Source of the DNA: Xanthomonas sp. NCPPB 1128
Lineage (GTDB): Bacteria > Pseudomonadota > Gammaproteobacteria > Xanthomonadales > Xanthomonadaceae
Direction of reading: 5' to 3'
DNA length: 50,853 bases
Assembly (NCBI RefSeq): GCF_001043115.1
Contig: NZ_LFME01000034.1
Location: 1 to 50,853, forward strand
The notes below the pieces were generated by a model. That model saw only the letters and a program-made list of their open reading frames with translations. It searched no databases and was not told the origin of the DNA. This document shows, in pieces, positions 1-50,853 of this stretch (position 1 is its first letter; each line of letters begins with the position of its first letter). The translations under genes and the position numbers were made by a program.

Positions 1-66
1 CAGCGGATCGCCGATCTGCTGCCGCTTGGCTTCCCGTTCGTGACCGGCAAACAGGCTGATCATCAT
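1..66 (-). CDS. Transposase, N-terminal fragment (runs off window)
   Basis: Twenty-two codons are visible, beginning MMISLFAGHERE and continuing to GDPL at the window edge. An 'LFAG.ER..K....GDPL' opening resembles the N-terminus of IS5-family transposases. An AGGAGG sequence lies just upstream, 2 bases from the first ATG (66) and 5 bases from the second (63), so 63 is the better-spaced start. Only the first residues are seen, so catalytic DDE residues cannot be judged. Confidence 0.55.
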   Translation of the reverse strand, partial: MMISLFAGHEREAKRQQIGDPL

Positions 67-125
67 GGCCTCCTCGGCGTGTCCTTTAAGCCAATGATGC
101 CAAAGCCGAGGTTTTTAGAGGTGCC
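1..125 (-). mobile_element. Left end of an IS5-type insertion sequence
   Basis: The first 125 bases look like the end of an insertion sequence running off the left edge. Read on the minus strand, the terminus begins GGCACCTCTAAAAAC and is followed by a strong ribosome site and a transposase start. The plus-strand end (..TTTTTAGAGGTGCC) is followed by CTAA at 126-129, which fits the YTAR target duplication usual for IS5-group elements. The other end is outside the window, so the duplication cannot be confirmed. The family assignment rests on terminus, target site and the start of the transposase, and is an inference. Confidence 0.6.
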
Positions 126-146
126 CTAAAGCCGCTCCTATAACAG
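126..146. repeat. CTAA target site plus partial REP arm
   Basis: CTAA (126-129) directly abuts the IS terminus. The next bases (AGCCGCTCCTATAACAG) match the outer half of the REP right arm seen intact at 23370-23392 (..GAAGCCGCTCCTAC). The matching left arm is absent here, so the IS probably landed in or beside a REP element, or replaced part of it. Confidence 0.45.
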
Positions 147-170
147 CAGGCGGACCGGCCGCTTCTAACG

Positions 171-201
171 AATCCCTAATCCCGACTCCCCAATCCCCGC
201 C
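171..201. repeat. AATCCCC-type short repeat cluster
   Basis: A run of AATCCC / CCCCAATCCCC motifs upstream of the nucleoside hydrolase gene. The same motif occurs at 21160-21180, and its complement GGGATTGGGGATTGGG at 20998-21024. Function is unknown. Confidence 0.5.
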
Positions 202-260
202 TTCCCATGCCTGCGCCGCAGTGCCAGACTCGGCGGCCGAACGGACGAGCGAAGCGACGC

Positions 261-1199
261 ATGAGCGACAAGATTCCCCTGTTGATCGATACCGACCCCG
301 GCGTGGACGATGCGCTGGCGCTGCTGATGGCCTTCGCCGATCCGCGCCACGAGGTGGTCGGGCTGACCATCGCCGCCGGCAACGTCGGGCTGCGCCACAC
401 CGTGCGCAATGCGCTGAAGCTGTGCGAGGTGGCCGGGCGCGAGGACGTGCCGGTGTTCGCCGGCTGCGCCGACCCGCTGCTGCATCCCTCGGTGGACGCC
501 GGGCACGTGCATGGCCAGGACGGCTTCGGCGACGTCGACCTGCCGCCCGCCGCGCGTGGCGCCGAGGCCGAGCATGCCGCGCTGGCGATCCTGCGCCTGT
601 CGCACCAGTACGCCGGGCGCCTGCTGCTGGTCGCGCTGGGGCCGCTGACCAACATCGCGCTGGCGCTGAAGCTGGACCCGACCCTGCCGCAGCGCGTCGG
701 CCGCTTCCTGGTGATGGGCGGGGCGATCACCTGCCACGGCAACATCACTCCGGCTGCCGAGTTCAACATCGCCTTCGATCCGGAGGCGGCGCACATCGTG
801 TTCAAGGCGTTCCCGCACATCGAGGTCGCCGATTGGGAGGCGACGGTGGCGCACGGCCTGCCGCACCGCGAGGTCGAGCAGTGGCTGGCGGTGGATGCGC
901 CCAAGGCGTGCTTCTACGAGCTGATCTCGCGCAAGACCCGGCTGTGGTCGGAAGACGCGCGCGGTGAGCACTGGTATGCCGCCGATGCGCTGGCGATGGC
1001 CTGGGCGCTGCAGCCCGATGGCGCCGAGGAGGTGCAGTCGCGGCCGATGCAGATCGAGCTGTCCGGGGTGCACACCCGCGGCGCCACCCTGGTCGACTGG
1101 AACCGCCAGTTGGGCCTGGCGGACAACGCGACCATGCTCATCCGCTACGACCATGCACGTTTCCTGGGACTGGCCCGCACGGCGGTCGGTGCCGGCTGA
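261..1199 (+). CDS. Nucleoside hydrolase (IU-NH family)
   Basis: A 312-residue N-ribohydrolase that should cleave the N-glycosidic bond of nucleosides for purine/pyrimidine salvage in the cytoplasm. The N-terminal calcium-binding signature DTDPGVDDALALL (about residues 9-21) is intact. A GPLTNIALAL segment and a C-terminal WYAADALAMAW segment, which carries the second metal aspartate, follow as in inosine-uridine hydrolases. I chose ATG 261, giving MSDKIPLLIDTDPG, because family members begin only a few residues before the metal motif; a longer frame back to 207 adds an unlikely basic tail. No strong Shine-Dalgarno is visible. Substrate preference cannot be read from sequence. It stands alone between repeats and the rpmE promoter. 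Confidence 0.9.
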   Translation: MSDKIPLLIDTDPGVDDALALLMAFADPRHEVVGLTIAAGNVGLRHTVRNALKLCEVAGREDVPVFAGCADPLLHPSVDAGHVHGQDGFGDVDLPPAARGAEAEHAALAILRLSHQYAGRLLLVALGPLTNIALALKLDPTLPQRVGRFLVMGGAITCHGNITPAAEFNIAFDPEAAHIVFKAFPHIEVADWEATVAHGLPHREVEQWLAVDAPKACFYELISRKTRLWSEDARGEHWYAADALAMAWALQPDGAEEVQSRPMQIELSGVHTRGATLVDWNRQLGLADNATMLIRYDHARFLGLARTAVGAG

Positions 1200-1287
1200 G
1201 CTTGAGGTTCCCGCCCATGCTCGGGCGGGCTCTTCCGGGAGCAGGGCGTCCCAGGTGACGTCCGCTCCATCTGCCGATACGTAAACG

Positions 1288-1317
1288 TTGCGTGCAGGGC
1301 AGGAGGGCTGTTATAGT
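1288..1317 (+). promoter_or_regulatory. Candidate sigma70 promoter for rpmE2
   Basis: TTGCGT (1288-1293), an 18-base spacer, then an extended -10 TG-T-TATAGT (1309-1317). The expected transcript start is about 1324, giving a leader of about 30 bases before the L31 ATG at 1355. Confidence 0.55.
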
Positions 1318-1354
1318 TTCCCTCTTGTCCAGCAGCCACCTACGGTGCGAGCCC

Positions 1355-1597
1355 ATGAAGGCCGACATCCATCCCCAGTACCGCGACGTCGTGTTCCACG
1401 ATGTCACCTCCGATTTCAAGATCCTGACCCGTTCGACCATGTCCTCGAAAGAGACGGTCAAGTGGGAGGACGGCGAAGAGTATCCGCTGATCAAGGTCGA
1501 AATCTCCTCGGCTTCGCACCCGTTCTACACGGGCAAGCACAAGGTCATCGACACCAGCGGCCGCATCGACAAGTTCCAGAAGCGCTACGCGCGCTGA
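1355..1597 (+). CDS. rpmE2: 50S ribosomal protein L31, type B
   Basis: An 80-residue protein beginning [16 protein letters not shown], typical of type B L31, a large-subunit protein at the intersubunit bridge. It has no cysteine at all, so it is the zinc-independent (C-minus) form and lacks the CxxC pair of type A. The ATG at 1355 is chosen because family members start with MK(A/P)xIHP; the frame is open further upstream. C-minus L31 genes are often Zur-controlled second copies in other bacteria. No obvious Zur palindrome is visible here, so this may be the main copy. A factor-independent terminator follows directly. Confidence 0.95.
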
Positions 1598-1624
1598 TCG
1601 GAACCGTCGAACGGATGTAAAGCG

Positions 1625-1648
1625 ACGGCCGCCTGCGCGGCCGTTTTG
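1625..1648 (+). terminator. Rho-independent terminator after rpmE2
   Basis: Perfect 8-bp stem ACGGCCGC / GCGGCCGT (1625-1632 with 1637-1644), 4-base loop CTGC, and a T run of four that begins at the last stem base. Confidence 0.8.
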
Positions 1649-1783
1649 CTATCCGCTGTCTCCTCCCGGCGTTGATGCGCCGGTGTCATCCTTCCGTGAA
1701 AGTGCGGCGAGGATGCAACGCTGTGTCGCTTTCCTGCCGCCATCGTGCAGCGTGGGTGGTGAGCGACGACGCAAATGCTGCTG

Positions 1784-1792
1784 TGCGATAAT
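1784..1792 (+). promoter_or_regulatory. Extended -10 element upstream of gltA
   Basis: TGCGATAAT fits an extended -10 (TG-N-GATAAT). It lies about 90 bases before the gltA start, giving a predicted leader of about 84 bases. No convincing -35 is seen. Confidence 0.4.
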
Positions 1793-1882
1793 GGCGCGAT
1801 CCGTGGCGATTGCCGTGGACTTCCTTCACGCGTCTGTTCGCAACGTAATCGGACAGGCGCCTTCCATCGAGGAGCGCACACT

Positions 1883-3172
1883 GTGTCCGATCTTGATCAG
1901 GTCACGTTGAACGCCGGCGACAAGTCGGTCGTTCTTCCGGTACTCAAGCCCACCCTGGGCAACGATTGCGTCGACATTTCCAAGTTGACCAAGGAGACCG
2001 GTCTCTTCACCTACGACTCGGGCTTCACCGCGACCGCCAGCTGCAAGTCGGCGATCACCTACATCGACGGCGACAACGGCGTGCTGCTGTACCGCGGCTA
2101 CCCGATCGAGCAACTGGCCGAGAAGTCCAACTTCCTCGAAGTGGCCTACCTGCTGATGAACGGCGAGCTGCCCACCGCCGACGAATTCAAGAAGTTCGAC
2201 CACGAAGTGACGCATCACACGATGATGCACGAGTCGCTGAAGAACTTCCTCGGCGGCTTCCGCCACGACGCGCACCCGATGGCGATGATGGCCGGTACCG
2301 TGGCCTCGCTGTCGGCGTTCTATCACGACACCCTCGACCTCAACGATCCGGAGCAGCGCCGCCTGGCCGCGATCCGCCTGATCGCCAAGGTGCCGACGAT
2401 CGCCGCCGCCGCCTACCGCTACTCGATCGGCTGGCCGATCCGCTATCCGCGCAACAACCTCGGCTACGTCGAGCGCTTCCTGCACATGATGTTCGAGGTG
2501 CCGAGCGAGCAGCTGCAGATGAACCCGGTCGTGGCCAAGGCCCTGGACCTGCTGTTCATCCTGCATGCCGACCACGAGCAGAACGCCTCGACCTCGACCG
2601 TGCGCCTGGTCGGTTCCACCGGCGCCAATCCGTACGCCGCGGTCGCCGCCGGCATCACCGCGCTGTGGGGCCCGGCGCACGGCGGCGCCAACGAAGCCGT
2701 GCTGAAGATGCTGGAAGAGATCGGCACCGCCGACAACGTCGAGAGCGCCGTGGCCAAGGCCAAGGACAAGAACTCGAGCTTCCGCCTGATGGGCTTCGGC
2801 CACCGCGTGTACAAGAACTTCGACCCGCGCGCGAAGATCATCCGCGAGATGACCCACAAGGTGCTGGGCGAGTTGGGCGTCAACGACCCGCTGCTGGAAG
2901 TTGCGCTGAAGCTGGAAGAGGCCGCGCTGAAGGACGACTACTTCGTGCAGCGCAAGCTGTATCCGAACGTCGACTTCTACTCGGGCATCATCTACAAGGC
3001 GCTGAACATCCCGGTGGAGATGTTCACCGTGATGTTCGCCATCGCCCGTACCGCCGGCTGGGTCTCGCACTGGCTGGAACAGCAGGTCGATCCGGAAATG
3101 AAGATCGGCCGTCCGCGCCAGATCTACACCGGCTACGACAAGCGCGACTACGCCAGCGCCGACCAGCGCTGA
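1883..3172 (+). CDS. gltA: Citrate synthase (type II)
   Basis: A 429-residue enzyme that condenses oxaloacetate and acetyl-CoA to citrate at the entry of the TCA cycle. The sequence has the hallmark [10 protein letters not shown] segment and [14 protein letters not shown], which supply the catalytic and substrate-binding histidines, and an N-terminal region (residues about 1-60) typical of the hexameric NADH-sensitive proteobacterial type. The start is GTG 1883 ([14 protein letters not shown]), preceded by GAGGAG with about 8 bases spacing. In-frame codons upstream to 1775 give an unrelated, Cys/Arg-rich extension and are rejected. Length matches the family. A strong terminator follows. Confidence 0.97.
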
Positions 3173-3195
3173 TCGATCGCCGTCAGGTTGTCCGG

Positions 3196-3220
3196 AACGC
3201 CCCGCCTTGCGGGGCGTTTT
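3196..3220 (+). terminator. Rho-independent terminator after gltA
   Basis: Perfect 10-bp stem AACGCCCCGC / GCGGGGCGTT (3196-3205 with 3209-3218), 3-base loop, T run. Confidence 0.85.
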
Positions 3221-3354
3221 CGTTGGGCGGCGCCGAAGCGGAAAGAGGGGGGGGCGCCTCGTTGCGTCCGCTGCGCGCCGGAGCACCGGCTTCGACGCGG
3301 TCGTACGGTGCCCGTCGCATCCATTGCCGCATCCGCGACGCGGCGCGGTACGCG

Positions 3355-3999
3355 CTAGCCGTACTGGTAGTCGGCGATGTCCTGCTCGGTCAGCAGTTGC
3401 CGCAGTTGCGGCATCGAGGCGCGCCGCATCGGCTTTTCGTCCACCTGCGACAGCGGCGCCTGGCGCAGCGCGTCGTAGGGCAGCACGGTCAGGTCGAAGG
3501 TCAGTTCCTCGGCGGCGAACAGCCACACCGGGAAGTCCTCGCTGCGCTCGCGGTCCAGGCGCAGGCGACGGCTGCGCAGCTCGGCGGGGATCCGGTGCTC
3601 TTCGAGGAAGCGCGCCACCGCTTCGGCGTCGTCGCTGTGCAGGTGCAGTTGCACCGGGCTGTTGGCGTCGGCGGTGCCGTCGTGCACCGGTCCGGCCAGG
3701 CGTGGCGCGAACGCATGCAGGAAGTCCATCGCCCGCAGCGCCGCCTCGCGGCGCCGGCGCAGCTCGCCGGCATGGTCCGGGCCGGCGAACAGCCGCTGGT
3801 ATTCGCGCAGGGCGTCCTCGATCTCGCTGTTGCGCGGCAACGAGGCGTCGTCGTGGATGCCGAGCCGGTCGGCGGCCTTGAGCTTGGCCTGGTGGAAATC
3901 GCGGATGCCGCCTTCGGCCATCAGCCGGGCGGCTTCGTGCGCCAGCCGGCGACGGCGTTCGTGCGTGCGGGTCCGGGCATGTTGCCGAGCGTGGTGCAT
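3355..3999 (-). CDS. Conserved protein of unknown function
   Basis: A 214-residue soluble protein, convergent with gltA. The first 50 residues are very basic and helical (RRRRLAHEAARLMAEGG), and the middle contains KLKAADRLGI and ALREYQRLF. The C-terminal half, with FPVWLFAAEELTFDLTVLP, DALRQAPLS and DEKPMRRA, looks like a compact conserved domain. It resembles proteins I recall as 'nucleotidyltransferase-like' in Xanthomonas, but I see no GSxxxGDxD motif, so I do not assign that activity. The start at 3999 is supported by GGAGG 6 bases upstream. No signal peptide or membrane segment. Confidence 0.75.
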   Translation of the reverse strand: MHHARQHARTRTHERRRRLAHEAARLMAEGGIRDFHQAKLKAADRLGIHDDASLPRNSEIEDALREYQRLFAGPDHAGELRRRREAALRAMDFLHAFAPRLAGPVHDGTADANSPVQLHLHSDDAEAVARFLEEHRIPAELRSRRLRLDRERSEDFPVWLFAAEELTFDLTVLPYDALRQAPLSQVDEKPMRRASMPQLRQLLTEQDIADYQYG

Positions 4000-4151
4000 G
4001 GTGCGCCTCCCCTCAAAGCCTGACCCGACTGTACCGCAGCCTTGAGAAATTCAGGTGTACCCGGCCGCACTGCGTGATGCGGTGTCCGTCGCGCGAGGCG
4101 CGCCCGGCGGACCAATGCCCCCGGCGGGCGCCGGGGGCGGGGGAGGCGAGA

Positions 4152-6578
4152 TCAGAAGATGTCGAATGCCGCGTCGTCGGTCTTCTGGTCCTGCAGGCTT
4201 TCGTCGAACTGCTGGATGCGGTCCATGTCCTCGGTCTTGACCCATTCCGTGGCGCCGTTGAAGCTGACCTGGACCATGCCGCCCGGCGGATCATTGCGGG
4301 CGATCGGCTGATCCTTCAGCGCGACGCGCATGTAGTCGATCCAGATCGGCAGCGCCGCCTTGCCGCCGTACTCGCGGTAGCCGAGCGAGCGGTAGTCGTC
4401 GCGGCCGACCCACACCGTGGTCACGTATGGGCCGCCGAAGCCGGAGAACCAGGCGTCGCGGTGGTCGTTGGTGGAGCCGGTCTTGCCGCCCACGTCCTCG
4501 CGGCCGAGCACCTTGGCCGCGGTGCCGGTGCCGCGCTGGACCACGTCGCGCATCATCGACACCAATTGATAGGCAGTGCGCTCGTCGATGGCGCGCGGCG
4601 CCACCTTGGCCTCGGGGTCGGCAGGCTTCTCGGCTGCGGCCGCCGTGGCCGCGGTCTCGGCCGGCTTGGCCGCCGGCGGGGGCGTGGCCGCACCGAAGTT
4701 GAAGCCGTCCACCACCTGGCTGACCGGGGCGGCATTGCCGCCAACGCTGCCGCAGCTGCGGCAGGCAGTCAGCGGGTGCTCCTGGAACAGCACGTTGCCG
4801 TCGCGGTCGGTGACCTTGTCGATGATCCAGGTGTTGACCAGCGAGCCGCCGTTGGCGAACACGGTGTAACCGCGCGCCACCGACAGCGGGGTCAGCGAGG
4901 CGGTGCCCAGCGACATCGACAGGTTCGGCGGGAGCTCGGCTTCCTGGAAACCGAACTGGCTGATGTACTTGCGTGCGAAGTCCACGCCGATGGCGTCCAG
5001 CAGGCGCACCGAGACCAGGTTGCGCGACTGCACCAGCGCCTCGCGCAGGCGCATCGGGCCGCGGAAGCCGCCGCCGTCGTTCTGCGGCGACCAGGTCTTG
5101 CCGCGGCGGTCGCGGAACACCACCGGCGCGTCGAGCACGATCGAGGCCGGATTGAAGCCCTTCTCGAACGAGGCCGCGTACAGGAACGGCTTGAAACTCG
5201 AGCCGGGCTGGCGACGCGCCTGGGTGGCGCGGTTGAACTTGTTGCCGGCATAACTGAAGCCGCCGACCATGGCGCGCAGCGCGCCGTTGTTGGCGTCCAG
5301 CGAGACCAGCGCGGCCTGGCCGCGCGGGATCTGGGTGATCTCCCATTCGCCCGGCTTGTCGCCAGCCTGGATGCGCACCAGGTCGCCGCGCTTGAGCAGG
5401 GTGGCCGGGCTGCGCCCGGTCCAGCGGCTGGCGGCGACCGGCAGCACCAGTTCGGTCTTGTTGGCGAGCACCACGGTGGCGCTGCCGTCGCTGCCGGTAC
5501 TGGCGACGATGCTCGGCAGCATCCCGCCCTGCGCGTAGACGCCGCTCAGGTGGCTGGCCAGCGCTGCCGCATCGGCATTGGCGGGCACGTCGAAATGCTT
5601 CTCCACCCCATGCCAGCCGTGGCGGCGGTCGTAGACGACCAGGCCCTGGCGCACCGCATGGTTGGCGGCGGTCTGCAGGGTCGCATCGATCGTGGTGTAG
5701 ACGTGGTAGCCCTTGTCCAGCACGTCGCCGCCGAAGCGCGCGATCATCTCCTGGCGCACCAGTTCGGCCACGTAGGGTGCCTCGACCTCGACCGGGCGCT
5801 CGTGCGGCGCGGCGTGCATCGGCACCGCCTTGGCCGCCTCGGCCTCGGCCGGGGTGATGAAGCCCAGCGCGGCCATGCGGCTGAGCACATAGTTGTCGCG
5901 GCGCTGCTTGGCGCGCTCGGGGTTGCTGATCGGGTTGCCGCTGGAGGGGAACTTGGGGATGCCGGCCAGCGAGGCCATCTCGTCCAGGCTCAGTTCGTTG
6001 AGCTTCTTGCCGTAGTAGTACTCGGCGGCGGCGGCGATGCCGTAGGCGCGGTTGCCGAAGAAACTCTTGTTCAGGTACAGCTCGAAGATCTCGTCCTTGC
6101 TCAACTCGGCCTCGATCTTGCGCGCCAGCAGGATCTCCGCCAGCTTGCGCGTGTAGCTGTACTCCGAGCTCAGGAAGAACTGGCGGGCGACCTGCTGGGT
6201 GATGGTGGAGCCGCCCGGCACGCGCTTGTCGTTGGTGGTGGCCAGCAGCCACACCGCGCGCGCGATGCCCTTGTAGTCGACGCCGCCGTGCTCGTAGAAG
6301 CGGGCGTCCTCGGTGGCCAGGAAGGCCTGCTTCAGCCGCTCCGGCACGTCCTTCATGGTGATGGGGTAGCGCCGGGTCTCGCCGAACAGCGCCATCAGCT
6401 TGCCGTCGCTGGAGTAGACGTACATCGGCTCCTGCAGTTCGACCTTGCGCAGGGTCTGCACGTCCGGGAGCTTGGAGGAGACGACGTAGTACAGCCCGCC
6501 TGCCACGGCGGCGCCGACCAGGCCAAGGAGGACGAACAGGACCAGCGCCCAGCGCAGCCAACGACGAAAACGGGGCAT
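4152..6578 (-). CDS. mrcA: Penicillin-binding protein 1A (bifunctional peptidoglycan synthase)
   Basis: An 808-residue class A PBP that polymerises lipid II and cross-links stem peptides. A single membrane anchor spans residues about 9-33. The GT51 glycosyltransferase domain carries the catalytic glutamate E90 in [10 protein letters not shown], and then GGSTITQQ and [13 protein letters not shown] linker/OB-like region follows, with the transpeptidase domain next: active serine S460 in SSFK, an SRN motif in the stretch [10 protein letters not shown], and KTG at about 699-701. An insert before KTG is rich in Ala/Pro/Lys, and a CRSC cysteine pair sits shortly before it. The gene is divergent from pilMNOPQ, the same arrangement as ponA in pseudomonads. 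Start ATG 6578 has only a weak GGAA site. Confidence 0.96.
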
Positions 6579-6691
6579 CGCGAGAGATTCCGATTGCAGA
6601 TTTCTTGGGCGCAGAGTATAGAGTACGCCGGGGAACGGCTGGGGCCGGTTCCGGGGATGCGACGGGTTTGCTGCCGCAGGTCATGCCGTGA

Positions 6692-7854
<1,163 letters not shown>

Positions 7855-7855
<1 letters not shown>

Positions 7856-8652
7856 TGGCGAAGATCAATCTGCTGCCCTGGCGGGCGGAACGGCGCAAGC
7901 AGCGCGAACGCGAGTTCTATTCGATGCTTGGCCTGGCCGCGTTCGCCGGGGTGCTGCTGGCGGGGCTGATCTGGTTCTACTACGACCTGCAGATCAGCGG
8001 CCAGAACGAGCGCAACGCGTATCTGCAGACCGAGATCGAGAAGGTCCAGGCGCAGAACAAGGAAATCGACACCCTCGACGAGAAGAAGCGCCGGCTGCTG
8101 GCACGCAAGCAGGTCATCGAGGAACTGCAGGCCAAGCGCTCGCAGATGGTGCACCTGTTCGACTCGCTGGTGCGGACCATTCCCGACGGCGTGGTGCTGA
8201 CCTCGGTGAAGCAGGAAGGCGACATGCTGACCCTGGAGGGCCGCTCGCAGTCCAATGCGCGGGTCAGTACCTACATGCGCAATCTCGAAGGCTCGGGCTG
8301 GATGACCAATCCGGAGCTGACGGTGATCGAGGCCAAGGCCCAGGAGAAGGAAGCCAAGGGCCCGATCGTCGACACCAAGGCGCTGCCGTACGTGTTCACG
8401 CTGCGGGTCAAGCTGCCGGTGCCGGGTGAGAACGCCGATCCGGCGGCCGACGGGACGGCACCGGCGGGAGCCGCCACGCCTGGCACTCCTGGCGCAGCTC
8501 CTGCGGGCGGCGCGCCCGGCACGCCACCGCCTGCGCAGGCGCCGGGCGCAGCCCCTGCGGCTGCACCTGCCCCCGGCAACTCTGCCGCACCGGCTCCGGC
8601 CGCGCCGCCGGCACCCGCCGCCAAGCCAGCGCAACAGGGACCGGCGTCATGA
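7855..8652 (+). CDS. pilN: Type IV pilus assembly protein PilN
   Basis: A bitopic inner-membrane protein that links cytoplasmic PilM to periplasmic PilO. The N-terminus MAKINLLPWRAERR is the conserved PilM-binding INLLPWR motif. A membrane helix spans residues about 22-44, followed by a coiled coil rich in K/E/Q (about 50-100) and the ferredoxin-like periplasmic domain. Total length 265 is longer than usual because residues about 190-265 form an Ala/Pro/Gly-rich tail (repeated GAAP, APA and PAP) with no clear fold. The gene overlaps pilM by one base and pilO by four. Confidence 0.95.
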
Positions 8653-9323
8653 GCAAGAAATTCAACATCAAAGAGCTGGATTTCAACAACATCGGCAACT
8701 GGCCGCAGCAGGCCAAGATCGTGTTCTGCGTGCTGGTGACGCTGTTCATCCTGACCCTGTCGTGGTTCCTGCTGATCAGCAGCAAGAGCGACGAACTGCA
8801 GGCGCTGGAACAGAAGGAAACCGAGCTGCGTGCCACCTTCGAGAAGGAACAGAGCCGTGCGGTGAACCTGCAGCCGCTGAAGCAGCAACTGGTGCAGATG
8901 GAACAGGTGCTGCAGCAGATGCTGCGGCAACTGCCGAGCAAGACCGAGATGCCCGACCTGATCATCGACATCTCGCAGACCGCGTTGTCCAGCGGCCTGA
9001 CCAACGAGTTGTTCCAGCCGGGTCCAGAGTCGCCGAAGGAGTTCTACGCGGAGAAGCCGATCGCCCTGCGCATGGTCGGCAGCTACCACCAGTTCGGCGC
9101 CTTCGTCAGCGGCGTGGCGTCGCTGCCGCGGGTGGTGATCCTCACCATGCACGACATCAATCTGAAACCGCGCGACAAGAGCAACGGCATCACCGCACGC
9201 GGCGAACTGGAGCTGTCCGGCACGGTCAAGACCTATCGCTACCTGGACGACAAGGAAATGGCGGACCAGGAGCAGGCCGCGGCGGCCGCGAAGAAGGCGG
9301 GCAAGCAAGGCGGTGGCGCATGA
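8649..9323 (+). CDS. pilO: Type IV pilus assembly protein PilO
   Basis: A 224-residue bitopic protein that dimerises with PilN in the periplasm and contacts lipoprotein PilP. One membrane helix at about 19-42, a coiled coil at about 50-95 and a ferredoxin-like PilO domain (about 100-200; e.g. GSYHQFGAFVSGVASLPRVV). The C-terminus is a Lys/Ala-rich tail. Start ATG 8649 overlaps the pilN stop (ATGA), pointing to translational coupling. Confidence 0.95.
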   Translation: MSKKFNIKELDFNNIGNWPQQAKIVFCVLVTLFILTLSWFLLISSKSDELQALEQKETELRATFEKEQSRAVNLQPLKQQLVQMEQVLQQMLRQLPSKTEMPDLIIDISQTALSSGLTNELFQPGPESPKEFYAEKPIALRMVGSYHQFGAFVSGVASLPRVVILTMHDINLKPRDKSNGITARGELELSGTVKTYRYLDDKEMADQEQAAAAAKKAGKQGGGA

Positions 9324-9859
9324 GCCGGCAGCAGCGGATGGTCAGGATGTTCGCCGCGGGCGCGCTGGCGCTCGTGCTCGGCGCTTGCGGCCGCACCACC
9401 ACCAGCACGCCGGGGGATGCGCCGAACCTGGAGAACTGGGTGAAGGAAGTGCGCGCGCGACCGGCGCAGCCGCTGGAGCCGTTGCCGGTGATGCAGCAGT
9501 TCGAGACCTTCGAGTATGCCGCGCAGGGCCTGCGCGATCCGTTCAGCGATGCCTGGGCCAATCCCGACGGCAGCAGCGGACTGCGTCCGGATCCGAACCG
9601 CCGCAAGGAGCCGCTGGAGCAGTTCCCGCTGGACAGCCTCAACATGGTGGGCACGCTGGGCAGCGGCGCGGGCCAGGTCGCGCTGGTGATGGCGCCGGAC
9701 AAGGTGACCTACCGCGTGCGTCCGGGCGTGTACATGGGGCAGAGCGATGGCCGCGTGACCGGGGTGCACGAGGATCGCATCGATTTGATTGAACTGGTGC
9801 CGGATGGCGCCGGCGGCTGGCTGGAACGTCCTGCCTCCGTCGCGCTGGACGATCAATGA
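9320..9859 (+). CDS. pilP: Type IV pilus lipoprotein PilP
   Basis: A 179-residue lipoprotein that connects the PilN/PilO inner-membrane complex to the PilQ secretin. The signal peptide ends in a lipobox LVLGAC with the lipidated cysteine at about residue 24. A flexible region follows, containing FEYAAQGLRDPF, the typical PilP motif, then the beta-sandwich domain (VGTLG, VALVMAPDKVTYRVRPGVYMG, DRIDLIELVPDGAGGW). It overlaps pilO by 4 bases. Confidence 0.95.
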   Translation: MSRQQRMVRMFAAGALALVLGACGRTTTSTPGDAPNLENWVKEVRARPAQPLEPLPVMQQFETFEYAAQGLRDPFSDAWANPDGSSGLRPDPNRRKEPLEQFPLDSLNMVGTLGSGAGQVALVMAPDKVTYRVRPGVYMGQSDGRVTGVHEDRIDLIELVPDGAGGWLERPASVALDDQ

Positions 9860-9879
9860 TTGATTATGGGGATAGCACG

Positions 9880-11793
9880 ATGACTTTTTCCAAAGCCCTG
9901 AGCCTGCGCCCCATCCGGCGCCACGCGACGATGCGGCTATGCGCGTTGGGGTTGGCGGCGATGCTCGGGAACGCGGTCGTCGCCAGCGCGGCGCCGCCTG
10001 CGGCGCCTGCTGTTGCGCCTGCGGCATCCGCGACGGCGCCGGCCAGGCTCACGGTGTCGAAGGTCGACTTCAAGCGCGGCGATGGCGGTGCGGGGCGACT
10101 GATCCTGTCCTTCAACGGCACCGGCGCCAGCCCCGACCTGCGCACCCAGGGCAACAACGTGGTGGTCGACGTCGGCAACGCGATGCTGCCGCCGGAACTG
10201 CAGCGGCCGCTCAACGTCACCGATTTCGCCACCCCGGTGCAGCGCATCGATGCCAAGCCCTATGCGGGTGGCGCGCAGCTGACGCTGAGCACCAATGGCC
10301 CGTTCGAGTCGCTGGCCTACCAGTCGGGCAACGAGTACGTGGTCGAGATCACCCCGCGCGCCGCCGCGCCGGCCGTCGGCGCGGTCACCGCGGCCACGGT
10401 CAGCCAGGCCGCCGCACAGGTGGCCGAGCGTGGCTACAGCGGCAAGCCGGTGACCTTCAACTTCCAGGACGTGCCGGTGCGCACGGTGCTGCAGCTGATC
10501 GCCGAGGAATCCAATCTCAACATCGTCGCCTCCGACACCGTGCAGGGCAGCGTCACCCTGCGCCTGGTCAACGTGCCGTGGGACCAGGCGCTGGACATCG
10601 TGCTGCGCGCCAAGGGCCTGGACAAGCGCCGTGACGGCAAGGTGATCTGGGTCGCGCCGCAGCAGGAACTGGCCAAGTTCGAGCAGGACAAGGAAGACGC
10701 GCGCATCGCGATCGAGAATCGCGAGGACCTGATCACCGACTACGTGCAGATCAATTACCACAGCGCCACGGCGATCTTCAAGGCGCTGACCGAGGCCAAG
10801 GGCATCGGCGGTGGTGGCGGTGGTGGCGGCGGAAATGGCGGCAGCAACGGCAACAGCCAGAACGACAACGGCTTCCTGTCGCCGCGCGGTCGGCTCGTTG
10901 CCGACGAGCGCACCAACACGCTGATGATCAGCGACATCCCGAAGAAGGTCGCGCAGATGCGCGAGCTGATCAACGTGATCGACCGGCCGGTCGATCAGGT
11001 GCTGATCGAAGGCCGCATCGTTATCGCCACCGATACCTTCGCCCGCGATCTGGGCGCGCGCTTCGGCATTGCCGGCCGCCGGCAGTACGGCGGCAATACC
11101 GGTGTGGTCAGCGGCAACTTGGCCAACAACACCTCGATCATCAACAACAACGTGCACAACATTCCGGGCGGGCTGAACTTCAACATGCCCGCCGGCACCT
11201 TCACCACCGGCACGCCCGGTGCCATCGCCTACACCTTGCTGGGTGCCAATTTCTCGCTGGACATGGAACTGTCGGCGCTGCAGGAAGAAGGGCGTGGCGA
11301 GGTGATCTCCAACCCGCGCATCGTGACCTCCAACCAGCGCGAGGCGGTGATCAAGCAGGGTAAGGAAATCGGCTACGTCACCATCACCGGTGGTACCGGC
11401 GGCACCGCCGCCACCCCGAACGTGCAGTTCAAGGAAGTGCTGCTGGAGCTGAAGGTGACTCCGACGATCACCGACGACAACCGCATCTTCTTGAACATGA
11501 ACGTCAAGAAGGACGAGGTGGAGCGCTACGTCACCCTGCAGAACTACGGCACTGTGCCGGAAATCAATCGCCGCGAAATCAATACTGCGGTGCTGGTCGA
11601 CGACGGGCAGACCGTGGTGATCGGCGGCGTCTACGAGTTCACCGATCGCAGCAGCGTGTCCAAGGTGCCGTTCCTGGGGGACGTCCCGTTCCTGGGCAAC
11701 CTGTTCAAGCAGCGTGGCCGCAGCAAGAGCAAGGCCGAACTGCTGATCTTCGTGACCCCGAAGGTGATGCGCGTGGCCAAGCGCGCCGGCTGA
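9880..11793 (+). CDS. pilQ: Type IV pilus secretin PilQ
   Basis: About 637 residues forming the outer-membrane channel for the pilus fibre. Order: signal peptide ending near VASA-APP (about residue 35), AMIN domain(s) (about 45-175), secretin/TonB short N-terminal domain (VTFNFQDVPVRTVLQLIAEES), N1 domain, a poly-glycine linker (GIGGGGGGGGGGNGG) at about 308-325, then the secretin core (VLIEGRIVIATDTFARDLGA; EVISNPRIVTSNQREAVIKQG; VPFLGDVPFLGNLFKQ). Start choice: ATG 9880 has GGGGA 7 bases upstream and leads straight into the signal peptide. ATG 9856, overlapping the pilP stop, adds eight residues and has no ribosome site. It ends the pil operon before a strong terminator. Confidence 0.95.
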   Translation: MTFSKALSLRPIRRHATMRLCALGLAAMLGNAVVASAAPPAAPAVAPAASATAPARLTVSKVDFKRGDGGAGRLILSFNGTGASPDLRTQGNNVVVDVGNAMLPPELQRPLNVTDFATPVQRIDAKPYAGGAQLTLSTNGPFESLAYQSGNEYVVEITPRAAAPAVGAVTAATVSQAAAQVAERGYSGKPVTFNFQDVPVRTVLQLIAEESNLNIVASDTVQGSVTLRLVNVPWDQALDIVLRAKGLDKRRDGKVIWVAPQQELAKFEQDKEDARIAIENREDLITDYVQINYHSATAIFKALTEAKGIGGGGGGGGGNGGSNGNSQNDNGFLSPRGRLVADERTNTLMISDIPKKVAQMRELINVIDRPVDQVLIEGRIVIATDTFARDLGARFGIAGRRQYGGNTGVVSGNLANNTSIINNNVHNIPGGLNFNMPAGTFTTGTPGAIAYTLLGANFSLDMELSALQEEGRGEVISNPRIVTSNQREAVIKQGKEIGYVTITGGTGGTAATPNVQFKEVLLELKVTPTITDDNRIFLNMNVKKDEVERYVTLQNYGTVPEINRREINTAVLVDDGQTVVIGGVYEFTDRSSVSKVPFLGDVPFLGNLFKQRGRSKSKAELLIFVTPKVMRVAKRAG

Positions 11794-11818
11794 TCGGCGC
11801 TGACAGGCGGGATCCTCC

Positions 11819-11852
11819 GACGGGAGAGGCGCAAGCCTCTCCCGTCGTCGTT
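11819..11852 (+). terminator. Rho-independent terminator after pilQ
   Basis: Perfect 12-bp stem GACGGGAGAGGC / GCCTCTCCCGTC (11819-11830 with 11835-11846), GCAA loop, followed by GTCGTTT. The U tract is short and interrupted, but the stem is very stable. Confidence 0.7.
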
Positions 11853-11945
11853 TACGCCGCGTGGATGAGGAAATCCTGAATTCGCAGCACGCGGCGTCGG
11901 CCGCGCGCGGAACCATTTTCACCGGCGATCGGTCAGACTGAGCAA

Positions 11946-12965
11946 ATGAACACTCCATCCCCGACCCTCGATTCCCCACCGGCCGCGCCCGAGCAGCAGC
12001 GCCTGCACGCCGCGTTCGTCGCCCTGCGCGACGGCCTGTCCCAGACCATCGTCGGCCAGTCGGCGCTGGTGGAGCGCCTGCTGATCGCGCTGCTCGCCGA
12101 CGGCCACCTGCTGGTCGAAGGCGCGCCCGGTCTGGCCAAGACCACGGCGATCCGCGCACTGGCCTCGCGCCTGGAGGCGGACTTCGCCCGCGTCCAGTTC
12201 ACGCCCGACCTGCTCCCGGCCGACCTCACCGGCACCGAGGTGTGGCGTCCGCAGGAGAGCCGCTTCGAATTCCTGCCCGGGCCGATCTTCCATCCGATCC
12301 TGCTCGCCGACGAAATCAACCGCGCGCCGGCCAAGGTGCAATCGGCGCTGCTCGAAGCGATGGGCGAGCGCCAGGTCACCGTCGGCCGGCATACCTATGC
12401 GCTGCCGAAGCTGTTCCTGGTGATGGCGACGCAGAACCCGATCGAGCAGGAAGGCACCTTCCCGCTGCCGGAGGCGCAGCTGGACCGTTTCCTGATGCAC
12501 GTGCGCATCGGTTATCCGGAAGCGGCAGCGGAAGCGGAGATCCTGCGCCTGGCGCGCGAGCGCGCACGCGAGACGCTGGAGGCCGGCGAGGCGCCGCCGC
12601 CGCGCATGCCGCTGGAAGACGTGTTCGCGGCGCGCCGCGCGGTGCTGGCGCTGCACATGGCGCCGCCGCTGGAGCGCTATCTGATCGAGCTGGTGTTGGC
12701 TTCGCGCGATGCCAGCGGCTACGACGCCGCGTTGGCGCGGCGCATCGCCTGGGGCGCGAGCCCGCGCGGTTCGATCGCGTTGGAACGCTGCGCGCGCGCC
12801 AGGGCCTGGCTGGCCGGGCGCGATTTCGTCACGCCCGACGACGTGCGCGCGGTCGCTGCCGATGTGCTGCGCCATCGCGTGCTGCCCAGCTACGAAGCCA
12901 CCGCCGAGGGCTGGGACGGCGATCGCCTGGTCGCCGCGCTGCTGGACAAGGTGCCGCCGCCGTGA
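11946..12965 (+). CDS. MoxR-family AAA+ ATPase
   Basis: A 339-residue MoxR ATPase, thought to act as a chaperone that works with VWA-domain proteins. Walker A is GAPGLAKTT (about residues 58-66), Walker B is LLADEIN (about 119-125), and the sensor-1 region is ATQNPIEQEGTFPLPEAQLD. The C-terminal lid domain (YDAALARRIAWGASPRGSIAL) is present. It is the first gene of a six-gene, mostly overlapping cluster with DUF58, DUF4381 and three Bat proteins. A 152-base gap with a terminator separates it from pilQ. No strong Shine-Dalgarno precedes ATG 11946. Confidence 0.93.
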   Translation: MNTPSPTLDSPPAAPEQQRLHAAFVALRDGLSQTIVGQSALVERLLIALLADGHLLVEGAPGLAKTTAIRALASRLEADFARVQFTPDLLPADLTGTEVWRPQESRFEFLPGPIFHPILLADEINRAPAKVQSALLEAMGERQVTVGRHTYALPKLFLVMATQNPIEQEGTFPLPEAQLDRFLMHVRIGYPEAAAEAEILRLARERARETLEAGEAPPPRMPLEDVFAARRAVLALHMAPPLERYLIELVLASRDASGYDAALARRIAWGASPRGSIALERCARARAWLAGRDFVTPDDVRAVAADVLRHRVLPSYEATAEGWDGDRLVAALLDKVPPP

Positions 12966-13023
12966 CCGGGTGTCACCAAGCACGGCTGTTGCCCGCCGCC
13001 CGCCGACGCGCGGAGTAACGACG

Positions 13024-13962
13024 ATGGCACCGCAGCCGACCGCGCCGGGCACGCCGCACGCCGCTGCGCCGGCCGAGGCGGGGATCCGTCCCAGCCTGGC
13101 CGAGCTGGTGGCCCTGCGCGCCGCGGTCGCGCGAATGCCGCCGCCGCGGCGCGGTCGCCATGGCCTCAGTGGGGCTGCCCCGTCGCCGATGCGCGGGCGC
13201 GGCATGGAATACGCCGAATCGCGAGAGTATGTGGTGGGCGACGATGTCCGCCACATCGATTGGCGGCTGACCGCGCGTAGCGGCCGCACTCACACCAAAT
13301 TGTTCCAGGCCGAGCGCGAACGGCTCAGCCTGATCGTCGCCGATACCGCGCCATCGCTGTATTTCGGCACCCGCGTCCGCTTCAAGTCGGTGCAGGCGGC
13401 CCGCGCCGGGGCGGTCGCGGCGTGGGCGGCGCAGCGCCAGGGCGATCGCCTGGCCGCCCTGCGCGGCAGCAGGAGCGAAGCGCCGGTGCCGCCCGCCTCC
13501 GGGCCGCGCGGCGTGCTGCGCGTGCTCGATGCGTTGGTGCGCTGGTATGCGCAGCCGCCGCAGAACGACGCCGGCCTGGGCATGGCCCTGGATCACGCGG
13601 CCAAGCTGCTGCGCCCAGGATCGCGTTTGACCGTGCTGGCCGATCCGGCCAGCGCGCAGGCGGTGCCCGCGGCACGTTGGGCCGGCTTGGCGCTGCACAA
13701 CGAAGTGGAACTGCTGCTGCTCGCCGATCCGCTGGAAGTGCAGCCGCCGCGCGCGGCCCTGCCGTTCTGGGCGAGCGGCCGCCGCGTGGAAGTGGATCTG
13801 CTGGCGAGCGCCGCGCAACAGCGCTGGCGCGCGCAGTTCGTGCAGCCGTTGGAAACCCTGGCGGCAGAGCTGCCGGGCCGCGGCGTGCAGGTGCGGGTGC
13901 TGCTGAGCGACGCGCCCAGCGAGTCGTGGTTGCTGCCGGTGCAACGGGGGGCGACGGCATGA
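13024..13962 (+). CDS. DUF58 domain protein
   Basis: A 312-residue protein with the DUF58 signature R-E-Y-V-V-G-D-D-V-R-H-I-D-W (within residues 60-85), which is the usual partner of MoxR ATPases. The C-terminal half resembles a degenerate VWA-type fold (LTVLADPASAQ, VELLLLADPLEV). The first 40 residues are Ala/Pro-rich. No membrane helix is evident, unlike many DUF58 proteins that carry two N-terminal helices. Start ATG 13024 has GGAG about 8 bases upstream. The stop overlaps the next gene by 4 bases. Confidence 0.9.
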   Translation: MAPQPTAPGTPHAAAPAEAGIRPSLAELVALRAAVARMPPPRRGRHGLSGAAPSPMRGRGMEYAESREYVVGDDVRHIDWRLTARSGRTHTKLFQAERERLSLIVADTAPSLYFGTRVRFKSVQAARAGAVAAWAAQRQGDRLAALRGSRSEAPVPPASGPRGVLRVLDALVRWYAQPPQNDAGLGMALDHAAKLLRPGSRLTVLADPASAQAVPAARWAGLALHNEVELLLLADPLEVQPPRAALPFWASGRRVEVDLLASAAQQRWRAQFVQPLETLAAELPGRGVQVRVLLSDAPSESWLLPVQRGATA

Positions 13963-14426
13963 GCCCGCAGCAATTGCCTCTGCGCGATGTGCATCTGCCG
14001 CCGGCACCGGCCTGGTGGCCGCCCGCACCGGGCTGGTGGATGCTGGCGGCGGTACTGCTGCTGGTGATCGGCGCGGTGCTGTTGGTGTGGTTGCGCCGCC
14101 GCCAGCGCGTGCAGCGCTGGCAACGCCAGTTCGACGCGGCGACGCGCACGGGCGAGCCGCCCGCGCAGGTGGCCGCGGTCTCGGAGCTGTTGCGGCGTGC
14201 GACGCAACGCCGCGACCCGGCCGCTGCCGCGTTGCAGGGCGAGGACTGGCTACGGTTTTTGGATGGCGGTGACAAGCGTCAGGCGTTCTCCGCCGGCCCA
14301 GGCCGTGTGCTGCTCGACGGTGGCTATCGGCCCAGCGTGGACCCGGCGCAGGTGCAGGCGCTGCTGCCGCTGGCACGGCGCCGGTTCCTGGCGCTGATGG
14401 CGGCGCGGCACGGAGGACGGCGATGA
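13959..14426 (+). CDS. DUF4381 membrane protein
   Basis: A 155-residue protein with one membrane helix (about 27-46: WWMLAAVLLLVIGAVLLVWL), then a basic stretch and a cytoplasmic helical domain ending DPAQVQALLPLARRRFLALM. This is the small protein typically found between DUF58 and BatA genes (DUF4381). Its role is unknown; the context suggests it anchors or adapts the MoxR/VWA complex. It overlaps both neighbours by 4 bases (ATGA). Confidence 0.88.
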   Translation: MSPQQLPLRDVHLPPAPAWWPPAPGWWMLAAVLLLVIGAVLLVWLRRRQRVQRWQRQFDAATRTGEPPAQVAAVSELLRRATQRRDPAAAALQGEDWLRFLDGGDKRQAFSAGPGRVLLDGGYRPSVDPAQVQALLPLARRRFLALMAARHGGRR

Positions 14427-15445
14427 GCCTGTTGCCGTCCTCGTGGCAGAGCCTGAGCGACCTGTTGGCCGGCTTCGCCTGGCCCTGGATGTGGTTGGCG
14501 ATGCCACTGCCGCTGCTGGCCAATCTGCTGCTGCCGGCGCGGCGCGGCACTGCGCCGGCCCTGCGCGTGCCGTATGGCGAGCGTCTGCAGGCCGTGGCCG
14601 CGGCACCGGCGCGCGGTGGGCTGTGGCGCGCCAGCGTGTGGCTGGCCTGGCTGGCCTGGTTCTGCCTGTGCGCGGCGGCGGCGCGGCCGCTGCAATTGGG
14701 CGAACCCATCGCGCCGCCGCAGCAGGCGCGGCAGCTGATGCTGGCGGTGGATCTGTCCGGCAGCATGAGCGAGCCCGACATGACCCTGGGCGGACGCGTG
14801 GTCGATCGTTTGACCGCGGCCAAGGCGGTGCTGGCCGACTTCCTCGATCGCCGCGATGGCGACCGCATCGGCCTGCTGGTGTTCGGCCAGCAGGCATATG
14901 CGCTGACCCCGTTGACCGCGGACCTGGCCACCGTGCGCGACCAGTTGCGCGACAGTGTCGTCGGCCTGGCCGGGCGCGAGACCGCGCTGGGCGATGCGAT
15001 CGCGCTGGCGGTCAAGCGCCTGCGCGAGCAGAAGCAGGGCGAGCGCGTGCTGATCGTGCTCACCGATGGCGTCAACACGGCCGGCGTGCTCGACCCGCTG
15101 AAGGCCGCCGAACTGGCCAAGGCCGAACATGTGCGCGTGTACACCATCGCCTTCGGTGGCGATGGCGGCATGTCGCTGTTCGGCCTGCCGATCCCCGGCA
15201 GCGGCGGCGACGATCAGGTCGATGAGGATACGCTGCGCAAGATCGCGCAGGACACCGGCGGGCGTTTCTTCCGCGCTCGCGATACCGGCGAACTGGCCTC
15301 GATCTACGCCGAACTGGACCGGCTCGAGCCGGTGCGCTCGGCCGGTCCGGCGGTGCGGCCGCAGATCGAGCGCTATGTCTGGCCGTTGGCCGCGGCGCTG
15401 ACGCTGGCGTTGCTGTCCTTCATCTGGCCCTGGAGGCGGCAGTGA
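14423..15445 (+). CDS. batA: BatA-like VWA domain membrane protein
   Basis: 340 residues: two N-terminal membrane segments (about 18-38 and 70-88), a VWA domain and a C-terminal helix (about 315-335). The metal-ion-dependent adhesion site is intact: DLSGSMS (DxSxS) at about residues 108-114, with the later threonine/aspartate motif in VLTDGVNTAG. Bat (Bacteroides aerotolerance-type) proteins have been linked to stress tolerance, but the molecular function is unsettled. It overlaps DUF4381 and batB by 4 bases. Confidence 0.92.
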   Translation: MSLLPSSWQSLSDLLAGFAWPWMWLAMPLPLLANLLLPARRGTAPALRVPYGERLQAVAAAPARGGLWRASVWLAWLAWFCLCAAAARPLQLGEPIAPPQQARQLMLAVDLSGSMSEPDMTLGGRVVDRLTAAKAVLADFLDRRDGDRIGLLVFGQQAYALTPLTADLATVRDQLRDSVVGLAGRETALGDAIALAVKRLREQKQGERVLIVLTDGVNTAGVLDPLKAAELAKAEHVRVYTIAFGGDGGMSLFGLPIPGSGGDDQVDEDTLRKIAQDTGGRFFRARDTGELASIYAELDRLEPVRSAGPAVRPQIERYVWPLAAALTLALLSFIWPWRRQ

Positions 15446-17289
15446 CCCGCGTGATGGAATTCCTCCAGGCCCTGCACCTGTTGCGCCCCGCGTGGCTGTG
15501 GGCCTTGCTGTTGCTGCCGTTGCTGGGCTGGAGCTGGTGGCGCCGGCGCCGCCGCCGCGACATCTGGCGGCGCACGGTGGACCCGCATCTGCTGCCGCAC
15601 CTGCTGGCGCGTGGCGACGCCAAGGGCAGGGCCGGCCTGCTGCTGGGTGCGCTGGGCTATGCGCTGGCGGTGCTGGCGCTGGCTGGGCCGAGCTGGCGCC
15701 AGGAACAGCAGCCGCTGTGGCAGGCGCACACGCCGCTGGTGATCGCGATGGACCTGTCCGCGCAAATCGACGCGCGCGATCTGCCGCCGTCGCGGCTGTT
15801 GCAGGCGCGGGCCAAGCTGGCGCGGCTGCTGCACGAGCGCGCCGGCGGCGAAGTGGCCCTGCTTGCGTATGCCGGCGAGCCGTACACGGTGGCGCCGCTG
15901 ACCGACGATGCGGCGAACGTGGGTCTGTTCCTGGATGCGCTGTCGCCGCAGGTGATGCCGGTGGCGGGGCAGCGGACCGACCTGGCGATCGACTGGGCGG
16001 CGCAGTTGCTGCGCCAGGCCGGCTTCTCCCGCGGCGACATCCTGGTGCTCAGCGATCGGGCCGACGCGCAGGCGCAGCAGGCGGCGGCACGCGCGGCCGG
16101 GCAGGGGTATCACGTGTCCGTGCTGGGGTTGGGTACCGCGCAGGGTGCCGCCTATCGCGACGACCAGGGCCGGCTGGCGCATGCGCAACTGGATGCGGAC
16201 GCGTTGCGGGCGCTGGCCGCCGCTGGCGCGGGACGCTATGCCGCGTTGACGCCGGATGACGCGGATCTGCGCGCGCTGGGCGTGCTGCGGCCGCAGGAAG
16301 AAGAGGCGACGGCGGCCGACGAAAGCCATGGTCGCGTGTGGCTCGATCAAGGCTATTGGTTGCTGCCGCCGCTGATGCTGCTGGCATTGCTCGCGTTCCG
16401 CCGTCGTGGCAGTGCCGCGGTGCTGCTGCTGGTGTTGGCGCCGCTGGCGATGCCGCTGCCGGTCCATGCGCAGGCAACGGCGGGGCCTCAGGCACAGACG
16501 CCGGCGTCCGGTCCTGTCGCAGGCGGATGGTGGGAACGTGCCGACCAGGTCCGCCAGCAACGGCTGGACGCGGGCGTGCAGGCCTATCGCAAGGGCGATT
16601 TCGCCGCTGCGCAACAGCAGTTCGAAGGCATCGACAGCGATGCCGGCTGGTACAACCTGGGCAATGCGCTGGCGCGCCAGGGCCGTTACGACGAGGCGAT
16701 CGACGCCTACGACAAGGCATTGAAGCTGCATCCGCAGATGGCCGACGCGATCGCCAACCGCGCCGCGGTGGAGGCCGCGCGCAAGCGCCAGTCGTCGCAG
16801 AACTCCAAGTCCGGTCAGCAGGGCAAGGACGGCCAGCAGCAGAAGAGCGGGCAGTCGCAGAATGGCCAGCAACAGAACGGCCAACAACAAAACGGCCAGC
16901 AGCAGTCGGGCCAACAGCAGAACGGTGCGCAGAAGGACCAGCAGCAGAAGGACAAACAGCAGAACGGCCAGCAGCGGAACGGCCAGCAGGGACGCGATGG
17001 CGCAAAGGATGCGCAACAGGCGCCGCCGAAACCCGGCGATGCGCAGGCGCAGCAGCAGGCCGATGCGGCGCAGCGCCAGCAGATGCAGCAGGCGATGGCG
17101 CAGCAGGGCGGCGCCGACAAGCAGGCGGCCGAACGTGCCGCTGCCGCCGCGAACGAAACGCCGCAGCAGCGCGAGCAGCGCCAGGCGGTGGAGGCGTGGT
17201 TGCGGCGGGTGCCGGACGATCCGGGCAATCTGCTGCGCGCCAAATTCAGGCTGGAACACGAACGCAGGCAGCGGGAACAAGAGCCATGA
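15442..17289 (+). CDS. batB: BatB-like VWA protein fused to TPR and Gln-rich tail
   Basis: A 615-residue protein combining what are BatB and BatC in other bacteria. N-terminal membrane helices (about 15-25 and 65-82), a VWA domain (about 90-290), membrane segments (about 300-345), a TPR region (about 370-445: WYNLGNALARQGRYDEAIDAYDKAL), then a Gln/Asn/Gly/Lys low-complexity tail. The MIDAS is degenerate: DLSAQ replaces DxSxS, so the second serine is missing. Start GTG 15442 has GGAGG 5 bases upstream; ATG 15454 in the same frame is an alternative. It overlaps batA and batD. Confidence 0.9.
   Translation: MTRVMEFLQALHLLRPAWLWALLLLPLLGWSWWRRRRRRDIWRRTVDPHLLPHLLARGDAKGRAGLLLGALGYALAVLALAGPSWRQEQQPLWQAHTPLVIAMDLSAQIDARDLPPSRLLQARAKLARLLHERAGGEVALLAYAGEPYTVAPLTDDAANVGLFLDALSPQVMPVAGQRTDLAIDWAAQLLRQAGFSRGDILVLSDRADAQAQQAAARAAGQGYHVSVLGLGTAQGAAYRDDQGRLAHAQLDADALRALAAAGAGRYAALTPDDADLRALGVLRPQEEEATAADESHGRVWLDQGYWLLPPLMLLALLAFRRRGSAAVLLLVLAPLAMPLPVHAQATAGPQAQTPASGPVAGGWWERADQVRQQRLDAGVQAYRKGDFAAAQQQFEGIDSDAGWYNLGNALARQGRYDEAIDAYDKALKLHPQMADAIANRAAVEAARKRQSSQNSKSGQQGKDGQQQKSGQSQNGQQQNGQQQNGQQQSGQQQNGAQKDQQQKDKQQNGQQRNGQQGRDGAKDAQQAPPKPGDAQAQQQADAAQRQQMQQAMAQQGGADKQAAERAAAAANETPQQREQRQAVEAWLRRVPDDPGNLLRAKFRLEHERRQREQEP
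16801..17000 (+). repeat. Gln/Asn/Gly-coding low-complexity tract in batB
   Basis: Repeated CAGCAGAACGGCC-like units encode QQNGQQQNGQQ blocks with interspersed Lys/Asp. This is a slippage-prone tract of roughly 200 bases and likely encodes a flexible, disordered linker between the TPR region and the short C-terminal helix. Confidence 0.75.
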
Positions 17290-19037
17290 TCCACTTCAAG
17301 CGACTGGGCCAGGGGGCACGCGATTGCGCGGTACTGATGGTGTTGGCCGCGCTGCTGCTGGCCTTGCCGGCGGCTGCCGCCACGCGCGCGTGGCTGGATC
17401 GGGACAACGTTGGCGCCGGCGAGGGGGTGACCCTCAACATCGAGACCGACCAGGCGGCGGCGACGCCGGAGTACGCGCCGCTGCGCGCGGATTTCGCGCT
17501 CAGCAACGAGGTCAAGAGCCGGCAGATGCAGATCGTCAACGGTGCGGTCTCGACGAAGTCCTTGTTCGGGGTGATGCTGACGCCGCGCGGCACCGGCACG
17601 CTGGAGATTCCGTCGCTGCAGGTCGGCAACGAGCGCACTGCGCCGTTGCGGCTAGAGGTCGCTGCGGCCAGTGCCGCGGTGCCGGCCACCACCAATGCCG
17701 ATGTGCCGGCGCAGGTGGGCAACGCCGACGTGTTCGTGCAGACCGTCGTCGACGACGCGCGGCCCTATGTGCAGCAGAGTGTGGGCGTGGTGGTGCGGCT
17801 GTATCTCGGTGTGCCGCTGAGTTCCGGCGAACTCGATCTGGATGCGCCGGCCGGTGCGTCGCTGCAGCGCGTCGGCGACGACATCCAGAACCGTCGCCAG
17901 ATCGACGGGCGCATGTACACGGTGGTCGAACGGCACTATCTGCTGGTCACCGAGCGGAGCGGCTCGCTGTTGCTGCCGGGGGCGCGTTTCAGCGGTCGTG
18001 GTCCCACCGGTTTCTTCGACGACTACTTCGGCCGCGGCGGCGAACTCAATGCGCGTGGCACCGCACAGACCCTGCAGGTGCGCGCGCAGCCGGCCAATGC
18101 GCCGCAGCCTTGGCTGCCGCTGCACGAACTGCGCCTGCGCTACACCGCCACGCCGCAGCGCGCCAAGGCCGGCGAGGCCGCCGACATCGTGGTCGAGGCG
18201 ACCGCACGCGGCGCGACCCAGGCGCAGTTCCCCGAGCTGCCCACGCCCAGCGTCGATGGCGCGCAGGTGTTCGCCGAGCCACCGCAGGTGCAGGAACGCT
18301 TCGTCGACGGCGGTCCGCAGGTGACCGTCAGCCGCCGCTACTCGATCGTGCCGCAGGCGGCCGGTCCCTTGTTGGTGCGTGGCCTGCGCATGCCGTGGTG
18401 GGACGTCGGCGCGGGTGCCGCACGCGAGGCCAGCCTGCCGGACCTGACCCTGCAGGTGCAGCCAGGACAGGGCATGCCTGCGCCGGCCCCGGCCAGCCCC
18501 ACGGCGCCGACGCTGAGTGTGGTGCCTGCCGACAATGCGGTGGCGCCGACGCACACGTTGCAGGAACGGCTGGCCTCGTTGCCGCTGTGGATGGCGCTGG
18601 CCGCGGGCTTCGCGGTGCTGTGGCTGGCGACCCTGATCTGGGCCTGGCGCCGCGTCCGCCGCACGCGCGCTGCCGCAGCGCTGCCGGCGACGGCGCCCGA
18701 TGCTGCGCCTGGCGCGACATCGGCACCCGCGACTGCACGCGTCGCGCTGCCGGAGCTGCGCAAGGCCCTGGACAGCGGTGGCCTGGACGACGTCGCGGCG
18801 ATCCTGTGTGCCCAGGCCGGCGTCGCCGACCTGGATACGGTGGTGCAGCGCCTGGACGATCCGACGCAGCGCGATGCGGTGCGACGCATGCAGCACGCAC
18901 GCTGGGGCGGTGGCGGCGATGTGAGCGGCGCGCGCGCCGCGTTGCGCCAGGCGTTCTGGGCTGGGCCGCGCTGGCGCACTAAGCCGCGCAAGCAGGACAA
19001 GGACGAGTTGCCGCCACTGTACCCGCGTGATGCGTGA
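17286..19037 (+). CDS. batD: BatD-like protein (oxygen tolerance family)
   Basis: 583 residues with a signal peptide or anchor (about 15-32, ending ALPAAAA), a long periplasmic region of beta-rich BatD domains (about 33-420; e.g. RAWLDRDNVGAGEGVTLNIE), a C-terminal membrane helix (about 437-455) and a cytoplasmic helical domain. Last gene of the moxR-bat cluster. The ATG overlaps the batB stop by 4 bases. Position and topology match BatD of other proteobacteria; function is unknown beyond partnership with BatA/B. Confidence 0.88.
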   Translation: MIHFKRLGQGARDCAVLMVLAALLLALPAAAATRAWLDRDNVGAGEGVTLNIETDQAAATPEYAPLRADFALSNEVKSRQMQIVNGAVSTKSLFGVMLTPRGTGTLEIPSLQVGNERTAPLRLEVAAASAAVPATTNADVPAQVGNADVFVQTVVDDARPYVQQSVGVVVRLYLGVPLSSGELDLDAPAGASLQRVGDDIQNRRQIDGRMYTVVERHYLLVTERSGSLLLPGARFSGRGPTGFFDDYFGRGGELNARGTAQTLQVRAQPANAPQPWLPLHELRLRYTATPQRAKAGEAADIVVEATARGATQAQFPELPTPSVDGAQVFAEPPQVQERFVDGGPQVTVSRRYSIVPQAAGPLLVRGLRMPWWDVGAGAAREASLPDLTLQVQPGQGMPAPAPASPTAPTLSVVPADNAVAPTHTLQERLASLPLWMALAAGFAVLWLATLIWAWRRVRRTRAAAALPATAPDAAPGATSAPATARVALPELRKALDSGGLDDVAAILCAQAGVADLDTVVQRLDDPTQRDAVRRMQHARWGGGGDVSGARAALRQAFWAGPRWRTKPRKQDKDELPPLYPRDA

Positions 19038-19131
19038 GGCATTGGCGCTCGCGGCCCGCGATTGGCGGGCGCTGTGACGCGGGTGTTTGCCGACGAGGAC
19101 GCGGTGGTGCCGGGACGATGGCGCCGCTTGC

Positions 19132-19542
19132 TCAGTCGAGGAAGCGCATTCCCGCATACGGCCGCGCGCGACACGAGGCCAGCCGCGAATGCAGGTCGCC
19201 GACATGCGCCTCCAGGCGATGCCCATCCGGATCGAGGAAATACAGCGAGTCGCCTTCGCTGCGATTGCGCTGCCACAGCGGCACTGCGTGATCTTGCAGG
19301 CGCTGGGCAAAGTCGGCGAAGGCGTCGGCGGCGATGGAGAACGCATAGTGCGTGTAGTCGGCCGACGCCGCGGGGCCGCGCTGCGGGTCCAGCGACAGGC
19401 AGAGCCACAGTTCGCCCAGACTCAGGTAGGCGCCGTGGTCCCAGCACGCATGCGCGCGCAGACCGAGGACATGCCGGTAGAACTCCAAGCTGCGCTCCAC
19501 GTCGCGCACGGCCAGCGTGAGGTGGTTGAATCCGGTCAGCAT
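19132..19542 (-). CDS. fosA: FosA-type fosfomycin glutathione transferase
   Basis: A 136-residue vicinal-oxygen-chelate protein. It aligns by eye nearly end to end with Pseudomonas Fos[39 protein letters not shown] and YAGMRF. The Mn(II) ligands correspond to H7, H65 and E111. Thr9, the potassium-loop serines in the RSEGDS segment, and Arg120 (FosA Arg119) are all present. Predicted reaction: Mn/K-dependent addition of glutathione to the fosfomycin epoxide. It is the only gene on its strand here and is divergent from the symporter. Chromosomal fosA genes occur in several gammaproteobacteria, so recent acquisition is not implied. Confidence 0.9.
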
Positions 19543-19713
19543 GGGCGGCGTTCGAGACGGTTGATGTGGGCACTTTAGCGTCTGCGCCGTAGGCACGCTG
19601 GCCGCCGTATGGCCCTGCTGCGGGGCGCAGGGCGGACACCGGTCATGCGATGACTTAAGAACGGCCAGTGTGGGTTTGTTAAGCTCCACGCTTCTTCTGG
19701 CCAGGCGCTGCTC

Positions 19714-21003
19714 ATGACCGATACCCCCGTGAAGGCCGAAACCGGCATGCCGTTGCACTGGAAAATGGCGATCGGCTTCGTCCTCGGGCTGGTGCTGGGC
19801 CTGGCGGTGCATCTGAGCGTGGGCGGCGATGCGGCCTGGGTGCAGGCGCTGACCAAGTACCTCACCACGCCATTTTCCAAGCTGTTCCTCAACCTGATCT
19901 TCATGCTGATCGTGCCGCTGCTGTTCTCGGCGCTGGTGATGGGCATTTCGGAGATGGGCGACATCCGCGCGCTCGGCCGCATCGGCTGGAAGACGCTGGG
20001 CTACACGGTGGTGCTGTCCGGCGTGGCGGTGCTGCTGGGCCTGGTGCTGGTCAACGTGCTCAAGCCCGGCATCGGCGTGGATCGCGAGCTGGCGCAGCAG
20101 TTGCTGCAGCAGAACGTGGAGCGCACCGCGCAGATCGTCGACCAGAGCAGGCACCAGCCGCACGGCATGGACATGCTGCTGTCGATCGTGCCCGACAACG
20201 TGGTCGAGGCCGCGTCCAGCAACGGCGCGATCCTGTCGCTGATGTTCTTCGCGGTGATGTTCGGCGTGGGCATGGTGCTCAGCGAAGACGCCAAGGTGGC
20301 GACGCTGCGGCGCGGCATCGAGGGCGTGTTCGAGATCTCGATGACCCTGATCGGTCTGGTGATCCGCCTGGCGCCGTATGCGGTGGCGTGTTTCATGTTC
20401 AACCTGGCGGCACTGTTCGGCTTCGAGTTGCTGGTGCGGCTGGGTGCCTACGTGGGCGTGGTGGTGCTGGCGCTGGGCCTGCACATGGTGGTGAGCTACG
20501 GCGTGGCGGTGCGCCTGGCCGGGCGCTCGCCGCTGTGGTTCTTCCGCGCCACCCGCGAAGCGACGGTGATGGCGTTCTCCACCGCGTCCAGCAACGCCAC
20601 CCTGCCGACCGCGCTGCGCGTGGCCGACCAGATGGGGCTGCCGCACAAGGTCTCGCGCTTCGTGCTGACCGTCGGCGCCACCGCCAACCAGAACGGCACG
20701 GCGCTGTTCGAGGGCGTGACGGTGATCTTCCTGGCGCAGTTCTTCGGCGTGGAGCTGAGCATCGCGCAGCAGTGCATGGTGATGCTGGTCTGCATCCTCG
20801 GCGGCATCGGCACCGCCGGCGTCCCGTCCGGCTCGCTGCCGGTGGTGGCGCTGATTTGTGCGATGGTCGGCGTGGACCCGGTCGGTATCGGCATGATCCT
20901 GGGCGTCAACCATTTCCTAGACATGTGCCGCACCGCGCTGAACGTGACCGGCGACCTGGCGCTGACCACGCTGGTGGCCAAGGGTGAGGACGGCCGGGAT
21001 TAG
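19714..21003 (+). CDS. Dicarboxylate/amino acid:cation symporter (DAACS family)
   Basis: A 429-residue inner-membrane transporter of the GltP/DctA fold, with eight helices and two re-entrant hairpins. The first hairpin serine-rich motif is [15 protein letters not shown]. The sequence equivalent to the NMDGT sodium-binding motif reads NQNGT ([14 protein letters not shown]), so the usual Asp is Asn. The second hairpin [13 protein letters not shown] is typical. Substrate (C4-dicarboxylate, glutamate or aspartate) cannot be decided. Start ATG 19714, preceded by a 171-base region shared with fosA. Confidence 0.92.
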
Positions 21004-21024
21004 GGATTGGGGATTGGGATTGGT
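20997..21024. repeat. GGGATTGGGG-type repeat, left copy
   Basis: Overlapping GGGATT / GGGGATT units begin over the symporter stop codon. They are the inverted counterpart of 21160-21180. The two copies bracket a REP element. Confidence 0.55.
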
Positions 21025-21060
21025 AAGGCGGCAGTGTCGCCGCCTGATGGGCCACGCGCG

Positions 21061-21124
21061 GAAGCGGCTTCAGCCGCGATGGACCATCCTGGCAAACGCC
21101 TGTCGCGGCTGAAGCCGCTCCTAC
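21061..21124. repeat. REP element 1 (inverted arms)
   Basis: Left arm GAAGCGGCTTCAGCCGCGA and right arm TCGCGGCTGAAGCCGCTCCTA flank a spacer of about 25 bases. One base of the left arm (A for G in GGAGCGG) differs from the copy at 23327. Same family as the elements at 23327, 32540 and 45125. Confidence 0.85.
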
Positions 21125-21159
21125 GCCATCTCAGGCATGCAGCCGGTGACGCTCCGAAG

Positions 21160-21180
21160 CCCCAATCCCCAATCCCCGCC
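21160..21180. repeat. AATCCCC-type repeat, right copy
   Basis: CCCCAATCCCCAATCCCCGCC, inverted relative to 20997-21024 and like the cluster at 171-201. It ends about 50 bases before the tkt start. Confidence 0.55.
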
Positions 21181-21232
21181 TGTGGGACAATAGCGGACCC
21201 GACGCCACGCGCCCGCTTCCGACAGATCCCTC

Positions 21233-23233
21233 ATGACGACGCCCACCCGCCGCGAACTCGCCAACGCGATCCGTTTCCTTGCCGCCGATGCGGTCGAGGC
21301 CGCCAATTCCGGCCATCCCGGCATGCCGATGGGCATGGCCGACATCGCCGAAGTGCTGTGGAACGACTTCCTCAGCCACAACCCAAACAATCCGCACTGG
21401 TTCAACCGCGACCGCTTCGTGCTGTCCAATGGCCATGGTTCGATGCTGCAGTACGCGCTGCTGCACCTGTCCGGCTACGACCTGCCGATCGAGGAGCTCA
21501 AGCGCTTCCGCCAGTTGCACAGCAAGACCGCCGGCCATCCGGAACGCAGCGAGACCCCGGGGGTGGAGACCACCACCGGTCCGCTCGGCCAGGGCTTCGC
21601 CAACGCGGTCGGTTTCGCGCTGGCCGAGAAGCTGCTGGCGCAGCGCTACAACCGCCCCGAGCACCAGATCGTGGACCACCGCACCTGGGTGTTCATGGGC
21701 GACGGCTGCATGATGGAAGGCGTGTCCCACGAGGCTGCCTCGCTGGCCGGCACCTGGGGCCTGGGCAAGCTGGTCGCGTTCTGGGACAACAACCATATCT
21801 CCATCGACGGCAACACCGCCGGCTGGTTCAGCGACAACACCCCGGCGCGGTTCGAGGCCTACGGCTGGCACGTGATCCGCGACATCGACGGCCAGGACGC
21901 CGATGCGGTCAAGGCCGCGATCGAGGCGGCCATCGCCGAGAGCGAGAAGCCGACCCTGCTGTGCTGCCGCACCACCATCGGCTTCGGTGCGCCGACCAAG
22001 GCCGGCAAGGAATCCTCGCATGGCGCCGCGCTGGGCAAGGAAGAGCTGGAAGGCGCGCGCAAGGCGCTGAACTGGCCGTATGCGCCGTTCGAGATTCCGC
22101 AGGCGATCTACGACGGCTGGCGCGCCGGCGGTGCCGGCACGCTGCGCCAGGCCGAGTGGGAGCAGGCCTTCGACAAGTACGCCAAGCAGTACCCGGCCGA
22201 AGCCGCGGAACTGACCCGCCGCTCGCATGGCGAGCTGCCGGAGGACTTCCTCGCCCAGGCCGACGCCTACATCGCCAAGCAGGCCGCTGAATGCCAGACC
22301 ATCGCTTCGCGCAAGGCCTCGCAAATGGCGATCGAAACCTTCGCGCCGCTGCTGCCGGAACTGATCGGCGGTTCGGCCGACCTGGCGCATTCCAACCTGA
22401 CCCTGTGGAAGGCCAGCAAGTCGGTCGCCAGCGACGATCCGAACGCCAACTATGTGTACTACGGCGTGCGCGAGTTCGGCATGACCGCCATCGCCAACGG
22501 CCTGGCGCTGCATGGCGGCTTCATTCCGTTCGACGCCACCTTCCTGGTGTTCAGCGACTACGCCCGCAACGGCGTGCGCATGAGCGCGCTGATCCCGGCG
22601 CATGCGATCCACGTCTACACCCACGACTCGATCGGCCTGGGCGAGGACGGCCCGACCCACCAGCCGGTGGAGCACCTGGCGTCGTTGCGCTACATCCCCA
22701 ACAACGACGTGTGGCGCCCCTGCGACACGGTGGAGTCGGCGGTGTGCTGGAAGGCCGCGATCACCCGCAAGGACGGCCCGAGCTGCCTGGTGTTCAGTCG
22801 CCAGAACCTTCCGTTCCAGGCTCGCACTGAGGCGCAGATCAAGCAGATCGAGCGCGGTGGCTACGTGCTGGCCGATGCCGAGGGCGGCACGCCCGACGTG
22901 ATCCTGATCGGCACCGGCTCGGAAGTCGGCCTGGCGGTGGAAGCGAAGCAGGCGCTGGATGCCGCTGGCCTGAAGACGCGCGTGGTGTCGATGCCGTGCA
23001 CCGACGTGTTCGATCGCCAGGACGCTGCCTATCGCGAGTCGGTGCTGCCGTCGGCGGTGCGCAAGCGCGTGGCGGTGGAAGCCGGCGTCACCGCGTTCTG
23101 GCGCGCCTATGTGGGCCTGGACGGCGCCGTGGTCGGCATCGACAGCTTCGGCGCCTCGGCGCCGGCGAACGTGCTGTACAAGCACTTCGAGATCACCGCC
23201 GAGCACGTGGTGGCGGCAGCGAAGGCGCTGTAA
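21233..23233 (+). CDS. tkt: Transketolase
   Basis: A 666-residue thiamine-diphosphate enzyme of the pentose phosphate pathway, transferring two-carbon units between ketoses and aldoses. Motifs: [12 protein letters not shown] (N-terminal substrate histidine), [15 protein letters not shown], the ThDP/Mg motif GDGCMMEG...N ([10 protein letters not shown]), and [18 protein letters not shown] in the pyrimidine domain. Length matches E. coli TktA. The gene follows REP and AATCCCC repeats and is closed by a terminator, so it is probably monocistronic. Gap, the downstream glycolytic enzyme, lies 24 kb away. Confidence 0.97.
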
Positions 23234-23257
23234 GCCAGCGTCCACGATGGGTGACGG

Positions 23258-23286
23258 AAAAGGCCGGCGCATGCCGGCCTTTTTCT
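23258..23286 (+). terminator. Rho-independent terminator after tkt
   Basis: Perfect 11-bp stem AAAAGGCCGGC / GCCGGCCTTTT (23258-23268 with 23273-23283), GCAT loop, T run. The symmetry could also let it act on the minus strand. Confidence 0.85.
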
Positions 23287-23326
23287 TGTCAGTGCGTGTG
23301 CGTCGTATCAGGGAAAAGCGGATTCC

Positions 23327-23392
23327 GTAGGAGCGGCTTCAGCCGCGACCGCCGTTCTCTGTAATGCCCGTCGCGGCTGAAGCCGCTCCTAC
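23327..23392. repeat. REP element 2 (perfect 23-bp inverted arms)
   Basis: GTAGGAGCGGCTTCAGCCGC(GAC) at 23327-23349 is an exact inverse of 23370-23392, separated by a 20-base spacer. It is the cleanest copy in the window and can serve as the reference for the family. Confidence 0.9.
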
Positions 23393-23429
23393 AAAGACGG
23401 TATCAGCGCTAGGTGCACTGGCGATGCGG

Positions 23430-24194
23430 TCAACCGCGCTTGCGCGGCTTGCTGCGCGGTGTCGCCGGTTTGCTGGCGGCGCTGCCGGATTGCTGCGGCT
23501 TCGCCAGTGCGCCGCCATCGTGTAATTGCTGCAGCCAGGACAGTGCGTCGACGTAGGACAGGAAGTGCTGCAGGTAGCCGGGCGAGAGCGTGCGCATCAG
23601 CGCCAATGCGCGATGCACCAGCACGCCGGAGTTGAGCGGGCCGGCATCGGTGGGGGCCGGTTGCAGCGACTGCCGCAACTGGCTGCGGCTGCGCAGTTCG
23701 GTCCACAGCCGGCGCGCGTCTTCGACCGCGGGCAGTTGCGGCGCGGTGAGTCGCGCCGCGGCGGTTGCTGCGGCGGGCGAGGGCGCTGGTGCAGGGGCTT
23801 CTGCGCCGCTTGCGTCGGCCGCCCTGGAGGCTTCGCCGCCGGCATCCAGGTCGGTGGCGGTGCCAGCGGCGTGGTCGGTGCCGGCGCGGGTCGCAGTGGC
23901 CGCGGGGCGGCACTGTGCCAGCAAGGCACCGAGCGGGCCGGGTTGCGTCGCTCGCACCGTCGCGGCGGGCTCATCGTCGACGACGCCCTGCGGCGCCGCG
24001 GCCAGTGTCGCGGCATAGGCATCGAGCAGGGCCGACAGCTTCTGCTCCAGCAGTTCCCGCGCCTTGCCTTGCTGTGCCTCGGTGCGGCGCGCCAGTGCTT
24101 CGATGACGCGGAAGCGCAGCGGGTCCAGCCGCTCGGCATGCTGTGCACGCCAGGCGGCGAGGCGATCGGCGGCGGCGATCCGATCAGGGCGCAT
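23430..24194 (-). CDS. DUF2894 family protein
   Basis: A 254-residue protein, predicted cytoplasmic and helical. N-terminal helix MRPDRIAAADRLAAWRAQHAE, a Gln/Arg-rich helical stretch (about 20-60), a disordered Ala/Pro/Thr-rich centre (about 75-150), a conserved C-terminal domain (LWTELRSRSQLRQSL, NSGVLVHRALALMR, YLQHFLSYVDALSWLQQL) and a Lys/Arg tail. It matches what I know as DUF2894, found beside OmpA-like and DUF802 genes in Xanthomonas and Burkholderia. The start 24194 overlaps the OmpA-like gene end by 11 bases; an upstream in-frame extension is Arg/Trp-rich and unlikely. Last gene of the four-gene cassette. Function unknown. Confidence 0.8.
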   Translation of the reverse strand: MRPDRIAAADRLAAWRAQHAERLDPLRFRVIEALARRTEAQQGKARELLEQKLSALLDAYAATLAAAPQGVVDDEPAATVRATQPGPLGALLAQCRPAATATRAGTDHAAGTATDLDAGGEASRAADASGAEAPAPAPSPAAATAAARLTAPQLPAVEDARRLWTELRSRSQLRQSLQPAPTDAGPLNSGVLVHRALALMRTLSPGYLQHFLSYVDALSWLQQLHDGGALAKPQQSGSAASKPATPRSKPRKRG

Positions 24195-24834
24195 GCGGTG
24201 TCGCGGCGCGCTTGCGCATGCGCGGCAGCGGTGCCATTTCCACGCGGCGATTGCTGGCGCGTCCGGCCTCGTCCACGTTCGGCGCCACCGGCTGCTGCGC
24301 GCCGAAGGCCGCGGCGAAGACGGCATCGGCCGGGACGCCTGCCTCGATCAGCGCTCGGGTCACGGTCAACGCGCGTTCGGCCGACAGCTCCCAGTTGTCG
24401 GCGAACTGGCGATTGCTCTCGCGCACCTGGCGGTCGTCGGTGAAGCCGCTGACCATCAGGATCTCGTCGCGCGCCTTGAGGTAGCCGGCCAGTGGCGCGG
24501 CCAGGCTCTTCAGCAGGTCGCGGCCCTCCGGCTGCAACTGGTCGGAGTTCAGCGCGAACAGCACGTTGCCGCGGATGCCGATGCGGCCGTCGACCAGGGT
24601 CACCCGGCCCGCCGCAAGCGGCGCGGCCAGCGCCTGTTCCAGGGTCTTGCGCTGTTGCGCTTCCAACTGACGCTGGCGCATCTCCGCATCCAGCTTGTTC
24701 GACAACTGCAACTGCACGCCGATCACCCCGATCAGGATCAGCACGAAGGCGCCGAGCAGCACCGACATCAGGTCGCCGAACACCGCCCAGACCGGCGCGC
24801 CGCTGTCCGCGTCGAGTTCCAACTCGTCGCTCAT
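24184..24834 (-). CDS. MotB/OmpA-like stator subunit
   Basis: 216 residues. A single membrane helix (about 15-42) carries D21 in VWAVFGDLMSVLL, in the position of the proton-accepting aspartate of MotB/ExbD/TolR. A short coiled linker leads to an OmpA-type peptidoglycan-binding domain (about 85-205) with NWELSAERALTVTRALIEAG and an ASNRRVE ending, both standard OmpA_C features. So it should anchor to peptidoglycan and complete an ion channel with the upstream DUF802 protein. Start 24834 overlaps the DUF802 stop (ATGA), implying translational coupling. It resembles ZorB topology, but no ZorC/D/E is nearby. Confidence 0.9.
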   Translation of the reverse strand: MSDELELDADSGAPVWAVFGDLMSVLLGAFVLILIGVIGVQLQLSNKLDAEMRQRQLEAQQRKTLEQALAAPLAAGRVTLVDGRIGIRGNVLFALNSDQLQPEGRDLLKSLAAPLAGYLKARDEILMVSGFTDDRQVRESNRQFADNWELSAERALTVTRALIEAGVPADAVFAAAFGAQQPVAPNVDEAGRASNRRVEMAPLPRMRKRAATPHAP

Positions 24835-27287
24835 GCTGCGTCGGCCTGGTCGGGCGCCTGGCGCGCGGCGAGCTGGCGCAGCTCCTCGGTGATCTGCTGC
24901 TGCGAGAGCATGCTCAGGTCGATCACCTCACGCGCCTGCGCCACGTAGTAGGCCAGTTGTTCGTCGCTGCGCGCCAGCGACTTGTCCAGTGCCTGCTCGA
25001 TGCCCTGCAGGCGTTCCAGCAGGGCCATGTTCGATTCGCCGAAGGCCTGCACCGCGCCGGAGAACGCGTCGCCCAGGCTGGCGACCTCGGTGGCGCCGGC
25101 GACGACCTGCGCGGCGGCGTCGTCGAGCTTGCCGGTCTGCGCTTCGATCTGCTCGGTGAAGCGGCTGCCGACGCGCTCCAGCAAATCCGCCGAGGTTGCG
25201 ACCAGGGCATCCACCGCGCTGCGTTGCTCGGTGGAGGCGTGGTTGACCGCCTTCAGCAAGGTCTGCAGCGTGGCCAGCAGGCGGTTGCGCTCGTCGAGCA
25301 TCGCGGTGTCGCGGACCATGCTGTCGGAGAGCTTCTGGCGTAGTTCCGCGACCATGTCGGCCGCGGCTTTCGGCGCTTCCGAGGCCACCTGCACCAGCCG
25401 CTCGATCTCGGCGATGGTGTCGCGCGCCTGCGCCTGGCTCTGCTCGGACATCGCCGCGGCGGTCTCCTGCAGGGTGCTGCAGATCTCCTGCTGGCGCTGC
25501 GCGATGCGCTCGCCGTGGTGCTCCCATTGCCCGCCGAGGGTTGCGGCCATGCTGGCGAAGCTGTCGGTCCAGGCCCGCAGGCGCGCCTGGTCGCGCGCTT
25601 CCAGCGCGTCCTGCAGGCCGGCATGCGCCTGCTGCAGCGTCTCGGCAAGCGCGGCGGCGCGCTGTTCCAGGCTGGCCGCGGCGGTGTCCAGCGCCTGCGC
25701 ATTGCGCACCGCCAGGGCCTCGTTGATCTCGCGCTGCTGCGTCAGCGCCGCGCGCCAGGCCTGTTGCGCGGCCTCGGCGGTGGCGTCCAGGCGGGTCGCC
25801 ACGGTCTCCAGCGCCTGCGCATGGCGTGTGGCGAGGGTGTCGTTGACCTCGCGTTGCTGTGTCAGCACCGCCCCCCAGGCCTGCTGGACGGCCTCGGCGG
25901 TGGCGTCCAGGCGCGTCGCCACGCTGTCCAGTGCCTGCGCGTTGCGTGCGACCAGGGCTTCGTTGGCGTCGCGCTGCTGCGCCAGCGCGGCGTTCCAGGC
26001 CTGTTGTGCAGTCTCGGCAGTGGTATCCAGGTGGCTCGTTACCGTATCCAGTGCCTGCGCATGACGCGCGGCGAGGCCGTCGTTGGCCTCACGTTGTTGC
26101 GTCAGGGCCTCGGCCCAGGCTTGCCGGGCGTCGTCGCTGGCGGCCTGCAGGCGGGCTGCGGTCGCCTCCACCAGGGTGCTGGCACGCTGTTCCAGGCCGT
26201 CGCCGGCGCGTTGCAGCGCGCTGCCGAGCTCCTGCAGCAGCGCGCCATTGGCGCGGTGCTGCGCGGCCAGCGCGCTGTCCCAGCGCTGCGTGGCCTGCTC
26301 GGCGGCCTGGGCGAAGCCGTTGGCCAGGCCGTCCAGTTGCCGCTGCACTGCCTGGCCGACGGTGTCCTGCAGCGCGGCGGTCTCGCGCGCCACGCCGTCG
26401 AGCGTGCGTTGCACCACCGGTTCCAGCGCGTCGCCGAACGCACGCGCGTGCGCGGCCACACCGGCCTGAAGGGCCTGTTCGACTGCCCCGGCCAGGCGCG
26501 TGTAAGCGGCCTCGGTGCGGCTGTGGAAGGCGTCCTGGCTGCTGACCAGACGGTCGCCGCTGACCGCACTGTGCTGTTCCAGCGCCGCCATCATCGTCTG
26601 CATGCGCTCGATCAGGCCCGGCATCAGCGTGGCCTGGGTCTGCAGCAGCTTGAAGGCCTCGTTGCGCTGGTAGGCCAGCGAGTGCGTGCGCAGCGCGGTG
26701 GCCGCATGCAGATCCAGTTGCTGCACTGCCTGCAGGCGCTCGCGCCGGCACAGCGCAGCGAGCAGGCCGAGCATCGCCGAGGCGGCCACGCCGGCGATGG
26801 AGGTGCCGAAGGCGAAACCCAGGCCCTTCAGCGGCGCCGCCAGCGAGGCGCGGATGGCATTCAGATCGGTGGCGCTGTCCAGCGCCAGGCCGGTGCCGCG
26901 CAGCGTCGCCATCATGCCCAGGAAGGTGCCGAGCATGCCCAGGAGCACCAACAGGCCGACCAGGTACGGGGTCAGCGCCGGCACCGGCAGGGCCGCGCGC
27001 TCGCCTTCGATGCGCAGGCGCACCGCGTTGCGCAGGCTCGGGTGCAGCCGTTGCAGCCAGCCGCCCAGATCGTCGCGCGCGGACTCGGCCTCGCGCAGCG
27101 CGGTCTGCAGGGTCGCGGTGGCCTGGCGGTAGCGGTACAGCTCGGCGATGCCGGCCAGGTAGCACAGGCCGATCAGCGCGGCGAAGCTGGCGCCCAGCGG
27201 GTTGGAGCCGAGATAGCCGACGCCGATCCAGCAGACCACGGCGAGGCCGGCGAGGAACAGGACGGAATGGAGCAGGGTCTTGGGCAT
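24831..27287 (-). CDS. DUF802 protein: MotA/TolQ-like membrane core with long coiled-coil arm
   Basis: 818 residues. The N-terminal quarter holds about four hydrophobic segments (about 5-25, 30-47, 103-125, 157-185). The third contains LLGMLGTFLGMMATL and the fourth GFAFGTSIAGVAASAMLG, which match the conserved GLLGTxxG and TAxG helices of MotA/TolQ/ExbB. From about residue 200 to the end it is almost pure Ala/Gln/Glu-rich helix, including four 40-residue tandem repeats (390-549) and tail segments resembling chemoreceptor coiled coils. The family is DUF802 (uncharacterised). Start ATG 27287 (MPKTLLHSVLFLAGL); an upstream in-frame extension would overlap DUF3348. Predicted stator partner of the MotB-like protein. 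Confidence 0.88.
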   Translation of the reverse strand: MPKTLLHSVLFLAGLAVVCWIGVGYLGSNPLGASFAALIGLCYLAGIAELYRYRQATATLQTALREAESARDDLGGWLQRLHPSLRNAVRLRIEGERAALPVPALTPYLVGLLVLLGMLGTFLGMMATLRGTGLALDSATDLNAIRASLAAPLKGLGFAFGTSIAGVAASAMLGLLAALCRRERLQAVQQLDLHAATALRTHSLAYQRNEAFKLLQTQATLMPGLIERMQTMMAALEQHSAVSGDRLVSSQDAFHSRTEAAYTRLAGAVEQALQAGVAAHARAFGDALEPVVQRTLDGVARETAALQDTVGQAVQRQLDGLANGFAQAAEQATQRWDSALAAQHRANGALLQELGSALQRAGDGLEQRASTLVEATAARLQAASDDARQAWAEALTQQREANDGLAARHAQALDTVTSHLDTTAETAQQAWNAALAQQRDANEALVARNAQALDSVATRLDATAEAVQQAWGAVLTQQREVNDTLATRHAQALETVATRLDATAEAAQQAWRAALTQQREINEALAVRNAQALDTAAASLEQRAAALAETLQQAHAGLQDALEARDQARLRAWTDSFASMAATLGGQWEHHGERIAQRQQEICSTLQETAAAMSEQSQAQARDTIAEIERLVQVASEAPKAAADMVAELRQKLSDSMVRDTAMLDERNRLLATLQTLLKAVNHASTEQRSAVDALVATSADLLERVGSRFTEQIEAQTGKLDDAAAQVVAGATEVASLGDAFSGAVQAFGESNMALLERLQGIEQALDKSLARSDEQLAYYVAQAREVIDLSMLSQQQITEELRQLAARQAPDQADAA
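25641..26120 (-). repeat. Four tandem 120-bp repeats inside the DUF802 gene
   Basis: Units start at 26120, 26000, 25880 and 25760, each exactly 120 bases. They encode 40-residue copies beginning AWxxALxQQRxxN and containing ARHAQALDTVxxxLDxTAE (unit 1 wording). The fourth diverges in its last third. No frame change occurs between units. Confidence 0.9.
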
Positions 27288-27297
27288 GAGGGTCGAA

Positions 27298-28029
27298 TCA
27301 ACGGCTGCGAAGCGCGGCGAGCAGCGCTTCGATGGGATGGAAACGGACGTCCAGTTCGGCGCGCAGCACGCTGTGCAGGTCCTGGCGGAACAGGGCCAGC
27401 CAGGCCGCGTCGGACGGCGCCGGCGGAGCATCGGTGAGAGTTGGATCGGGAACAGGCGCGGCGGTGGCGCGCAGGCGCTGGAAATGCGTTTCCAGCAGGT
27501 TCGGCACCGTCGCCAGCAGGGTCTGCTCGCGCGGGCTGAGGGTCAGCTCCATGACCGCGTCGACCTCGGCCAGCCGCGCCATGTCGGGCGAAAGCGGGAC
27601 CAAGGCATCGCGTAGCAGGCCGCGCAGACGCCCGGTGGCGGTGAGCATCGCCCGCTGCAGCGCCAGGTAGCGCTGGCGGAACGGCGCGTACTCGATGGGG
27701 GCATCGGGGTCGTGCTGGCGCTTGCCCACGGGCTTGCCGGTTTCCTTGGCGATGTCCAGGGCGATGCTCTCTTCCAGCGCGGCGCGCACGCGGCCGCATT
27801 CGGCCTCCAGCGCCGATGGTTCCGGCGCCGCGGGAGCGTCCTCGGCAGGCTCGGGCAGTTTGCCGTCCAGCGCCCGCGACACCGCCACCGCGCGGTTCCA
27901 GTCGATCCATTGGCCGAGCCGGTCGGCCAGCGCGGGGCTGGACGCGGGCATCGGCGCATCGCTCAGGCGCGCCAGCAGGCGAATGAAGGCCGGGCCCGGG
28001 ACGGGCGCCCGTGGAAGGGCTTTCGCCAT
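27298..28029 (-). CDS. DUF3348 family protein
   Basis: A 243-residue, probably cytoplasmic, mainly helical protein beginning MAKALPRAPVPGPAFIRLLARL and including LADRLGQWIDWNRAVAVSRAL. This N-terminal pattern is what I recognise as DUF3348. A central stretch has YAPFRQRYLALQRAMLTATGRLRGLLRDAL, and the C-terminus has WLALFRQDLHSVLRAELDVRF. First gene of the cassette, 10 bases before DUF802. ATG 28029 is chosen over an in-frame TTG at 28041. A TAAAAT hexamer (28056-28051, minus strand) is a weak -10 candidate, leaving a very short leader. Function unknown. Confidence 0.8.
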   Translation of the reverse strand: MAKALPRAPVPGPAFIRLLARLSDAPMPASSPALADRLGQWIDWNRAVAVSRALDGKLPEPAEDAPAAPEPSALEAECGRVRAALEESIALDIAKETGKPVGKRQHDPDAPIEYAPFRQRYLALQRAMLTATGRLRGLLRDALVPLSPDMARLAEVDAVMELTLSPREQTLLATVPNLLETHFQRLRATAAPVPDPTLTDAPPAPSDAAWLALFRQDLHSVLRAELDVRFHPIEALLAALRSR

Positions 28030-28305
28030 GTGAGTGGTCAAAAACCCGCAATTTTACACGCGAATGACATCCCCCGCCGGTACCCGCCCCGGAAGGGCGG
28101 AAACCGTTGCGTGGCGGGCGCCGCGCGGTATTGGCGGCGTGCAGGTGGGCTGGTGGCGCAGACGGCCGGGGATGCGTGATTGCGCTGGAACGGTGCGCAG
28201 GAAAACGCCCGCTATCCCACGCGCGCACCGCAACGCCGGTGGCGCATCGATGTCGGCGATACGCAGCACGGCCTCCGGCGTGCCGCGCCTGAGGCCGATG
28301 CCGCG

Positions 28306-31044
28306 TCAGTAGGTATAGCTCAGCGTGAGCATGTACACGCGCCCGGTTTCCACATAGGCGCCATCGGCACCGGGGTCGTAGGCCATGTAGCGCGTGGACT
28401 TGCCCTGGGTCTCGTAGAACGTGGCCGAGTTCAGCAGGTTCTTGGCGGCGATGCCGAGGTCGATGCCGTGCGGCAGGTGGTAGGTGGCGGTGAAGTCCAG
28501 CGACTTGACCGGTTGCAGGTAGTAGTTGAGCCGGTCGCTGGTCAGGCCGAGCAATTGCAGGCCGGTGTAGTTGTAGCTCAGGTCGGCGCGCAGGCGGCTG
28601 TCGTCGTAGAACAGGTCCAGGTTGTAGATGCGCTCGGGCGCACGCGGCAGCCAGGTCTTTTCGGGCTGGTCGGCGCGCTTGCTGTCGGCGGAACTGTGCT
28701 GCAGGGTCAGGTTGGCGGCGATGCCGAGATTGCCCCAGAACCCCGGCAGGTCCTGCAGGCGCTTGCTGCCGGCCAGCTCCACGCCGTACAGCCTGGCGGT
28801 ACCGCCGTTCTGCGGCATGGTCACCGGCACGCCGTCTTCGAAGGTGGTGCCGGTCGGGACCAGGCCGCCGAGCGTGTTGTCGTTGCTGGTCGCCGACTGC
28901 GAGGTGTAGATGAAGCCGGTGATGCGCTTGTAGTAGGTCGAGGCGCTGAGCACGCCGCCGTTGCGGTCGTAGAACTCCGCGGACAGGTCGGCGTTGTCGG
29001 CCTTGCTCGGTTGCAGGTCGGGATTGGGTCTGGAGATGCCGATGACCTTCTGGGTGGGATCGACCGTGTACACGGTCTCGCCCGAGATCAGCCCGAACGC
29101 CGGACGGCTGAAGCTGCGCCGCAACGAGGCGCGGTAGACGGTGAGCTCGTCCGGGCGATAGTTGAGGCTGATGCCGGGCAATACCTCGCCGTAGCTGCGG
29201 CCGCTGCCGACGAAGCGGCCGTTGATGCCGTCGCCGTTCGATTGCCACGCGTCGGCGGAATAACGGGTCAGTTCGTAGCGCACGCCAGGCAGCACCGTCA
29301 CCGCGCCGACATGCAGCGTGGCCATCACGTAGCCGGCGTAGATCGCCTCGGTGCTGGAGGTAGTGTTGGCGTTGTAGTCGTTGGCGGTATAGATGCCGGC
29401 GCCATTGGGATCGTTGACGTACTTGTACGGCACCGCCTGCGCTCGCACCCAGTCGCGGTCCAGGATCTTGAACGGGCCGGCATAGTGGCCATCGAAGGCG
29501 GCATAGGTGAGGCGCCCGGGCAGCGCGCTCAGCGGCGGGCCGCCGGCGTTGGGGAAGACGTAGTTGGTGCCGCCGAAGTAGGGACCGTTGTAGACGAAGT
29601 TGCCGTCCTTGTGGAAGAACGGGTGATCGTAGGAACCGCGGTCGGCGTGGTCGAGCGACAGGCCGGTCTTGACCTCGTCGAGCACGTCGCCGTCCACGCG
29701 GTAGCGGATGTCGGCATGCGCGCTGGCGCGGTTGTCGTGGCTGCCGGCATCGTGGCCCTGGGTCTTCCAGAACAGCGCCGAATCCAGGCTGTAGAAGAAG
29801 TTCTTCAGGGCCGGCGAACTGGGTTCGATGCTGGGATAGGTGGGATCGTTCAGGTCGAACGCGAAACTGCCCGGGGTGAAACCGTACAGGCTCGCGGCGA
29901 CGTAGTCCGGTCGGCTGCGCGTGCCGCGGCCGAACGATCCGCCGTAGTCGAAGCGCAGGCGGTCCAGCGTGGTCTGTCCGCCCAGTTGCAGGGTGGCGAG
30001 GGTTTCCTTGATGTCGTGGGTGTTGAAGTAGCCGCCACGCACCGCGGTCGGCTGGTTGTTGACGGTTTCCAGGCGTGCGCTGGATTGGTCCTGTTGGCCG
30101 GTGACGTTGTAGCTGCCGTAGATGGCACGGGCGAAGAGGGACGTGTGCTCGCCCTGCCAGTCGAAGGCGAGGTTGCCGCCGTAGCGTTCGATCTGGCTGG
30201 TGTAGACGCTGTACTTGTAGCGGGCGCTGAGCAGCGGGCCGACGTCGCGCAGATCCACCGCCTTGGCCTGCGCCGGGTCCGCCGGGAAGTACGCGCTGTT
30301 GGGTGCCGGCGCCTGCGCCATGTTGTTGTTCTTGCCGTAGTAGGCCGAGGCATAGACGCCGAACGCGTGGTCGTCGCCGAACTTCCAGGCCAGCTCCTGT
30401 TGCACCGTGCCGCCGGTGTGCTTGCCGCCGAGGTCGGAGGCGAGCGCGTTGAACTGGCCTTGCGTGGTGGTCTTGCCGTAGAAATCGCCGTCGAAGTCGA
30501 ACGCGCTGGGCGTGCGCATGTCGATCGCACCGCCGATCGCGTCGCCCGGCAGGTCCGGAGTCGGCGACTTGGAGACCTGCACCGACTGGATGCCGAACGG
30601 CGCCAGCATGTTCAGCGAGATCGCGCGCGTGGACGAATCGGTCTCGGGCATGCCGAAGCCGTTGAGGCGGTAGTTGTTGTAGCTGGCATCCAGGCCGCGG
30701 ATGCTGACGTAGGCGTTCTCGCCGGTGGTGGCCTGGCCCAGGTGCATGTCGCTGTAGGCCGATAGGCCCGGCAGGTGCGCGACCACGTCGGCGATGCCGG
30801 CCGAGGGAATCGCGTCGATCTGCTGCTTGCTCATCACGCTGTTGACGCCGTTGGACAGGCGCTGTTCGTCCAGCGAACCCGGCACGGTGGCCTGCGCGGC
30901 CTGCACGTTGACCGAATCCAGGGTGGTGGTGCGCGCGCTGGCGTCAGGGACGTCATCGGCGTCGCTGGCGTGGGCGGCGGGCGAGAGCGCAAGCGCGAGG
31001 GCGATGGCACAGCACAAGGGGCGAGGACGATGGAAAGAGAGCAT
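28306..31044 (-). CDS. TonB-dependent outer-membrane receptor
   Basis: 912 residues: signal peptide (about 1-25, ending PAAHA-S), a TonB-box-like TLDSVNVQ near residue 42, plug domain (about 60-190; IADVVAHLPGLSAYS, YVSIRGLDASYNNYRLNG, GAIDMRT), then a 22-strand-type barrel with C-terminal features LGIAAKNLLNSATFYE and a final LSYTY with terminal aromatic. It fits the Xanthomonas/Caulobacter receptor subfamily with a long barrel (TIGR01782-like). Substrate is not readable. The phospholipase gene upstream on the same strand (133-base gap) suggests a shared nutrient theme. Start ATG 31044 is set by the signal peptide; no clear ribosome site. Confidence 0.92.
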   Translation of the reverse strand: MLSFHRPRPLCCAIALALALSPAAHASDADDVPDASARTTTLDSVNVQAAQATVPGSLDEQRLSNGVNSVMSKQQIDAIPSAGIADVVAHLPGLSAYSDMHLGQATTGENAYVSIRGLDASYNNYRLNGFGMPETDSSTRAISLNMLAPFGIQSVQVSKSPTPDLPGDAIGGAIDMRTPSAFDFDGDFYGKTTTQGQFNALASDLGGKHTGGTVQQELAWKFGDDHAFGVYASAYYGKNNNMAQAPAPNSAYFPADPAQAKAVDLRDVGPLLSARYKYSVYTSQIERYGGNLAFDWQGEHTSLFARAIYGSYNVTGQQDQSSARLETVNNQPTAVRGGYFNTHDIKETLATLQLGGQTTLDRLRFDYGGSFGRGTRSRPDYVAASLYGFTPGSFAFDLNDPTYPSIEPSSPALKNFFYSLDSALFWKTQGHDAGSHDNRASAHADIRYRVDGDVLDEVKTGLSLDHADRGSYDHPFFHKDGNFVYNGPYFGGTNYVFPNAGGPPLSALPGRLTYAAFDGHYAGPFKILDRDWVRAQAVPYKYVNDPNGAGIYTANDYNANTTSSTEAIYAGYVMATLHVGAVTVLPGVRYELTRYSADAWQSNGDGINGRFVGSGRSYGEVLPGISLNYRPDELTVYRASLRRSFSRPAFGLISGETVYTVDPTQKVIGISRPNPDLQPSKADNADLSAEFYDRNGGVLSASTYYKRITGFIYTSQSATSNDNTLGGLVPTGTTFEDGVPVTMPQNGGTARLYGVELAGSKRLQDLPGFWGNLGIAANLTLQHSSADSKRADQPEKTWLPRAPERIYNLDLFYDDSRLRADLSYNYTGLQLLGLTSDRLNYYLQPVKSLDFTATYHLPHGIDLGIAAKNLLNSATFYETQGKSTRYMAYDPGADGAYVETGRVYMLTLSYTY

Positions 31045-31177
31045 GGGGGGCGACTCGTTGGGGGAAACAGCGGTTGCGATCCGGGGTCCGGACGCGCCGA
31101 TGCCGGCGCGCGGATCGCCAAGGCCTTCCATTGCGTGCGTCCAGGCTGTGGCCGCGACCCGTCGCGGCCGCGGGCGA

Positions 31178-32323
31178 TCAGTGGCGCAGGTCGACGCCGT
31201 GGCAGTCGACGTGCGGACGTTGCGGATTGCAGCGGGCGACAGCGTCGCCGGGAAAGCGCACCACGTAGCCGGAGGCGGCCGGTTCGTGATCGGGGAAGTC
31301 GGTGCTGAGCAGTTGCGCGCCGCTGGCGAGCATGACGTCGCGCCGTGCGGTGTCGTTGCGCTTGGCTTCCTTGAGGTCGGCATCGGTGCGCGTGCGCACG
31401 AGATAGCCGGCCTTCACCAACTGCGCGATTTCCTCGGCGCTGCCGTCGTTGCGCTCGACGAAGGCGGCATCGTCGGTGCCGGGATCGGCGTTGGTGAAAC
31501 ACACGCGGCCGCGCAAGGACGGATGGCCCGCGACGTAGGCCGGGCCGACCGAACGCTGGTCGAGCAGGAACACCACCTTGCCGCGCGCGGCCGCCAGCGC
31601 CGGCCAGCCATGCGCGAGCACGGCAGCGTTGAGCGTGGCGGCGCTGCCGCGTACCTGGTCGGGGCTGATGTAGTCGTTCGCGGCGAACACCGAGCGCAGT
31701 TCGGCGTCCAGCGCATCCAGCGCCTCGCCGTCGAACGGCTCGGGCTGCACCGTGGGAAAGGCCGCCGGCACGGTCGATTGCTTGGTTTCCAGCAGGATGA
31801 AGATCGGCAGATGCCTGGGATGCCGTTGCGACCACGCCCGTACCTCGCGCAGGCAGGCCAGCAGCGGTTGGCAGGTGCTGCGTTGGTCGAGGTCCTGGAT
31901 GTGCATGACCTTGAAGCCCGGTTGTTGCATCACACCCGGCGCGGCGATCGGCGGCGCCGGCGGCAGCCCGGCCTTGGCGAGTTGGTCGATCATCGCCGGG
32001 TGTGCGTAGCGCCCACCCTTGGCGTCGGCGTAGATGTCCAGTTCGATCTGGCGCACGCCATCGTCCAGTTGCTGCGTCAACGGCGGATGCCGGTAGTCCA
32101 GCACCGCGAACGTCGCCGGGTCCAGGCGTTTCCACAGCGCCGCTTCACTGGGCGCGAAGCCGGCGTGGTAGCTGTTGTGGCTGCCGATGTACTGCAGGTC
32201 GGTGAGTCTGGGCTGTGCGTGCAGCGTCAACGGCAACAGCGCCAATGACACCAGCCGCGCGCGCAATGCGGCTGATGCGTTGCGGGGCTTCGACGACCTC
32301 GGGACAGAGTGCTTGGAAGGCAT
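31178..32323 (-). CDS. Secreted Ca2+-dependent PI-PLC-like phosphodiesterase
   Basis: A 381-residue exported protein resembling Streptomyces-type Ca2+-dependent phosphatidylinositol phospholipase C. The first catalytic histidine lies in IGSHNSYH, the metal acids in GVRQIELDIY, and the second histidine in VMHIQDLDQRSTC. The C-terminal half (VVFLLDQRSVGPAY, VCFTNADPGTDDAAFVERND, LLSTDFPDHEP) follows the PLC barrel pattern. A signal peptide (ARLVSLALLPLTLHAQ) sits after about 20 basic residues. The start is uncertain: ATG 32323 has no Shine-Dalgarno, and the frame is open to 32446. Predicted substrates are phosphoinositides or related phosphodiesters outside the cell. Confidence 0.85.
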   Translation of the reverse strand: MPSKHSVPRSSKPRNASAALRARLVSLALLPLTLHAQPRLTDLQYIGSHNSYHAGFAPSEAALWKRLDPATFAVLDYRHPPLTQQLDDGVRQIELDIYADAKGGRYAHPAMIDQLAKAGLPPAPPIAAPGVMQQPGFKVMHIQDLDQRSTCQPLLACLREVRAWSQRHPRHLPIFILLETKQSTVPAAFPTVQPEPFDGEALDALDAELRSVFAANDYISPDQVRGSAATLNAAVLAHGWPALAAARGKVVFLLDQRSVGPAYVAGHPSLRGRVCFTNADPGTDDAAFVERNDGSAEEIAQLVKAGYLVRTRTDADLKEAKRNDTARRDVMLASGAQLLSTDFPDHEPAASGYVVRFPGDAVARCNPQRPHVDCHGVDLRH

Positions 32324-32661
32324 CGCGGGCACGCTTGGTAACGATATCTCCACAGCATCCCGAACGGAGTTGACGCGTTTCCTGCGTGCGTGTTGCGGAA
32401 TCGTGTCATGGCTGGTGCCGTGCCACGATCGTGCGCAGCGTCCCATGCGCGCGCGATCGTCGTCACCTTGTTGCGCCTGGTTGAAGGGCGCCTCCGAGAA
32501 TTCGCTTTTGCCGCGACTCAGCGCGCGGCGGTCGCTCTTGTAGGAGCGGCTTCAGCCGCGACGGGGCATTCCCGGTAAGTCGCGTCGCGGCGGATGGCCC
32601 AAGGCCACGTCGAGCAGCTCCTACATGTGAGCTGCGTCGATGGGCGGCGCCTGCGCACGCG
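32324..32661. other. Intergenic region with degenerate REP
   Basis: 338 bases between the phospholipase gene start and the CoA-transferase gene end. The only recognisable content is REP element 3. No convincing ORF or RNA gene is seen. Confidence 0.6.
32540..32624. repeat. REP element 3 (degenerate right arm)
   Basis: The left arm GTAGGAGCGGCTTCAGCCGC(GAC) at 32540-32562 is intact. The right side keeps GTCGCGGC and a terminal GCAGCTCCTAC but has roughly 18 inserted or changed bases between them. Confidence 0.7.
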
Positions 32662-34611
32662 TCACTGTGGCGCGCGCGTGCGCTGCAGGGCGAACGCCAG
32701 CAAGGTCGCTTCCAGGCGCTCGCCGAGGCTGCGCGGCGCGTCCAGTCCCATGCGCTGCATGCAGGCGGTATCCGCCGCGGGACGCGCCATTACCGCACTT
32801 GCCACCGTCTTCAGCTTGGCGCCGGTACTGGCGGTGTGTTGCTGCAGCCAGGACAGCGCGCGCAGCAGGCGCTGCTCGACCTCGGTGAAATCGCTGCCCA
32901 GCGGGTAGTCGGGCAGGGTGCCATCGCGGCGGAACGGCGCCAGTGTGTCGCGCACGCGTTCGGCGCGGTTGCGCAGCCAGTGTGCCGGTGCGGTGAAGTC
33001 GGCGGCCAACTTGCCGTTGGCCTTCGCGGCTTCCAGCAACGCGGGCTGTGCCTGCACATCGGCGATCCCGGTCATCGCCGCGATGCAATCCTCGTCGGTC
33101 AGGCCGCGCAGGTCGGCGATGCCGTACTCGTTGACGTAGAGATCGCGCAGGTGCCGCGGAATGGTGGTGTGGCCGTAGTTCCAGCGCACGTTGGACTGCG
33201 TTGCGCCGCCGTCGCTGCGCACGGCGCGGAACATCAGTACGCTGCGCGCGTCGTCCAGCGCATGCGCCATGGCCACGAAGTTGTACTGGCCGCCGACGCC
33301 GGACACCACGCGGCCATCGTCCAGCGCATCGGACACCGCCGCGCCGAGCGCGGTGGCCATCATGCACGAGTTGAAGAAGCGCGCCTCGCGCCGCTGCACC
33401 CGGCGCAGCGCCTCGCCGCTGTAGAGCTGGTTGATCTCGCTGATGCGGCGCATGCCGATCGCCGCACGGGCCTGCGGGTCCATGTCGCGCAGCCAGGCGT
33501 AGAACTCCGGCGAGCCCAGGTAGAATGCGCCTTGCAGGTATTCGCCCTCGCGCTCCAGCCGCTGCAGGTCCTGCGCATCGGCGCTGCCGTCGGCCACACG
33601 CTGCAGCAGCGGTGCGTCGTCGAGCACCTTGCGCCGGATCACCCCGCACTGGACCAGCTGCCGGAAGCCCTCGTTGAGCATCTCGCTGCAGCCGAACAGG
33701 CCGACCTCGAACGGATCCAGGCCGCCGCATTCGCGCACCGCCGGATGCCGCTCCAGCGCCGGATCCAGCGCCGCCAGCACCTGCCGGTAACGCGCGTTGT
33801 CGGTATGCCGCAGCACCAGCGCGTGGCACAGCGCATCGGCCAGGGTGCCGATGCCGATCTGCAGCGTGCCGCCGTCGCGCACCAGGGTGCTGGCGTACAG
33901 GCCGATGGCGTAATCGGCATCGGCGACCGGCTGCCGCGGCAGCCCGAACAGGCGCGGATACGGCCCCGGCGGGGTCACCACCACGTCGAAGAAGCTCGGC
34001 TCCACCGCCGCGCAACCGCCGATCCACGGCAGCTGCGGATCGACTTCGGCCACCAGCAGCGGCCGCGGCAGGCCGCGCCGCTGCACCGCCGCGAGGGTGT
34101 CCTGGGTGATGTCGTTGTTGCACGAGAACGACAGCCGGGTGCTGTCGGGTTCGCGCGCCACCTTCTGCACGATCAGGTTCGGCGCGCGCTGCGCCACCGC
34201 GTCGGCGGCATGGGTGTAGTTGAGGCTGGTGTAGCTGCGCTGCGCCTGGGTCGAGCGCAGCAGCGCGCCGGACTGCATGTAGAACTCTTCGACCTGGATG
34301 TGCGCCGGCAGCGCATCGCGCTGCATCGCCTGCACGTAGCGCAGGCGCGGGAAATCCTCGCCGAAATGGCGTTGCACGAACGGCCGCGCGAAGCGCCCCT
34401 GCAGCCCGCCACCGGGCGCCGGCGGATGCAGCGACAGCGCGGTGTAGATCTGCAGCGGCCGTGTCGGATCGTGTTCGATGCGGTCGTACAGCGCGTTGAG
34501 CAGGCGGTGCGGTTTGCCCAGCCCCAGCGGCGCACCCACGCGCAGCGGGCCGGCGATGCGCTGCAGGATCAGGTCGGCAGCGGCGTAGAGGTCGTCGAGA
34601 TGATCGGTCAT
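32662..34611 (-). CDS. Acetyl-CoA hydrolase/transferase family protein
   Basis: A 649-residue class I CoA-transferase-like enzyme expected to move CoA between carboxylates (for example acetate, propionate, succinate) or hydrolyse acyl-CoA. Visible family features are GAPLGLGKPHRLLNALYDR at the N-terminus, IGIGTLADALCHALV, and the C-terminal GGQYNFVAMAHALDDARSV and WNYGHTTIPRHLRDLYVNEYGIADLRG. GCSEMLNEG may hold the catalytic glutamate, but I am not certain. It is longer than Cat1/AarC-type enzymes (about 500) because of an extended middle and a C-terminal tail. ATG 34611. Apparently a single-gene unit; preceded by a 132-base gap. Confidence 0.87.
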   Translation of the reverse strand: MTDHLDDLYAAADLILQRIAGPLRVGAPLGLGKPHRLLNALYDRIEHDPTRPLQIYTALSLHPPAPGGGLQGRFARPFVQRHFGEDFPRLRYVQAMQRDALPAHIQVEEFYMQSGALLRSTQAQRSYTSLNYTHAADAVAQRAPNLIVQKVAREPDSTRLSFSCNNDITQDTLAAVQRRGLPRPLLVAEVDPQLPWIGGCAAVEPSFFDVVVTPPGPYPRLFGLPRQPVADADYAIGLYASTLVRDGGTLQIGIGTLADALCHALVLRHTDNARYRQVLAALDPALERHPAVRECGGLDPFEVGLFGCSEMLNEGFRQLVQCGVIRRKVLDDAPLLQRVADGSADAQDLQRLEREGEYLQGAFYLGSPEFYAWLRDMDPQARAAIGMRRISEINQLYSGEALRRVQRREARFFNSCMMATALGAAVSDALDDGRVVSGVGGQYNFVAMAHALDDARSVLMFRAVRSDGGATQSNVRWNYGHTTIPRHLRDLYVNEYGIADLRGLTDEDCIAAMTGIADVQAQPALLEAAKANGKLAADFTAPAHWLRNRAERVRDTLAPFRRDGTLPDYPLGSDFTEVEQRLLRALSWLQQHTASTGAKLKTVASAVMARPAADTACMQRMGLDAPRSLGERLEATLLAFALQRTRAPQ

Positions 34612-34743
34612 CGATATAGCTTAGAGGGGCGCGGCCCTTCCATGCACGAACGCTGCCGAGTTGGCACACCCGGCGTGTGTGCATGGCCTGCCGAGCGGCC
34701 GAAGCCATCGGCCGCTCCCGGTCCTGCCGCCAGCGGGCAGGAT

Positions 34744-35301
34744 CTACAGCATTTCCGGCTTGAACAGACGCCGCCGCGAGATCTCCGGGCCGGACAGCAT
34801 GAAGCGGCCGTCGCCCCGGTAGTGCAGGGTGCGCGGCCGCTTGGGCGAGGCCGCGACGTGCGCCTTGACTACCTCCCACACGAACAGGCCGTGTTTGCCG
34901 ATCTGGCTGCCGTCGTGCAGGCGGCATTCGAAGCTGGCGTAGCACTCGGCGATCAGCGGCGCCGTCACATGCGTGGCGGGCTCCGCGGTGAGGCCGAAGT
35001 ACGCGAACTTGTCCAGGTCCGCGCCGCTGCTGTTGCCGATGCCGACCACGGTGTCGACCAGGTCGGCAGTGGGCAGGTTGATCACGCATTGCCGGCTGCG
35101 CCGGATCAGGTCGAAGCTGTGGTTGGTGCTGGAGATGCAGCAGGCCAGCCGCGAGGGCGAGAACTCCAGCACCATGTGCCAGCCCAGGGTCATGACGTCG
35201 CGCTGCTGCTTCCAGGCCGAACTGACCAATACCACCGGGCCCGGCTCGAGGAAGCGGCGCACGTCCTGCGTGGGGAAGTCGAGCTTGCGGTAGCGGCGCA
35301 T
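34744..35301 (-). CDS. Flavin reductase family protein (FMN-binding)
   Basis: A 185-residue flavin reductase-like split-barrel protein. VVLVSSAWKQQRDVMTLGWHMVLEFSPSRLACCISSTNHSFDLIRRSRQCVINLP has the T-x-GW..., S-P-P/R-x-hydrophobic and N-H-S/T-x-xxI pattern of the FMN-binding domain (shown here only as a reference to residues 22-76). It may supply reduced flavin to a monooxygenase or reduce another small substrate. Sixty bases downstream of modC on the same strand. No partner oxygenase is in the window. Confidence 0.82.
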   Translation of the reverse strand: MRRYRKLDFPTQDVRRFLEPGPVVLVSSAWKQQRDVMTLGWHMVLEFSPSRLACCISSTNHSFDLIRRSRQCVINLPTADLVDTVVGIGNSSGADLDKFAYFGLTAEPATHVTAPLIAECYASFECRLHDGSQIGKHGLFVWEVVKAHVAASPKRPRTLHYRGDGRFMLSGPEISRRRLFKPEML

Positions 35302-35361
35302 GCGACGTCTGCCGTGGCGGGAACTTCAGTCTCTCCGGCCCCGGTGAACGCGATGTCGGCG

Positions 35362-36015
35362 TCAGTCCAGCCGATGCACCGCGTCGGCGATGCGCGCCAC
35401 TTCCTCGGCCTGGTGGCTGACGTAGAGCATCGGCAGGCGCACTTCGTCGCGCACGCGCTGCAGGTAGGGAATCAGTTCGCTGCGGCGATCGGCGTCCAGC
35501 GCCGACAGCGGTTCGTCGAACAGCAGCAGCGACGGCTGCGCCAACAACGCGCGGCCGATCGCCACGCGCTGTGCTTCGCCACCGGAGAGCGTGTCGGGGC
35601 GCCGCCCCAGCAGGGCGCCGATGCCGAGCAGGTCGACCACCGCGTCCAGGGCGAAGCGCGCCGGCTGGCCGCGGCCGTGGCGGCCGTAGCCGAGGTTGCG
35701 GCGCACGTCCATGTGTGGGAACAGCCGAGCGTCCTGGAACACGTAGCCGATGCCGCGGCGGTGCGCCGGCAGGTCGATGCCGGCGGCGCTGTCGTACAAC
35801 ACCCGGCCATCGATGGCGATGCGCCCGCTGCGCGGCGGCAGCACGCCGGCGATGGCGTTGAGCAGGCTGGTCTTGCCGGCGCCGGACGGGCCGACCAGGG
35901 CGACCACCCGCGCCTGTTCCTCGATGCGCACGTGGCGGGCGAAGCGCCCGCGCTGCAGGTGCAGGTCGATGCTCAGCATCGGCGCAGGCTCCGGGCGCAC
36001 GCGCCGCTCATGCAT
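35362..36015 (-). CDS. modC: Molybdate ABC transporter ATPase ModC (short form)
   Basis: A 217-residue ATPase energising molybdate import. Walker A GPSGAGKTS (about 42-50), Q-loop FQDARLFPHM, signature LSGGEAQRVAIGRALL, Walker B LLLFDEPLSALD and H-loop YVSHQ are all present. It ends soon after the H-loop, so the C-terminal Mop/TOBE regulatory domain (about 130 residues in E. coli ModC) is absent. Start ATG 36015 overlaps modB by 8 bases and follows GGAGG closely; ATG 35979 (MLSIDLHLQRG) is an alternative that better fits family N-termini. Confidence 0.92.
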   Translation of the reverse strand: MHERRVRPEPAPMLSIDLHLQRGRFARHVRIEEQARVVALVGPSGAGKTSLLNAIAGVLPPRSGRIAIDGRVLYDSAAGIDLPAHRRGIGYVFQDARLFPHMDVRRNLGYGRHGRGQPARFALDAVVDLLGIGALLGRRPDTLSGGEAQRVAIGRALLAQPSLLLFDEPLSALDADRRSELIPYLQRVRDEVRLPMLYVSHQAEEVARIADAVHRLD

Positions 36016-36703
36016 CCGCCTCCGCGCCGCGCTGGCGCCGGACCAGCCACTCGGAGGCCAGCAAGGCGCCCAGCGAGATCGCCAGCGCCACCGCCGCCAG
36101 CCGCCAGATGCCGGCCTCGGCCCCGGGCACCTGCAGCAGGCTGTAGATCGCCGAGGCCAGGGTCTGGGTCTGCCCCGGGATGTTGGAGACGAAGGTGATG
36201 GTGGCGCCGAACTCGCCCAGCGCCTTGGCGAAGCCGAGCACGCCGCCGGCGACCACGCCCGGCCACGCCAGCGGCAGGGTGATGGTGAAGAACACCCGCC
36301 ACGGAGCGGCGCCGAGCGTGGCGGCGGCCGCTTCCAGGCGACGGTCGGTGGATTCCAGCGCCAGGCGGATCGCCCGCACCATCAGCGGAAAGCCCATTAC
36401 CGCGCTGGCCAGCGCCGCGCCGGTCCAGCGGAACGCGAACTGCACGCCGAGGTGCTCGAACAGCCAGCCGCCGATCGGACCCTGCAGCCCGAACAGCTGC
36501 AACAGCGCATAGCCGGTGACGATCGGCGGTATCACCAGTGGCAGGTGCAGCAGCGCGTCCAGCAAGGCCTTGCCGAAGAAGCGGCGCCGCGCCAGCAGCC
36601 AGCCGCAGGCCACCGCGAACGGCAGGCTGGCCAGCGCCGCGACCAGTGCGACCTTGACGCTCAGCGCGATCGCGGTCAGTTCCTGCGCGGTGAACTCGAA
36701 CAA
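36008..36703 (-). CDS. modB: Molybdate ABC transporter permease ModB
   Basis: 231 residues with five to six membrane helices and the EAA cytoplasmic loop (AAATLGAAPWRVFFTITLPLAWPG) that contacts ModC. The start is TTG 36703 (MFEFTAQELTAIALS), preceded by GAGG 7 bases upstream and only 9 bases after the modA stop. No ATG is nearby, so TTG is the best choice. Overlaps modC. Confidence 0.95.
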   Translation of the reverse strand: MFEFTAQELTAIALSVKVALVAALASLPFAVACGWLLARRRFFGKALLDALLHLPLVIPPIVTGYALLQLFGLQGPIGGWLFEHLGVQFAFRWTGAALASAVMGFPLMVRAIRLALESTDRRLEAAAATLGAAPWRVFFTITLPLAWPGVVAGGVLGFAKALGEFGATITFVSNIPGQTQTLASAIYSLLQVPGAEAGIWRLAAVALAISLGALLASEWLVRRQRGAEADA

Positions 36704-36712
36704 TGCCAGGCC

Positions 36713-37486
36713 TCAGCGGGCGAGCGAGAAGCCATGGCGACGGAAGATCGCCTGTGCCGGCGGGGTGCCCAGCCAGCGCACGAAATCGGCGGCGCTCTTC
36801 GCCTGCGCACTCGCCCGCAGCGGTGCCACTGGATACACGATCGGCGCGTGGCTGTCGGCGGGGAAGGTCGCCACCACCCGCACCTTCGGCTCGGCCTGGG
36901 CGTCGGACCCGTAGACGATGCCCAGCGGCGCCTCGCCGCGCGCCACCAGCATCAGCGCGCTGCGCACGCTCTCGCTCTCGGCCAGCCGCGGCTGCACGAT
37001 GTTCCACTGGCCCAGCGCCTGCAGCGCCGCGCGCGCGTACTTGCCGGCCGGCACGCTGGCGGTCTGGCCGACCGCCAGCCGCCCTTGCGCACCGAGCGCG
37101 GCGAGCAGCGCGCCGGGCTTGCGCAGCTCGACCTGCGCCGTGCTGGCGGCCGGCGCCACCAGCACCAGGGTGTTGCCGAGCAGGTCGCGGCGCAGCGCTG
37201 GGTCGATCAGCTTGCGCTGCTGCAGGTAGTCCATCCATTCCTGGTCGGCGGACACGAACACGTCCGCCGGCGCGCCCTGTTCCACCTGCCGCGCCAGCGT
37301 GGAACTGGCGGCGTAGGACACCTGCACCGGGGTGCCGTGCGCTTGCTGGTAGGCGCTGGCGGCCTCGTCCAGCGATTCCTTGAGGCTGGCGGCGGCGAAC
37401 ACGGTCAGCGGCGTCTGCGCGGCGGATGGCAGCGCGATGGCGGCGGCAAGTGCGAACAGGCAGAGGCGGCGCAGGAGACGGGACAT
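36713..37486 (-). CDS. modA: Molybdate-binding periplasmic protein ModA
   Basis: 257 residues with a signal peptide (ending PSAAQ, about residue 24), then the type II binding protein beginning [15 protein letters not shown]. Ligand-contact regions include [13 protein letters not shown] and the C-terminal GIVYGSDAQ. It delivers molybdate (or tungstate) to ModBC. The preceding gene ends 16 bases upstream, so it is probably cotranscribed with the molybdopterin-domain gene. Confidence 0.95.
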
Positions 37487-37502
37487 GGGTGGCTCCAGAA
37501 GA

Positions 37503-37997
37503 TCAGGCGGTGATGACGGTGATCGTGCGAACCTGGCGCACCCATCGCGCGGGCCGTTGGTCCTGCGGCACGATCAGGCGCAGTGGGCCCACGTCGGCTG
37601 CCAGTGGCTCGCCGCCGCAACGGTCGACCAGCAGCACGCGCCGCGCACCCAGGGTCGGGTCCAGCTCGGCCAGGGTGAACACGGCGATGTAGCCGTCGCG
37701 TGCAGCGACCTCGATCCGGCGTTGCAACTGCGCGCCACGCAGCGGCTCGGTCGGCATCGCGTGTTGCGCCTGCAATAGGGCGGCGAGCGCCAGGCCTTCG
37801 CAGTCCAGACGCTGGCCGTGCGCCTGTGCCACGATCCGTTCGTGTGGAACCGCGGCCAGCGCGGTCGGGTCTAGGTCAATGTGCATGGCGCCCGCGTCGT
37901 GCATTGCCGCGTCGCCTGGCGCCGGCGCGGCCTGCGCCAGGGCCTGCGTGAGGGCGAGGGTCAGGGAGAGCAGGGCGAGCAAGCGGGATCGGTGCAT
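37503..37997 (-). CDS. Small exported molybdopterin-oxidoreductase-like protein
   Basis: A 164-residue protein with a signal peptide (about 1-24, ending QALAQA). The C-terminal half, with [48 protein letters not shown], matches the second half of the sulfite-oxidase-type molybdopterin-binding fold. It is too short for a complete SUOX domain and lacks an obvious Moco cysteine in the usual place, though C66 and C127 exist. Position immediately before modABC fits a molybdenum-linked role. Whether it binds Moco, carries it or only shares the fold is unknown. Confidence 0.75.
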
Positions 37998-38014
37998 GCC
38001 CGCATCCTAGCGTC

Positions 38015-38845
38015 TTAGTGCGCCGGAGGCGCCAGATCGTCGGTGCGGCCGGCCTGGATATTGGCGCGCACCGACGGCTGCATCAACCGCGGCTCGGACA
38101 GGGTCGCATCGCGCGCCTGGCGCAAGGCCACGAAGGCCGCTTCGTCGATGCCGTCGCGCACGTGGATGTTGGCGCGGCGCTGTTCGCCGATGCTGGTCTG
38201 GCAAGCCACCGCGCGGCCGCCGGCGCCGTAGTCGTGGCACACGAACACGCGGGTCGCCTCCGGCAACGCGTACAACCGCTGGATCGAGCGGTACAGCGTG
38301 GCTGCGTCGCCGCCGGGGAAATCGCAGCGCGCGGTGCCGCTGTCGGGCATGAACAGCGAATCGCCCGGGAACAGCGCATCGCCGATCAGGTAGGCGACGC
38401 TGTCGCCGGTGTGGCCGGGTACGGCGATCACCTGCGCCTGCAATCCGCCGATCGCAAAGCGCTCGCCATCGGCGAACAGATGATCGAAGCCGCAGCGCGC
38501 CTGCGCCTGCGCCTCCAGGCCGAACTGCGGCGCGAAGCGGGCGCGGACCTCGCGGATGCCGTCGCCGATCGCCAGCGTCGCCTGCGGCCAGCGCTGCTTG
38601 AACCACTGCGCGGCGGACACATGATCGGCGTGGGCGTGGGTCTCGAGGATCCAGCGCAAGGGCAGCCCACGCTCGCCCAGGCACGCGGCCAACGCCTGCG
38701 CCGGTGCGTCGTCCAGTGTGCCGGTCTGCGGGTCGTAGCCGACAACCGGATCGATCACCGCGGCGTCGTGGCCATCCTCAACCACGTAGCTCCAGGTGCC
38801 GGAACCGGCGTGGTGGAAGGCGTGGACGTGCGGATGCTGGCTCAT
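38015..38845 (-). CDS. blh: Metallo-beta-lactamase-fold persulfide dioxygenase (Blh/ETHE1-like)
   Basis: 276 residues with the ETHAHADHVSAA metal motif, VPGHTGDSVAYL, GDSLFMPDSG and FVCHDYGAGG, the pattern of Blh/ETHE1 enzymes that oxidise glutathione persulfide to sulfite with one Fe(II). Blh is the classic target of BigR in Xylella and Agrobacterium, and here its start codon overlaps the bigR stop (ATGA). Only 17 bases separate its stop from the following gene. No fused rhodanese or DUF442 domain; a separate rhodanese is upstream. Confidence 0.9.
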   Translation of the reverse strand: MSQHPHVHAFHHAGSGTWSYVVEDGHDAAVIDPVVGYDPQTGTLDDAPAQALAACLGERGLPLRWILETHAHADHVSAAQWFKQRWPQATLAIGDGIREVRARFAPQFGLEAQAQARCGFDHLFADGERFAIGGLQAQVIAVPGHTGDSVAYLIGDALFPGDSLFMPDSGTARCDFPGGDAATLYRSIQRLYALPEATRVFVCHDYGAGGRAVACQTSIGEQRRANIHVRDGIDEAAFVALRQARDATLSEPRLMQPSVRANIQAGRTDDLAPPAH

Positions 38846-39192
38846 CGATCGCTCCTGGTGGCGGCAGGTGGCGCGGCGCTGCAGTAGATGCCGTGCAGCA
38901 CCTCGAGGATGCGCTGCACCGGGCCGGGCACCAGTGAATAATAGATGGTCTGGCCATCGCGACGGGTCTGCACCAGTCCATCCTCGCGCAGCAGCGCCAG
39001 GTGTTGCGACAGCGCCGACTGGCTCAGCTCCACGCGCGCGTTGAGTTCGCCGACCGATTGTTCGCTGTCCACCAGCAGACACAGCAGCAGCAGCCGCTTC
39101 TCGTTGCCGAGCGCCTTCAGCAGGCGCGCCGCCTCGCTGGCGTGCGCGCGCATCGCGGCAGGGTCCAGGGCGGTCGCGGCGCGGCGCGGCAT
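38842..39192 (-). CDS. bigR: ArsR-family persulfide-sensing repressor BigR
   Basis: A 116-residue winged-helix repressor. The recognition helix region is LSQSALSQHLALLREDGLV, followed by the wing RRDGQTIYYSL. Two cysteines, C38 in LLLLCLLVDSEQSVGEL and C104 in LHGIYC, correspond to the redox pair whose disulfide or tetrasulfide formation releases BigR from DNA in Xylella. Metal-site residues of ArsR/SmtB are not evident. ATG 39192 is chosen, 4 bases after the rhodanese stop; an in-frame GTG at 39216 would overlap the rhodanese gene. Predicted to repress its own operon and possibly the divergent RND genes. Confidence 0.92.
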   Translation of the reverse strand: MPRRAATALDPAAMRAHASEAARLLKALGNEKRLLLLCLLVDSEQSVGELNARVELSQSALSQHLALLREDGLVQTRRDGQTIYYSLVPGPVQRILEVLHGIYCSAAPPAATRSDR

Positions 39193-39196
39193 GGGC

Positions 39197-39565
39197 TCAG
39201 AAATCGACCGGGCCACCGGCCGCGGTCCAGCCCAGGAAGCCGCCGGTGAGCGAGCGCACCGCGGTGTAGCCCAGGTGCTGCAGGCTCAGCGCCGCCAGGG
39301 TGGAACGGCCGCCGCTGGCGCAGTACAGCAGGATCGGCTGGTCGCGTCGGGCCAGCGCCGGATCGGCATCGAGGCGGAATTCGAGGATGCCGCGCGGGAT
39401 GTTGATCGCGCTGGGCAGATGGCCCATGGCGAACTCGCCGGGTTCGCGCACGTCGATGATCCATTCGCCTGGCAGTGCCGTGGCGGCGGCATCGGTGTGG
39501 ACAGGGGTTTCGTGGATCTGCGCGCGTGCGCGGTCGACCAGGGCTTGGGCGGAGGAGGCGGGCAT
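39197..39565 (-). CDS. Rhodanese-like sulfurtransferase
   Basis: A 122-residue single-domain rhodanese: WIIDVREPGEFAMGHLPSAINIP and the active loop LLYCASGGRS with the persulfide-forming cysteine and a six-residue loop. GFLGWTAAGGPV closes the domain. It likely exchanges sulfane sulfur between glutathione persulfide, thiosulfate and sulfite. First gene of the bigR operon. ATG 39565 is preferred to ATG 39598/39595 because a TATATT -10 at 39617-39612 would leave almost no leader for the longer form. Confidence 0.88.
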   Translation of the reverse strand: MPASSAQALVDRARAQIHETPVHTDAAATALPGEWIIDVREPGEFAMGHLPSAINIPRGILEFRLDADPALARRDQPILLYCASGGRSTLAALSLQHLGYTAVRSLTGGFLGWTAAGGPVDF

Positions 39566-39603
39566 TGGGGGTGCTCGGCGGGAAAGTACGCCCATCATAT
39601 CAG

Positions 39604-39634
39604 TTGACTCTAATATAAGAAAATTCTAATTTAT
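39604..39634. promoter_or_regulatory. Divergent promoter region and candidate BigR operator
   Basis: A strikingly AT-rich island. Forward promoter TTGACT (39604-39609), N17, TAATTT (39627-39632) for the RND genes; reverse -10 TATATT (39617-39612) for the rhodanese-bigR-blh operon. Within it are direct repeats TCTAATAT (39609-39616) and TCTAATTT (39625-39632) and the near-palindrome AGAAAATTCT (39618-39627). BigR is known to bind an AT-rich palindrome overlapping the -10 region; the exact match is inferred. Confidence 0.6.
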
Positions 39635-39725
39635 CTCGCGGCCAGCCTTGGGCGGCCGCGACCGGCTCCGCTGTCATGGAGCCGCCCGCCGACGGCGCGA
39701 ATGCGCGCCTTTTCAGGAGTTCGAC

Positions 39726-40901
39726 ATGGGTGTGCAGGCTGGGCCAAGCGGCGCCGGGATCATGGAACGCGTGCGGCGGCCAGCGCAGGCCGATGCCGCG
39801 CCGCTGCGTCGGGGCGCAGGCGTGGCCTGGGTGGCTCCCGCGTTGGTGGCGCTCGCGGTCCTGACGCTCGCCGGCTGCCGCCACGAGGCCGCTGCGATGG
39901 TGCCGCCGCCATTGCCGGCATTGGCGACGGCAACGGTGATGCCGGCCGACGCGGCGTCGCGCACCTGGGATGGGGTCGTCGCCGCGGTGGAATACGCCGA
40001 GCTGAGCGCGCAGACCGGCGGGCGCGTGCGCAGCGTCACGGTGGACGTGGGCGACCGGGTCGTGGCCGGCCAAGTGTTGCTGCAACTCAGCGCGGTGGAG
40101 CAGCGTGCCGGCGTGGACAGTGCGCAGGCGCAGTTGCGCGCCGCGACGGCCAGCGCCGGCGAGGCCGAGGCCAGCTACCGCCGCTATGCCGCTCTGGCCG
40201 ATGCGCAGTACGTGTCGCGCGCGCAACTGGATCAGGCCCGCGCCACGCGCGATGCGGCACGTGCGGCCCGCGCTGCGGCCGCCGCGCAGCTGGCCCAGGC
40301 GCAACAGCCGGCCGACTACACGGTGGTGCGCGCGCCGTTCGCCGGGGTGATCAGCGCGCGCCAGGTGCAGCCGGGCGAGGCGGTGGCGACCGGGCAGGCC
40401 TTGCTGTCGCTGTACGTGCCTGGCGCGCAGCGCATCGAGGTGCAGGTGCCGCAGTCCGATGCGGAGGCGATCCGCGCCGCGCCGCGCGCGCAAGTGCGGC
40501 TGGACGATGGACGCAGCCTGCAGGTCCCGCAGGTGGCGGTGTTCCCCACCGCCGATCCACGCAGCCACAGCGTGACGGTGCGGGTGCCGCTGCCGTTGCT
40601 GCAGCCGGCTCCGGCACCCGGCACCACGGCCAAGGTCGGCTTTGCGCTCGCCGCCGGCGATGCCACGGAGGCCATGCCGTTGAGCATGCCGGTCTCGGCA
40701 CTGCTGCAGTGGGGCGAACTCAGCGCGGCCTATGTGCTGGCCGACGGGCGGCTGAGCCTGCGCCAGCTGCGGATCGGGCGGCGTGACGCGCAGCACGTGG
40801 AAGTGCTGGCCGGGCTGCGCGCGGGCGAGCGGGTGGCGCGCGATCCGGCCGCCGCGGGGCAGGCGCTGGCGGCGCAACGGCGCGCGCTGGCGGAGCGCTG
40901 A
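39726..40901 (+). CDS. RND efflux periplasmic adaptor (membrane fusion) lipoprotein
   Basis: A 391-residue adaptor linking the RND pump to an outer-membrane channel. Signal peptide with lipobox LTLAGC (about residue 55), a lipoyl/barrel-sandwich half (VEYAELSAQTGGRVRSVTVDVGDRVVAGQVLLQL), a helical hairpin (about 120-190), the second lipoyl half (YTVVRAPFAGVISARQVQPGEAVATGQ) and a beta-barrel plus membrane-proximal domain. ATG 39726 has AGGAG 6 bases upstream. No outer-membrane channel gene is adjacent. Divergent from the bigR operon. Confidence 0.92.
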   Translation: MGVQAGPSGAGIMERVRRPAQADAAPLRRGAGVAWVAPALVALAVLTLAGCRHEAAAMVPPPLPALATATVMPADAASRTWDGVVAAVEYAELSAQTGGRVRSVTVDVGDRVVAGQVLLQLSAVEQRAGVDSAQAQLRAATASAGEAEASYRRYAALADAQYVSRAQLDQARATRDAARAARAAAAAQLAQAQQPADYTVVRAPFAGVISARQVQPGEAVATGQALLSLYVPGAQRIEVQVPQSDAEAIRAAPRAQVRLDDGRSLQVPQVAVFPTADPRSHSVTVRVPLPLLQPAPAPGTTAKVGFALAAGDATEAMPLSMPVSALLQWGELSAAYVLADGRLSLRQLRIGRRDAQHVEVLAGLRAGERVARDPAAAGQALAAQRRALAER

Positions 40902-40902
40902 G

Positions 40903-43900
40903 ATGGCCGCGGGTTTCGGGATGTCCGGCCGCCTGGCGGCGTTCTTCCAGGCCAATCCGCTGACGCCGGTGCTGGCCCTGCTCGGCCTGCTGCTCGGCCT
41001 GGCGGCGGTGGCGATCACCCCGCGCGAGGAAGAACCGCAGATCGACGTGACCATGGCCAACGTGTTCGTGTCGCTGCCGGGTGCCGATGCGCGCGAGGTC
41101 GAACAGCTGCTGAGCACGCCGCTGGAACAGAAGCTCGACGAGATCGAGGGCATCAAGCACGTGTACTCGGTGAGCCGCCCGGGTCAGGCAGTGCTGACCG
41201 TCGAATTCCAGGTCGGGGTGCCGCGCCAGGCCGCGTTGGTGCGCCTGTACAACCAGGTGTATTCCAATCTCGACGTGCTGCCGACGCGGATGGGCGCGAG
41301 CGCGCCGGTGGTCAAGCCCAAGGGCATCGACGACGTGCCGGTGATGAGCGTGACCCTGTGGAGCGACGATCCGCAGCGCAGCGCCGCCGACCTCGGCGAG
41401 ATCGCGCGTACCCTGGAGACCGAGCTCAAGCGCATTCCCGGCACCCGCGACATCTACAGCATCGGCGCGCCGCCGCGGGTGGTCACGGTGACCCTGGACC
41501 CGGCGCGGCTGGCCGCATACGACCTCACCGTGGCCGACCTCGGTCAGGCGCTGCAGGGCGCGAACGTGGTGCGCCCGCTCGGCGACCGGATCGGCGGCGG
41601 CCGCGCGGTGCCACTCAGTGCCGGCCGCTTCCTGGCCGATGCCGATACGGTACGCGACCTGGTGATCGGCATGCACGGTGGCCAGCCGCTGCAGTTGCGT
41701 GACGTGGCGCAGGTGCAGGCCGGCGCCGACCTGCCCGATGCGTATGTGTGGTACGGCGCGCCGCCCGCGCATGGCGGCCCGGCGCAGGGGCGCGCGCCGG
41801 CGGTGACCCTGGCCATCGCCAAGAAGCCTGGCAGCGACGCCTCGGCGCTCACCCGCGCGGTGGGTGCGCGCCTGCAGGCCTTGCGCGGCGAACTGCTGCC
41901 GCAGGGCGTGCAGGCGGAGATCACCCGCGACTACGGTGCCAGCGCGGCGGCCAAGGCCGCCAAACTTATCCACAAGCTGGTGTTCGCCACCGCCTCGGTG
42001 GTGCTGTTGGTGCTGTTCGCGCTGGGCTGGCGCGAGGCCATCGTGGTCGGCAGCGCGGTGGTGCTGACCCTGGCGCTGACGCTGTTCGCCTCGTGGGCGA
42101 TGGGTTTCACCCTCAATCGCGTGTCGCTGTTCGCGCTGATCTTCTCCATCGGCATCCTGGTCGACGACGCCATCGTGGTCGTCGAGAACATCCACCGCCA
42201 TCTGCGCGCCGGCGGCAAGACCTTGCGCGAGGCGATCCCGCCGGCGGTGGACGAGGTCGGCGGCCCGACCATCCTCGCCACCTTCACCGTGATCGCGGCG
42301 CTGATGCCGATGGCCTTCGTCAGCGGCCTGATGGGGCCGTACATGCGGCCGATTCCGATCAACGCCTCGGTCGGCATGCTGCTGTCGCTGGCGATCGCGC
42401 TGGTGGTGACGCCGTGGCTGGCGCTGAAGCTGTTGAAGCGGCATGTGCCGGCACGCGCCGCGCAGGCAGAGGCCGGTGGCGACGCGCCGCCGCGCCTGCA
42501 GCGCCTGTTCGTGCGCTTGTTGCACCCCTTCCTGGATCCGGTGCGCGGCGCGCGCCGGCGCGGCTGGCTGTTCGCCGGCATCGCGGCGCTGCTGCTGGCC
42601 GCGATGGGCCTGGTCGGACTGCAATGGGTGGTGCTGAAGATGCTGCCGTTCGACGACAAGTCCGAACTGCAGATCGTGGTCGACCTGCCCGAAGGCAGCA
42701 CGCTGCAGAACACCGATGCGTTGCTGGTGGACCTGGCCGGGGTGCTCGACCGCACGCCTGAAGTGCACGACTACCAGGGCTATGCCGGTACCTCGGCGCC
42801 GGTCAACTTCAATGGCCTGGTGCGGCAGTACTTCCTGCGCAGCGGCAACAACGTCGGCGACCTGCAGGTGAACCTGGTCGACAAACACCAGCGCACGCGC
42901 CACAGCCATGCCATCGCCCGCACGCTGCGGCCGCCGCTGGCGGCGATCGCACGCCGGTATGGCGCCTCGCTGAAGGTGGTGGAGGTGCCGCCGGGGCCGC
43001 CGGTGCTGTCACCGCTGGTGGCCGAGGTGTACGGGCCGGACTATCCGCGCAGCCGCCAGCTCGCGCTGGCGTTGGCGCGGCGCTTCCTGCACACGCCGAA
43101 CGTCGTCGATGTCGACACCAGCGTGGAGAGCGCGGCGATCCGCGAGACCCTCGTGGTCGATCGGGTCCGCGCCGCCCGACTGGGCGTGAGCCAGGCGGCC
43201 ATCGCCGACGCCCTGAGCACGGCGGTGCAGGGCCTGGACGTCACCTGGCTGCACGATGGCACGTCCAAGGTGGCACAGCCGGTGCGGCTGCGCCTGCCGG
43301 CTGCCGCGCAGGCCGCCAGTGCCCGCCTGCTGGCGTTGCGCGTGCGCGGCGGCGACGGACAACTGCTGCCGCTGTCGGCACTGGTGACAGTGCAGCGCCT
43401 GCACTGGGACGACAGCATCGCGCACAAGGACCTGCGGCCGGTGGTGTACGTCACCGGCGACGAGGCCGGGCGCCTGGACAGTCCGCTGTACGGCATGTTC
43501 GACCTGGTCGGGCAACTGCGCCGGCACACGCTCGGCGGCGAGGCGCTGCAGCAGCATTTCATCGCGCCGCCGGCCGACACCGCCGACTTCGCGGTGAAAT
43601 GGGACGGCGAATGGCAGATCACCTACGAGACCTTCCGCGACATGGGCATTGCCTACGCGGTGGGCCTGTTGCTGATCTATCTGCTGGTGGTGGCGCAGTT
43701 CCGCAGCTATCTGCTGCCGCTGGTGATCATGGCGCCGATTCCGCTGACGGTGATCGGGGTGATGCCGGGCCACGCGCTGCTCGGCGCGCAGTTCACCGCG
43801 ACCAGCATGATCGGCATGATCGCCCTGGCCGGCATCATCGTGCGCAATTCGATCCTGCTGGTGGACTTCATCCGTCATGCCTTGGCGCAGGGACGCAGCG

Positions 43901-44118
43901 CCGAACAGGCGGTGATCGAGGCCTGTGCGGTGCGCGCGCCGCCGATCGTGCTGACTGGCCTGGCGGCGATGCTGGGCGCGCTGTTCATCCTCGACGATCC
44001 GATCTTCAACGGCCTGGCGGTGGCGCTGCTGTTCGGCATCCTGGTCAGCACCGCGCTGACCCTGCTGGTCATCCCGCTCTTGTACTACCCGCTGGCGCGG
44101 CGCGAAGCGGCGACGTGA
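40903..44118 (+). CDS. RND efflux transporter permease
   Basis: A 1071-residue inner-membrane RND pump with 12 predicted helices and two large periplasmic loops. The helix-4 proton-relay aspartate pair is present in FSIGILVDDAIVVVENI. N-terminal PREEEPQIDVTMANVFVSLPGA and the segment FGILVSTALTLLVIPLLYYPLARR near the end resemble a subfamily of HAE1/CusA-related pumps. Substrate cannot be read; no heavy-metal methionine clusters are obvious. Starts 1 base after the adaptor stop. The position opposite bigR suggests export of a sulfur- or oxidant-related compound. Confidence 0.93.
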   Translation: MAAGFGMSGRLAAFFQANPLTPVLALLGLLLGLAAVAITPREEEPQIDVTMANVFVSLPGADAREVEQLLSTPLEQKLDEIEGIKHVYSVSRPGQAVLTVEFQVGVPRQAALVRLYNQVYSNLDVLPTRMGASAPVVKPKGIDDVPVMSVTLWSDDPQRSAADLGEIARTLETELKRIPGTRDIYSIGAPPRVVTVTLDPARLAAYDLTVADLGQALQGANVVRPLGDRIGGGRAVPLSAGRFLADADTVRDLVIGMHGGQPLQLRDVAQVQAGADLPDAYVWYGAPPAHGGPAQGRAPAVTLAIAKKPGSDASALTRAVGARLQALRGELLPQGVQAEITRDYGASAAAKAAKLIHKLVFATASVVLLVLFALGWREAIVVGSAVVLTLALTLFASWAMGFTLNRVSLFALIFSIGILVDDAIVVVENIHRHLRAGGKTLREAIPPAVDEVGGPTILATFTVIAALMPMAFVSGLMGPYMRPIPINASVGMLLSLAIALVVTPWLALKLLKRHVPARAAQAEAGGDAPPRLQRLFVRLLHPFLDPVRGARRRGWLFAGIAALLLAAMGLVGLQWVVLKMLPFDDKSELQIVVDLPEGSTLQNTDALLVDLAGVLDRTPEVHDYQGYAGTSAPVNFNGLVRQYFLRSGNNVGDLQVNLVDKHQRTRHSHAIARTLRPPLAAIARRYGASLKVVEVPPGPPVLSPLVAEVYGPDYPRSRQLALALARRFLHTPNVVDVDTSVESAAIRETLVVDRVRAARLGVSQAAIADALSTAVQGLDVTWLHDGTSKVAQPVRLRLPAAAQAASARLLALRVRGGDGQLLPLSALVTVQRLHWDDSIAHKDLRPVVYVTGDEAGRLDSPLYGMFDLVGQLRRHTLGGEALQQHFIAPPADTADFAVKWDGEWQITYETFRDMGIAYAVGLLLIYLLVVAQFRSYLLPLVIMAPIPLTVIGVMPGHALLGAQFTATSMIGMIALAGIIVRNSILLVDFIRHALAQGRSAEQAVIEACAVRAPPIVLTGLAAMLGALFILDDPIFNGLAVALLFGILVSTALTLLVIPLLYYPLARREAAT

Positions 44119-44196
44119 GCGCGATGGTGCGTCCACATCCCGTTTCCGGTGCCGGCGTAGAGTCATAAGTCCCTTCTTCGCAGTGGAGCCTCCGCC

Positions 44197-44676
44197 ATGC
44201 CCATCGGCGATCCGATCCGCGTCACCCTGGAGCAGGACACGGACTTCGCGTTCCGCATCCGCTTCGACAAAACCGCGCTGGAGTCCTGGCTGAGCGACGA
44301 AACCGCGCCGCTGGGCCAGGAGCGCGGCCCTAATCCTTCGCGGATCCTGCTCGCCGGCATCGCCAATTGCCTGGCGGCCAGCCTGCTGTTCGCGATGCGC
44401 AAGTACAAGAACGATCCGGCCGGCGTGGTCGCGCACATCACCGCCACGCCGATGCGCAACCCGGAAGGGTTCTGGCGCATTCCGCAGGCGTCGGTGGAAC
44501 TGCAGTTGCCCGGCGCCAACCAGGACTATGCGCAGTTGGAGCGGATCCTGGCCCAGTTCGAGCAGTTCTGCGTGGTCACCGAGAGCGTGCGCCAGGGCAT
44601 CGACGTGCAGGTGACGGTCAAGGATGCGCAGGGCACCGTGCTGCTCGGCGACAAGAGCATCGAGGCCGGGGCATGA
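44197..44676 (+). CDS. OsmC-like protein
   Basis: A 159-residue OsmC/Ohr-fold protein, usually a thiol-dependent peroxidase for organic hydroperoxides. The two catalytic cysteines are C58 in GIANCLAASL and a second in EQFCVVTESVRQG. The first motif lacks the usual RPxE arginine context of Ohr, so it is closer to the general OsmC-like group and may act on another substrate. Its stop overlaps the thioredoxin start (ATGA), implying coupled expression. Confidence 0.88.
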   Translation: MPIGDPIRVTLEQDTDFAFRIRFDKTALESWLSDETAPLGQERGPNPSRILLAGIANCLAASLLFAMRKYKNDPAGVVAHITATPMRNPEGFWRIPQASVELQLPGANQDYAQLERILAQFEQFCVVTESVRQGIDVQVTVKDAQGTVLLGDKSIEAGA

Positions 44677-45116
44677 GCGAGCCGCTGCATGTCGCCTGCC
44701 CGCACTGCGCCGCGCTCAATCGCGTGCCGGGCGAGAAGCTGGCGGCGTCCCCGCAGTGCGGGCGCTGTCATCGCGCCTTGTTCGACGCCACGCCGGTGAC
44801 GCTGACCGCCGAGACGTTTGCGGCGCACGCTGAGCGTAGCGACCTGCCGTTGCTGGTGGACGTTTGGGCGCCGTGGTGTGGCCCGTGCCGGACCATGGCC
44901 CCGCATTTCGCCGCTGCCGCGGCGCAATTGGAGCCGCACCTGCGCCTGGGCAAGCTCGACAGCGACGCGCAGCCGGCGTTGGCCGGGCGCTTCGGCATCC
45001 GCAGCATTCCGACGCTGATTGTGCTGCGGCAAGGCCGCGAACTCGGCCGGCACAGTGGGGCTATCGGCACCGCCGAGATCGTGCGCTGGGCGCGGGCGCA
45101 GTTGGATGTGGCGTAG
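44673..45116 (+). CDS. trxC: Thioredoxin 2 (zinc-finger thioredoxin)
   Basis: 147 residues: an N-terminal zinc ribbon (CPHC...CGRC, about residues 9-33) followed by a thioredoxin domain with active site WCGPC and cis-Pro loop RSIPTLIVL. TrxC reduces oxidised proteins and is induced by oxidative stress in E. coli. Overlap with the OsmC-like gene suggests it regenerates that enzyme. Confidence 0.95.
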   Translation: MSEPLHVACPHCAALNRVPGEKLAASPQCGRCHRALFDATPVTLTAETFAAHAERSDLPLLVDVWAPWCGPCRTMAPHFAAAAAQLEPHLRLGKLDSDAQPALAGRFGIRSIPTLIVLRQGRELGRHSGAIGTAEIVRWARAQLDVA

Positions 45117-45124
45117 TTGCTTTT

Positions 45125-45192
45125 GTAGGAGCGGCTTCAGCCGCGCTGGGGCTTTTCTGGGAACGCCCTGTCGCGGCTGAAGCCGCTCCTGC
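45125..45192. repeat. REP element 4
   Basis: Arms GTAGGAGCGGCTTCAGCCGC (45125-45144) and TCGCGGCTGAAGCCGCTCCT (45171-45190) with a roughly 26-base spacer. It lies between convergent genes and could act as a bidirectional transcript end. Confidence 0.85.
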
Positions 45193-45206
45193 GATCCGCA
45201 ATAGGC

Positions 45207-46019
45207 TTACTTGCCCAGCGCTGCGTTCAGCGTGGCCGCCAGATCGGCACCGGCCTGGCGCAACTGCGCCTCGGCGACCGGGCGCCAGGTCGTCACATAA
45301 TCGGCCGGCAGCTTGGCGCCAGGTGGATAGAAGCCCGGGCGCATCATGATCTTGCAGGAGGCCTCGGCCCAGGCGGCCGCCGGCGGCGGCAACGCACTGC
45401 CGGCCGGCGAGGGCGCCGGCAACGGCTGCTTTTCCAGCTCGGCCAGATAGGCCTGCTCGTCCAGCCCGCGGCTGCGCAACAGGCCGCTGTCCCACAGCGC
45501 GTGCAGATTGGTGCCCTTGCCCTCGAACTGGATCTGCACGGTGTTGGCGCCCTTGTCGCGGGCGTAGCCGGCATGCAGCGGCTGCTGCACGTCGCCGGCG
45601 AAATGCACGACGAACTTCAGTGCCTGCGCGCGCGCGGCCTGCGGCTGGCTGCGGTCGGCGAGGATCGCGGTCTGGCGGCGCAGCGCCTCGACCGCGCAGT
45701 TGCCATCCGGGCAGTCGCGGGTCTGTTCGTAGTGGCAGTCGTTTTCGGCCAGGTTGACGTAGTGCCAGCGCGCGCTGCGCTTGCCCAGGTCGGGATCGTG
45801 TTCGCGGAGTTGGTCGGCCCAGTTGGCGACGCCGGCCAGGGTCGGGTCGGGTTCGCCCTGCAGCAGGGCCTGGACCTGTGCGCGGGCTTGCGGAGTGAGT
45901 TGCGTGTCGGCGAGATCGGCGACCAGGCGGTGGCCCAGCGGGCCCCAGGCGAAGGCGGCGGAGGGTGCGGCGGCGAGGGCCGCGGCGAGCACGGTGCAAA
46001 CGAGGGAAGAGGTTTTCAT
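45207..46019 (-). CDS. S1/P1-type nuclease (secreted)
   Basis: 270 residues. A signal peptide (ending AAFA, about residue 24) is followed by a mature start WGPLGHR; the N-terminal Trp is itself a zinc ligand in this family. Other trinuclear-zinc ligands are visible: H in GHRLVA, D in ANWADQL, H in WHYVN, H/D/H in HFAGDVQQPLH, H and D in NLHALWDSG. It should degrade single-stranded nucleic acid or remove 3'-phosphates, for scavenging phosphate or nucleosides. Cysteines in NDCHYEQTRDCPDGNC may form disulfides. Convergent with trxC across REP 4. Confidence 0.93.
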   Translation of the reverse strand: MKTSSLVCTVLAAALAAAPSAAFAWGPLGHRLVADLADTQLTPQARAQVQALLQGEPDPTLAGVANWADQLREHDPDLGKRSARWHYVNLAENDCHYEQTRDCPDGNCAVEALRRQTAILADRSQPQAARAQALKFVVHFAGDVQQPLHAGYARDKGANTVQIQFEGKGTNLHALWDSGLLRSRGLDEQAYLAELEKQPLPAPSPAGSALPPPAAAWAEASCKIMMRPGFYPPGAKLPADYVTTWRPVAEAQLRQAGADLAATLNAALGK

Positions 46020-46164
46020 GCGCGGATTCTAGCCGGCGCCGACGACGCGGCCATGACCCGTGCCGGGTCCCCGTTGCGCTGCCGCTCAGCGTGGCGGACA
46101 CGCCGCGCAGCAGGTAGGCCAGCCGCTCCAGGCCGAGTCCGCGGACGCGGCCCGATGCGCGGGC

Positions 46165-46785
46165 TCAGAAGTACATCAGGTAGGCGACGCCGTAGGTGAC
46201 CGGATCGAGCTTGGCCTTGCCGAGCGTGCCGCCATCGACCTCCACGTCGCTGCGCATGCTGGTCCAGCGTGCATCCACGCGGATCGCGCTGCGCTCGCCG
46301 ACGGCGAAGTCCACGCCCGCATGCAACGCCGGACCGATGCTGTCCTTGAACTTCACGTCGTTGGACGCGAACGCGCCCTTGCTGTCGCTGCCGAGGAAGG
46401 CGGTGTAGTTGAGGCCGGCGCCGACGAACGGGGAGATGTCGCCATTGCCGTTGAAGTGGTACTGCAGCGAGATGGTGGGCGACAGCATCCAGGCGCTGCC
46501 GATGTCGCCGCCGCGGTCCACGCCGATCTTCTGCTGGCCCACCAGGCCCTGGATCTCCATGCCGAGGTTGCCGCGGAAGAAGTATTCGTAACTGAACGAC
46601 ACGGCCGGCGCGGTGTCGGCGTCGAAGCGCTGGTCGCTGCCGCGCAGCGTGCCGTTGGAGCCACCCGGCACCATGCCGTGCAGGCCATAGCTGGTGGTGA
46701 AGTGGCCGGCCGATTGCGCCGCGGCAGGCAGGGCGATGCTGGCGAAAGCGGCGACGGCAAGGCGACGGAGCAGGCGTGGCGGCAT
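46165..46785 (-). CDS. OmpW family outer-membrane protein (copy 1)
   Basis: 206 residues: signal peptide (ending PAAAQS, about residue 24), then an eight-stranded OmpW barrel with FSYEYFFRGNLGMEIQG, ISLQYHFNGNGDISPFVGAGLNYTAF and a C-terminal aromatic (VAYLMYF). OmpW forms a narrow hydrophobic channel for small molecules. It is a paralogue of the gene 205 bases upstream on the same strand; shared segments include LQYHFN, FVGAGLNYT-like and DPxxYGxAYxM. No FNR box is seen before this copy. Confidence 0.92.
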   Translation of the reverse strand: MPPRLLRRLAVAAFASIALPAAAQSAGHFTTSYGLHGMVPGGSNGTLRGSDQRFDADTAPAVSFSYEYFFRGNLGMEIQGLVGQQKIGVDRGGDIGSAWMLSPTISLQYHFNGNGDISPFVGAGLNYTAFLGSDSKGAFASNDVKFKDSIGPALHAGVDFAVGERSAIRVDARWTSMRSDVEVDGGTLGKAKLDPVTYGVAYLMYF

Positions 46786-46990
46786 GGGAGACCCCGGTGG
46801 ACGACGAGTGGGCGGATGCGAACCCAGTGTCGGCCCGGCGGGCGCCGATCCACATCCGTGTGGCGCGTAGTCTGCCAGAGAAGCGCGGCGGACGCGCTGC
46901 GCTCCGGGGCTGCCGCCGCGTCGACTTGGGCGGCCACGTGCGATCCTGTGGCCGCCGGCGCCGCAGGTCGCAGCGGCGCCGGTGCCCGCC

Positions 46991-48782
<1,792 letters not shown>

Positions 48783-48888
48783 CCCGCCACGCGTCGTCCG
48801 CCGGTGGCGGGCGACGCGGGCTTGCGGCAGCGCCGCTGCCTCGTGCCGCCGTTGGCAGGAGGCACACGCCACCGCGAACGGACGCAAA

Positions 48889-48916
48889 CAAAAGGAGCGC
48901 CTCGGCGCTCCTTTTG
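48889..48916 (+). terminator. Rho-independent terminator after gapA
   Basis: Perfect 12-bp stem CAAAAGGAGCGC / GCGCTCCTTTTG with CTCG loop (48889-48900 and 48905-48916). Symmetry would also allow minus-strand use, stopping transcription from the convergent gene at 49017. Confidence 0.8.
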
Positions 48917-49016
48917 TGTTCTGGCAGATGTGCTGCGATGGCTTGCCCGCCGCGACGGCGGCCCGGATGCAGCGGGAAGCGGCGCGTCCGCGCCGCCTGC
49001 ACCATCCCGATCGCCG

Positions 49017-49478
49017 TTATAGCGCGTCCTTGGAGACGTTGCTCTCGCTCTGCTGGTAATCGGTGACCACGCCCTTGGCATCGAATTCCACTTCCAGGTC
49101 GTACGACTTGACGTTGCGCGCGCCGACGCCATGCTCCTGCGCCTCGTTGATCGCCGGGCCGGTGTAGTAACCGGGCAGCATCCGCTTCAGCAGGCCGGTC
49201 GCGGTCTTGCGTGCCTTCTCGCCGTGCGATTCGCTGGGGCGATAGCTCCACGATTTCTCGTAACCGCCTTCCTTGCCGGACGTCCTGGAGACGTAGGTGG
49301 GCTCGCCATAGACGGCGCGCACCTGCTCCTTGGTGGTCTTGCCGATGACGATGTTCTTCTTGACCGCATCGGGGGTGTAGAGATCCGGATTGTCGACCTT
49401 CTCGGCCAGGGCGGGAGCGGCGAAGGACGCGGCCAGCAGGGCCGAGATCAGCAGGGTGCGAAAGGGTTTCATGGTCAT
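49017..49478 (-). CDS. Small exported BamE/SmpA-like protein
   Basis: 153 residues with a cleavable signal peptide (ending APALA-E, about residue 27) and no lipobox cysteine. VIGKTTKEQVRAVYGEPTYV plus YDLEVEFDAKGVVTDYQQSES fits the BamE-like fold (helix-helix then three-strand sheet, with the G-x-P turn). No other domain. ATG 49478 (MTMKPF) has AGG about 9 bases upstream; ATG 49472 is the alternative. Role unknown; probably a soluble periplasmic protein rather than true BamE. Confidence 0.75.
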   Translation of the reverse strand: MTMKPFRTLLISALLAASFAAPALAEKVDNPDLYTPDAVKKNIVIGKTTKEQVRAVYGEPTYVSRTSGKEGGYEKSWSYRPSESHGEKARKTATGLLKRMLPGYYTGPAINEAQEHGVGARNVKSYDLEVEFDAKGVVTDYQQSESNVSKDAL

Positions 49479-49772
49479 GTCCGTTTACCTGGGGAGTGGC
49501 GTCTGCAATCCAGCGTGCACCGGTCGCCGTCGAGGCGATGCGTCGGTCCGGCATCAGCGCGGCGCAACGAGCTTAGGCATGGCGAAATGACGCCGTCAAT
49601 ACAGCACGCGGCGGCATTCAGGCAGCGACGACACCTGTGTCGGCGATGCCGATGGCCGGGATCGCGAACGCGATGCGGCATGCCGCCGCTCGCGTACCGT
49701 GTCCACGCGGCGCGCGTTGGGCTGTGATCCGCTGCCGCTTTTTTGCGCAGGACGCCGTGCGTCGCGTGCGGA

Positions 49773-50849
49773 CTACAGCGCCTGCAGGATCAGCGAGTGC
49801 CAGCCGGTGCGGTAGGTCTCGTAGCCGGGCGAGGCGGCATGCGCGATGCAGTGCGGCCGGCCGTCGAGGTCGATCAGCACGGCGCCGCGCGGCTGCTTGA
49901 ACAAGGCGTCGCGGCCGTCGAAGTCGATCCGGTCCTGCAGCATGCGCCCGGTCGAGTCGGCCAGGACGTGGCCCTGTGCATCGACGATGCAGACGCGGCT
50001 GCGGCCCCATTCGGATTCGGACAGCGGCGTGCGCTGCACGATCGTCTGCGCCAGCGCGTCCCAGCGGAACACGATGCCCAGCACGCCCAGCACGCGGCCA
50101 TCGATGCGGCCGCCCTCGCGGACCGTGCACGCGTACACCAGCACTCGCTCGCCATCGGCCAGCGCGCTGGCATGTACGCCCTGGAAGCTGAAATCTTCGC
50201 CGCTGCGGGTGCGCATGGCCTGCTCGAACCACGGCTGCGTGGAGACGTCGCTGCCGGCCGAGGCGAACTGCCGCGGCCGGCCGTTGGCGCGGATGCGGCC
50301 ATCGCTGCCGGCCAGGATCAGGTCGAAGTAGACCGTGTACGAATCCAGGATCTGGCCCATGCGCCGCGAGGCGTAGGCCAGCGCCTCGGCGTCGCTGTCG
50401 GCGCGCGCCGCCGCCACCACCGCGGCGTCCGTGGCCCACCAGCGCACGTCGCAACTGCGCTCGTAGAGATTGCGGTCGATCAGGTCGATGTTGCTCAGCG
50501 CCAGTTCGCTGAGCCGCGTGCGGCGCACGTCGTCCTGCAGCCGGCCCAGGGTTTGCCGCATCTCGGCGCTGGTGCGCGCGGCAACCTTGTCCAGGTCCTG
50601 GGTGGCCTCGGCCACGCGCCGCGACAGCCCGTCCATTTCCTGTGCGATGACGCTGAAGCCGCGTCCGGCGGCGCCGATCCGCGCCGACTCGATGCGCGCG
50701 TTCATCGAGATCATGTGGGTGGTGCGGTTGATCGCGTCGATGCCCTGCAACGAGCGGCGCAACTGGCCAAGCAACTGGTCGGACAGGCCGACCACCGAGC
50801 GGATATGGTCATCGATCCCCGCTTCGGCGGGGTGGGCGGGTAGGTTCAT
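49773..50849 (-). CDS. Cytoplasmic chemoreceptor-like sensor with C-terminal Cache/PAS-type domain
   Basis: 358 residues and no membrane helix. The N-terminal 110 residues are a methyl-accepting-protein-like coiled coil, with the hairpin-tip pattern MISMNARIESARIGAAGRGFSVIAQEMDGL (given as residues about 46-75). A linker (about 110-170) leads to a sensor domain resembling the membrane-distal part of Cache domains: YFDLILAGSDGRIRANG, QPWFEQAMRTRSGEDF, VLVYACTVREGG, GVLGIVFRWDAL, VCIVDAQGHVLADSTG. Signalling part first and sensor last is unusual. The start codon directly follows an in-frame TGA, and ATGAATG suggests coupling to an upstream gene beyond the window. Confidence 0.8.
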   Translation of the reverse strand: MNLPAHPAEAGIDDHIRSVVGLSDQLLGQLRRSLQGIDAINRTTHMISMNARIESARIGAAGRGFSVIAQEMDGLSRRVAEATQDLDKVAARTSAEMRQTLGRLQDDVRRTRLSELALSNIDLIDRNLYERSCDVRWWATDAAVVAAARADSDAEALAYASRRMGQILDSYTVYFDLILAGSDGRIRANGRPRQFASAGSDVSTQPWFEQAMRTRSGEDFSFQGVHASALADGERVLVYACTVREGGRIDGRVLGVLGIVFRWDALAQTIVQRTPLSESEWGRSRVCIVDAQGHVLADSTGRMLQDRIDFDGRDALFKQPRGAVLIDLDGRPHCIAHAASPGYETYRTGWHSLILQAL

Positions 50850-50853
50850 TCAT

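Follow-up and report, generated by a model that had tools for sequence, protein, structure and literature searches.

The window, a 50,853-nucleotide stretch of DNA, carries four genes on its minus strand between positions 23430 and 28029, which from their ORF coordinates follow the order DUF3348, DUF802/MotA-like, MotB/OmpA-like and DUF2894 (Table 1). A gap of 10 bases is followed by overlaps of 4 and 11 bases, as described in an earlier interpretation of this DNA (the sequence-only reading). The same spacings are the commonest across 123 loci (10 in 78, −4 in 111 and −11 in 44).

Table 1. Genes and ZorA3 segments of the operon in the window
Feature	Size or residues	Position	Strand	Basis
DUF3348 protein	243 aa	27298..28029	-	First operon gene; Pfam PF11828 2.7e-84; PADLOC PDLC00658 3.3e-84
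ZorA3 (DUF802), MotA/TolQ-type, long cytoplasmic rod	818 aa	24831..27287	-	PADLOC PDLC00650 E=0; DUF802 2.2e-31
ZorB3, MotB-like, one membrane helix with D21 and OmpA-type domain	216 aa	24184..24834	-	PADLOC PDLC00651 7.8e-115
DUF2894 protein	254 aa	23430..24194	-	Pfam PF11445 5.2e-54; PADLOC PDLC00652 1.3e-65
ZorA3 motor part	residues 1-215	26643..27287	-	Alignment of 21; coordinates computed from residue numbers
ZorA3 rod	residues 216-624, 409 aa	25416..26642	-	Anchor HMMs
Tandem array in rod	120-bp (40-aa) unit, 3.8 copies	25666..26120	-	TRF; protein repeats
ZorA3 conserved distal tip	residues 625-810	24858..25415	-	186-residue anchor

A Zorya type III operon and its surroundings

All four proteins match the PADLOC models for Zorya type III, and the combination that this type calls for, ZorA3, ZorB3, DUF3348 and DUF2894 in a single operon, is what lies at the locus. 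The sequence-only reading had taken the complex to be undescribed and had judged a Zorya variant the less likely option; neither view held, and the idea of a new stator family was dropped because the type III models match 4/4 of the proteins. It had also pointed to the lack of ZorC, ZorD and ZorE. None is indeed present among the four operon proteins or the 10 flanking ORFs scanned, but as an argument against Zorya this fails, type III having DUF3348 and DUF2894 instead. One ZorC model, searched without a positive control, gave no match in 20 genomes of the window's genus. The names ZorF (DUF2894) and ZorG (DUF3348) used here follow PADLOC-DB, where they appear as ZorF3 and ZorG3, while the 2021 paper, in the excerpts available, calls DUF3348 ZorF and DUF2894 ZorG (PMC8565338).

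According to the same excerpts, the naming of Zorya type III was based on 6,401 loci. With an operon of Stenotrophomonas nitritireducens placed in E. coli BL21-AI, plaquing fell significantly for one or more of the phages tested (Payne et al, 2021; PMC8565338). The published type clusters the same four families as the window, with which it shows no defining difference, and Stenotrophomonas is one of the genera compared here. Like Zorya I (ZorABCD) and II (ZorABE), the window has a ZorA-like motor with Thr/Ser pore residues and a long cytoplasmic extension, and a ZorB with a membrane Asp and an OmpA-type domain, for which 8vvn and 8qyd are the solved relatives; unlike them, it has DUF3348 and DUF2894 in place of ZorC, ZorD or ZorE. 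In types I and II, defence is reported to need the ZorA extension, peptidoglycan binding and ion flow (PMC11890865, in part).

No defence island was seen around the operon, in agreement with the sequence-only reading: of the 10 flanking ORFs, one encodes an ABC ATPase with a partial mad3 match and the rest gave no defence match, nor did the 10 ORFs beside two other loci, with the proviso that 8 of these 20 ORFs had no Pfam family and are possibly wrong frames. Among the 66 genes flanking four annotated plasmid loci none was named as defence, and one of these loci lies ~5 kb from an integron integrase.

The motor and its candidate partners

The DUF802 protein carries the MotA/TolQ/ExbB hallmarks previously ascribed to it, LLGMLGTFLGMM at residues 115–126 and GTSIAGVAASAMLG at residues 161–174, and the helical extension of about 600 residues, a feature of all Zorya types, is present at residues 216–818. 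The motor residues T121, T162 and S163 are invariant in 21/21 aligned ZorA. In ZorB3 the predicted membrane aspartate, D21, sits within VWAVFGDLMSVLL and is invariant in 17/17 aligned ZorB, so that its conservation in homologues, which had been in question, is clear. The pore residues found in all Zorya types, Thr/Ser in ZorA and the membrane Asp in ZorB, are thus conserved here. ZorB3 matches the OmpA family (Pfam 4.7e-18), and its D146, N147 and R154, at what we take to be peptidoglycan-binding positions, are all invariant in the alignment; ZorB3 carries a predicted peptidoglycan-binding domain, as in all Zorya types. It also matches the PRK09040 equivalog (2e-114). Matches of ZorA to Apolipoprotein were read as amphipathic-helix composition.

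The membrane-core motifs and the Asp-bearing helix are shared with the MotAB, TolQR and ExbBD stators, and by analogy the pair may work in a stator-like manner. The sequence similarity of the motor to these systems is weak and, to our knowledge, none of them has a long rod or tip. The four proteins could still be a system of the TolQR/ExbBD/MotAB kind unrelated to Zorya, as first proposed: there is a weak match of ZorA3 to Pfam MotA_ExbB (E 0.023; 14.9 bits, below the gathering cut-off of 22.9), and the OmpA part of ZorB has its top scores against MotB chains. Against this, the motor profile matched only one solved chain at E 0.01 or better, 8vvn_C (1.2e-5), and the ZorB profile matched 8vvn_B (8–207) and 8qyd_F (8–200) starting at the membrane helix, whereas its matches to MotB chains are mostly confined to the OmpA part. 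We take the 8vvn and 8qyd chains to be Zorya and 8vvn_C to be ZorA. At 696 residues 8vvn_C agrees with the length of Shewanella ZorA given in the available part of PMC11890865. With the PADLOC type III models fitting all four proteins as well, a stator outside Zorya seems very improbable. The expected profile match was found with Zorya chains and fell short with MotA_ExbB. The more general proposal is supported: two membrane proteins of stator type, one bearing a long helical arm, together with two small soluble proteins as partners.

The C-terminal tail of DUF2894 is basic, with a net charge of +4 or more over the last 25 residues in 123/126 proteins. Profiles of ZorF and ZorG had best E values of 0.11 and 0.17 against solved structures, which is not convincing, and showed no relation to one another (probability 1.4%). 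Pfam, equivalog and PADLOC scans found no nuclease or helicase domain in either protein, which counts against a defence reading; nuclease effectors are reported for Zorya types I and II in the parts of the literature available.

Length and helical phase of the ZorA3 rod

Amongst 124 ZorA3 proteins the motor and the distal tip are both fixed in length. The 186-residue tip anchor is without net length change in all 124, with a mean column identity of 79% over 18 proteins; its profile gave a best E of 0.027 against solved structures, which was not convincing. The rod between the anchors is 289 residues in 43/124 proteins, and the others differ from this mostly by tandem blocks, their lengths spanning 33 fewer to 531 more residues (256–820). 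The rod in the window exceeds the commonest length by 120 residues (three 40-aa units), and alignment of this ZorA3 with a 698-aa X. albilineans protein leaves a clean 120-aa gap.

Rod-length changes between the anchors in these 124 proteins gave R = 0.77–0.80 at 3.634 residues per turn, with 0/2000 random sets as high. For the tandem units (22, 29, 40, 47, 51, 62, 69, 80, 84, 87 and 98) R was 0.95 (0/3000), and for the length changes inferred on the tree, which number at least 51, it was 0.80, the highest of 4000 jittered sets reaching 0.47. Both the block lengths and the length changes are locked in phase with a helical turn of about 3.63 residues. The hydrophobic period is 3.6–3.7 in 124/124 rods and 3.655 in that of the window. 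The total length of ZorA has no phase signal (R 0.26–0.28, p 0.67–0.69), which appears only between conserved anchors, and we take this to be because the protein ends vary. ZorA of type I was found at E 1e-40 in 2/398 genomes (hydrophobic periods 3.59 and 3.645), too few for the rod test. The pattern in type III points to a rod that gains or loses length nearly always by whole helical turns, and it is probably a register-constrained, hendecad-like bundle carrying the conserved tip. As far as searches of the open-licence literature show, the combination of fixed motor and tip lengths with a phase-locked rod is new. In Zorya I and II the components are described as keeping much the same size within each type (PMC11890865, in part), unlike the very variable, phase-locked rod of type III.

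The phase locking may show no more than that the coiled coil has to stay continuous locally, which concerns the rod and not the identity of the system; rod length would then be neutral and uninformative about the transmission of motion. Insertions that break the register should be poorly tolerated in a continuous helical bundle, and rods do range from −33 to +531 around the commonest length with motor and tip lengths unchanged. On the other hand the commonest rod length is common to genera of three families. Many coiled coils also tolerate stutters and skips, whereas just 2/51 changes inferred on the tree are under 10 residues. We judge continuity alone to be a serious contender, at somewhat less than even chances.

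Distribution and possible function

Amongst loci seeded on DUF3348, 39/40 of those read have all four genes in this order; the 40 come from 53 DUF3348-positive genomes, and among the 13 left unread at the 20-kb scale are the window's own genome and several whose contigs are short, while three of the remainder came back as named loci (L099–L101). All four genes were found in 123/127 loci, 3 of the 4 misses being at contig ends. Gene starts were chosen by script and not taken from annotation, which gave 4 aa for the DUF3348 of L117 and an overlapping 422-aa frame for the DUF2894 of L176. In one set of 119 genomes DUF2894 accompanies DUF3348 in 37/38 and never occurs in its absence; the single genome with DUF3348 alone has it on a 3,070-base contig. 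The co-occurrence is far beyond chance, and the survey that the sequence-only reading had proposed finds that the genes stay together. The DUF2894 search also matched 1/14 control genomes, that of Corynebacterium glutamicum.

A mobile defence system would be distributed differently, which counts against a defence reading; the pattern suggests a machine that stays within genera instead of moving between them. It also gives indirect support to the housekeeping role that the sequence-only reading suspected. In that case a machine built on ZorAB and persistent in its lineages would serve the envelope or the cytoplasm, and the activity against phage published for E. coli would be incidental to plasmid expression. 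DUF3348 occurs in 20/20, 35/35, 87/91, 109/117 and 51/60 species of five genera. Flanks are shared in most loci of the window's genus (16 loci; 13 upstream, 15 downstream), Xanthomonas (15 loci; 14 upstream, 13 downstream) and Paraburkholderia (12/13 loci, both sides). DUF3348 was not found in viral contigs or phages, and ZorB had no DNA match in E. coli genomes. dN/dS is 0.03–0.56, the tree mostly tracks taxonomy, and type III is listed as highly conserved in R. solanacearum, in at least 90% of genomes (PMC13064858, in part). However, DUF3348 is absent from 81/119 genomes and 36/54 genera of the window's family and is therefore dispensable at genus level; the Stenotrophomonas loci are scattered over several sites (largest group 5/12); within the window's genus ZorB and the tip have been lost in one species and the copy of a second looks foreign on the tree; and anti-phage activity has been published (PMC8565338, in part). 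A housekeeping machine with incidental activity in E. coli is, on balance, somewhat unlikely. DUF3348 is also on 27 plasmid records, the smallest of 366 kb. HSDR_N, taken as an example of a patchy defence gene, occurs in 32/35 Xanthomonas genomes (0–3 matches) and so makes a weak contrast. In B. cenocepacia K56-2, according to the available part of PMC12584637, knockdown caused no fitness change for any of the predicted defence systems during infection with one phage, which again counts against a defence reading, although transcript levels did change for the leading one or two genes of both Zorya I and Zorya III.

The reading that we favour, and consider reasonably probable, is a Zorya type III locus with an ion-driven ZorA3/ZorB3 motor, a hendecad-like ZorA rod, a conserved tip and ZorF and ZorG as partners. 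ZorA3 and ZorB3 would form an inner-membrane motor anchored to peptidoglycan via ZorB, presumably as a 5:2 assembly with a pentameric rod. The ZorA chains would bundle into a long cytoplasmic rod with about 3.63–3.67 residues per turn. If the envelope is disturbed, for example by phage, the ZorA ring would be set in motion by ion flow, and this motion or strain would travel along the rod to the tip. We infer that ZorF, with its basic tail, and ZorG bind the tip or rod, where they might act as sensor or effector, replacing ZorCD or ZorE. The anti-phage role would be that of the published homologous operon in E. coli (PMC8565338, in part).

A bolder and rather unlikely extension sees type III Zorya as an ion-driven machine resident in its lineages and fitted with a quantised drive shaft, in which a fixed angular phase between motor and tip is selected, ZorF and ZorG recognise a fixed target, and defence is one use, perhaps not the main one. 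Assuming one straight helix bundle, 256–820 residues at 0.15 nm would place the tip some 40–120 nm from the motor. If true, the shaft would deliver rotation or strain to that target. The natural series of rods of 256–820 residues, with its simple helical-phase rule, makes the drive-shaft idea directly testable. Type III is the least studied Zorya type, with few papers in the open-licence literature naming it or its domains, and its distribution raises the question of whether a system counted by PADLOC as defence mainly defends its native hosts.

Operon identity and stator features

The four genes lie on the minus strand and encode a DUF3348 protein (243 residues), the DUF802 protein ZorA3 (818), the MotB/OmpA-like ZorB3 (216) and a DUF2894 protein (254). 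Their coordinates bear out the layout described in the sequence-only reading, four same-strand genes of which the first two are 10 bases apart and the next pairs overlap by 4 and 11 bases, and these spacings are also the commonest among 123 related loci. The same reading took the system to be undescribed and more likely not a Zorya variant. Neither part of this holds, as the Zorya type III models of PADLOC-DB match all four proteins (ZorA3, E = 0; ZorB3, 7.8e-115; DUF2894, 1.3e-65; DUF3348, 3.3e-84) and the type was named in 2021 on the basis of 6,401 loci (PMC8565338). Judged by these profile matches, the system is a Zorya variant of a kind already described. The names of two components are swapped between sources: in the text of PMC8565338, and likewise in PMC11890865, ZorF is DUF3348 and ZorG is DUF2894, while in PADLOC-DB 2.0.0, which we follow, ZorG3 is DUF3348 and ZorF3 is DUF2894.

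Both membrane proteins were compared by profile with solved chains, as the earlier reading proposed. A motor profile from 21 ZorA3 sequences matched a single solved chain at an E value of 0.01 or better, 8vvn_C (1.2e-5), and the ZorB3 profile matched 8vvn_B (8–207) and 8qyd_F (8–200) with the membrane helix included; most of its matches to MotB span only the OmpA part. We take 8vvn and 8qyd to be Zorya complexes; the structure-database names of the chains say only MotA/TolQ/ExbB-domain, MotB-related or membrane proteins. The predicted membrane aspartate, ZorB D21, is indeed conserved, being invariant in all 17 aligned homologues, and ZorA T121, T162 and S163 are invariant in all 21. According to the text of PMC11890865, in types I and II conserved serine and threonine residues of ZorA encircle the conserved aspartate of ZorB, and defence requires peptidoglycan binding, ion flow and the ZorA extension; the 696 residues of 8vvn_C fit the length of the Shewanella ZorA described there.

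Ten window ORFs beside the operon include VWA/TPR proteins, a dicarboxylate symporter, a phospholipase C family protein, an ABC ATPase and a beta-lactamase-fold protein. PADLOC returned nothing for them except a partial match of the ABC ATPase, which is probably an ordinary ABC transporter ATPase, and a second set of ten ORFs, from one Xanthomonas and one Paraburkholderia locus together, gave no PADLOC match; in each set four ORFs are without a Pfam family, perhaps because the frames are wrong. The annotation of four plasmid loci names no defence gene among 66 flanking genes. At one plasmid locus (L098, Caballeronia p1) a split transketolase pair lies directly past DUF2894 and is encoded on the other strand, as tkt is in the window; this may be chance.

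Features of the operon and its surroundings in the window
Feature	Position	Strand	Remarks
Operon	23430-28029	(-)	four genes
DUF2894 (ZorF)	23430-24194	(-)	
ZorB3	24184-24834	(-)	
ZorA3	24831-27287	(-)	
DUF3348 (ZorG)	27298-28029	(-)	
Tandem array in ZorA3 rod	25666-26120		120-bp unit, 3.8 copies
Two tandem VWA-domain proteins	14423-17289	(+)	second with TPR repeats
Ca2+-dependent phosphoinositide phospholipase C family protein	31178-32446	(-)	PI-PLC-C1, 5.7e-133; near TonB receptor
ABC-type ATPase	35362-36015	(-)	partial mad3 match (PADLOC, 3.8e-29)

Length and register of the ZorA3 rod

ZorA3 consists of a motor, a rod and a distal tip (residues 1–215, 216–624 and 625–810 in the window protein). 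Conservation was averaged per 20 residues across 30 ZorA3 proteins of exactly 698 residues, which carry 14 genus labels (a mixture of GTDB-style codes and names, so that some may denote the same genus). It was 0.86–0.96 in the motor (81–180), 0.60–0.76 in the rod (221–480) and 0.83–0.93 over 501–600. The rod was measured between HMM anchors in the motor (116 positions) and tip (186 positions) of 124 proteins, 122 of them different rows in the tree. Neither anchor had a net length change in any of the 124, and the rod between them was 289 residues in 43. Many longer rods contain tandem blocks. In the window rod the 120 extra residues are three 40-residue units, which open a single clean gap in the comparison with the protein of X. 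albilineans; elsewhere the units are 22, 29, 47, 51, 62, 69, 80, 84, 87 or 98 residues. Collapsed repeats in draft assemblies could change copy number, but not unit length.

The 11 distinct units are close to whole turns at 3.63 residues per turn, with a strength of phase locking (R) of 0.95 that none of 3000 random sets reached. With 80 and 87 dropped as multiples of others, the remaining nine also gave 0.95, reached by none of 5000 random sets (highest 0.939). Rod-length differences between anchors, a second test, gave R = 0.77 for 34 distinct values and 0.80 for 45 genus-by-value cases, both at 3.634, with a mean phase of 5–8 degrees and none of 2000 random sets as high. Parsimony on the tree required at least 51 rod length changes, only two of the 51 being under 10 residues; one reconstruction of them gave R = 0.80 at 3.632, against a highest value of 0.47 in 4000 sets jittered by up to 5 residues. 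Testing total ZorA3 length for phase in the same way gave no signal (p 0.67–0.69). The hydrophobic period of the rod fell within 3.6–3.7 in all 124 proteins (median 3.665, near the hendecad, 11/3) and within 3.45–3.55 in none.

From the phase-locked lengths together with the hydrophobic period, we read the rod as a right-handed or nearly straight helical bundle under a register constraint, and the changes that survive in it as register-preserving with few exceptions. This reading agrees with the pentameric rod observed for types I and II. The phase rule does not by itself show that the rod passes motion along.

Distribution, position and phylogeny

Five genera, picked because wider samples showed DUF3348 there, were sampled by species; the genus names are inferred from contig matches, coordinates or place in the tree. 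DUF3348 was found in 20/20 species of the window's genus (g1, the X. albilineans/bonasiae group), 35/35 of Xanthomonas (g17), 87/91 of Stenotrophomonas (g29), 109/117 of Paraburkholderia (g122) and 51/60 of Cupriavidus (g106). It occurred in 38 of the 119 genomes, and 18 of the 54 genera, of a family sample, and in 20 of the 398 genomes of a phylum sample, 19 of these above the cut-off. In four Paraburkholderia genomes (G718, G743, G775 and G792) DUF3348 is in two pieces, through contig breaks, inserts or broken genes, and in Corynebacterium glutamicum, a distant control genome, the DUF2894 model matches above cut-off. The 27 plasmid records with DUF3348 are large replicons (smallest 366 kb) of Burkholderiales and one Azoarcus. 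No DUF3348 was found in phages or viral contigs; ZorB had one phage match, an OmpA-type stretch (37.5% identical), and no DNA match in E. coli genomes.

Of 16 loci read in the window's genus, 15 have tkt beside the operon, 131–567 bases away. Flanks are common to most loci there (upstream 13/16, downstream 15/16), in Xanthomonas (14/15 and 13/15) and in Paraburkholderia (12/13 and 12/13), whereas Stenotrophomonas loci are spread over several sites, the biggest group being 5 of 12; the site is thus kept in some genera but varies in others. Of all 124 loci, 38 have an upstream flank and 43 a downstream flank that is shared with no other locus. The window genes have dN/dS of 0.03–0.56 against six relatives (tkt, 0.06–0.15).

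In a tree built by a quick method, 94 Lysobacterales rows and one record labelled Bacillus form one separate branch (SH-aLRT 99). Most genera cohere, but the two Xanthomonas groups are not sisters in this tree. The Bacillus subtilis record (L107) carries a Stenotrophomonas-like operon and is probably a contaminated or mislabelled assembly. In Xanthomonas sp. AmX2 (L101), at a locus without tkt, the type III proteins cluster with those of Pseudoxanthomonas helianthi (support 86) instead of with their own genus, a possible replacement by transfer. In one species of the window's genus (G133, L071:8203-9804, beside tkt) the ZorA rod is fused in one frame to the C-terminal part of DUF2894, a deletion having removed ZorB, the tip and part of DUF2894; by its sequence this is a decayed or altered locus.

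The tip, its candidate partners and the role of the system

Column identity in the tip averages 79% across 18 proteins. Between pairs of proteins from 60 loci, mean identity is 0.71 in the tip, 0.69 in the motor, 0.74 in ZorB, 0.51 in DUF3348 and 0.42 in DUF2894. Conservation of what is a free end suggests a putative binding site, for which ZorF and ZorG would be the obvious candidate binders. ZorF has a basic tail: its last 25 residues carry a net charge of +4 or more in 123 of 126 proteins, those of ZorG in 0 of 123. Domain and PADLOC profile searches found no nuclease, helicase or other catalytic domain in either, and their profiles had no convincing match among solved structures.

In several genera the system has the distribution of a resident gene set. 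That it persists within a species is already published, since a 2026 survey lists type III Zorya among the highly conserved systems of R. solanacearum (at least 90% of a species' genomes; PMC13064858). We did not find the multi-genus counts or the rod rule in open-licence literature; the principal Nature paper on the structure of Zorya may overlap with them. The sequence-only reading favoured a housekeeping or envelope function. In a B. cenocepacia knockdown, as the text of PMC12584637 has it, no predicted defence system affected the outcome against one phage. When the Stenotrophomonas nitritireducens operon was expressed in E. coli BL21-AI from a plasmid, plaquing fell significantly for one or more of the phages tested, and liquid cultures were protected if the phage dose was low (PMC8565338). 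Because of this direct test, we hold defence to be distinctly the likelier role of the system than housekeeping.
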